Part shown: positions 1 to 42,187 of the stretch, in pieces
Numbering within the stretch: position 1 is the stretch's first letter
Layout: each line of letters starts with the position of its first letter
Assembly: GCA_031279255.1 (NCBI GenBank)
Contig: JAITIW010000048.1
Location: forward strand, 1 to 42,187
Length of the DNA: 42,187 nucleotides
Source: Puniceicoccales bacterium
Lineage (GTDB): Bacteria; Verrucomicrobiota; Verrucomicrobiia; Opitutales; JAIRLG01
Direction: 5' to 3'
Notes under the pieces: model-generated
Databases searched by the model: none
The model's input: the letters and a program-made list of their open reading frames with translations, nothing else
What the model was told of the DNA's origin: nothing
Program-made: the position numbers and the translations under genes

Positions 1-125
1 ATTCTTGGCAAAAGAATCTGTTGACATATAAAAGTCCGGTCAATCCTAAAATGTTAAGTTTTTTATATGACTGTTTTTATTTTTGTTTTATTTCGCCCAA
101 AAGACAGATTTTCATGCCCTTGAGA
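1..125 (+). repeat. Left copy of 125-bp inverted repeat
   Basis: These bases match the reverse complement of 11623-11747 over 125 bp with a single substitution near position 98 and no gaps. The match runs to the first base of the window, so the repeat may extend further left. The repeat has no ORF of its own; it is AT-rich with runs of T. It contains a short dyad (TTCTT/AAGAA) at its outer edge. Because the window starts exactly inside the repeat, this may be a contig end caused by the repeat. Confidence 0.93.
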
Positions 126-153
126 CTTTCTCCATCGCCGTACTCGACTGTTT

Positions 154-236
154 TCGGCTGCCTTTGGATCTCTTCGAGATCGCCCGCGAAGCGGGCTACA
201 GCCGGCCCCAGAGGGGCAGGCTGCAAAGGCAGCCGA
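154..236 (+). repeat. Multi-arm palindromic repeat, copy A
   Basis: A 13-bp closing stem (154-166 with 224-236, core GCTGCCTTTG/CAAAGGCAGC) encloses three hairpins. They are GATCTC-TTC-GAGATC at 167-181, GCCCGC-GAA-GCGGGC at 182-196, and a longer arm at 199-223 (CAGCC/GGCTG plus GCCCC/GGGGC). The layout is a cloverleaf or cruciform. Copies B (311-412), C (11052-11128) and D (24334-24421) share the plan. It lies between the inverted repeat and tRNA-Arg. Confidence 0.9.
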
Positions 237-310
237 TGGATGAAACCTACGGGTAAGCTCCCGACAAGACATTTCTCAGCATCACTCCCATAGCCATCGA
301 TCGGCAAATC

Positions 311-412
311 TACCGCCTTTGAGCCCTTTGGGCTCTTGCCCGCTACGCGGGCAGCGCTAAGAGAAAAAATGCAAAGCAAGAGCTTTCATTTTTTCCTATC
401 GCAAAGGCGGTA
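311..412 (+). repeat. Multi-arm palindromic repeat, copy B
   Basis: An 11-bp closing stem (TACCGCCTTTG at 311-321 with CAAAGGCGGTA at 402-412) encloses three arms. Arm 1 is AGCCC-TTT-GGGCT at 322-334. Arm 2 is TGCCCGC-TAC-GCGGGCA at 337-353. Arm 3 is long and AT-rich, GAAAAAATG (363-371) with CATTTTTTC (387-395), continued by AAAGC/GCTTT. The arm order is as in copy A and the bases differ in compensated pairs. The rest of 413-604 holds only a small GGAGG/CCTCC hairpin (416-430) and no gene. Confidence 0.88.
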
Positions 413-604
413 AAAGGAGGCGAGTCCTCCAAAAAGGAAAGTGAATCCTTCTAACATCTAAGAAAAACACACTACTCGAGTAAAACTATTTAAATACCAC
501 TCCAACAGAGACAGCAAAATAGAGACAAACAACATTCATCGACCCACGAACACTTTTCTCTTGTCAAAAAAAATCCGGCTTTCAGGATGGGAAAGTATGG
601 CAAT

Positions 605-681
605 GCGCCTCTAGCTCAATTGGATAGAGCATCTGACTACGGATCAGAAGGTTGCAGGTTCAACTCCTGCGAGGCGTGCCA
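605..681 (+). tRNA. tRNA-Arg (anticodon ACG)
   Basis: A full cloverleaf can be drawn. The acceptor stem is GCGCCTC with GAGGCGT, the D stem GCTC/GAGC, the anticodon stem TCTGA/TCAGA around loop CTACGGA, and the T stem GCAGG/CCTGC. The discriminator is G and CCA is encoded. The anticodon ACG would be edited to ICG and read CGU, CGC and CGA. The first acceptor pair is a G-U wobble, which is slightly unusual. It is followed 80 bp later by tRNA-Ala. Confidence 0.96.
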
Positions 682-761
682 ATGGGAGGAGATAGTTCCT
701 GTCGTTTTGCGGTTGTCTAAGTTTAAAAAAAACTTCGGTCGCCGTGACGACAATAGAGAAG

Positions 762-837
762 GGGGCCGTAGCTCAATTGGGAGAGCGCCACAATGGCATT
801 GTGGAGGTCGTCGGTTCGATCCCGATCGGCTCCACCA
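762..837 (+). tRNA. tRNA-Ala (anticodon GGC)
   Basis: The acceptor stem GGGGCCG/CGGCTCC, D stem GCTC/GAGC, anticodon stem CCACA/TGTGG with loop ATGGCAT, T arm with GGTTCGATCCC, discriminator A and encoded CCA are all visible. The anticodon GGC reads GCC and GCU. It is the second tRNA of a tandem pair with tRNA-Arg and is probably co-transcribed with it. An Arg/Ala(GGC) pair without flanking rRNA argues against a 16S-23S spacer. Confidence 0.96.
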
Positions 838-1145
838 GGTTAAATCATCCGATCCGCTGCTGCGCTTTCGGATCGCATTGAAGATAGAGAAAGAGACCGA
901 GATGGGCGGATCAGGACGACGTTGGACTTTCGAGCTAGGCCAGAACCACATTGGACTTTCAAGCTAAATCAAAGAAAGATACAAGAAGATAAAAATAGCA
1001 GAAAATCTTGAGTACGCTGAAGCTGAGATATCCAACAGAGGCTTGTGCTGAATCTTTAGTGAAGCCTAAAGTACTTCTAAACTTCTGATAAAGATTATTT
1101 TATGACTGCAATCGCTGTAAAATACAGAATTTTCGGATATATATT
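838..1145. other. Gene-free stretch after tRNA-Ala
   Basis: There is no coding region. A hairpin CGATCCG/CGGATCG (850-856 with 869-875) follows the tRNA but lacks a T tract, so it is a weak processing or termination candidate. A 16-bp direct repeat with one mismatch occurs at 922-937 and 951-966 (core TTGGACTTTC). An AGGCTT/GAAGCCT stem lies near 1035-1065. I assign no function to these. Confidence 0.5.
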
Positions 1146-1169
1146 AGTAGGATTTTTAAAAATCCTACT
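1146..1169. promoter_or_regulatory. 24-bp perfect palindrome before the repeat array
   Basis: AGTAGGATTTTT is followed directly by its reverse complement, with no loop. The palindrome sits at the upstream edge of the tandem repeats that lead into the DUF4143 ATPase gene. Parts of it (GGATTTTT, AGTA) recur inside the repeat units. It could be an operator, or a repeat-end signature. The element is seen directly; its role is inferred. Confidence 0.7.
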
Positions 1170-1360
1170 TTAAAACTGAAAGGAAATTTCAAAGCAATAC
1201 TTTAGTTTTTTTTGAAGAAATTTCAAAGTATAATTTTAGTTTTGCGATGATTTTCCGAAGTTCTACTTTAGTTTTGAAAGGAAATTTCAAAATAGTGCTT
1301 TACTTTTGGAAAGAAAAACTAAAATGTTGCTTTAAATTCGGAAGGATTTTTCAAAGTAGT
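1166..1360. repeat. Six degenerate 32-33 bp tandem repeats
   Basis: Units start at about 1166, 1198, 1231, 1264, 1297 and 1329. The approximate consensus begins TACTTTAGTTTTGAAAGG, continues AAATTTCAAAG and ends near AGT. Each better-preserved unit has a dyad of TTTGAAA and TTTCAAA. A seventh partial unit runs into the start codon at 1370. The period equals about three DNA helical turns. There are no unique spacers, so this is not a CRISPR array. It lies immediately upstream of the AAA ATPase gene. Confidence 0.85.
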
Positions 1361-1369
1361 ACCTATAAA

Positions 1370-2569
1370 ATGGACGAGATAAAAATATTCAGACGTCTTT
1401 TGCCGCCGTCGCTCAATTCCTTTTTCCTCTTCGGGCCGAGGGGGACGGGAAAGACTCTATGGCTAAAGCAGACATTTCCCGACGCGCTCAAAATTGACCT
1501 CCTCCAACCTGAGAATGCGCGGCTTTACAGCGCTAATCCGGAGCGCTTGCGGGACCTGACACTCGGGCGCCTGGTCACACAGCCGTCGCCGGTCGTCGTC
1601 ATTGATGAAATTCAGAGAGTACCTCAGCTGCTCGACGTCATCCACAGTCTTCATGAAAGCCATCCGCAGGTACAGTTCATCATGACCGGATCGAGCGCAC
1701 GGAAAATACGACGGCAGGACGTCAACCTCCTCGGCGGCAGGGCTTCTTGGCGTACCATGCATCCCTTTCTGGCGGCCGAAATGGGGCCGCAATTCCAGCT
1801 CTCTCAGGCACTACAATATGGCATGCTACCTGTCATCTGGGGACAAAGGCACCCAGCCGATGCTCTAAAGTCCTACGTCGGCACCTACCTCGAGGAGAAG
1901 GTCAAGCATGAGGGATTTTTCCGACATGTCGAACCCTTCGCTCGCTTCCTGTCCATTGCTTCTTTTTCGCATGGAAGCATACCCAATGCAACTTACATCG
2001 CTCGAGAATGCGGCGTATCGCAACCTACTGCCCAAACTTATTTTGAGATTCTGAAGGATCTCCTGATCAGCTTCCATGTCCCTCTTTTCTCAAAACGGGC
2101 GAAGCGGGTACTCATCAGCGCCAATAGGATGAAATTTTACTACGCTGATACCGGTATCTACCGGACTCTACGCCCCAAAGGTACTTTTGATCGACCGGAA
2201 GAAATCGAAGGACTTTGCCTCGAAGGCCTTGTGGCACAGCACCTGAGGGCCTGGTGCGACTATTTCGGTGACGGAACGAAATTATACTACTGGCGTACCA
2301 AAGCCGGAGTAGAAGTCGATTTCGTCCTCGACAGCCCCAACGGACTGTGGGCCATCGAGGTCAAGCACAGCGACGTCGTGCGGCGGGAGCATCTAAGCGG
2401 CCTACGTGCCTTTGGAAAGGACTATCCGGAAGCGCAACAGCTTTTCATCTACCGCGGCCACGAGACACTTGTCGTCGATTCCATCCTCTGTCTTCCCTGC
2501 GAAGATTTTTTGCGACAACTCAAAGGCCCGACTTTTTTAAAAATCGAGCCTTCCTTCACTTACCCTTAG
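1370..2569 (+). CDS. AAA ATPase with C-terminal DUF4143 domain
   Basis: A 399-residue protein. The Walker A motif GPRGTGKT is at 22-29 and Walker B VVVIDEIQ at 75-82, and a sensor-like FIMTGSSAR follows near residue 105. The C-terminal third has GVEVDFVL and later AIEVKHS, the pattern of a PD-(D/E)XK nuclease-like fold found in the DUF4143 family. These proteins are widespread and often multicopy, and their role is poorly defined; toxin-like, mobile or regulatory functions have been suggested. I chose ATG 1370 because the longer frame from 1247 would translate the tandem repeats. The stop lies 19 bp from the convergent stop of the next gene. There is no clear Shine-Dalgarno sequence. Confidence 0.9.
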   Translation: MDEIKIFRRLLPPSLNSFFLFGPRGTGKTLWLKQTFPDALKIDLLQPENARLYSANPERLRDLTLGRLVTQPSPVVVIDEIQRVPQLLDVIHSLHESHPQVQFIMTGSSARKIRRQDVNLLGGRASWRTMHPFLAAEMGPQFQLSQALQYGMLPVIWGQRHPADALKSYVGTYLEEKVKHEGFFRHVEPFARFLSIASFSHGSIPNATYIARECGVSQPTAQTYFEILKDLLISFHVPLFSKRAKRVLISANRMKFYYADTGIYRTLRPKGTFDRPEEIEGLCLEGLVAQHLRAWCDYFGDGTKLYYWRTKAGVEVDFVLDSPNGLWAIEVKHSDVVRREHLSGLRAFGKDYPEAQQLFIYRGHETLVVDSILCLPCEDFLRQLKGPTFLKIEPSFTYP

Positions 2570-2588
2570 CGAATGTATTTATCGCTCT

Positions 2589-3537
2589 CTAGAAAGATAC
2601 CGTCATACGAGCGCCGAGCCATGCGATGGATTTATGATTCGTGAGGTAATTGGCCAAGTTGTTATTCGAAACATGTTTGCTATTGGAATTGATATTATAG
2701 TGGATGCCAATAGCCGACTCCACATGTCCATTCGGACAGAAGCATAATTCAAAAGTACCACCGGCATAAGCATAACGATTTTTCTCACTCGTGAGGTTAC
2801 GAATCTCCAATGGCATCCCATTAATCTTTTGAATATTGCCCAATTTCCCCGTAAAGAAGCGCTTTGCGCGGACATATCCGCCATTTACCTGAGTAGCTAT
2901 TTTTAACAAAGGTATACCTATACGTGCCAAATCGAAGCCATAATCCACCTTTCCTTCTAGCGTATAGGCTTTGCAACGGATATCATAATAGGCAAAAACC
3001 GAAGGCGTAACAGGCTCGAAGCATTTACAAATCACACCGGCTCCGAATTCCCAAATATCATCACGCGTATCATAACCATTCTGATCGTCACGCCAGTAAT
3101 GGATATACTTGGCATTCGCGTCCAATATCCAATCATCGTTCAGTAAGTAGCGCAGACCAAATTGCGTCCGCGTCTCATCGAAATCGAGCGTCAAGGCACC
3201 TCCTTCTGGTTTTGTCTGAATGGGAACGCTGAGAAACGTATCGATATAAAGTTCATACTTCCCCAACGGCAGAGCAAAAGCATGCTCCGTTTGCAAACAA
3301 CGTTTACAGCGCTCATATCCGCGATAAAAATATCGCTGATTGTATAGGATAGAACCCTCATAATTGGATAGAACCCTCATAATTCCACCGAGCACAGAAG
3401 TCCTCGATGCACTTAAAGCCGTGACATTTTTGATGACCATCGGCGCAACTATCACCTGCACAGCCACACCCAGCCGTTCCTCCCCATAAAGCCGAGCAAC
3501 AGGCCCACATTGATATACCAATTCCAACACGTCTCAT
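2589..3537 (-). pseudogene. Frameshifted exported, probable outer-membrane barrel protein
   Basis: From ATG 3537 the frame encodes a signal peptide (MRRVGIGISMWACC, then ALWGGTAG) and a Cys-rich start, then stops at 3358-3360 after 59 codons. A perfect 19-bp tandem duplication (unit AATTATGAGGGTTCTATCC on the minus strand, about 3346-3384) causes the shift. With one unit removed, a single 309-residue ORF continues to 2589. The downstream part has alternating polar and aromatic stretches and ends in Phe, as outer-membrane barrels often do. A good promoter (3560-3588) and a G-rich ribosome site precede ATG 3537, supporting that start. The family is not recognised. It could be a pseudogene, a phase-variable gene or an assembly error. 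Confidence 0.75.
3346..3384 (-). repeat. Perfect 19-bp tandem duplication
   Basis: The minus-strand unit AATTATGAGGGTTCTATCC occurs twice back to back. Nineteen is not a multiple of three, so the copy shifts the frame of the exported-protein gene. Deleting one copy restores a continuous reading frame through the junction NYEGSI/LYNQ. Confidence 0.92.
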
Positions 3538-3559
3538 CCAACCCCCCTAGTAAAGTAGG

Positions 3560-3588
3560 ATTCTAAAACAGGAGTTTTATCCTGTCAA
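3560..3588 (-). promoter_or_regulatory. Sigma70-type promoter for the exported-protein gene
   Basis: On the minus strand TTGACA (3583-3588) is followed by a 17-bp spacer and TAGAAT (3560-3565). The start codon ATG 3537 is 22 bp beyond the -10 box, with a G-run ribosome site between. The -35 and spacer overlap an ACAGGA/TCCTGT inverted repeat (3568-3573 with 3580-3585) that could serve as an operator. Confidence 0.75.
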
Positions 3589-3898
3589 TGCGAAATTTAC
3601 AATTTTTTTACAAAGTTCTTTTACAAAAAAATAGATTTTCTCCAAAATGACATTAAGACGTCCCCAATTGCAAATGAAGGATACTCATATGAGTAAGCGT
3701 TAACGGTTTGACGCTTGTCAAACGACGAAATTCTTCTGTCGATAAATCTTTTAAACTCAAATATCTCATACTTTTTTCTCTAAACAACTATCTCTTTATA
3801 TCACTTATTTTTCGTTTCGAAGGAAGTCTGGTGAACGACCCAAGATAAAGCCATCAAGAGAAGATAGCATCTCATCTTAAGCTCTTTTTTCAAAAATC
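3589..3898. other. Gene-free stretch with overlapping hairpins
   Basis: There is no coding region. Two mutually exclusive stems overlap: AAGCGT/ACGCTT (3695-3700 with 3711-3716) and GTTTGAC/GTCAAAC (3706-3712 with 3717-3723, loop GCTT). The stretch lies downstream of the minus-strand secreted-protein gene and upstream of the promoter at 3560-3588. No T tract follows the stems in the direction of transcription, so a classic terminator is not supported. Confidence 0.45.
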
Positions 3899-4789
3899 TC
3901 AAAGCTGTGCCTCTGCCTGTCGACGTATCTCTTCATATCGTTCCGGTAAAGGTTCTAACCCGATCATTTCCGGCAAAAAGCCGAGCTGTATGAGGGAAAA
4001 CCGGATGATAAAATAAAAATCGGCTCGCAAATTTCCCACGTTATATCGCCAACGCCAGCATTGTTGTCCCTGAAAAGTTCTCCAATGCACCCATTTGAAT
4101 TCTCCAGAACCCAACCATTCCTCATAATCTTGAGCAAATGCTAGACAAGCACGTATCCCTAATCTCATACCTTTATGAGGGGAATCAGCTCGCAACTCTT
4201 TCAAACTTTTAATGCAACTTTGACACCCTTTTGTAGCGTCTTCTAACGCAGCCCGTATCCGAAAATAACGTACTTCGCATTCTTCTCTCAGGGTTTCACC
4301 GTAAAGCTCATACTCCTGACTACCAGGAGGTGTTGGAATAAAGCCCGATTGCCGCAATAAAGAACGCAGATCTGACAAACGCTTGGATATTTCAAAAAAC
4401 AAATCAAAAGCAAAAACCAAACCATCCAGATAAAGATTATCCCCAAGCCATTGATGCCAATAATGAATCAGATCGTCTATGGGTAACAAATATACCCACT
4501 GCCATACACGCGTCTTATCAGCGTCATTCCAACGTCCCTTTGGTGCTTCTCGAAACACATAATCGAGCTTTTGCAGCCAAAGGGCCACATACTCGGAAAA
4601 TTGATTTCTCAAGCAAAGATCAAGAGGATAATACGGGTAATATTCATGAGAGACTTGTCCGTTCAGTATCTCCGCCATGGCCTCATGATCGCCTAATACA
4701 GATATATCTTCTTCCGTTAATTCCGCCGAGGTATTGGTGCTCCAAACCATCGCTGTTGTTAACAATATTCCTACACGATTCATTTTCAT
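3899..4789 (-). CDS. Secreted protein of unknown function
   Basis: A 296-residue protein with a clear Sec signal peptide: basic MKMNR, hydrophobic GILLTTAMVW, and a likely cleavage after Ala22 (TSA/E). The mature part is rich in Trp, Tyr, Leu and acidic residues and mostly helical in appearance. It has a few cysteines, including a CQSC pair, and no transmembrane segment or motif that I recognise. The signal resembles that of the neighbouring frameshifted gene (MRRVGIGIS against MNRVGILLT), hinting at a shared family or common style. ATG 4783 (MNRV) is an alternative start. A perfect AT-rich palindrome lies about 40 bp upstream. Likely periplasmic or secreted. Confidence 0.8.
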   Translation of the reverse strand: MKMNRVGILLTTAMVWSTNTSAELTEEDISVLGDHEAMAEILNGQVSHEYYPYYPLDLCLRNQFSEYVALWLQKLDYVFREAPKGRWNDADKTRVWQWVYLLPIDDLIHYWHQWLGDNLYLDGLVFAFDLFFEISKRLSDLRSLLRQSGFIPTPPGSQEYELYGETLREECEVRYFRIRAALEDATKGCQSCIKSLKELRADSPHKGMRLGIRACLAFAQDYEEWLGSGEFKWVHWRTFQGQQCWRWRYNVGNLRADFYFIIRFSLIQLGFLPEMIGLEPLPERYEEIRRQAEAQL

Positions 4790-4829
4790 ATTTTTATAAA
4801 CTTCGCGTAAAATAATACTGAGATATGAG

Positions 4830-4866
4830 ACATTATTTTTACAATTAATAATTGTAAAAATAATGT
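4830..4866. promoter_or_regulatory. AT-rich perfect palindrome, 17-bp arms
   Basis: ACATTATTTTTACAATT and its exact reverse complement are separated by only AAT. It lies 41-77 bp upstream of the secreted-protein start at 4789, where an operator or an RNA hairpin could act. A TATTAT hexamer (minus strand) sits between the palindrome and the start. No T tract adjoins it, so a terminator is less likely. The symmetry is seen; the function is inferred. Confidence 0.65.
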
Positions 4867-5157
4867 AAATACTTGGTCATTCACATTAAACTCACCATTC
4901 GCCCCAATATTCTCTACGAAAAAATTCCCAACGACGAGATATAGTGCCCGATGGCTAAAATTTCATGATATCCTCCTCATGGACATTATCGTTTGCCTTT
5001 TGAGTAAAAACCCATAGAATCCTTCTTTGGGACTCAACGGGATGAAAAATGATAAGCGTCGCGCTGAATTGGCAGGGTGTATATAGCTCCTTTTAGCCGG
5101 AAACTAAGGTGTTTTTCATATTCCATGGCGGTAAAACAAAAAATCCATAAACAACAT
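4867..5157. other. Gene-free stretch with a possible gene relic
   Basis: There is no intact gene. On the minus strand GGAGGA (4971-4976) stands four bases from ATG 4966, but the frame stops after three codons (MKF) and then stays open to 4892. That could be a decayed small gene or chance. Apart from this I see no convincing element. Confidence 0.35.
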
Positions 5158-5183
5158 TAAAAAAGCCTCTAAAATAAGAGGCA
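5158..5183 (-). terminator. Rho-independent terminator
   Basis: On the minus strand GCCTCT, a short AT loop and AGAGGC (5166-5183) are followed by TTTTTTT (5159-5165). It lies about 70 bp beyond the stop of the glycerophosphotransferase-like gene at 5252 and points the same way. Confidence 0.85.
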
Positions 5184-5251
5184 ATTGATTTAAAAATAGT
5201 AAAGATACGCCATCTTTGTTAAAAACAGGCTCAGTAACTTAGTCATTCATA

Positions 5252-7054
5252 TCATCGAGTCAGCTTTTCTTGACATTTTTGAGCGAACTCACGATCACCT
5301 TCTCTTTCAGCTGCTTGGGCGTAATCGGATAGCACTTCACGATCAAAATCCCATGGAGCTCTTGGAACATCCAGCTCTCGGATCGCGCGGTAGACGCGTT
5401 CACAATTACCTTCATCTCGAAAGACAAAAGTTTGTTGCATACACTCAAGGTACTTTTGCTCTGGTTGACACTCATTTTGTAGTAAAGTTTCGAGTGCTTG
5501 AAATAATTTATCTCTAGTCCCGACGACAGGGCCAAATCCGTCTCGTAAATAGTCGAAATATCCACTCTGGTAGGTATGAGCACCTTGGGTCGTAACATTA
5601 TCAAACTGATAATAAATCACGGGACGCCTGAGCAAAGCCATCTCGAAGGCCGTCGATGAGTAATCGGTAATCATCACAGCTGATTCTAGAAAAACGTCTT
5701 GTATACTTCGGTTAAAACAAGTCACCTTTTCAATGCCTGGCAGTGTCCATTTACTTAAAAATTTACGCATAAGAGAGTGCGGGAAGAATATGATGCGGTA
5801 ACTGTATTTTTGAGCTAAGGCCGTCAGGCTTTTATCAGTTAAAAAGCCATTCCATTTTTCAAAATAATTCGTCCCTTGGAATGTCTTAAACATCTGATCA
5901 GCATTTTTTATTCCATCTGTTACGTCTTTGACATGTTTCCGCCATGTGGGCATGATTAAAATAGCCTTTTCAGGAAGTTTTTTGCCTTTGTTTTTTTTAG
6001 AAAACTCTCCGACTCTTCTGGCAAAATCTTTGGCATATCTCTGATTATCAGAACACCCCGGGTTGAGGTAACGATGCAATAAAGTATCATGGCGCGGAAG
6101 CCCCAGCATTTTCCCATGTGCCGGAAGAGTCTTGTAAGGCGTACCCTTACCGACGATACTATTGAATTCAGTGAATGTCGTGGTCACAAACAAATCCATT
6201 TCTTTGCCGTTAATCCATTCCGACATATCGTCTTTAATAACACCATGCTGCAAAAAGATGAAATGCTTAAAGCGCAAGAAATCAGGTCCGTAGCGTATCT
6301 TGAGCGCTTCAGCTGATTGCGACGAGATAATCTTCGAAGCTTTGTCGAGAATGGCCCTACAATCGTCAGCCACAAGCGCAGGCTTCTGGTCTTGTTTTAT
6401 CTCTTGTTTTAGGGCCAATAATTGAAATCCTTCTTTTGAAAGTTTGTTCCAGTAGGAATTGTCTTTACCATCGCCACCCATCTTGTTGATGGTGAAGTAG
6501 GGCGTAACATCACGTGAATGTTGTGTTCTTAGGAAACGATAAAAATGTTCGGCATTATCATCTCCTTCCGTACTGCGGTCTAGCAAAAGCCAAACATTCG
6601 CATTTTGTTCCGGATATTTTTCTCGCTTCAATCTTTCATAACGCGTCACGACATCTGGAATGTCGAAAACGTCTCTCAACGTTTCATTACCAAAAACATC
6701 TTTAAAATAACATGTCGTGCGGTTTACTTTAGCGGTCATACTTTTTACTCTTTCATAAGACACCAGCATATCGATAGCTTCTTGAGACCGTCCATCTTCA
6801 AGCTTGACGATATACTTTTTCTGAAAAAGAGGAGCAATTCTTTGGCCGTCTACTAAGATATTAAAGGTGTCTGGTAACCCTCTCGGGGTGAGAGGGAAAT
6901 AAGGATGGGGAAATTCCGAAATAGTGAAAAAAATTTCAGATTTGGCTGTGTCTACTTTTTGACAGCAAAAAACAGGAATAGCCGATAGTGAAGTTCCTAA
7001 GACTATCGACGCGCATAACGATAAAAATATCTGTTTTAGTTTTGTTTGATTCAT
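5252..7054 (-). CDS. CDP-glycerol glycerophosphotransferase-like protein with signal peptide
   Basis: A 600-residue protein. The C-terminal half matches the TagB/TagF family (PF04464). HGVIK at 270-274 corresponds to the family's WHG-K motif, MPTWR is at 368-372, and TDYSSTAFEMALL begins at 463. Known members move glycerol- or ribitol-phosphate from CDP-linked donors onto wall polymers at the inner face of the membrane. Oddly, the N-terminus is a signal peptide (KLKQ, then IFLSLCASIVLG, cleavage near Ala25), which would place the enzyme outside the cytoplasm or anchor it. I chose ATG 7054 because GGAGG (7062-7066) is seven bases upstream; ATG 7060 is too close. Residues 30-200 are unassigned. 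It is transcribed away from the neighbouring 1153-residue gene. Confidence 0.82.
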   Translation of the reverse strand: MNQTKLKQIFLSLCASIVLGTSLSAIPVFCCQKVDTAKSEIFFTISEFPHPYFPLTPRGLPDTFNILVDGQRIAPLFQKKYIVKLEDGRSQEAIDMLVSYERVKSMTAKVNRTTCYFKDVFGNETLRDVFDIPDVVTRYERLKREKYPEQNANVWLLLDRSTEGDDNAEHFYRFLRTQHSRDVTPYFTINKMGGDGKDNSYWNKLSKEGFQLLALKQEIKQDQKPALVADDCRAILDKASKIISSQSAEALKIRYGPDFLRFKHFIFLQHGVIKDDMSEWINGKEMDLFVTTTFTEFNSIVGKGTPYKTLPAHGKMLGLPRHDTLLHRYLNPGCSDNQRYAKDFARRVGEFSKKNKGKKLPEKAILIMPTWRKHVKDVTDGIKNADQMFKTFQGTNYFEKWNGFLTDKSLTALAQKYSYRIIFFPHSLMRKFLSKWTLPGIEKVTCFNRSIQDVFLESAVMITDYSSTAFEMALLRRPVIYYQFDNVTTQGAHTYQSGYFDYLRDGFGPVVGTRDKLFQALETLLQNECQPEQKYLECMQQTFVFRDEGNCERVYRAIRELDVPRAPWDFDREVLSDYAQAAEREGDREFAQKCQEKLTR

Positions 7055-7193
7055 ATCCATACCTCCATTATAGTAGCCCCAGCAAACTGGAGTCGGCAGG
7101 CAATATAGAAAATTACTTACTTGAGTCAAATACATTCGGGCTCGCTTTTAAGAGGAAAAAGTCTAAATTAGGGAAATAACTTGGGATTGGTAT

Positions 7194-10100
7194 ATGGATA
7201 TTAGAAAAGCAATTGGATTGGATGAGAATGGTGCGCGCATAGCGATTTCAGAGGATAAAACACTGGTGGAATACATCAAACTGCGCCTCATGGCGATGGG
7301 ACAAGCGCTGGAGATGGAAGAAGATGATCCCTATACTGTGAGCCGGATCGCTGCGCCGATTTTTGCCAATGCTCAAGCCTTCCGACGACTCTTGGCTCAT
7401 TATCGCTCTCCGGTCGACACGAGGATTACGCAATTCCTCGACCGCTTTTTAGCCGATATTCCAGAAGCCGATCGGCATGAATGGCTCCCATTGCAGACAT
7501 TCGAAACCGATCGTTATGGTATGGCACGTATTCTGGCCTTACCTCTCGATGGCGATGAGTATCATTCGGAATACATCGATTCCTATCGCGTCGTGCAAGG
7601 GATCTTGCACAATCCGAAAGTCGACAAGCGAACAACAAAAGATGTCTTCCACATCGTTGAAGGCGGGCCTGTCGTACCGGATGACAAGATAGAGGTGCCG
7701 AAAATTGCCTTTGCGCGGCTCTTGAAAGCGGCCTGCCATCCGCCGCAGGAGCTTCTGGAGCTTCCCTTTACCGCCAATCAACGGCGTAAGGCCTACAGCT
7801 TTGTCTCCAGCTATCTCCGGCCGGTCGTCTGCCCAGAAGTTTCTGGATTTTGCCACGAGAAATATATGGAAATTCGTTTCTTCGCACCCGGATCGTTGGT
7901 CAACTTCATCGACTGCGTCGAGAGCATTTTCGGAACCGCCGGCTCTTCTTCTCTCCCTGAAAATAATGCCGCTCTAGATCCCGACGGCTGGACAGGTCAT
8001 ACGGGTTGTATCCTCATCGCACCGCATCTGACACAACTCAAGAAGAAAGATCTTGGATTACCCAACATTTCTCAGGCGACGGAACGACAGAAGCGCGATG
8101 GCATGTGCTGGTCCGATGAACATGAGCGCTATCACGACGGTCGACCGTTTAAAATCATGGCACGTACCTTAGAGGGTGTCATCGTCTCCATCATAGCCGA
8201 CAGTTATAATGGCTACGGCAAGAAGGAGATCAAAACCCACATCAGCTATTCCGCCAATCTCTATGGGCAGTGCGAAGAGGAACATTCCGGTGGGACATTG
8301 GCCTTTGCTTCCTACGATCTCGGCGATGAGTTTCGGCTCACGCGGATCGAGACATCACCCCATACCTTCGCCCAATTATTGAAGACACATACTCATTCCT
8401 TAATACCGCAGCCCGAGGGCTACGCGATTGATCAACATTATGACGATATTTTCTACGTTCCGGAAGATGCTCTTTTTACGCTTCAACCACTGGCTGTCCG
8501 CTGGAATCAGCACGGTCAAGAAGTTTCTATCCCACTACAGCCTGAGAAAACCTACATTCTGCCCTCTGGATATAGGGTCGAACTTATCGCACCGACTCAC
8601 GGTAGCTATGATCGCTGGCGCCTCGTCGGGACACGAGGTGAATGCGTCTTTTGCCACAAGCCGTCGACGGTATCAGGTGGCGGCAAGTCAGAAATTGCCA
8701 GTCCCATTGCGGACAACATCACGACCGGTACAGTACTCGTCGAAGACCTGCAGGAGGATTTTAGGCAATTGGAGGCCATACTGCAGCATGACCTCTCGCG
8801 GCGTTACCGTCATCCCGAAAAGGAAGAACTTCCGATACTGGATCCACGGCGTTCCCTGGGGTCCGTCATCAAGATGTTCCATCCGCATAAGGATTACAGC
8901 GATGAACATAATCAATGGATCACATCGCTACCACCCTATTTAAAAGATCTGCTCTTTGTCCTAAAAGCCTATTACAGACCCTCCTGGGGCAAGGATTGGC
9001 CGCATTATTTCTCGGTCGATGCGATCAATGGCCATTCCGGTTATACATTAAAATACCTCGAAACGCCACTCATCGCCCGCTATCTGCGAGTGGGCTCAAC
9101 CCATCGCCAATCCGGACGTCTCTTTACACTTCGCCAAGATTTCTATCCGGCCTGCAAATGGCAGATGGAAGACGACATTACTGCTTCGGTTGTCGTGCCC
9201 ATAGATTCACTTTCCGGTCTCAATGCCGAGGGTCATCCTTCGGTTAAGTTCGTCAGCAATATCGAATACCGTCTCTACCAACGTCCTGACGAGGCGATTG
9301 TTCCGGGATATGATCATAAATCGGAATACGCCATGACACTACCCGAGACATTTACGTGCAATCTGCATCCCATTACACGAGAAGAGGCACGCATCATGGT
9401 AGCCGACAGCATTGCCTTTTCCCGCTATACCGAACCGATGCAACATCTTTTAAAGACATTCGCAGAGCAAACCGATGGTCCTCGATTCGCCGCCTGTCCT
9501 TCCGTCCGACGGCGCATGTCCCATAATACCTTCAGCACCAATCCGCGCTACCTCGAAGATCGAGAAGACCTGACGCAGGCACGAAAGGCCTACCTCCTCC
9601 GTACTTCCACATGCCTTGCGCGACAGCTCTCCGAAGATCAGGCTATCCACTATAGTGTTCAGGCCGTCATTTCCGGCCGGCGCAATAATCCTCCGGAAGA
9701 AAATATCGCGCCGCTTTCCGTTCACAATCCGCTTCATTATCTCGAACTACCGGAGCTTTTTATGGAATATGCCTCTAACATGACCGGGAAATCTCCCTCG
9801 ACGACGGGTAGTGGACTCGAAGGCGTCATGACCAAACGACCTTTCAATGGCCTGAGTACGATCACCGATCTCAACAATGCCCTGACCAGTTTCCTGCTGA
9901 CTGGTTATCAAGGCTTTGTATCCTCGGCTGGCTTTCTGGGGCCTCATCATCCCATAGGCCATGATGTGACTTATCTCATACCGGAGATATGGTGCCGCAT
10001 GTCGGCCGAAGAACGCGATGCTTCGTTTCTCATAGAACACGGTTACCTGGAGCCCTGTTGTGATTTCATACACGAAGGCCACTGTGTCGAAGCTAGTCGC

Positions 10101-10655
10101 CTGGGATACCGCATCACGGATCATTTTGTCAAAACATTCGCCGGACGTATTTTCTCAAGTCCAGAGACACTCTTTACGGAAGAAATGCTACGACCAGAAT
10201 TACAGGACAGGGACATTTTTTCCCAAAGCATGGCGAATATCGTCGATGCCCATCGGAGAGCCGCCGAGATCTTTTTTCACGATGGCTCCATTGAGGGCGC
10301 CTGTCCGCCACTCCGAGCACTACTGGAAATCATGGCTTTTGGAGAATCGGATGGATTACAACGTTCCTCGCCGGAATTCCGAAAAATGTTCGATCCTTCG
10401 ACGATACGTTCGCAAGAATGGTACCAGCAACGGCTGGAAGCTTTTCGTCGGCAACAGATCCGCCACTGGGAACGCTGTCATCGCGAAGTCAAGGCATGCT
10501 GCGATAAGTCCTATTCCGATGGGAATGAGCCCGACATAACGGCCTCAACTTCTCAGCGCCTCGCTGCCATTGAGGAACAACTTCAACGACTTCAGGCTCA
10601 AGACGCGACATTCTTTCAAGGTTGCCTCGGCCTCGATCCCTATGTCTGTCCGTAA
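7194..10655 (+). CDS. Large protein resembling PPi-type PEP carboxykinase
   Basis: A single 1153-residue protein with no signal peptide or membrane segment, so cytoplasmic. The length and the Gly-rich motif TGKSPSTTGSG (from residue 864), followed by LEGVMTKRPFNGL, recall the pyrophosphate-dependent PEP carboxykinases of Entamoeba and Propionibacterium (EC 4.1.1.38). Those convert oxaloacetate and PPi to PEP, phosphate and CO2. The assignment rests on memory of motifs and size, so it is moderate. The last 40 residues are probably a short coiled coil. The start at 7194 has only a weak ribosome site. It stands alone, divergent from the glycerophosphotransferase-like gene, with no close downstream partner. 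Confidence 0.6.
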   Translation: MDIRKAIGLDENGARIAISEDKTLVEYIKLRLMAMGQALEMEEDDPYTVSRIAAPIFANAQAFRRLLAHYRSPVDTRITQFLDRFLADIPEADRHEWLPLQTFETDRYGMARILALPLDGDEYHSEYIDSYRVVQGILHNPKVDKRTTKDVFHIVEGGPVVPDDKIEVPKIAFARLLKAACHPPQELLELPFTANQRRKAYSFVSSYLRPVVCPEVSGFCHEKYMEIRFFAPGSLVNFIDCVESIFGTAGSSSLPENNAALDPDGWTGHTGCILIAPHLTQLKKKDLGLPNISQATERQKRDGMCWSDEHERYHDGRPFKIMARTLEGVIVSIIADSYNGYGKKEIKTHISYSANLYGQCEEEHSGGTLAFASYDLGDEFRLTRIETSPHTFAQLLKTHTHSLIPQPEGYAIDQHYDDIFYVPEDALFTLQPLAVRWNQHGQEVSIPLQPEKTYILPSGYRVELIAPTHGSYDRWRLVGTRGECVFCHKPSTVSGGGKSEIASPIADNITTGTVLVEDLQEDFRQLEAILQHDLSRRYRHPEKEELPILDPRRSLGSVIKMFHPHKDYSDEHNQWITSLPPYLKDLLFVLKAYYRPSWGKDWPHYFSVDAINGHSGYTLKYLETPLIARYLRVGSTHRQSGRLFTLRQDFYPACKWQMEDDITASVVVPIDSLSGLNAEGHPSVKFVSNIEYRLYQRPDEAIVPGYDHKSEYAMTLPETFTCNLHPITREEARIMVADSIAFSRYTEPMQHLLKTFAEQTDGPRFAACPSVRRRMSHNTFSTNPRYLEDREDLTQARKAYLLRTSTCLARQLSEDQAIHYSVQAVISGRRNNPPEENIAPLSVHNPLHYLELPELFMEYASNMTGKSPSTTGSGLEGVMTKRPFNGLSTITDLNNALTSFLLTGYQGFVSSAGFLGPHHPIGHDVTYLIPEIWCRMSAEERDASFLIEHGYLEPCCDFIHEGHCVEASRLGYRITDHFVKTFAGRIFSSPETLFTEEMLRPELQDRDIFSQSMANIVDAHRRAAEIFFHDGSIEGACPPLRALLEIMAFGESDGLQRSSPEFRKMFDPSTIRSQEWYQQRLEAFRRQQIRHWERCHREVKACCDKSYSDGNEPDITASTSQRLAAIEEQLQRLQAQDATFFQGCLGLDPYVCP

Positions 10656-11051
10656 TGGGACGATGAAATTCGCTCAGGAAAGATAATCAGAAGTTTCTTC
10701 TACGGTTGGAGAGAAATTCGACTCCGACACTGACTGAAGCGGCAAAGCTGCCGGTCGCTGGCCGACGTCCGTAGGAAGCGGCATTGGGTATTGGGCCGAA
10801 TGTCCGTTTGTCTGTTTTGTCGAGTGACTCATAAATCCGCTGGTCGAGCGTCGACGGTCGTGAGAAGTGGCCACTGAATATTTCATCGGATATCCATTGG
10901 AGATGATATGGAGAAGTCTTATCGAGTGTCGAAGTCTTATCGGGAGTCCATTCGTCTGTTTCGTTGAGTAGGCCATTCTGTCAGTTTTGCCAAATATTTC
11001 ATCTGCCGGTTCTTTTGAGTGGATGTGTTCTGTCCGGTAGCTCCGGTCTCG
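10656..11051. repeat. Repeat-rich non-coding DNA after the large gene
   Basis: There is no credible gene; the long minus-strand frame here reads through repeats. Imperfect internal duplications are visible. GAAGTCTTATCG occurs twice near 10914-10940. A segment with TCCGTTTGTCTGTTTTGTCGAGT near 10802 is echoed as TCCATTCGTCTGTTTCGTTGAGT near 10947. It is probably decayed mobile or repetitive DNA. Confidence 0.5.
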
Positions 11052-11128
11052 GCTGCCTTTGCAGCAGGCCCTGAAAGGGCCCGCTGTGGCCCGCTTCGCG
11101 GGCGATCTCGAAGAGATCCAAAGGCAGC
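11052..11128 (-). repeat. Multi-arm palindromic repeat, copy C
   Basis: The same plan as copy A in the opposite orientation. The closing stem is GCTGCCTTTG/CAAAGGCAGC (11052-11061 with 11119-11128). The long arm is CAGC/GCTG plus GGCCC/GGGCC (11062-11086). The other arms are GCCCGC-TTC-GCGGGC (11089-11103) and GATCTC-GAA-GAGATC (11104-11118). Fragments of its edge (AAGGCAGC, GAAAACGG) recur near 11185-11205. Confidence 0.9.
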
Positions 11129-11270
11129 GGAAGAAAACGGCCAAGTTCAGCAGAAAAAACAGCAGAATCCAGCGAAAGGAAAGGCAGCAGTAGAAAACGG
11201 TCGGAATTAACAGAGGGAAAAGAAGGAAATGATGAGATGTAGCCAAACCTGAGTCTAACAGAAAGAAAGA

Positions 11271-11321
11271 GAGAGAAAGCAACGGACCACAGCATCGGCA
11301 GATTTCGGTGGACAGATTTTG
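11271..11321 (+). repeat. 51-bp direct repeat, first copy
   Basis: Similar at about 82 percent, without gaps, to 11537-11587. The shared core is GCAACGG-CCAC, then ATCGG-AGATTTCG and ACAGAT. The pair brackets the transposase remnant at 11409-11510, so they may be ends or flanks of a decayed insertion. Confidence 0.6.
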
Positions 11322-11408
11322 GCGCTGGAGGAAAATTTTCCTTAGGGGCTTAGGTGGTGTCACCAAATGAAAAGGTGGACAAAGAGAAAAGAGAAGAAGA
11401 CGGAGGAA

Positions 11409-11567
11409 ATGGACAAAAAGGCACATAGGAAATATGACCTATCAGATGAATTGTGGAATAAGGCGAAAAGATTGCTGCCTGGTTTGACGACACCATCTAG
11501 CAGAGGAAAAATAACAGGGTGTGGCCAATTTCCATGGAGAGAACGCAACGGGCCACGACATCGGTAG
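11409..11567 (+). pseudogene. IS5-like transposase N-terminal remnant
   Basis: The frame opens with MDKKAHRKYDLSDELWNKAK, then RLLPG and SSRGK. That matches the characteristic opening of IS5-family transposases, where a KYDLTDEQW-like motif is followed by a leucine/proline motif and RGK. After about 34 residues (11510) the similarity ends, and the frame runs into the second 51-bp repeat and stops. No DDE catalytic region is present. It is a dead fragment, bracketed by 51-bp repeats and adjacent to the right inverted repeat. Confidence 0.6.
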
Positions 11568-11587
11568 ATTTCGACGAACAGATCTTG
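11537..11587 (+). repeat. 51-bp direct repeat, second copy
   Basis: Partner of 11271-11321, about 82 percent similar and in the same orientation. It ends 35 bp before the right inverted repeat. Confidence 0.6.
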
Positions 11588-11622
11588 ACTGATAGGAGAA
11601 AAGAACGATAAGGAAAGAATGT

Positions 11623-11747
11623 TCTCAAGGGCATGAAAATCTGTCTTTGGGGCGAAATAAAACAAAAATAAAAACAGTCATATAAAAAACTTAACATTTT
11701 AGGATTGACCGGACTTTTATATGTCAACAGATTCTTTTGCCAAGAAT
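11623..11747 (-). repeat. Right copy of 125-bp inverted repeat
   Basis: Reverse complement of 1-125 with one mismatch. It ends 42 bp before tRNA-Thr. Read toward tRNA-Thr it contains TTAACA (11691-11696), an 18-bp gap and TTTTAT, a possible weak promoter. Little room remains for one elsewhere. Confidence 0.93.
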
Positions 11748-11789
11748 GGTTGTCGCTGGAGTTCAGCGAGAAAGTGGACTGTATTCGTT

Positions 11790-11865
<76 letters not shown>

Positions 11866-11899
11866 GGGTGAATCTTTTATCAATTATTGAAGAGAACAA

Positions 11900-13090
11900 A
11901 TGGCTAAAGAAACCTTCGCTAGAACGAAGCCGCACGTCAATGTCGGCACAATTGGTCACGTCGACCATGGTAAGTCGACGTTAACGACCGCTATTCTCAA
12001 AGTCCAATCGGACAAGGGGTTGGCGGAATTCAAGTCTTACGCGGATGTGACGAAGGGAGGGACGATCCGTGATGCTTCCAAGACCGTCACGATCGCGGTT
12101 TCCCACGTGGAATATGAGAGTGATGGACGTCATTATGCACACGTCGATTGCCCAGGGCATGCTGATTTCGTCAAGAACATGATCACGGGTGCGGCCCAGA
12201 TGGATGGCGCCATCCTCGTCGTCAGTGCCGCCGATGGTCCGATGCCTCAAACGCGCGAACACATCTTATTGGCTCGCCAAGTAGGCATTCCGAATCTCGT
12301 CGTATTTCTCAACAAGGTCGATCTTTTGGATGATCCGGAGCTGCTCGATTTAGTCGAGATGGAGATCCGCGATCTTCTCAATAAATATGACTATAATGGT
12401 GATAAGATCGTCATTGTACGCGGTTCAGCCCTAGCGGCCCTAGAAGGACGTCCGGAGGGCATCGAGGCAATTAACAAATTATTAGCGGCATTGGATAGGG
12501 AGATCGACGAGCCGAACCGTGATATAGATAGGCCATTCTTAATGTCGGTAGAGGACGTGTTTTCCATAACCGGTCGCGGGACGGTGGCCACAGGCCGCAT
12601 TGAACGCGGCGTGATTAAGGTCGGCGAAGAGGTGGAAATTATCGGTTTGGGGGATACGCGCAAGACGACCTGTACGGGTATCGAAATGTTCCGCAAGCTG
12701 CTCGATGAGGGTCGAGCAGGAGATAATGTCGGTATTCTGTTACGCGGTGTCGATAAAAAGGACGTGGAACGCGGTCATGTATTAGCTAAACCAGGGACGA
12801 TCACGCCGCATTCTAAGGCGAAAGCTGAGATTTATGTCCTGACGAAGGAGGAAGGAGGACGCCATACGCCCTTCTTTCAGGGTTATCGGCCGCAATTTTT
12901 CTTCGGAACAGCCGATGTCACCGGTGTGGTACAGCTTCCTGCCGAAACAGAAATGGTCATGCCAGGGGATAACCTAGGTGTCATAGTGGACTTACAAAAA
13001 AAGATCGCGATGGAAAAAGGCCAGCGTTTTGCGATTCGCGAAGGAGGACATACTATCGGCGCTGGGCGTATTACGGAAGTAGTATTCTAG
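11900..13090 (+). CDS. tuf: Elongation factor Tu
   Basis: EF-Tu, 396 residues, the GTPase that delivers aminoacyl-tRNA to the ribosome. G1 is GHVDHGKS (19-26), G3 DCPGH (83-87), G4 NKVD (138-141) and G5 GSAL (175-178). Domains 2 and 3 are complete, ending GRITEVVF. Switch I is unusual. The near-universal segment ending ARGITI is replaced by one reading [15 protein letters not shown] (51-65), keeping only the Mg-binding Thr (Thr64). I have a vague memory of similar EF-Tu in Opitutae, unverified. It is the head of the cluster rather than following fusA. A weak AAGAG precedes the start. Confidence 0.98.
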
Positions 13091-13146
13091 GTTGAAAGTA
13101 GAGGGAAATTCGCGTAGTTCTTCAAATATTTTATCTTTGTGTATGT

Positions 13147-13222
<76 letters not shown>

Positions 13223-13267
13223 TATGTCAGCAGGAAACGGTTAAAAGACGTAGCAAACAAGAGCATT

Positions 13268-13483
13268 ATGAAGTGGTTAGCGAGAGTGCGTAATTTTTGT
13301 GGAGAGACGGTGACGGAGCTGCGAAAGGCTTCCTGGCCGGATAAAAAGGAATTGTCACAATCCATTGTTGTTGTCCTCGTGGGTATGCTGATCTTGGGTG
13401 CTTTTGTCAGTGTCTCCGATTTCGCACTGTATGAAGTAGTGGACCTTCTGAGCACATGGGTAAGAGGTCGTTTGGGAACTTGA
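13268..13483 (+). CDS. secE: Preprotein translocase subunit SecE
   Basis: A 71-residue single-span SecE. An amphipathic cytoplasmic helix with the family signature ETVTELRKASWPDKKEL is followed by one membrane helix (VVVLVGMLILGAFVSV). It clamps SecY in the translocon. The short one-helix form is the usual one outside enterobacteria. ATG 13268 is chosen because the frame upstream runs back into tRNA-Trp. There is no Shine-Dalgarno sequence. It is followed 7 bp later by nusG, the standard pair. Confidence 0.95.
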   Translation: MKWLARVRNFCGETVTELRKASWPDKKELSQSIVVVLVGMLILGAFVSVSDFALYEVVDLLSTWVRGRLGT

Positions 13484-13490
13484 TCATCGC

Positions 13491-14060
13491 ATGACACATC
13501 TCTCGACACATGAGCCGCAATGGTATGCGTTGCAGGTTTTATCGAACCAAGAAATGAAGATCAAGGCATGCTTGGATCATATCGTAGATCCTGCAGGATG
13601 TCATGGCATTTATGAAGTGCTCGTGCCCATGGAAAAAATAATAGAGATTAAGAACGGTAAGAAATCACATCGACATAAAAAGCTCTATCCGGGCTATGTC
13701 TTTGTCCATGCGCAGCTCTATGACGACGCGGGACAAGTCTGGCAAGAGCCATGGCAACTGATTCGCAGAACTCAAGGAGTGGTAGGCTTTGTGGGTGGTG
13801 AAAAACCCGTTGCCTTGAAATCTCATGAGATCGAGCGGATTCAAGGACAGATCAAGGCATCGGAGGACAATCCCTTACCGAAGTCGGCTTTCACACTGGG
13901 CGATAAGGTCAAGATTCAGGAAGGTCCTTTTATCAATTCCATAGGACAAATAGAGGCCATCGACAATGAGAATGGAAAATTAACAATTTCAGTCTTGCTA
14001 TTTGGTCGTTCAACGCCAGTTGAAGCAGAGTTCGGTCAAGTAGGGCCGGTAGAAGAATGA
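13491..14060 (+). CDS. nusG: Transcription termination/antitermination factor NusG
   Basis: A 189-residue NusG. The NGN domain begins WYALQVLSNQE and contains KKLYPGYVFV. A C-terminal KOW domain begins near residue 135 (GDKVKIQEGPF) and continues NGKLTISVLLFGR. NusG binds RNA polymerase near the clamp and links it to Rho or to ribosomal protein S10. The length and domain order are normal. There is no Shine-Dalgarno sequence, and rplK follows 15 bp later. Confidence 0.97.
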   Translation: MTHLSTHEPQWYALQVLSNQEMKIKACLDHIVDPAGCHGIYEVLVPMEKIIEIKNGKKSHRHKKLYPGYVFVHAQLYDDAGQVWQEPWQLIRRTQGVVGFVGGEKPVALKSHEIERIQGQIKASEDNPLPKSAFTLGDKVKIQEGPFINSIGQIEAIDNENGKLTISVLLFGRSTPVEAEFGQVGPVEE

Positions 14061-14075
14061 TAGGGCTCAAATATT

Positions 14076-14501
14076 ATGGCGAAGAAAGTCATCCACAAGA
14101 TTAAGTTACAGCTACCAGCTGCGGCGGCCAATCCCGCTCCCCCTGTAGGGCCAGCTTTAGGTGCGGCAGGTGTGAATATCATGGCTTTCTGTAAAGAATT
14201 CAACGCTCGGACAAAGGATCAGGCCGGGATGATCATTCCCGCTGTAATTTCGGTCTATGCTGATCGTTCTTTTTCTTTTGAATTGAAATCACCACCAGCA
14301 GCAGTTCTATTGCGGAAAGCGGCTGGGGTTCCCAAAGGTTCTGGAGTACCGAATCGAGATAAAGTAGGGAAAGTCACGCGGAAACAGGTCATGGAAATCG
14401 TAGCCTTGAAGGCATCTGACCTCAATGCGGAGAGTCAAGAAGCAGCGACTCGTATGATAGAAGGAACGGCGCGCAGCATGGGTATCGAAATCAGTGCCTG
14501 A
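14076..14501 (+). CDS. rplK: 50S ribosomal protein L11
   Basis: A 141-residue L11 with the hallmark N-terminus [20 protein letters not shown] and a C-terminal RNA-binding domain ending [11 protein letters not shown]. It forms the GTPase-associated centre with 23S rRNA and the L10-L12 stalk. The length is exactly typical. It pairs with rplA, as in most bacteria. Confidence 0.98.
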
Positions 14502-14520
14502 GCAACATGAATGAATCGTT

Positions 14521-15234
14521 ATGAAAGTACAGAGTAAACATCAGCGCAAGGCACAGGAATTGGTGGATTTAAAGCAGTATTTTTCTGTAGAGGCTGCGCT
14601 TGAATGCCTGGGAAAAATGCCAAAGGCTCGTTTCGATGAGACAGTGGAACTTTCGATTCATCTGGGTGTCGATCCCAAATTGAGTGATCAAATGGTTCGT
14701 GGAATGGTGCGTTTGCCCCATGGGAGTGGTAAAGTGGTACGGATTGTCGCCTTTACGGAATCTCCGGAAGAGGCATTAGCGGCTGGTGCGGAAGTGGCAG
14801 GGCTCGATGATGTGATGCAGCGAGTACAGGACGGGTGGATGGATTTTGATGTGGCCGTTGCGACGACATCGGCCATGAAGCAAGTTCGGACGATTGCACG
14901 TATTTTAGGCCCGCGTGGTCTGATGCCCAGCCCAAAATCAGGAACAGTATCCGATGATTTGGTATCGGTGATTCAGGACGTCAAGGCCGGACGGGTTGAA
15001 TTTAAGATGGATAAAACAGCTAATATGGCCGTTGTCGTAGGGAAGCGATCGTTGTCGAGAGAATATTTATGGGATAATATCAAAGCGGCCATAGAGGCGG
15101 TATGCCATGCTCGACCGGAAGCCTTTCGGGGTCGTTTTATCCATAACATGGTTCTAAGCGCCACCATGACTCCCGGAATCCGGTTAGATTCGCAGGAATA
15201 TTTGAAGATGGATACGAAAGGAAATCAGCAATGA
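14521..15234 (+). CDS. rplA: 50S ribosomal protein L1
   Basis: A 237-residue L1 with the conserved LGPRGLMPSPKSGTVS segment in the second domain. It forms the mobile L1 stalk at the E site and in many bacteria represses its own L11-L1 mRNA. No obvious L1-binding leader is recognised here. The stop overlaps the rplJ start (ATGA at 15231-15234), indicating translational coupling. Confidence 0.98.
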   Translation: MKVQSKHQRKAQELVDLKQYFSVEAALECLGKMPKARFDETVELSIHLGVDPKLSDQMVRGMVRLPHGSGKVVRIVAFTESPEEALAAGAEVAGLDDVMQRVQDGWMDFDVAVATTSAMKQVRTIARILGPRGLMPSPKSGTVSDDLVSVIQDVKAGRVEFKMDKTANMAVVVGKRSLSREYLWDNIKAAIEAVCHARPEAFRGRFIHNMVLSATMTPGIRLDSQEYLKMDTKGNQQ

Positions 15235-15737
15235 GAGCGGAGAAAAGTTTACTGGTTCGCGAAACGGTGACGTATTTGCAGGATTCAGGCTATGTCTATT
15301 TGGTAGATTTTTCTCGTATCCGCGTAGAGGAAGTTGAGGAATTGCGAAAAATATTAAAGGCAGAAGGGGCTGTCTTTCATGTCGTCAAAAATACCATCCT
15401 GCAGTTGGCGGCGAATGAATTACCTTTGCCAGATTTTAAGCAAATTTTATCGGGCCCTACGGCGATTGTGGCCGGTGGTTGTAATCCTTCCAGCGTAGCC
15501 AAAGCTCTCTTGCAATTCCGAAAAAAACATGACGATAAGCTGATCATCAAATGTGGTGCCTTGGCCGATCATCTTTTGAATCCGGAGGAAGTAAAAGCTC
15601 TGTCGGAATTGCCGACGTTGGACGAATTGCGGGAACGTTTCCTATCGCTTTTACAGGAATCGGCCCGTCGGATGCTATATGTGCTCCAGGCAGTTCCACA
15701 AGGTTTACTCAATGTTTTACAGGCGAAAACGCGTTAA
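15231..15737 (+). CDS. rplJ: 50S ribosomal protein L10
   Basis: A 168-residue L10. It has the N-terminal rRNA-binding domain, with FHVVKNTIL and LSGPTAIVAG, and a C-terminal helix (RMLYVLQAVPQGLLNVLQ) that carries L7/L12 dimers. The start overlaps the rplA stop and is preceded by AAGGA. A 101-bp gap separates it from rplL. Confidence 0.97.
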   Translation: MRAEKSLLVRETVTYLQDSGYVYLVDFSRIRVEEVEELRKILKAEGAVFHVVKNTILQLAANELPLPDFKQILSGPTAIVAGGCNPSSVAKALLQFRKKHDDKLIIKCGALADHLLNPEEVKALSELPTLDELRERFLSLLQESARRMLYVLQAVPQGLLNVLQAKTR

Positions 15738-15838
15738 GGGAAATGAATTTTTTTAATCTGAGTCGGCAGTATTTTAGGAGAATGTCTCTTAAATGATCTT
15801 GATAAAAGGGGTCGCTAAAATGCTCCAAGGAGGAAACT

Positions 15839-16222
15839 ATGGCAGATATCACAAAAGAACAAGTTATCGATTGGTTGAGTAACCAGTCTGTATTGGAGAT
15901 CGCTTCTCTCGTAAAGGATTTGGAAGCGAAATGGGGCGTCAGTGCAGCGGCTCCGGTTGCGGTGGCAGCGGCGGCAGTGGCAGCCGCTCCGGCGGAAGCC
16001 GTCGAGGAAAAGACGGAGTTCAGCATCACTCTTACGGCAATTGGAGATAATAAGATCAATGTCATCAAGGAGATCCGTGCCATCACAGGTCTTGGACTAA
16101 AGGAGGCAAAAGATCTCGTAGAGGCCGCTCCTAAACCTGTGAAAGAAGGGATTTCCAAAGCAGAAGTAGAGGAGATTAAGCAGAAGTTAGAGGCCGTGGG
16201 AGCTAAAGTCGAAGTGAAGTAA
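15839..16222 (+). CDS. rplL: 50S ribosomal protein L7/L12
   Basis: A 127-residue L7/L12. It has an N-terminal dimerisation domain, an Ala/Pro-rich hinge (residues 38-56), and a C-terminal domain with the factor-binding signature [15 protein letters not shown]. It is the multicopy stalk protein that recruits translation factors. It has one of the strongest ribosome sites in the window (AAGGAGG five bases from ATG), in keeping with the need for several copies per ribosome. Confidence 0.98.
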
Positions 16223-16331
16223 AATCGAGATCTTTCGACCATTGATTGTGTTTTTAAGATCTGGATTCATCCTGTTACCATCTGGACAATGTGGAGAACG
16301 TTTGCGAAAACTTTCTCGGTTTTCTTTTTTT

Positions 16332-16352
16332 AAAGCGAGACCTCCGCTTTTT
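16332..16352 (+). terminator. Possible attenuator between rplL and rpoB
   Basis: AAAGCG (16332-16337) pairs with CGCTTT (16345-16350) and is followed by two more T. The run of five T partly overlaps the stem, so termination would be weak. Partial termination between rplL and rpoB is known in Escherichia coli; the same role here is inference. It sits within the 148-bp rplL-rpoB gap. Confidence 0.4.
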
Positions 16353-16370
16353 GAAATGAGGTGATGAGTT

Positions 16371-19300
16371 GTGTCCTTTATTGCTATGTCGCATCGTATT
16401 TCATTCGGAAAGCTAAAAGAAGTTATTGCTCCGCCTAATCTTATTGAAATTCAGCTCCAGTCTTTTGCTGATTTTTTGCAGAAGGATGTGGCTCCTGAAA
16501 AGAGACGTGCCGTCGGATTGCAGGCCGTTTTCCAGGAGGCGTTTCCCATCGAGGATTATGGCGGAAATTGCCGCTTGGAATATGTGGCTTATCGTTTGGG
16601 CGAGACGCGCCATACGCAGGATTATTGTATCCGGGAGGGCATCACCTATGCGCTGCCTCTGTATGTCACATTGCGAGTTCGCGAGGGCGAGGAAGCGCGG
16701 CAGGAAGAGGTGTATTTCGGTGAATTACCGGTCATGGGAAATCGCGGTTCATTCGTCATCAACGGAGCCGAACGCGTCGTCGTGAGTCAATTGCATCGCT
16801 CACCGGGTATTTGTTTTGAGGCTACAACACACACGAGCGGGAAAATATTATATGCTTTTCGCATGATTCCTGATCATGGAACATGGATTGAGGTCCAGTT
16901 CGATCCCAATGATCTCATGTATGTCTATCTGGATCGCCGCCGCCGTCGTCGTAAATTCCTCGTCACGACATTATTGCGAGCCATGGGTTTTGGTTCCAAT
17001 CGCGATGTCTTGAATCTTTTCTATAAGGTTGAAGAGAAGAAGGTCTCGGTATTGATGCGAAAGTCCGATGTTTCCAGTCTGCTTCTGGTCGAAGATGTGG
17101 TCGATGCCAAGGAGGGAATTGTGTTGGCGCGGGCCTATGAATCTTTGTCGAAGACGACCCTGAAGGCGTTCGAAGCCGCTGCCATCGAGAAGGTTGAGGT
17201 ATTTGACGCATCCGTCGATGACGGCATGGTCATACGTAGTTTGGAACGCGATACGGCACATAATCAAGAGGAAGCTTTGCGGGAAATTTACAAGCGTTTG
17301 CGCCCGGGCGAGCCTGTCACATTGGCCGGAGCGACATCAATGTTTCAGTATTTATTCAGCGATTCACGGCGCTATGATTTGGGACGTGTTGGGCGTTATA
17401 AGATCAATCAGCGCCTCCATTTGACAAAAAATTTGGAAAATCGTCTCGTTGATGTCGTCGATGTTGTGGCGGCGACGAAATACCTCTGTGGCCTCCGGAA
17501 GGGCGAAGGTTTTCTGGATATGGTGGATCATTTGGGGAATCGTCGCGTACGCTCAGTGGGTGAATTATTGGTCAATCAATGTCGCGTTGGACTCACTCGT
17601 ATGGAGCGCATCATTCGTGAGAGGCTATCGCTTTATGAGCAAACTGTCGATTCGTTGTCGCCGCAGCGTCTCGTGAATCCCAGAATTTTCATGGGTCTCT
17701 TGCGCGATTTCTTCGCACGTAGTCAATTGTCGCAGCTGCTGGATCAGATCAATCCCCTCTCGGAAATCGCCCATAAGCGACGCCTTTCGGCCCTCGGACC
17801 AGGGGGATTAAATCGCGATCGTGCCGGATTCGAAGCGCGTGACGTGCAGCCCTCGCATTATGGTCGTATCTGTCCCATCGAGACGCCGGAAGGTGCGAAC
17901 ATCGGCCTCATCAATTCGTTGAGTATTTATGCACGTCTCAATGAATTCGGTCTACTGGAAACGCCATATCGCGTGGTGAAGGGAGGCGTCGTGAAGGATG
18001 AAGTGGCGTATCTGGATGCTTCTCAGGATGAGCATTTGATGGTGGCTCAGGCGCATTCTGAAATGGACAAAGCGGGAAAATTGCAGGGGAAAGTCATTGT
18101 CCGCCAGGAGGATCAAGTCCTGGAAGTGGAGCCGGATGCCGTCAGCTATATCGATATATCTCCGAAACAAGTGATATCCGTAGCCGCTGGTCTCATTCCT
18201 TTCTTGGAACACGATGATCCTGTCCGGGCCTTGATGGGTTCAAATATGCAACGTCAGGGAGTACCGCTCTTGGTGCCGCAGGCGCCGCTGGTGGGGACGG
18301 GTATTGAAGACAGAGTGGCGTGCGATTCTCAGCAATTGGTGATGTCCCTCAGCGAAGGTATTGTGGCATCCGCAGATGCGAAGCAGATCATCGTATCGCC
18401 GGACGGTACGCTGCCAAAACATTTCGATCCCGTAAAAAATGTACCCACTCGGTCCGGTATCCATGTGTATAAATTGCGCAAATTTGTCCGTTCCAATGCG
18501 GCGACTTGTTTCAATCAGCATCCGATTGTGAAAAAGGGCCAAGCGGTGCAGGTGAGAACAGTGTTGGCGGATGGGGCCTCGACGGATCAGGGTGAGCTCG
18601 CTTTGGGCCGTAATGTCGTCGTCGCGTTCATGCTTTGGGATGGCTACAATTTTGAGGATGCGATCATTTTGAATGAGCGGATGGTGAATGAGGATATCTT
18701 CACATCGATTCACATCGAGGAATTTGAGTGCGTGGCGCGTGATACCAAGTTGGGTGAGGAGGAAATTACGCGCGATATTCCCAATTTAGGAGAGGAAACT
18801 CTGCGGCGTCTAGATCGCGATGGAGTCATTCGCGTCGGTTCAGAAGTAAAACCGGGAGATGTTCTCGTGGGGAAAATCACGCCCAAGGGTGAAACAGAAT
18901 TGGCTCCGGAGGAGAAATTATTGCGCGCGATCTTTGGAGAAAAGGCATCGGATGTGAAGGATTCATCATTGGTCGTTCCGCCAGGATGCTATGGTGTGGT
19001 CATGGATGTCCGGATATCGGGTTATGCCGATGAGAGCCAGAGAGAGATTTCACCTTCCAGTATACAGCGCCACATCAAGCGCGTCAATGAAGAATTTCGT
19101 GAACAGGAAGATCGTCTGCGCAATGATTTGACGGAGGCTTTGTCGAGTATTCTTTTGGGAGAAAAAATTCCGTTGGATATTCGTAACGGTGAAACGCAGG
19201 AGGTCGTGATTCCGGCTAATCGTAAGATCACTAAGACGCTTTTACGTCGTTTAGCGGCCTGCTCGGAGCATGTCGAAACAGAACCATCGCCGGTACGCAA

Positions 19301-20159
19301 TCGTATCATGGAGATCATCGATGCCTACCGCTATCGGTTTAAGGAATTGGAGCAGGAACGTGTGCGTAAGATAGCCCTAGTAGAGGCTGGTAGTTTGGGA
19401 GAAAGCGGTGTCATCAAGAGCGTTAAGGTCTTTATTGCGACAAAGCGTAAGATTCAAGTAGGTGATAAGATGGCCGGTCGGCATGGCAATAAAGGTGTTG
19501 TTTCCTGTATTGTCAAGCAGGAGGACATGCCATTTCTTCCGGATGGGACGCCGGTCGATGTCATTTTAAACCCTCTCGGAGTTCCAAGTCGCATGAATGT
19601 GGGCCAGGTTTTCGAAACGCATCTTGGTTGGGCGTGTCAAAAATTGGGTATTGCGATCGCTACGCCGGTTTTCGATGGTGCTTCGGAGGCAGACATACAG
19701 GAGTATTTGCAGAAAGCGGGTTTACCTATTTCGGGCAAGACGAAGCTATATGATGGGCGTACGGGAGAGGCGTTTGAACAGGAAGTAGCCGTGGGCGTCC
19801 TTTACATGATGAAACTGAATCATCTCGTGGCGGATAAAATTCATGCCCGTGCCGTCGGGCCTTACAGCTTAGTGACGCAGCAGCCCTTGGGCGGCAAGGC
19901 ACAATTCGGTGGTCAGCGCTTTGGTGAGATGGAAGTATGGGCACTGGAGGCTTATGGAGCCGCCTATACACTTCAGGAGCTTTTGACCGTTAAGTCAGAC
20001 GACATTCAGGGTCGAACGAAGATTTATGAATCCATTGTGAAAGGTGACAATACGTTGCAGGCGGGAATACCGCAGTCATTCAATGTCTTGATGAAGGAAC
20101 TGCAGAGTTTGTGTTTGGATATCCGCCTGGAAAGTGAAGAGCATTTCCCCATGCCATGA
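16371..20159 (+). CDS. rpoB: RNA polymerase beta subunit
   Basis: A 1262-residue beta subunit. The rifampicin pocket runs from Ser451 (SQLSQLLDQINPLSE) to Ser473. It keeps Asp458, His468 and Ser473, the equivalents of E. coli 516, 526 and 531. The residue equivalent to Asn518 is Ile460. Later blocks include GRHGNKGVV and QPLGGKAQFGGQRFGEMEVW, both catalytic-core and switch segments. I keep GTG 16371 as the start because GAGGTGA lies six bases upstream; ATG 16386 is the alternative. It is shorter than the E. coli subunit (1342), as expected when lineage-specific insertions are absent. rpoC follows 15 bp later. Confidence 0.98.
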   Translation: MSFIAMSHRISFGKLKEVIAPPNLIEIQLQSFADFLQKDVAPEKRRAVGLQAVFQEAFPIEDYGGNCRLEYVAYRLGETRHTQDYCIREGITYALPLYVTLRVREGEEARQEEVYFGELPVMGNRGSFVINGAERVVVSQLHRSPGICFEATTHTSGKILYAFRMIPDHGTWIEVQFDPNDLMYVYLDRRRRRRKFLVTTLLRAMGFGSNRDVLNLFYKVEEKKVSVLMRKSDVSSLLLVEDVVDAKEGIVLARAYESLSKTTLKAFEAAAIEKVEVFDASVDDGMVIRSLERDTAHNQEEALREIYKRLRPGEPVTLAGATSMFQYLFSDSRRYDLGRVGRYKINQRLHLTKNLENRLVDVVDVVAATKYLCGLRKGEGFLDMVDHLGNRRVRSVGELLVNQCRVGLTRMERIIRERLSLYEQTVDSLSPQRLVNPRIFMGLLRDFFARSQLSQLLDQINPLSEIAHKRRLSALGPGGLNRDRAGFEARDVQPSHYGRICPIETPEGANIGLINSLSIYARLNEFGLLETPYRVVKGGVVKDEVAYLDASQDEHLMVAQAHSEMDKAGKLQGKVIVRQEDQVLEVEPDAVSYIDISPKQVISVAAGLIPFLEHDDPVRALMGSNMQRQGVPLLVPQAPLVGTGIEDRVACDSQQLVMSLSEGIVASADAKQIIVSPDGTLPKHFDPVKNVPTRSGIHVYKLRKFVRSNAATCFNQHPIVKKGQAVQVRTVLADGASTDQGELALGRNVVVAFMLWDGYNFEDAIILNERMVNEDIFTSIHIEEFECVARDTKLGEEEITRDIPNLGEETLRRLDRDGVIRVGSEVKPGDVLVGKITPKGETELAPEEKLLRAIFGEKASDVKDSSLVVPPGCYGVVMDVRISGYADESQREISPSSIQRHIKRVNEEFREQEDRLRNDLTEALSSILLGEKIPLDIRNGETQEVVIPANRKITKTLLRRLAACSEHVETEPSPVRNRIMEIIDAYRYRFKELEQERVRKIALVEAGSLGESGVIKSVKVFIATKRKIQVGDKMAGRHGNKGVVSCIVKQEDMPFLPDGTPVDVILNPLGVPSRMNVGQVFETHLGWACQKLGIAIATPVFDGASEADIQEYLQKAGLPISGKTKLYDGRTGEAFEQEVAVGVLYMMKLNHLVADKIHARAVGPYSLVTQQPLGGKAQFGGQRFGEMEVWALEAYGAAYTLQELLTVKSDDIQGRTKIYESIVKGDNTLQAGIPQSFNVLMKELQSLCLDIRLESEEHFPMP

Positions 20160-20174
20160 AATGCCGAATTTTGT

Positions 20175-23100
20175 ATGAGCAATAACGAAGAGATAAAGAA
20201 ATTTTTAGGCTTCAGCGAGACAAGTGATTTCGATCACGTAGAAATTTCCGTCGCGTCGCCGGATGCCATCCGTTCCTGGTCGAGTGGGGAGATCAAAAAT
20301 CCCGAGACGATTAATTATCGTACCTTTAGGCCAGAAGTGGGTGGCCTCTTTTGTCAGCGTATTTTCGGGCCTGTACGCGATTATGAATGCGCATGCGGCA
20401 AATATAAGCGCATCAAGTACAAGGGCGTTGTCTGTGAACGTTGTGGAGTGGAGGTGACATTATCGCGCGTACGTCGTGAACGCATGGGGCATATCGAGCT
20501 CGCGATTCCGGTTTCTCACATCTGGTTTCTGAAAAGTTTACCCAGTCGTTTGGGACTTTTTATGGGCATCAGCAGTCGAGATTTGGAGCGCGTTATCTAT
20601 TTCGAGAACTATATGGTGACGGATCCTGGATCGACGACCTTGAAGAAGGGACAGCTCCTGTCGGAACAGGAATATGTGCGTTTTCAGGAGGAGTATGGGG
20701 CCGATGCCTTTACGGCCAAGATGGGAGCAACGGCGATTCGGGATATCTTGTGCGAAAAGGATCTTGAGGAGATGGCATCCGAAATCCAGGAAGAACTCTA
20801 TCATACTCGCTCCAAGCAGACGAAGCAGCGATTGGTACAACGCTTAAAATTAGTATCAGGTTTTCTGAAATCAGGAGCTCGTCCGGAATGGATGGTTCTA
20901 GAGGCACTGCCGATTCTTCCTCCGGATTTAAGGCCATTGATTCCACTGGAAGGGGGGCGCTTTGCCACGAGTGATTTCAATGACCTTTATCGCCGTGTTA
21001 TCAGCCGTAATAATCGTCTTAAGAGCCTGCTGCAACTCAAGACACCGGACGTCATTGTACACAACGAGATGCGCATGCTGCAGGAAGCGGTGGATGCTCT
21101 GTTCGATAATGGACGTCATGGACGAGCTGTATTGGGTTCCGGCAATCGTCCACTCAAGTCTCTCAGCGAGATGTTGAAGGGCAAACAGGGACGTTTTCGG
21201 CAAAATTTATTGGGTAAGCGCGTCGATTACAGCGGTCGTTCCGTCATCGTCATTGGGCCTAAACTGAAGTTACATCAGTGCGGACTTCCGAAAAAAATGG
21301 CCTTGGTGCTCTTCGAACCCTTTATTATCCGTCGTTTGAGGGAATTGGGCTTTGTCCATACGGTTCGCAGTGCTCGTAAGATGATCGAAAAGCAATCGCC
21401 GGAAGTATGGGATATTTTGGAAGAAGTTACGAAAGGACATCCGATTTTACTCAATCGAGCGCCGACATTGCATCGCCTATCGATTCAAGCATTTGAACCG
21501 GTCCTGATCGAAGGAGATGCGATTCGACTTCATCCATTGGTTTGTGCCGCTTTCAATGCGGATTTCGATGGTGATCAGATGGCCGTCCATGTCCCGCTTT
21601 CGTTAGAAGCCGTCGCGGAATGTAAGACGATGATGTTGGCCTCGCATAATCTCTTCGCACCGTCGAGCGGTAAGTCCATTTTAACGCCTTCGCAGGATAT
21701 TGTTCTCGGTATTTATTATCTGACATGTGCTCCTAAACCGATGGAGCAGCAGATGCATTTCCCGTTGATGGGCAGTATCGATGAGGTATTATTGGCGGAG
21801 GCGAATAGAGCAGTCCGCAGGAGCGATTGGATCGATTTGGCAAATCCTGACTACGGAAAGGAAACACGTTATGGGGATAGCCATAAACATATCATACGGA
21901 CGACGGTGGGGCGAGTGATTTTAAATAGTGTTTTGCCGAGAGATTTGGGTTTTATCAATAAACCGATCGCCAAAGGAGCGCTGAGTGAGCTGGTGATGGA
22001 CATCTATAAAGTAGTCGGTAAGGCAAAATCCGTCCTTATTTTGGACGCTGTGAAGAATCTCGGCTTTATGGAATCCACCTATGCTGGGCTTTCTATCAGC
22101 GTGGCCGATATGATAATCCCGAAGACAAAAGAGGCCTTACTTTCGGTCGCGCGTCAGAAGGTTTCAAATGTCGAAATGCAGTATAAGAAAGGTGTTTTGA
22201 CGAAGGGAGAGCGGCGCAGCAAAGTCATTGATATTTGGACGAATACGACGGATGAAGTGGCCGATGAGACCTTCAAGAGCCTGGCGAAAGGTTCGGCCAT
22301 GGGTGAGGTCAATTCCGTCTATCTGATGATGGATTCGGGCGCACGCGGTAATCGTCAACAGGTGCGGCAATTGTGCGGTATGCGCGGATTGATGGCCACA
22401 CCTTCGGGCGAAATTATCGAACGGCCGATTGTAGCCTCTTTCCGTGAGGGGTTATCGGTTCCGGAGTATTTTATCGCGACACATGGGGCTCGTAAGGGCT
22501 TGACGGATACGGCTCTGAAGACAGCCGATGCGGGTTATTTGACACGTAAACTCTGCGATGTGGCGATGGATGTCGTCGTCACCGATGAAGTGGATGCCGG
22601 CTCCCAAGGCATTTGGAAACAAGCCATTATCGATGGAGATGAGGAAATTGTCAGTTTAACGGATCGTATCGTGGGGCGCTGTGTGGCCGAAAATGTTATC
22701 CATCCGGCCAGCGGAGAGCTCATCGCCGAAAGAGGGCAACTCGTCACGCCCGATGTGGCGCATCATATCGAGCAGTGTGGCATCGAACGTGTGAAGATAT
22801 TATCGCCCCTGACGGGTACCCATCGCAATCGGATTGCGCCCCAGGCTTATGGTATCGACCCGGCCACCAACAGTATGGTTCAAAAAGGTTCAGCGGTTGG
22901 GATTGTGGCGGCTCAATCGATTGGCGAACCGGGTACACAATTGACATTGCGCACGTTCCATATCGGTGGTGTGGCCAGTCAAGTGCTGAAGAATCCGGAA
23001 TACCGTACGCGCCATAAGGGAAAAGTATGCTATAAGGATCTTCGTTGCGTATCAGCGGAAAATAATCTGCACGTCGTCCTGAGTAAGACCGGTGCCGTGA

Positions 23101-24305
23101 GCCTAGAAGATGCGGATGGAAATGAATTGGAGCGCTACAGCATGACCGTTGGGACTGTGTTGATGGTGCCCGATGGCGTTGAGGTGGAAAAGGGAACCGT
23201 CATCGCCATGTGGGACCCGTATCACATTCCCATTCTTTCGGAACACGGCGGTATCATTCATTTTAAAGATATCATTGCCGGTGTGACTGTCAAACAGGAT
23301 GTCGACAACACATCGGGTCGTATGGCGATGATTGTCGTGGAGCATAAGGAAGATCTCAATCCGCGCTTCGAAGTGGTCAAAAATGCGGCGAAAGGAGAGG
23401 AGAAGCAAATTCTAGCGGTTTACAGTATTCCCATAGGGGCGCAAATTGTGGTGAATGATGGCGATCGTATCGTCGCAGGAGCTCTTCTGGCCAAGACGCC
23501 ACGCCTGACATCACGTACACAGGATATTACAGGTGGTCTGCCGCGTATTGTGGAATTGTTGGAAGCTCGGAAGCCAAAGGAAGTGGCCGAAATGGCCAAG
23601 ATCGATGGCATTGTCTCTTTCGGGGCACCGGTACGCAATAAAAAACGCCTATGGGTAACGGATTCGGAATCCGATCGTCGAGAGGAGCATTTGATCCCTC
23701 GGGAAGTGCATACTATTGTCCATGAGGGTGATTTTGTCAGTCGCGGACAGCACTTGACAGAAGGTGCGGCGGATCCTCATGAGATCTTGCAGATTTTAGG
23801 TGTGGCGCATACGCAGGAGTACATCATTTCTGAAATCCAAAAAGTCTATCGATCGCAAGGGGTTGTGATCAATGATAAGCATATCGAGATCATCGTGTCG
23901 CGTATGCTACGCAAGGTTCGCGTGACGGATACGGGCGATACGGATTTCTTCTGGGGAGAGCAGGTCGATCGCGAACATTTCATGAAGGAAAATGAAAAGG
24001 TCATCGTGGCCGGAGGAAAAGCAGGCGAAGCAGAACCTATACTGCAAGGTATTACAAAGGCTTCGCTGGAAACAGAGAGCTTTATTTCGGCCGCTTCGTT
24101 CCAGGAAACGACGCGGGTTTTGACCGATGCGGCGACCTTGGGCAAGATCGATCGCCTACGTGGGTTCAAGGAAAATGTCATCATGGGCCATTTGATTCCG
24201 GCCGGGACGGGTTATCCGTCATATCGCCATTTAAAGGCGAAACCGGTGGATGACTCCGATGATTTTGGGCAAGAGTATGCGGTGGAAAGGGCATTGGGAG
24301 GTTGA
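20175..24305 (+). CDS. rpoC: RNA polymerase beta-prime subunit lacking the second zinc site
   Basis: A 1376-residue beta-prime subunit. The N-terminal zinc site is intact (Cys72, 74, 87, 90). The catalytic NADFDGD is at 461-467, and the bridge-helix and trigger-loop regions are present ([20 protein letters not shown]). The second zinc site has lost all four ligands. The positions equivalent to E. coli Cys814, 888, 895 and 898 are Ala808, Gly881, Ala888 and Ala891, with the same spacing. The surrounding residues align well, so this is substitution and not deletion. No Shine-Dalgarno sequence is visible. A multi-arm palindrome follows the stop. Confidence 0.98.
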
Positions 24306-24333
24306 AGTGGCGTGTTTCAGGGTGCGAGGATAA

Positions 24334-24421
24334 GCCCGCCTTTGCGATGAAAAATGAAGATTTTTATTTTTCTATCGCGGCCCGCAAAGCGGGCAAGGGT
24401 CCGAAGGGCCCAAAGGCGGGC
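24334..24421 (-). repeat. Multi-arm palindromic repeat, copy D, in the rpoC-rpsL gap
   Basis: The closing stem GCCCGCCTTTG/CAAAGGCGGGC (24334-24344 with 24411-24421) encloses three arms. One is an AT-rich arm, CGAT-GAAAAAT with ATTTTTC-ATCG (24345-24377). The others are GCCCGC-AAA-GCGGGC (24380-24394) and GGGTCC-GAA-GGGCCC (24397-24411, sharing one base with the closing stem). The order is that of copy B reversed. It lies within the ribosomal cluster, so it is probably transcribed and may pause, terminate or process the mRNA. The remainder of the 299-bp gap (24422-24604) holds no gene and no convincing promoter. Confidence 0.88.
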
Positions 24422-24604
24422 AGGAAGCAAGAGAGTCTAAGGTGTCGTGTGGAGAAAAATTCTAGTCGATAGAAATACAGTCCGGTGGCCAAAATGAGAG
24501 AAAGTGAATATTTATGTGATTTTTTATGGAATAAAGGCTTGCTTCTCCAAGTGGGAGTTCTAGCGTGCCCTCTTCTGAAAAAGAAAGTTTTGTTTATTTA
24601 AAGG

Positions 24605-25000
24605 ATGCCTACCATCAATCAATTAGTTCATAAGCCTCGTGTGCAGGTCGTAGTTAAATCGAAATCTCCGGCCTTAGGGTCGAATCCTTTTCGCCGAGGG
24701 GTCTGTGTGCAGGTCATGACGCGTACGCCGAAAAAGCCGAATTCCGCCATTCGCAAGGTGGCCAAAGTGCGCCTGACGCATGGTGGCGATGAGGTCATTG
24801 CCTATATCCCGGATGAAGGTCATAAGCTGCAGGAGCATAGTGTTGTATTGGTTCGCGGCGGCCGAGTGAAGGATTTACCGGGTGTGCGCTACCATATTGT
24901 TCGGGGCACATTGGATTGTTCCGGTGTGGAAAAACGCCGCCGCAGTCGTTCCAAGTATGGGGTCAAGCGTCCTAAGGAAGCCAAGAAAAAGGATTCATAA
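24605..25000 (+). CDS. rpsL: 30S ribosomal protein S12
   Basis: A 131-residue S12, the decoding-centre protein. TPKKPNSA (41-48) includes the lysine linked to streptomycin response, and [14 protein letters not shown] is intact. The residues changed in streptomycin-resistant strains are the sensitive type. It begins the str-type block rpsL-rpsG-fusA. AAAGG directly abuts the ATG, too close to act as a normal ribosome site. Confidence 0.98.
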
Positions 25001-25002
25001 CT

Positions 25003-25476
25003 ATGTCGCGTCGTAGAAGAGCCGAAAAACGTCCCATCGCAGAGGACCCGCGCTTTGGAAGTGTATTGGTGGGCCAATTGGTCAACATGATCATGGAACG
25101 TGGCAAGCGTTCTCTGGCTTGTTCCATTGTCTATCGGGCCATTGAGTTGGCGAGTGAAGAGATTGGCAAAGGTGATCCGGTGACATTGCTCCTGGGGGCA
25201 TTGGAAAATGCGCGTCCGAAATTGGAGGTCAGGAGCCGTCGTGTCGGTGGGGCGACCTATCAGATACCGGTTGAGATTCCGCCCACACGGCAACAGGCAT
25301 TGGTTTTTCGCTGGATGATTCAATCGGCACTTGGGCGTAAGGGCAAGCATATGGCGGATGCCTTGAGTCAGGAGATCATCGATGCTTATAATAATACCGG
25401 CAATGTCGTGAAGAAAAAGACGGAAGTTCATCGTATGGCGCAAGCGAATCGTGCTTTTGTCCATTTGCGTTGGTAA
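25003..25476 (+). CDS. rpsG: 30S ribosomal protein S7
   Basis: A 157-residue S7, the assembly initiator of the 30S head. It opens MSRRRRAEKRPIAEDPRFGS and carries the family block RVGGATYQIPVEI, ending in HRMAQANRAFVHLRW. The start lies two bases after the rpsL stop, so the two are tightly coupled. AAGGA stands about nine bases upstream. Confidence 0.98.
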   Translation: MSRRRRAEKRPIAEDPRFGSVLVGQLVNMIMERGKRSLACSIVYRAIELASEEIGKGDPVTLLLGALENARPKLEVRSRRVGGATYQIPVEIPPTRQQALVFRWMIQSALGRKGKHMADALSQEIIDAYNNTGNVVKKKTEVHRMAQANRAFVHLRW

Positions 25477-25499
25477 TTTTTAAGAGGGAAGCGTTCGTC

Positions 25500-27653
25500 A
25501 TGGATCCTAAAGCTATTTCTCCCGTCAATTCGCCCAAGCGCAAAGTGCCCTTGGAATTCACCCGCAATATTGGTATTGCCGCTCATATCGATGCCGGTAA
25601 GACGACGACGACGGAACGCATCCTCTATTACACTGGTGTCGTTCATAAGATGGGTGAAGTGCATGAGGGAACGGCTGTGACGGATTGGATGGAACAGGAA
25701 CGCGAGCGCGGCATTACCATTACGTCGGCTGCCATCAGTTGCGGATGGACGACTCGGGAGGGCCTTTTTCGAAAAATTCCTCATCAGATCAATCTGATCG
25801 ATACCCCGGGACATGTCGATTTTACAGCCGAAGTGGAACGATCTCTTCGCGTTTTGGATGGAGCGGTGGCCGTCTTCTGTTCCGTTGCTGGTGTGCAGCC
25901 TCAATCCGAAACCGTCTGGCGACAGATGGATAAGTATCATGTGCCGAGAATTGCCTTCATCAACAAGATGGATCGCGTAGGGGCTGATTTTTTAGGAGCC
26001 GTGGAGGACATTCGCAAAAAATTGGGCGGCAATGCGCATCCGTTATTTCTAAATATCGGATCGGCAGAAGCATTTCAGGGGCTCATCGATCTCGTCAAGA
26101 TGGTCGCCTATGTCTATGATGAGACAGATCCATTGGGCGTAGCCTTTAAAGAAGTAGCTATTCCGGAATCGTACCAGAAATCAGCGAAGCAGTGGCGTGA
26201 GTCTCTACTGGAGGCGTTGGCGGATTTCGACGATGAATTGGCCATGAAGTTTTTAGAGGGCATAGCGGTCTCGTCGGATGAAATGCACCGAGCGATTCGG
26301 CGGGCAACCATTGCCATGAAGTTCATAGGGGTCATTCCGGGCAGTTCCTTCAAGAACAAAGGTGTTCAGATGCTATTGGATGCCGTCGTGAATTATTTGC
26401 CATCACCGTTGGATCTTCCGCCGATGAAGGCTTTCTGCGACGATGGGTCAGAAGTAGAAGTCCGGCCGGATGATAAGGGTGCGCTCTCGGCCTTAGGTTT
26501 TAAATTGATGACGGATCCTTACGTCGGGAAATTGGTCTTTTGCCGCGTCTATAGAGGGCAATTGCGCAAAGGAGAGGTGTTCTATAATCCCCGTACGCGC
26601 AATACGGAACGCATCAGCCGATTGATGGTTATGAAGGCAGATATGCGCGAGGACATCGATGTGGCCTATTCGGGTGATATCTGTGCCATTATCGGCGCGA
26701 AAAGCGTGATTACGGGCGATACGCTGTGCGATCGTTCTTCGGATGAAGCTCTGGAGCCCCCTACTTTCCCAAATCCGGTCATCAGCATGTCGATCGAACC
26801 TAAATCGAAGGCCGATCAAGAGAAATTGTCGTTGGCTCTGCAGCGTTTGGCAGAAGAAGACCCGACATTTCAAGTTTCATCCAATCCCGAAACGGGTCAG
26901 ACCATCATTGCTGGCATGGGGGAATTGCATCTGGACATTATCCGCGATCGTCTCTTCCGGGAGTTTAAAGTGGATGCCAATGCTGGACGGCCGCAAATTG
27001 CCTATCGCGAGACGATTACGGCATCGGCCGATGGCGAAGGCAAATTCATCCGTCAATCTGGTGGACGGGGCCAGTATGGTCATGTGGTCGTAAAAATCGA
27101 GCCGGGCGAAAAGGGTTCCGGCCTTGAGATTATCAATGAAATTGTGGGCGGTATCATTCCTAAGGAATACATCAAGCCGTCGCAGGAAGGTATTTTGGAA
27201 GGTGCGCGCAATGGTGTGATTGCAGGTTATCCGGCGATTGATATCAAGGTCAGGATTGTCGATGGTAGTTTTCACGAAGTGGATTCTTCGGAAATGGCGT
27301 TTAAGATGGCGGGTATTTTTGCCTTCAAAGATGGGATGAAGAAGGCGTCCCCTATTCTGTTGGAACCAATTATGAAAGTGGAAGTTGTGACGCCCGAGGA
27401 ATATCAGGGAGATATCATGGGAGATTTGAATCGCCGTCGTGGTCAGATTCAAAAAATGGAGATGAAGGGGTTGTTGGCGAATATCGACGCATGGGTACCG
27501 CTCGAAATGATGTTCGGCTATGCAACAGACATAAGGTCCTTGACAAAGGGACGGGCGAGTTATTCGATGGAACCATCGCATTTCGAGCAAGTCCCATCAG
27601 CGATTCTTCAGAGAATTATTGAGGCATCAACGCGGACGATTGCTCGTTCTTAA
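25500..27653 (+). CDS. fusA: Elongation factor G
   Basis: A 717-residue EF-G, the translocase GTPase. G1 is AHIDAGKT (28-35), switch I RERGITIT, G3 DTPGH and G4 NKMD. Switch I is orthodox here, unlike in the EF-Tu of this window. Domains II-V are complete, with GGRGQYGHV in domain IV. ATG 25500 is chosen; an upstream in-frame TTG at 25470 overlaps rpsG and is unlikely. The first 20 residues precede the usual start of the fold. No tuf follows; rpsJ starts 7 bp after the stop. Confidence 0.98.
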   Translation: MDPKAISPVNSPKRKVPLEFTRNIGIAAHIDAGKTTTTERILYYTGVVHKMGEVHEGTAVTDWMEQERERGITITSAAISCGWTTREGLFRKIPHQINLIDTPGHVDFTAEVERSLRVLDGAVAVFCSVAGVQPQSETVWRQMDKYHVPRIAFINKMDRVGADFLGAVEDIRKKLGGNAHPLFLNIGSAEAFQGLIDLVKMVAYVYDETDPLGVAFKEVAIPESYQKSAKQWRESLLEALADFDDELAMKFLEGIAVSSDEMHRAIRRATIAMKFIGVIPGSSFKNKGVQMLLDAVVNYLPSPLDLPPMKAFCDDGSEVEVRPDDKGALSALGFKLMTDPYVGKLVFCRVYRGQLRKGEVFYNPRTRNTERISRLMVMKADMREDIDVAYSGDICAIIGAKSVITGDTLCDRSSDEALEPPTFPNPVISMSIEPKSKADQEKLSLALQRLAEEDPTFQVSSNPETGQTIIAGMGELHLDIIRDRLFREFKVDANAGRPQIAYRETITASADGEGKFIRQSGGRGQYGHVVVKIEPGEKGSGLEIINEIVGGIIPKEYIKPSQEGILEGARNGVIAGYPAIDIKVRIVDGSFHEVDSSEMAFKMAGIFAFKDGMKKASPILLEPIMKVEVVTPEEYQGDIMGDLNRRRGQIQKMEMKGLLANIDAWVPLEMMFGYATDIRSLTKGRASYSMEPSHFEQVPSAILQRIIEASTRTIARS

Positions 27654-27659
27654 GAGAAA

Positions 27660-27974
27660 ATGGCACAGAAAATTCGTATTAAGCTAAAGAGTTTTGATCA
27701 TCGTTTGGTGGATCAGTCGGCGGCGGAAATCGTCGATGCATCGAAACGTTCCGGTGCGAGAGTGGTGGGACCTGTTCCTCTGCCGACCCGGACGGAGCGT
27801 TTTTCAGTCAACCGTTCACCTCATAAAGATAAGAAATCGATGGAGCAGTTTGAGCTGAGGACACATATGCGTTTAGCGGAAATTTATGAACCGACGGCCG
27901 ATACCATTGAATCGCTGAAACGACTCAATCTTCCTTCGGGAGTGGAAGTCAGTATCAGTACAGGATCGAAATAA
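27660..27974 (+). CDS. rpsJ: 30S ribosomal protein S10
   Basis: A 104-residue S10 (NusE), part of the 30S head and partner of NusB and NusG in antitermination. It has [16 protein letters not shown] at the start and the loop region [20 protein letters not shown]. The length is normal. It directly follows fusA, and a 97-bp gap separates it from rplC, where S10 operons are normally tight. Confidence 0.98.
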
Positions 27975-27993
27975 GGGATAAAATGAAAAACAC

Positions 27994-28060
27994 TTGACAA
28001 AATATCATCACGTCCCAGAAATCGACGAGAAAATATTTTTCTAATGCAGGTTTAACCTGC
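27994..28060 (+). promoter_or_regulatory. Possible promoter and leader hairpin before rplC
   Basis: TTGACA (27994-27999) is followed 17 bp later by AGAAAT, a poor -10 box. Further on, GCAGGT-TTA-ACCTGC (28046-28060) forms a perfect hairpin 11 bases before the rplC start. This could be an internal promoter with a leader, or a regulatory site for a ribosomal protein. The sequence elements are seen; the role is inferred. Confidence 0.35.
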
Positions 28061-28071
28061 CGCTTAGAGTC

Positions 28072-28731
28072 ATGAAAGAAGAAATTGGAGTCCTAGGGAA
28101 AAAGATCGGCATGACGCAAGTTTTTGATGCTGAAGGCGATTTGATTCCCGTAACCGTCGTCAGAATGGCGGCCTGTCGTATTCTGCAGAAGCGTATGCAA
28201 GAACAAGATGGTTATGAAGCGGTTCAGATGATCCTTCAGGGCGAAAAACAGGGTGAGCACGTCAACGACAAGGCGACAATGGGGCGGCTCCAAAAGGCTG
28301 GATGCGATGTTTATAAACGTGTGGTGGCCTATCGCGAAATACGGGGTCAGTTCCCGGATTATCAACTCGGTGATACGTTGGATCTTTCGCTTTTTCAGGA
28401 AGGTGAAAAGGTCGATGTGGTTGGAATCACGAAGGGACATGGTTTTCAAGGTGTGATGAAGCGCTATGGGTTTTCCGGTGGTCCGGCTTCACATGGTGCG
28501 ATGTTTCACCGCAGAGGAGGTTCTTATGGACAGCGTCAATGGCCAGGGCATGTCATTAAGGGTAAGAAGATGCCGGGTCATTTCGGCATGGTGCGCCGTA
28601 CGGTACAAAATCTGAAGATCGTAAAGATCCTCAAGGAAGAAAATCTTCTGTTGATTCGAGGTAGTTTCCCGGGCGTAAAGGGCGCAACGGTGTTTGTTCG
28701 AAAGGCCATAAAAGCTTATGCTTGCTCATAA
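28072..28731 (+). CDS. rplC: 50S ribosomal protein L3
   Basis: A 219-residue L3 that nucleates 50S assembly and reaches the peptidyl transferase centre. LGKKIGMTQVFDAEGDLIPV is at the N-terminus, and the central ASHGAMFHRRGGSYGQ is the methylated-Gln segment of the family. The length is normal. There is no Shine-Dalgarno sequence; a hairpin ends 11 bases upstream of the start. Confidence 0.97.
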   Translation: MKEEIGVLGKKIGMTQVFDAEGDLIPVTVVRMAACRILQKRMQEQDGYEAVQMILQGEKQGEHVNDKATMGRLQKAGCDVYKRVVAYREIRGQFPDYQLGDTLDLSLFQEGEKVDVVGITKGHGFQGVMKRYGFSGGPASHGAMFHRRGGSYGQRQWPGHVIKGKKMPGHFGMVRRTVQNLKIVKILKEENLLLIRGSFPGVKGATVFVRKAIKAYACS

Positions 28732-28741
28732 AGTGTGTCCT

Positions 28742-29380
28742 ATGAAATTAAAGCTTTACAGTGCAGACGCTATGCAATTCGAGGAGAAGGAATTTCCTGA
28801 GTTTCCTGAATTGGGAAAGGATAAAGGCCAAATAGCTTTAAGTTTCGTCATTAAAATGCTGCAAGCGGCTAGGCGTCAAGGTAATGCTTGCACAAAGACA
28901 CGCGGCGAAGTCAGTGGAGGCGGTAAAAAACCGTGGCGTCAAAAGGGAACAGGTATGGCTCGACAGGGTTCACGTCGCAGCCCCATTTGGAGTGGCGGCG
29001 GTGTGGTCTTCGGCCCGAAACCACGATCTTATGGCGGCAAGGTCAACCATCGCGTGCGGCAATTGGCATTGGCAAAAGCATTTTTCGACTGTGCTTCGAT
29101 CGAAAAGGCCTGTGTCATGGAAAGTTTTGTGGTTCCTCAACCCAAGACACGGGCATTATGCCCAGTTTTAGCACGCATCGCACCCGAAGGAAGGCTTCTG
29201 TTGGTGGATACGCAATTCAGTAATGATTTCATTTTGGCGGGACGTAATCTGCAGCGCGTCTCTATGGTGGATGCCGCTATGGTCAATGCGTTGGATATTG
29301 TCTATAATGATTTTTGTATCTTGACAGAACGGGCGGTGGCGGTTCTGTCCCAGCGCATGGTATGGAAAGCAGTGTCATGA
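28742..29380 (+). CDS. rplD: 50S ribosomal protein L4
   Basis: A 212-residue L4 lining the exit tunnel. The extended loop contains GGGKKPWRQKGTGMARQGSR. In E. coli L4 also represses the S10 operon; no matching leader is recognised here. I chose ATG 28742 over an in-frame ATG at 28718 that overlaps rplC. The stop overlaps the rplW start (ATGA). Confidence 0.96.
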   Translation: MKLKLYSADAMQFEEKEFPEFPELGKDKGQIALSFVIKMLQAARRQGNACTKTRGEVSGGGKKPWRQKGTGMARQGSRRSPIWSGGGVVFGPKPRSYGGKVNHRVRQLALAKAFFDCASIEKACVMESFVVPQPKTRALCPVLARIAPEGRLLLVDTQFSNDFILAGRNLQRVSMVDAAMVNALDIVYNDFCILTERAVAVLSQRMVWKAVS

Positions 29381-29664
29381 GTACGCCAGAAAAAGTTTTA
29401 AAGAGTATCTGGATGACGGAAAAGGCGACGTCCTTGACGTCCCAGGGCCAGTACACCTTTGAGGTCTTTCCTGGAGTTTCTTCCGTAGAGGTTTCCAAAG
29501 CGGTGGCCGAGAAATTCCGTGTGCACGTACGCCATGTCAATATCGTCAATCGTCGAGGAAAGTGGAAACGAGATCGATCGAAACGAGGTCACTATGGCCG
29601 AACGGCGGCTCGTCGGTTGGCTTATGTCGCTTTACGATCGGGTGAAACGATTGATTTGGTATGA
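29377..29664 (+). CDS. rplW: 50S ribosomal protein L23
   Basis: A 95-residue L23 at the tunnel exit, docking site for trigger factor and SRP. It has KVLKSIWMTEKAT at the start and the conserved loop VNRRGKWKRDRSKRGHYGR. ATG 29377 is chosen because it overlaps the rplD stop by four bases; the longer frame from 29314 lies inside rplD. Confidence 0.96.
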   Translation: MSTPEKVLKSIWMTEKATSLTSQGQYTFEVFPGVSSVEVSKAVAEKFRVHVRHVNIVNRRGKWKRDRSKRGHYGRTAARRLAYVALRSGETIDLV

Positions 29665-29678
29665 GGAGATTTTAAGAG

Positions 29679-30521
29679 ATGGCGATTGTTCAACTAAGAC
29701 CCAAAACTCCCTCCCAGCGTTTTCATTTGAAAAATGTCCAATCGCTGTGGAAAGGTGCTGCCGAAGCTTCTCTGACAAAGGGTGATCAGCGTTCACATGG
29801 GCGTAATTGCTATGGTCGCATCACGTCACGTCGTCGTGGAGGTGGGCACAAGCGTTCCTATCGACGGATCGATTTTAATCGAAAGAAAATCGGGATTGAG
29901 GCATCGGTGGCGCATATCGAATATGATCCTAATCGTTCCGCTCATATCGCTTTGTTGAACTTTGCCGATGGCGAGAAGCGTTATATGGTGGCTCCGCGAG
30001 GCCTGCAGTTGGGCGATAAGGTCGTACATCTTGCGGAATCTCAGGAGGATTTCCGTGTCGGTATGTCATTGCCGCTGCATCAAATGCCGCTAGGTGTTCC
30101 CGTTCATTGTATCGAGATGGAACCCAATGGCGGTGCGAAAATTGCCCGTAGTGCAGGTGCTTCGTGTCAGTTGGTCTCCATCGAAGGTTCTGACGCGACC
30201 ATTAAATTACCCAGCGGAGAGATTCGTTTACTCGATGCACGCTGTCGAGCGACCATTGGGCAGGTAGGAAATGTTGATCACAACAAACGTTCTTTGGGAA
30301 AGGCAGGTCGCAATCGATGGTTGAATCGTCGACCGCGGGTACGAGGTGTTGCGATGAATCCGGTGGATCACCCGCAAGGCGGAGGTGAAGGGCGTACATC
30401 CGGAGGTGGTCATCCGGTATCACCCTGGGGGCAATTGGCCAAGGGCTACCCCACGAGGCGAAAGACAAAATCCTCCAATGAGCGAATTTTGGTGAGGTGT
30501 AATGGAAGACGTGTGAAATAA
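29679..30521 (+). CDS. rplB: 50S ribosomal protein L2
   Basis: A 280-residue L2, essential for subunit joining and peptidyl transferase structure. The C-terminal block [15 protein letters not shown] holds His231, the equivalent of the functionally important E. coli His229. The next conserved His of that block is Gln233 here. The extreme N-terminus differs from the usual opening but the length is normal. GAGGAG lies ten bases before the start. Confidence 0.97.
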
Positions 30522-30525
30522 GGAT

Positions 30526-30801
30526 ATGGCTCGTTCAGCAAAAAAAGGTTTCTTTGTGGATGTCAGCTTGATGGATAAGGTCGATCAAGCTCAGAAGACG
30601 AATTCCAAAAAGCCTATTAAAACCTGGTCGCGTCGTTCGACGATCACGCCAGATTTTGTCGGTTTGACGTTTCAGGTCCACAATGGGAAAGTTTTTCATG
30701 ATGTTTTCGTCACCGAGAACATGGTCGGCCATAAATTGGGAGAGTTTTCATTGACCCGGACATTTAAGGCCCATAATCCGCACACACAAAAGGCATCATG
30801 A
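30526..30801 (+). CDS. rpsS: 30S ribosomal protein S19
   Basis: A 91-residue S19 of the 30S head, contacting S13 and A-site tRNA. It has the signatures [21 protein letters not shown] and [15 protein letters not shown]. The stop overlaps the rplV start by four bases (ATGA). Confidence 0.98.
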
Positions 30802-31154
30802 GTACGGAAAATGTAGAAGTCAAGGCGTTGGCGCGGCATGTGAGAATGTCGCCGAAAAAGGTTCGTGAAGTATTGCGCTGTCTTCCGGGCAGAACGGCCG
30901 GAGAGGCATTGGATTATCTGCGTTTAGTGCCGCGAAAGTCCGCTTTTTATGCCGCTAAGTTACTTCGCAGTGCCATTGCCAATGCTGATGTCAAGGGATT
31001 GAGTGGCCGTGATCTATGGATCAAGGAAGCGATCGTAGAACAGGGCATGGTCATGAAGCGCTTTGTGCCAGCGGCCCGTGGCTCGGCACATCCCATTCGC
31101 AAAAAATCGAGTCGCATTCGGTTTATTTTGACGGAAAGGTTGGAGAGAAAGTAA
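30798..31154 (+). CDS. rplV: 50S ribosomal protein L22
   Basis: A 118-residue L22 lining the exit tunnel. It has [18 protein letters not shown] at the start and the beta-hairpin [20 protein letters not shown], where macrolide-resistance changes map in other species. The start overlaps the rpsS stop, and rpsC follows 2 bp later. Confidence 0.97.
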
Positions 31155-31156
31155 TT

Positions 31157-31795
31157 ATGGGACAGAAAACGAATCCTATAGGTTTGCGCCTTTCCATTCG
31201 CCGAGATTGGGAATCCCGTTGGTTTGCGACGGGGAAGGATTATGCGACATTTTTAAAGGAGGATTATGTCATCCGTCGTTTTTTGAGGCGGAAGGTAAAG
31301 TTCGCTTCATGTTCGAAAATATTCATCGAACGAGCTGGCGATCGTGTACGCGTGAAGATTCATTCGGCTCGACCAGGTCTCATCATCGGCCGTAGAGGGC
31401 AGGATTTGGAAAAGTTGTCGGAAAGTTTAAAAAAAATCATCCGACGTGATGTCCTGTTGGACGTGCAGGAGATTAAGCGTCCCGATCTAGAAGCGACATT
31501 GGTGGCCGAAGGTATTGCGGTGCAATTGGAGCGCAGGATTTCGTTCCGCCGCGCTCTGAAAAAAGCTGTACAGACGTCGATGGCATTGGGGGCCGAAGGT
31601 ATTCGCGTTCAATGTTCGGGACGATTGGGAGGGACAGAAATCGCGCGATCCGAATCGCAACGCGCTGGTCGTGTCCCATTACATACTTTGAAAGAGCACA
31701 TCGATTATGGTTTTGCGGAAGCTAAGACCGTATACGGAGTCATTGGAGTGAAGTGTTGGATTTGTCATCCACAGGAGGAATCGTCTGCCGCTTAG
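31157..31795 (+). CDS. rpsC: 30S ribosomal protein S3
   Basis: A 212-residue S3, part of the mRNA entry helicase. MGQKTNPIGLRLS is the classic opening, and the KH-domain loop GRRG is at 78-81. ATG 31157 is chosen; the longer frame from 31016 runs inside rplV. GGAGAG lies nine bases upstream. The length is normal. Confidence 0.97.
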   Translation: MGQKTNPIGLRLSIRRDWESRWFATGKDYATFLKEDYVIRRFLRRKVKFASCSKIFIERAGDRVRVKIHSARPGLIIGRRGQDLEKLSESLKKIIRRDVLLDVQEIKRPDLEATLVAEGIAVQLERRISFRRALKKAVQTSMALGAEGIRVQCSGRLGGTEIARSESQRAGRVPLHTLKEHIDYGFAEAKTVYGVIGVKCWICHPQEESSAA

Positions 31796-31814
31796 TTTTT
31801 AATCATAAATCATC

Positions 31815-32231
31815 ATGGCCAAGTTATCACCTGCTAAGACAAAGTTTCGCAAAGTTTCCAAAGGGAGGAATCGCGGCAATGCCAAAGGAGGCGATACATT
31901 GGCATTTGGTGACTTTGGTATGCAATCTCTGAGTCGCGGCAATATGACATCGTCGCAGATCGAAGCGGCACGTGTGGCGATCAATCGCCATCTCAAACGA
32001 AAAGGCAAGATGTGGGTCCGAGTTTTTCCGCATAAACCGGTGACGAAAAAACCGGCTGAGACGCGTATGGGAAAAGGAAAAGGTCCGGTCGAATATTGGG
32101 TTTCGGTGATTAAGCCAGGCCGTGTTTTATTTGAATTATCCGGCGTCCCGGCAACAGTGGCGCGCGAAGCGATGCGTCTCGCCGATAGAAAATTATCATT
32201 GCGATGCCGTTTTGTCAGTCATGAAGAGTAA
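31815..32231 (+). CDS. rplP: 50S ribosomal protein L16
   Basis: A 138-residue L16 that positions A-site tRNA. It has [16 protein letters not shown] at the start and [20 protein letters not shown] centrally, the methyl-arginine and hydroxylated region in other bacteria. There is no Shine-Dalgarno sequence. It pairs with rpmC, as is universal in bacteria. Confidence 0.98.
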
Positions 32232-32251
32232 GATAATCTTTATAGGAACTT

Positions 32252-32440
32252 ATGGCGAATTTTAAGGAGTTAGATTTAAAAGAGTTGCGTGAAAAGGCAT
32301 TTCACGCGCGTGCTGAGTTATTGGATTTGCGGCTCAAAAAGCGCTTGGGCTCAGCGGGTAAGCCGCATGTGGTACGGCATTTGCGAAAAGAAATAGCACG
32401 TCTGGAGACGTTCATGCGAATGAAGAGAGATACAGCCTAG
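32252..32440 (+). CDS. rpmC: 50S ribosomal protein L29
   Basis: A 62-residue two-helix L29 at the tunnel exit. It has ELDLKELREKAFHARAELLD, and KPHVVRHLRKEIARLET is the family signature. AGGA lies close upstream of the ATG. It sits between rplP and rpsQ, as usual. Confidence 0.97.
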   Translation: MANFKELDLKELREKAFHARAELLDLRLKKRLGSAGKPHVVRHLRKEIARLETFMRMKRDTA

Positions 32441-32462
32441 CTGTTTCGGGTAGAAGTTCATT

Positions 32463-32747
32463 ATGAGTGGAGAAAGAAGTTGTCGAAAAGATTTGGTCGG
32501 TGTGGTGATAAGCCGCATGGGCGATAAGACGGTGAAGGTATCTTATGCCTATAAAGCACCTCATCCTCTCTATAAAAAAGAGATGAGGCGGAGGACGATT
32601 TTACACGCTCATGATGCGGCGAACGAATGTCAGTGTGGCGATAAGGTGGAATTGATGGAGACGCGGCCCATCAGTCATCTCAAGCGGTGGCGTGTGGTCC
32701 GGATTGTGGCGAAATCACCCAAAGCGGTGGAGGCGGAAAAGGCATAA
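32463..32747 (+). CDS. rpsQ: 30S ribosomal protein S17
   Basis: A 94-residue S17 that binds 16S rRNA early in assembly. It has the OB-fold signature DLVGVVISRMGDKTVKV and ETRPISHLKRWRVVRIV. The length is slightly above the usual 80-90 because of a short charged tail. rplN follows 3 bp later. Confidence 0.97.
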   Translation: MSGERSCRKDLVGVVISRMGDKTVKVSYAYKAPHPLYKKEMRRRTILHAHDAANECQCGDKVELMETRPISHLKRWRVVRIVAKSPKAVEAEKA

Positions 32748-32750
32748 AAT

Positions 32751-33116
32751 ATGTTGCAGCAGCAAAGTTTACTCGATATTGCGGATAATACGGGAGCTCG
32801 GAAGGCGATGATGATCCGCCGCCTGGGACAAATTACCGACACGGCTTCCATAGGAGATGTCATCGTAGTGGCCATTAAGAAAAGCACTCCCGATGCGGCC
32901 GTTAAGAAGGGAAGTGTCGCTCGGGCTGTTGTCGTTCGTACCAAAGCACCTATTCGTCGAAAGGATGGCAGTTCGTTGCGTTTTGATTCGAATGCTTGTG
33001 TAATTATCGATGATAAGGGAAATCCAAAGGGGACACGTATTTTTGGCCCCGTTGCACGTGAATTGCGCCAGAAAGATTTCACAAAAATTTTGTCATTAGC
33101 TCCGGAGGTACTATGA
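32751..33116 (+). CDS. rplN: 50S ribosomal protein L14
   Basis: A 121-residue L14 at the subunit interface. It has [18 protein letters not shown] and the block [20 protein letters not shown], with GPVARELR. The length is typical. The stop overlaps the rplX start by four bases. Confidence 0.98.
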
Positions 33117-33370
33117 AATATAAAGTCAAGCGCGACGACGAGGTGATCGTAATTTCCGGAGCTCATAAGGGAAAGCGTGGGAAGATTTTGAATGTCATCA
33201 AAGATCGGTGTCGCGTGGTCGTTGAGGGAGTAGCGGTACATAAGCGTCACATGAAGAAGTCGCGGGAGTATCCGGAAGGTACGATTCTGAACAAGGAAGG
33301 TAGCATCCATTATTCCAATGTCATGCTCGCTTCTAAATTTGAGGCAAAGGAGAAAGCAAAGGTGCGTTGA
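33113..33370 (+). CDS. rplX: 50S ribosomal protein L24
   Basis: An 85-residue L24, an assembly initiator with a KOW motif ([18 protein letters not shown]). It is shorter than E. coli L24 (104). It has a good ribosome site, GGAGG, inside the end of rplN, and an ATGA overlap. Confidence 0.96.
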
Positions 33371-33425
33371 GGATTTATGATTCGAGAGAAGTATTGAAAA
33401 TGTATTGATCCCTCGAGAGCTTATT

Positions 33426-33977
33426 ATGAAGACGTCCACATCAGTCATGAAGGTGCATTACGACCAGAATGTCATTCCGGCTCTGCAGAAAAAATTTGGC
33501 TATAAAAATCGCCATCAAGTCCCGGTGATGGAAAAAATTGTCATTAATTCGGCCTTGAATGCCGATAGTGACAAATCTTGGGTGGCGGAAGTGGAAAAAG
33601 ATATAGGATTGATTGCTGCCCAGAAACCCATCATAACGCGTGCCAAGAAAAGTATTTCCAATTTTAAATTGCGTCAGGGAATGCCAAATGGCGTCAAGGT
33701 GACATTGCGCGGTCGTCAGATGTACGAATTTTGGTCGCGTTGGATGCACGTTGCCTTACCAGTTTCAAGGGATTTTCGAGGCCTTCTCAATAGATTTGAT
33801 GGCCGTGGGAATTATACGGTAGGTATCGTCGATCACACGATTTTTCCAGAAATTAGTATTGATCATGATCGAAAAAAAAATGTCGGTATGGACATTACGG
33901 TTGTTACTTCGGCCAAGACGGATGCGGAAGCACTGGAGTTTTTGAGGCTCATGGGTGCTCCTTTCCGGCTGAAGTGA
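33426..33977 (+). CDS. rplE: 50S ribosomal protein L5
   Basis: A 183-residue L5 that carries 5S rRNA into the 50[33 protein letters not shown] and [11 protein letters not shown] are family blocks. ATG 33426 is preferred; ATG 33447 (MKVHYDQ) fits the family length as well, and a TTG at 33405 is unlikely. There is no clear Shine-Dalgarno sequence. Confidence 0.95.
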
Positions 33978-34003
33978 GGTATCATGAGGAGATTGAAAAA
34001 AGC

Positions 34004-34309
34004 ATGGCTAAAAAATCAGTAATAGCTCGAAATGTGAAGCGTCAAGCGATGGTGGCGCGTTATGGGGAACGTCGTAAGGCACTGAAGTGTATTTTAAAGG
34101 ATCCCAAAACGACGGATGAGGCCTTTTTCAAGGCTCAGAGAGAATTGGCGAAACTGCCACGCGATACTTCTTTCGTCAGAGTGCGCCATCGTTGTGCCAT
34201 CACCGGCAGAGGTCGGGCATATTTCGGTCGTTTCGGAGTGTCCCGTATTCAGCTGAGGGAGATGGCTTTGTTTGGTGAATTACCCGGTGTGGTAAAGGCT
34301 TCTTGGTAG
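34004..34309 (+). CDS. rpsN: 30S ribosomal protein S14, zinc-free type
   Basis: A 101-residue S14 of the long form. The conserved C-terminal block [18 protein letters not shown] has a single Cys, so the two CxxC pairs of the zinc form are absent. It ends GVVKASW. ATG 34004 (MAKKS) is chosen over an in-frame GTG at 33974. GAGGAG lies 13 bases upstream, rather far. Confidence 0.96.
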
Positions 34310-34315
34310 AAAATT

Positions 34316-34705
34316 ATGGACACCGTTGGGGATTTTTTAACTGTTTTGCGCAATGCCAGTAAGGCCAAAAAGCCGACCTGCCGAGTCCCGGCTTCTAAAA
34401 TGCGCGAAAGTCTCTTGAATATTTTGAAGTCCGAGGGATATATTGCCGATTTCAAGCCGGAAGAAGATGAAGCCCATCATCATTATTTTTTGGTTTTTCT
34501 GAAATATGTTCAGGGAGTTTCGGCCATTGTCGGCATAGAGCGTTGTAGCAAACCCGGTTGTCGGCTCTACTATAGTCAGTCGAAAATCCCCAAAATTTTG
34601 GGTGGGCTTGGAACGGCTATTTTAACCACATCTCGTGGTATTTTAAAAGGTACTGATGCCGTCAAGCAAAAGGTCGGTGGAGAATTATTGTGTAAGGTTT
34701 GGTGA
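34316..34705 (+). CDS. rpsH: 30S ribosomal protein S8
   Basis: A 129-residue S8 that binds helix 21 of 16S rRNA. It has DTVGDFLTVLRNASKAKK and the C-terminal LGGLGTAILTTSRGIL block. In E. coli S8 represses the spc operon at the L5 start; no such site is recognised here. The spacing to its neighbours is 6 and 14 bp. Confidence 0.97.
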   Translation: MDTVGDFLTVLRNASKAKKPTCRVPASKMRESLLNILKSEGYIADFKPEEDEAHHHYFLVFLKYVQGVSAIVGIERCSKPGCRLYYSQSKIPKILGGLGTAILTTSRGILKGTDAVKQKVGGELLCKVW

Positions 34706-34719
34706 GATGGAGGAGCATC

Positions 34720-35256
34720 ATGAGTAGAATCGGAAAGTTAGCGATAGAGATTCCTGCATCGGTAAAAGTGACCCTGGAGGGGGCGAAAGTAAACGTCGAG
34801 GGGCCGAAAGGAAAATTGGAGCAGACATTTGACGATGTGGTGACGATCGTACAGAAAGATGCGCAGATATATGTCCAGCCCAAGGGTAATAGCCGTTATG
34901 CTCGGGCGATGCACGGTACGGTAGCTTCCATTATTCGCTCCATGGTCATGGGAGTTCAGAAGCTATTTTTTAAAGAGTTGGAAATTACGGGCGTTGGATT
35001 TAAGGCCTCCGTCGCGGATCATGTGCTTGATTTGTCACTGGGATATTCTCATCCCATTCGCTATAACATTCCGGCCAATGTGACGGTGACGACGCCGGAA
35101 GCGACGAAAATTCGGGTGGAAAGCCCTAGTAAATTCCTTGCAGGGCAGGTGGCGGCCGATATCAAACATTACTATCCGGCGGAGCCCTATAAAGGAAAAG
35201 GAGTGAGGATTGTGGGAGAATTTGTCAGGCGCAAGGAAGGCAAGAAGACGGCATAA
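34720..35256 (+). CDS. rplF: 50S ribosomal protein L6
   Basis: A 178-residue L6 near the sarcin-ricin loop. It has MSRIGKLAIEIPASVKVT and the C-terminal signature YKGKGVRIVGEFVRRKEGKK. ATG 34720 is preferred, with GGAGGAG at a good distance; a longer frame from 34699 overlaps rpsH. Confidence 0.97.
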   Translation: MSRIGKLAIEIPASVKVTLEGAKVNVEGPKGKLEQTFDDVVTIVQKDAQIYVQPKGNSRYARAMHGTVASIIRSMVMGVQKLFFKELEITGVGFKASVADHVLDLSLGYSHPIRYNIPANVTVTTPEATKIRVESPSKFLAGQVAADIKHYYPAEPYKGKGVRIVGEFVRRKEGKKTA

Positions 35257-35278
35257 TTGGGTATGGTGAGGAGAATTT

Positions 35279-35644
35279 ATGGTGAATTTAAGTGATAAAC
35301 AAGTGGTGACGCAGAGGCGTCATTGGCGTGTCCGGAGAAAGGTAGAGGGTAGCGCAGATCGTCCGCGCTTGTCGCTGCATTTTAGCCATAAACATGGCTA
35401 TGCCCAGTGCGTCGATGATAACACAGGACGTACCTTAGTGGCGCTTTCGACGTTGGATAAATCCCTGAAGGAGCAGTCTGCCAAGGCGAATGTAGCAGGA
35501 GCTCGTCTGCTCGGTGATGCTTTTGGGAAAAAAGCCATTGCCTGTGGCATTTCCAAGGTTGTGTTCGATCGTGGCGCTCGTCAATATCATGGTGTCCTAT
35601 GCGCCTTTGCGGATGCGGTGCGCAGCCACAAAATTGATTTTTAG
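35279..35644 (+). CDS. rplR: 50S ribosomal protein L18
   Basis: A 121-residue L18 that binds 5S rRNA. It has RRHWRVRRKVEGSADRPRLS and the block FDRGARQYHGVLCAFADAVR. The ribosome site GAGGAG lies five bases from the ATG, among the stronger ones here. Confidence 0.97.
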   Translation: MVNLSDKQVVTQRRHWRVRRKVEGSADRPRLSLHFSHKHGYAQCVDDNTGRTLVALSTLDKSLKEQSAKANVAGARLLGDAFGKKAIACGISKVVFDRGARQYHGVLCAFADAVRSHKIDF

Positions 35645-35656
35645 TCTTTGTGATTT

Positions 35657-36220
35657 ATGAGTGATCAAGCTACAGTTACCCGTGAGCGGCGGCGGCGAAA
35701 ATTTCCGGAATCGAGAAGAGCTTCTCAGGAGCAGCTCAATCCGGACAAATTGGCCGAAAAGTTGATCCAGGTCAATCGTTGCGCGAAGGTCGTAAAAGGT
35801 GGTCGTCGGTTCGGTTTTTCCGCTTTAGTGGTGGTGGGAGATCAGGCCGGTCGTGTAGGTGTGGGTAAAGGTAAGTCCAAGGAAGTACCGGAGGCGGTGC
35901 ACAAGGCAACGGAGCGCGCCAAGAGGAATTTGCAATCCTATGCGATTCAAAATGCGACTATTCCTCATGCCGTAGAGGGTCATGCCGATGGTGGGCATGT
36001 GATTTTAAGGCCAGCTTCTCCCGGAACGGGCGTCATTGCCGGAGGTAGCGTTCGTCACGTACTGGAAGTATTGGGCATAAAGAATATTTTGTCGAAATCC
36101 TTAGGTTCCAGTAATCCGATTTCGGTTGTCCATGCGACATTGGATGCGCTTTCTCGCTTGAGGACATGGGAACAGGTGAAGGCCGTACGTTGCGCCATTC
36201 CGGATAGCGGTGATTTGTAG
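35657..36220 (+). CDS. rpsE: 30S ribosomal protein S5
   Basis: A 187-residue S5, important for decoding accuracy. It has the double-stranded RNA-binding block VVKGGRRFGFSALVVVGD, GKGKSKEVPEAVHKA, and IAGGSVRHVLEVLGIKNI. A basic N-terminal leader of about 25 residues precedes the fold. No rpmD (L30) follows, unlike in many bacteria; rplO comes next after 29 bp. Confidence 0.97.
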   Translation: MSDQATVTRERRRRKFPESRRASQEQLNPDKLAEKLIQVNRCAKVVKGGRRFGFSALVVVGDQAGRVGVGKGKSKEVPEAVHKATERAKRNLQSYAIQNATIPHAVEGHADGGHVILRPASPGTGVIAGGSVRHVLEVLGIKNILSKSLGSSNPISVVHATLDALSRLRTWEQVKAVRCAIPDSGDL

Positions 36221-36249
36221 AAAAGGATTGAATAAAAGAGGATTAAACG

Positions 36250-36726
36250 ATGAAGTTACATACACTGGTTCGTGAGAAAAGTTCAGCTAGGCCGCGCAAA
36301 CGCGTCGGTCGTGGTGCCGGTTCTGGCATGGGAAAGACCAGCGGTCGCGGGCATAAGGGTGGCAAAGCACGTTCAGGTTATAGTCCCTCACCGGTCTCGT
36401 CCGGTATTCCTTTTTACCGCCGCTTGCCCAAGCGTGGGTTTGACAATAAGCGCTTTTCTCAGGAAATGGCTTACGTCAATCTTCGCGATCTGGATCGTTG
36501 TGGCGAAGTGGAAGTGATCGACCGTAGTTTGTTGCGACAGAAAGGGATCCTGTCATCAGATGCGCCCTATAAAGTTCTCGGCCAGGGCGAGATTCATCGG
36601 CCTTATAAAATTATTGCAGATCGCTTTTCGGCCTCCGCTAAGGCAAAGATTTTAGCAGCGGGTGGGGAAGCGGTGGAGTTGGTCGTACAGGAGACGCAGG
36701 AGACACAGAATAAAATAGAAAAGTAG
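36250..36726 (+). CDS. rplO: 50S ribosomal protein L15
   Basis: A 158-residue L15, a late assembly protein. It has the glycine-rich N-terminus KRVGRGAGSGMGKTSGRGHK and GGKARSGYSPSPV. AGAGGA lies seven bases before the start. Its place directly before secY is standard. Confidence 0.97.
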   Translation: MKLHTLVREKSSARPRKRVGRGAGSGMGKTSGRGHKGGKARSGYSPSPVSSGIPFYRRLPKRGFDNKRFSQEMAYVNLRDLDRCGEVEVIDRSLLRQKGILSSDAPYKVLGQGEIHRPYKIIADRFSASAKAKILAAGGEAVELVVQETQETQNKIEK

Positions 36727-36732
36727 CGAAAA

Positions 36733-38235
36733 ATGTTATCGGCTTTTGTAGATTGCATCAAAGTCCCTGATCTTCGGCGTAAAATTCTATTTACGCTGGC
36801 GCTTTTATTTGTGGCCCGTGTCGGAGCGAGTATTCCACTACCGGGACTGGATCCCAAACCTTTGCATGATTTTTTTGCGACACAAGCGGGAAGTGGTTCC
36901 AGTTTGATCGGCCTCTATAATATGTTTACGGGAGGTGCCTTTTTGAAAGGTGCTATTTTTGGTCTAGGTGTAATGCCCTACATCAGCGCATCGATCATTT
37001 TGCAGCTCATGTCTGCCGTTGTCCCGACCTTGGCACGTGTCCAAAAAGATCAGAATGGTCGTCAGCGAATTGCGCAATATACGCGCTATTTGACGGTGCT
37101 CATCTGTCTCATTCAGGGCATTCTTCTGGTCTTGGCGTTGATGAATTATCCCGAAAAATTATTTACGGGATTCAACAAGGAGGTCTATGGCGAGATCGTC
37201 GTCATGAACCGCGCTTGGTTCCTGATCAATTCCACCATTTTTTTGACCGCTGGGACGATGATTTTGACATGGTTGGGGGATCGCATCACGCAAAATGGCA
37301 TCGGCAATGGCATTTCTCTCCTCATCACCATCGGTATTTTATCCTCTCTGCCGCGTGCCATTTCACAAACATGGGCGATGTTCTATAGACCTGTTGGCGT
37401 AGAGGGAACACAATACGGTCTCTTTCAGGCGGTCTTGATGCTGGCTTTGTTACTGACGGTCATGGCGGCCATGATTTCCATGACACAGGCTACGCGGAAA
37501 ATTCCTGTCCAATATGCCAAGCGCATCATTGGTCATAAGGTTTATGGCGGACAAACTTCGTTTCTACCGCTGAAAGTCAATTATGCGGGGATCATGCCCG
37601 TTATCTTTGCGAGTGCGATTTTGCTCTTTCCGCAGCAGATCTTTGCCTATCTCGGTGCCGCGACCGGCGTGTCGCTCTTTCAGCGCCTATCCTACATTTT
37701 GATGCATGGCTCTTGGTTCTACTACCTCAGTTATGGCACGATGATCCTGGGCTTCAGCTATTTCTGGGTCTCGATCATGTTCCGGCCGACGCAGATTGCG
37801 GATGATTTGAAAAAAAATGGCGGTTATATACCCGGTGTGCGTCCGGGGGCTGCAACGGCGGAGTTTTTGGATTTTACGATGACGCGTCTGACGTTAGCAG
37901 GAGCCATTTTTTTGACGGTCATTGCCCTATTTCCCGATTTTCTCTACTTCTCTTTTCACATTCCCTATACCGTGGCGATGTTCTTCGGTGGGACAGGAAC
38001 CTTGATCACCGTAGGTGTCATTTTGGAGACCATGAAACAGATGGAAACGCATCTCTTGGAGAAGCAATATGATGGTTTTCTGCAGAAGGGGAAAGCGAGA
38101 GGTAAGGCCTCATCGAAACGCTTTTCGGAAATGATAAGCTCGTTGCTTCAGGTGAAATCTCTGTGGATATTTCTAGGTATTCTGGCCCTAGTGGGTTCTT
38201 TGGCCTGGTGGGTACATCATGTCGTTACGCCGTAG
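36733..38235 (+). CDS. secY: Preprotein translocase subunit SecY
   Basis: A 500-residue SecY, the channel of the Sec translocon. PLPGLDPKPL lies at the first periplasmic segment and LGVMPYISASIILQL is the TM2 signature. ATRKIPVQYAKR is the ribosome-docking loop, and NGGYIPGVRPG precedes TM9. The ten usual helices are followed by an extra hydrophobic segment (residues about 477-494, LWIFLGILALVGSLAWW). The length exceeds the usual 430-460, and the extra span would put the C-terminus on the far side of the membrane. There is no Shine-Dalgarno sequence. Co-directional with map, 3 bp away. Confidence 0.97.
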   Translation: MLSAFVDCIKVPDLRRKILFTLALLFVARVGASIPLPGLDPKPLHDFFATQAGSGSSLIGLYNMFTGGAFLKGAIFGLGVMPYISASIILQLMSAVVPTLARVQKDQNGRQRIAQYTRYLTVLICLIQGILLVLALMNYPEKLFTGFNKEVYGEIVVMNRAWFLINSTIFLTAGTMILTWLGDRITQNGIGNGISLLITIGILSSLPRAISQTWAMFYRPVGVEGTQYGLFQAVLMLALLLTVMAAMISMTQATRKIPVQYAKRIIGHKVYGGQTSFLPLKVNYAGIMPVIFASAILLFPQQIFAYLGAATGVSLFQRLSYILMHGSWFYYLSYGTMILGFSYFWVSIMFRPTQIADDLKKNGGYIPGVRPGAATAEFLDFTMTRLTLAGAIFLTVIALFPDFLYFSFHIPYTVAMFFGGTGTLITVGVILETMKQMETHLLEKQYDGFLQKGKARGKASSKRFSEMISSLLQVKSLWIFLGILALVGSLAWWVHHVVTP

Positions 38236-38238
38236 AAG

Positions 38239-38997
38239 ATGATCTGTAAAACGGAAGAAGATCGACAGGGTATGCGGAATGCCGGGAGGCTTGCAGCGGA
38301 GATGTTACACGCGGTGGCGCAAATGGTTCGACCGGGCATTTCGACCGCTGATCTCAATGAACAGACGCGGGAACTTATGCTAAAAGCAGGTGCCACAAGT
38401 GCTTCCTATGGCTATGGATCGGCCAAAAATCCCTACCCGGGCTATGCTTGTTTCTCGATCAATGATGTCATTGTCCATGGTATTCCATCAAAAGATCAGA
38501 TCTTGCAGGAGGGCGACATCATCAGTATCGACCTAGCTTTATTTTATGAAGGATTTTGCGGCGATAATACCGTGACAGTGTGCGTTGGTGAGGTCTCTTC
38601 GGCGGCGCGACATCTCATCGAGATCACCGAAGAAGCGTTACGAGCCGGTATCCAGCAAGCGGTCACCGGGCAATATGTGGGAGATATTTCAGCCGCCATT
38701 GCGGCCGTTGCCCAGCGGGAAGGTTATGGCATCGTGCGTGAATTCGTGGGCCATGGCGTTGGTCGTGAAATGCATGAGGATCCGCAAGTGCCGAATTATG
38801 TACTTCCGCAGAAAGGTGCACGTCTGTGTCCGGGTATGACGTTGGCCATTGAGCCGATGTTCACGTTGGGCGATGCGGCTATTCAATGGGATTCCGATGG
38901 CTGGACAGTCCGAACGAAGGATCATTCTTTAGCCGCTCACGTGGAGCATAGCATTTTAGTGACGGAAAATCTTCCAGAGGTATTGACTTTACGATGA
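38239..38997 (+). CDS. map: Methionine aminopeptidase, type I
   Basis: A 252-residue cytosolic metalloprotease that removes the initiator Met. All five metal ligands are visible (Asp98, Asp109, His172, Glu205, Glu236), and the substrate His80 is present; each is one residue beyond its E. coli counterpart. There is no N-terminal zinc extension. No infA or rpmJ follows; rpsM starts after a 78-bp gap with an ACTCGAT/ATCGAGT hairpin (39028-39046). Confidence 0.97.
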   Translation: MICKTEEDRQGMRNAGRLAAEMLHAVAQMVRPGISTADLNEQTRELMLKAGATSASYGYGSAKNPYPGYACFSINDVIVHGIPSKDQILQEGDIISIDLALFYEGFCGDNTVTVCVGEVSSAARHLIEITEEALRAGIQQAVTGQYVGDISAAIAAVAQREGYGIVREFVGHGVGREMHEDPQVPNYVLPQKGARLCPGMTLAIEPMFTLGDAAIQWDSDGWTVRTKDHSLAAHVEHSILVTENLPEVLTLR

Positions 38998-39027
38998 AAA
39001 TAGTTTCCAAAGCTTTCCATATCCGAA

Positions 39028-39046
39028 ACTCGATGGAGAATCGAGT
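39028..39046 (+). promoter_or_regulatory. Hairpin upstream of rpsM
   Basis: ACTCGAT pairs with ATCGAGT around a GGAGA loop, 29 bases before the rpsM start. No T tract follows. The alpha operon in E. coli is autoregulated by S4 at a structured rpsM leader; a similar role here is speculation. Confidence 0.3.
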
Positions 39047-39075
39047 GCGTTAAATATAAAGATTGATGATCCATT

Positions 39076-39453
39076 ATGCCGCGTCTTTTAGGTGTCGATG
39101 TTCCAGATAATAAACATATCGCTTATGCCTTGCGCTATGTCTATGGTATTGGCCCGAGACGTGCGGATAAAATTGTGGAGCGCTTGGGTATAGATCCGAT
39201 GATGCGCTCGCAACAGCTCAACGAGGAGCATATCAGTCGTATTGTCTCCATCGTATCAGAAGAAGGTTGGAAAGTGGAAGGTGATTTGCGCCGTGAGGTC
39301 ATTGGTAATTTAAAGCGACTTCAGGCGATTCGTTGCTATCGCGGGATACGCCATTTGCGTGGTTTGCCCGTTCGAGGGCAACGGACATCGACCAATGCTC
39401 GTACCCGAAAGGGCTCGCGGAAGACAGTGGGAGTTGTGAGAAAGGCGAAGTGA
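39076..39453 (+). CDS. rpsM: 30S ribosomal protein S13
   Basis: A 125-residue S13 forming the 30S-50S head bridge. It has [20 protein letters not shown], the basic C-terminal block [19 protein letters not shown] and a final KRK-type tail. It begins the alpha block S13-S11-S4-RpoA-L17. There is no Shine-Dalgarno sequence. Confidence 0.97.
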
Positions 39454-39484
39454 GGATACATATGTTTTTTAAACATTTAAAGTC

Positions 39485-39979
39485 ATGACGGAATCGGAGC
39501 AAAAGGAAAAGGTAGAGGAAATTGCCCACGAAGTTCCTGCGGAATCCAAAGCGGAATCGCCGTCAGCGGCCGAGATTTTGGACGAGGAGTTACTAAATGG
39601 CGTTAAGGTACGCCGTGCGAAGAAGAGTAAGAATATATCGTATGGAATCTGTTCCATTTTGGCCACTTTTAATAATACAAAAGTTGTGTTTACCGATCAG
39701 CGTGGGAATGCTATTTCGTGGTCGAGTTCCGGTAAATGTAATTTTCGAGGTTCCCGTAAATCAACCGCCTATGCGGCTCAGATGGTGACGCAGGATGCGG
39801 GCAGAGTGGCTTTGTCGCACGGCATGAAGGAGGTTGATGTGCATGTAAAAGGTCCGGGCATGGGACGTGATGCTGCTATTCGAACCTTGCAGACATTAGG
39901 GCTTGTGGTACATACCATCGTCGATACAACGCCCGTGCCACACAATGGATGCCGTCCTCGTAAACGTCGTCGTATTTAA
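39485..39979 (+). CDS. rpsK: 30S ribosomal protein S11 with acidic N-terminal extension
   Basis: A 164-residue S11. The core starts at Ile51 ([15 protein letters not shown]) and ends [13 protein letters not shown], as in other S11 proteins. About 35 residues are extra at the N-terminus, Glu/Ala-rich and acidic, probably disordered. That is unusual for a protein whose tail normally is basic. No in-frame ATG lies nearer the core, which supports the long start, but no ribosome site marks it. Confidence 0.95.
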
Positions 39980-39996
39980 TATTGTAGAAAAATTTT

Positions 39997-40605
39997 ATGT
40001 CTCGTTATACCGGACCTAAGGCCAGAATTAATCGCCGATTTTCACATGATATCTTTCCGGCTTGCAAAGCGACTGAGCGTAAGCCATATTGTCCTGGGCA
40101 ACACGGCCCGCGCCTACGTCGTCGCAATTCCGATTACGCACTAGGGCTCAATGAAAAGCAAAAATTGCGCTATCTTTATGGTCTGACCGAGAAGCAATTC
40201 CGTTTAGTTTTTGAGCGCGCGAAAAAGGAACGTGGCATTGTCGGCGAGATTTTTTTGCGTTCTTTGGAAATGCGCCTGGACAGTATTGTTTATCTGTTAG
40301 GATTGGCACGTACACGTCGTTCGGCGCGTCAGTTTGTGACTCATGGTCATGTCATGGTGGATCACGTAAGGGTCGACATTCCGAGCTTCATATGTAAACC
40401 CGGCCATTGTGTAGAGGTCGTCAATCGAACCGCATCGAAGCGCCTCCTTTCGCAACATGTGGAGGATACGCGTTATCGCAATCCACCGGCTTGGTTGTCG
40501 TTCAATGCCGATTTACTGAAGGGTCAGATTGATCGCGTTCCAGCTCGTGAAGAGATGACGCAGGAGATCAAGGAACAATTAATTGTTGAATTTTACAGTC
40601 GTTAG
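39997..40605 (+). CDS. rpsD: 30S ribosomal protein S4
   Basis: A 202-residue S4, a primary assembly protein. It has [15 protein letters not shown] at the start and the S4 RNA-binding domain ([20 protein letters not shown]). Two cysteines, at ACKAT and YCPGQHG, remain from the N-terminal zinc-type motif, but not four. The length is normal. There is no Shine-Dalgarno sequence. Confidence 0.97.
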
Positions 40606-40642
40606 GTTTTCAAATGTCTCATTTGGCAGAAGATTAAGGTTT

Positions 40643-41641
40643 ATGGTAAAGCGTTTAGGAGAGTTAAAATTGCCTCAAGGATTGGTGAAGGATGAAGCAT
40701 CGGCATCTCCCACATTTGGGAGATTTATTGCGGAGCCATTTGAATCAGGGTTCGGTCATAGCTTGGGCAATACCTTGCGACGCGTATTATTAGGTGCTAT
40801 TGAAGGCGCAGCGATTACCTGTGTGCGCATTCAGGGAGTGGATCATGAATTTCAGAGCGTCGAGGGAGTGGTGGAAGACGTTACGGAGATTATTTTGAAT
40901 TTAAAGAAGGTTATCTTCAAACATGCTTCCCGTCAGACAGCATGGCTAAAATTGGACGTCGAGCGGGAAGGTGCCGTGATGGCTCAGGATATTAGCTGTA
41001 CCGGTGGTTTTGAAGTGGTAAATCCTTCTCATGTGATTTGTCATCTTAATTCCAAGCGTCGGTTCCAAATGGATTTGGAATTGAAAGTAGGCCGAGCTTA
41101 TGCCTTGGCCAGTGCTTACAAAAAGGAGCCAGAGGAGATCGGCCTTGTTCCCATCGATGCTCTTTTTAGTCCGGTCCGGCTTGTGCGTTATTATGTGGAG
41201 GATACCCGAGTGGGACAGATGACGAATTTCGATCGTCTCATATTGGAGATCGAGACCGATGGGCGTATTTCACCAGATGAGGCGCTGAAGGAAGCGGTTG
41301 TTGTGCTGCAGCGCCATTTGAATGTTTTTGATGAGGTTCATCCATCCGAAATGGAGTTTGACGATGACATTCAAGAGGTGAACGAGGAACAGAATCGTCT
41401 CAAAGTTCTCTTGAATATGAGTGTCAACGAGATCGAGTTGTCCGTTCGTGCAGCGAATTGTCTCAATAATGCCAATATCACGACGGTGGGAGAATTGGCC
41501 TCGAAATCGGAAGCCGAGATGCTGAAATACCGCAATTTTGGCAAAAAATCCCTCAATGAGATTCGCCTCAAGCTCGAAGAATTGGGACTCTCTCTGGGCT
41601 CCAGGATTGATGATCGTCTTTTGGAAAAGCGTTCTCTGTAA
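40643..41641 (+). CDS. rpoA: RNA polymerase alpha subunit
   Basis: A 332-residue alpha subunit. The N-terminal domain has GFGHSLGNTLRRVLLGAIEG (dimerisation and assembly), and the C-terminal domain has LSVRAANCLNNANITTVGEL and RNFGKKSLNEI, the DNA- and activator-binding helices. ATG 40643 is chosen; the longer frame from 40583 overlaps rpsD. A seven-codon ORF (40614-40637) ends five bases before this start, and its first codons lie in a CAAATG/CATTTG hairpin. Confidence 0.97.
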   Translation: MVKRLGELKLPQGLVKDEASASPTFGRFIAEPFESGFGHSLGNTLRRVLLGAIEGAAITCVRIQGVDHEFQSVEGVVEDVTEIILNLKKVIFKHASRQTAWLKLDVEREGAVMAQDISCTGGFEVVNPSHVICHLNSKRRFQMDLELKVGRAYALASAYKKEPEEIGLVPIDALFSPVRLVRYYVEDTRVGQMTNFDRLILEIETDGRISPDEALKEAVVVLQRHLNVFDEVHPSEMEFDDDIQEVNEEQNRLKVLLNMSVNEIELSVRAANCLNNANITTVGELASKSEAEMLKYRNFGKKSLNEIRLKLEELGLSLGSRIDDRLLEKRSL

Positions 41642-41659
41642 CCCTCAAAAAATTTTCAC

Positions 41660-42187
41660 ATGCGTCACGGATTGCATAGGCATTTATTGGGAAGGACGAA
41701 GGAACATCGCATAGCATTGATGTCGAATTTAGCAGCGGCGTTGTTTCATCACGGTCGGATCGAAACGACATTGGCAAAGGCAAAGGCATTACGTCCTTTC
41801 GCCGAAAAAATCATCACGTTAGCCAAGAAAGCTCAAGCGGCAGAAGTTTCCGCTGATCGGGTTCATTTTCGTCGTTTAGCGGTTACACAGGTTCATGATG
41901 AGGCAGCGGTCAAACAGCTCTTTACGGAACGCGTGTCGGAATTTGTGAATCGCAATGGCGGTTATACGCGTATTTATAAACTAGCTCCACGCCGTGGTGA
42001 TGCGGCCAAGTTAGCGATCATCGAGCTGATCTCCGGCGATGACAAGGGCTATAAGAAATCGCGCCGTACGGCCAAGCGGAAACCATCATCGGCTCAGGCT
42101 TTACCGACTGCCGAGCCACTAACCGAAGATAAGGAATTGATAGCTGAAGATAAGGGCGATATCCTGATGGTGGCGACAGATGCTCCG
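41660..42187 (+). CDS. rplQ: 50S ribosomal protein L17, cut by window end
   Basis: L17, open to the last base (176 codons seen, no stop). MRHGLHRHLLGRTKEHR and GRIETTLAKAKALRP are family signatures, and the core ends near residue 130 (AIIELISGDDKG). At least 45 further residues follow: a basic stretch, then an acidic Pro/Ala tail. E. coli L17 is 127 residues, so this is a C-terminally extended form. It ends the alpha block after rpoA. There is no Shine-Dalgarno sequence. Confidence 0.95.
   Translation, partial: MRHGLHRHLLGRTKEHRIALMSNLAAALFHHGRIETTLAKAKALRPFAEKIITLAKKAQAAEVSADRVHFRRLAVTQVHDEAAVKQLFTERVSEFVNRNGGYTRIYKLAPRRGDAAKLAIIELISGDDKGYKKSRRTAKRKPSSAQALPTAEPLTEDKELIAEDKGDILMVATDAP

Follow-up and report, generated by a model that had tools for sequence, protein, structure and literature searches.

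According to a passage in PMC4022640 that cites Waite et al. (2001, 2003), expression of the pneumococcal capsule can be turned off by spontaneous tandem duplications, which revert; the loci named there are the type 3 capsule locus and cap8E and tts in serotypes 8 and 37. Where an insertion is nine bp long or shorter, the same paper gives a reversion frequency at or below about 1e-5. This kind of mutation, a short tandem-duplication frameshift which could reverse, is common and is known from the pneumococcal capsule genes. For termite-associated Verrucomicrobia, our literature searches found no report of phase variation.

The stretch of DNA analysed here (the window) is 42,187 nucleotides of contig JAITIW010000048.1 from a Puniceicoccales bacterium (GCA_031279255.1), a draft genome of 68 contigs and 885 kb with a completeness of 93.6%. 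One gene of the window is split into a leader frame and a body frame by a perfect 19-bp tandem repeat. In our judgement an ordinary gene has here probably acquired a recent and real tandem-duplication frameshift, at a site where nothing points to an evolved switch. The relevant features are:

3560..3588 (-), sigma-70-type promoter-like site TTGACA-17-TAGAAT, matching 11/12 in a consensus scan
3358..3537 (-), leader frame of 59 codons and stop, with a signal-peptide-like start and a Cys-rich linker
3366..3384 (-), first copy of the 19-bp tandem unit, coding strand AATTATGAGGGTTCTATCC
3378..3380 (-), ATG within the first repeat copy, in the body frame, preceded by TGTGCTCGGTGGAATT; a putative start
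3347..3365 (-), second 19-bp copy, identical to the first
2589..3359 (-), body frame of 256 codons and stop, coding for a TorF-like porin-family protein according to translation and family alignment

The leader frame starts at the ATG at 3537 (-), with a G-rich ribosome-site-like GGGGGG 5' of it, and translates as MRRVGIGISMWACCSALWGGTAGCGCAGDSCADGHQKCHGFKCIEDFCARWNYEGSIQL*, 59 amino acids, before it is ended by the frameshift at the TGA at 3360-3358. The body frame, from 3359 to 2589 (-), has no internal stop and no further frameshift. The two frames are offset by one base and 19 is 1 modulo 3, so that one copy fewer puts leader and body in one frame. TRF describes the repeat as period 19, 2.0 copies, 100% matches, with a score of 76, the second highest within the window, and it is the window's only perfect repeat with a unit of more than 10 bp. 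The lesion is thus a perfect short duplication of 19 bp, not a multiple of three, within a coding frame. The first-pass annotation had described the promoter, ribosome site, signal peptide and Cys-rich start as sharing one frame and the remainder as lying in another, to be joined by removal of one copy; translation and the promoter scan agree with this, as they do with its statement that the gene is otherwise intact (no stop in 256 codons). Its coordinates needed slight adjustment: the duplication is present in the sequence, while the repeat proper occupies 3347-3384 and the stop of the 59 amino acid frame 3358-3360.

The body frame is open upstream as far as a GTG at 3530, giving 313 amino acids, and the gene could be expressed in another form, as a protein that starts from the ATG at 3380 or the GTG at 3530, lacks the signal peptide and differs in location or role. 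The ATG at 3380 is in frame, has GGTGG a few bases 5' and owes its position to the first repeat copy. However, the upstream frame does not resemble the start of the orthologue described below, and an alternative frame that stays open for about 50 codons is unremarkable. A product initiated at either codon would not be exported, and a beta-barrel-type protein lacking a signal peptide should not function in the cytoplasm. We regard this form of expression as highly improbable.

The repeat at 3347-3384 is not due to chance, which is excluded because, given the base composition of the genome's 815,897 readable bases, the expected number of perfect runs with a period of 19-300 is only about 3e-6. 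Over the same readable bases only 13 perfect tandem arrays with a period of at least 7 and a match run of 11 or more are present, and the match run of this repeat is among the six longest. Match run and period are here of equal length (19 = 19), which indicates an ancestor without microhomology at the duplication ends. It speaks against a real frameshift allele that such microhomology is usual for simple slippage, and that the assembly is a draft, so that an assembly error is possible. In the latter case the true sequence would have one copy, or the two-copy form would be a minority strain variant picked by the assembler. The fragmentation of the genome, the presence of exactly two perfect copies and the fact that only the one-copy form is seen elsewhere would all fit such an artefact, but a 38-bp repeat is far below ordinary read length and is normally resolved by assemblers, and there is no N run or ambiguous base at the site. 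We consider an artefact unlikely, and a real duplication the better account of the data.

A scan of GTDB genomes identified a single close relative carrying the gene, the Puniceicoccales bacterium isolate Ncb351_bin30 MAG (contig JAITAG010000034.1, here L027). Its orthologue (L027:284-1201) is intact, in one frame and with a single copy of the 19-bp unit; it has KWDYEGSILYNQRYFYRG at the repeat site and reads ...EDFCSKWDYEGSILYNQRYFYRG... uninterrupted across it. The window body is 77% identical to the orthologue over 256 residues, and the leader was compared by eye with orthologue residues 1-53. In L027 a TTGACA lies about 45 bases before the start, and the upstream gene is apparently the same in both genomes, as judged by eye from its C-terminal residues, for which reason the loci look orthologous. 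With an intact orthologue at this locus that has a single copy and an unbroken frame, the state with one copy and one frame is very probably ancestral.

No tandem repeat was found anywhere in the L027 locus scanned, not even a partial one at the site. In 17 other family loci scanned there was no tandem repeat within or near the matched gene, the three or four short repeats present lying far off. No orthologue is present in the genus's three other genomes, and only one of these has distant paralogues, which leaves no within-genus comparison of copy number.

Differences between the body and the orthologue fall at codon positions 1, 2 and 3 in the numbers 41/28/125. With three methods dN was 0.14-0.16 and dS 1.28-2.2, a dN/dS of about 0.06-0.12. 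Purifying selection on the body has thus been strong, and has acted during most of the period that followed the split of the lineages; dN/dS averages over the whole time since divergence and gives no date for the duplication. It is the two identical copies, together with the lack of any other lesion, that point to a recent event, and the duplication is almost certainly recent.

The first-pass annotation had called the event recent or reversible, and the one-copy orthologue, the identical copies and the low dN/dS are all in line with its being recent. The same annotation had suggested that slippage between the copies could switch a surface protein on and off. Of this, the frame being restorable in principle stands, and the description as a surface protein is plausible; the idea of a switch is weakened by there being only two copies and no tract in the orthologue. 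A reversible phase switch, in which one copy means export and two copies mean off and in which the site is kept by selection for that use, would be compatible with the intact and constrained body, would have a direct precedent in the pneumococcal capsule genes, and would find company within the genus, where a capsule gene starts in tandem arrays. Against it, a single allele is known, the site carries two copies instead of the multi-copy tract of a slipped-strand contingency locus, no such tract is kept in L027 or in the matched gene of the other family loci scanned, and a lone two-copy duplication is what random mutation yields. Extrapolating from the frequency reported for insertions of up to nine bp, a 19-bp duplication would likely be a slow switch at best, and it may revert more often than that figure. 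An evolved switch at this site appears distinctly unlikely.

On the favoured reading, that of an ordinary recent mutation, the 19-bp segment around codons 52-58 was doubled once, and the probable cause is strand slippage or a comparable error during replication or repair. Translation that begins at the normal start then ends after 59 residues, and cells carrying the two-copy allele would presumably not export the outer-membrane protein. The frame would be regained on exact loss of one copy, for example by slippage, and the event should therefore be reversible in principle, at a modest rate.

The identity of the protein was approached through its relatives. No NCBIfam or Pfam model was above cut-off for the window protein (P0001) or its orthologue, and Pfam gave sub-threshold matches only for the body and the orthologue. 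P0001 matches a protein from a genome of the same order (L004) with an E value of 9.2e-12 over residues 6-256 at 27% identity. L004 in turn matches TIGR02001 (TorF putative porin) over 150 residues at 6e-8, with a score of 32.5, which is below the cut-off of 47.15. The link to TorF is thus transitive, as it runs through L004. The proteins have in common a YFYRG/YVYRG start, a full-length alignment and a signal peptide followed by a SEYVYRG-like first strand. A Cys-containing linker between signal peptide and first strand is extra in the orthologue and, by its leader sequence, in the window gene. An AlphaFold model built from only two orthologous sequences had a mean pLDDT of 27. The window protein is most likely a divergent outer-membrane barrel of the TorF-like family of probable porins, and the surface protein label is plausible on the same sequence grounds. 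The family with which its body aligns includes L004 and thereby a match to TIGR02001, whereas the window protein itself falls below the model cut-offs and has the additional Cys-rich linker after the signal peptide. A lipoprotein was considered, as the Cys ending GTAGC resembles a lipobox, but was rejected because the orthologue has no Cys there.

Other repeats were observed in these genomes. In the same genome as the window a Capsule_synth gene (PF05159), which sits after an ABC-transporter ATPase gene, starts inside a perfect array of three 11-bp units (L044:5638-5670, on G000:C16). In the genome of a sister species (G001) a 65% identical orthologue starts inside (ATGCGTC)x15 (G001:C109:6745-6849), with the first ATG in frame, and this array occurs nowhere else in that genome. 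In other relatives no orthologue of the capsule gene was found in a search at E 1e-30. A change of copy number in either array would be predicted to bring the first start codon into frame or take it out; the arrays could represent slipped-strand phase variation of the capsule, or possibly a repeat invading a gene junction. The capsule gene is a better switch candidate than the 19-bp duplication and a separate lead. The broader proposal that small-genome Puniceicoccales vary their cell surface reversibly through several frame-shifting tandem repeats, the 19-bp duplication and the capsule-start arrays among them, we hold to be very doubtful.

A six-copy AGCCACAG array (L058:10840-10888) reaches the end of contig G000:C30, the assembly breaking inside the array. 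A 57-bp repeat with GAAGAAGAG sub-repeats is found at L029:9977-10121, its units being multiples of three. A 12-bp repeat of two copies (L060:2210-2233) was set aside, since it keeps the frame; its 165 amino acid reading frame has no Pfam match. Within the window, positions 3645-3700, upstream of the promoter, are 82% identical to G000:C37:8609-8664, in a short frame (MRYLSLKDLSTEEFRRL...), and are possibly a repeat or a mobile-element remnant. Further along, window positions 5252-7135 hold a glycerophosphotransferase-type gene (PF04464, Glyphos_transf), of an enzyme family for the synthesis of teichoic-acid-like polymers, in a Puniceicoccales-related organism.

The split gene is a case of a short duplication silencing a constrained exported protein, which is still recoverable. 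Were sequencing reads to contain the one-copy as well as the two-copy form, this would amount to a simple surface switch, in a lineage of Verrucomicrobiota that is uncultured. For now it chiefly advises caution in annotation, as what looks like a pseudogene or an odd start call in a draft genome may reflect a duplication that is recent, revertible or artefactual.

With the simple-sequence contingency loci of Neisseria, Haemophilus and Campylobacter this locus shares the principle that gain or loss of a unit shifts the frame close to where a surface gene has its 5' end, but in those loci many short units are kept as a tract, while here there are two 19-bp copies and a relative without a tract. 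In the pneumococcal capsule duplications, switching was seen in cultures, whereas here there is one assembled allele of a porin-like gene in an uncultured organism; in both, a short, non-repetitive stretch within a reading frame is doubled once, which breaks the frame, and exact loss of a copy restores it.
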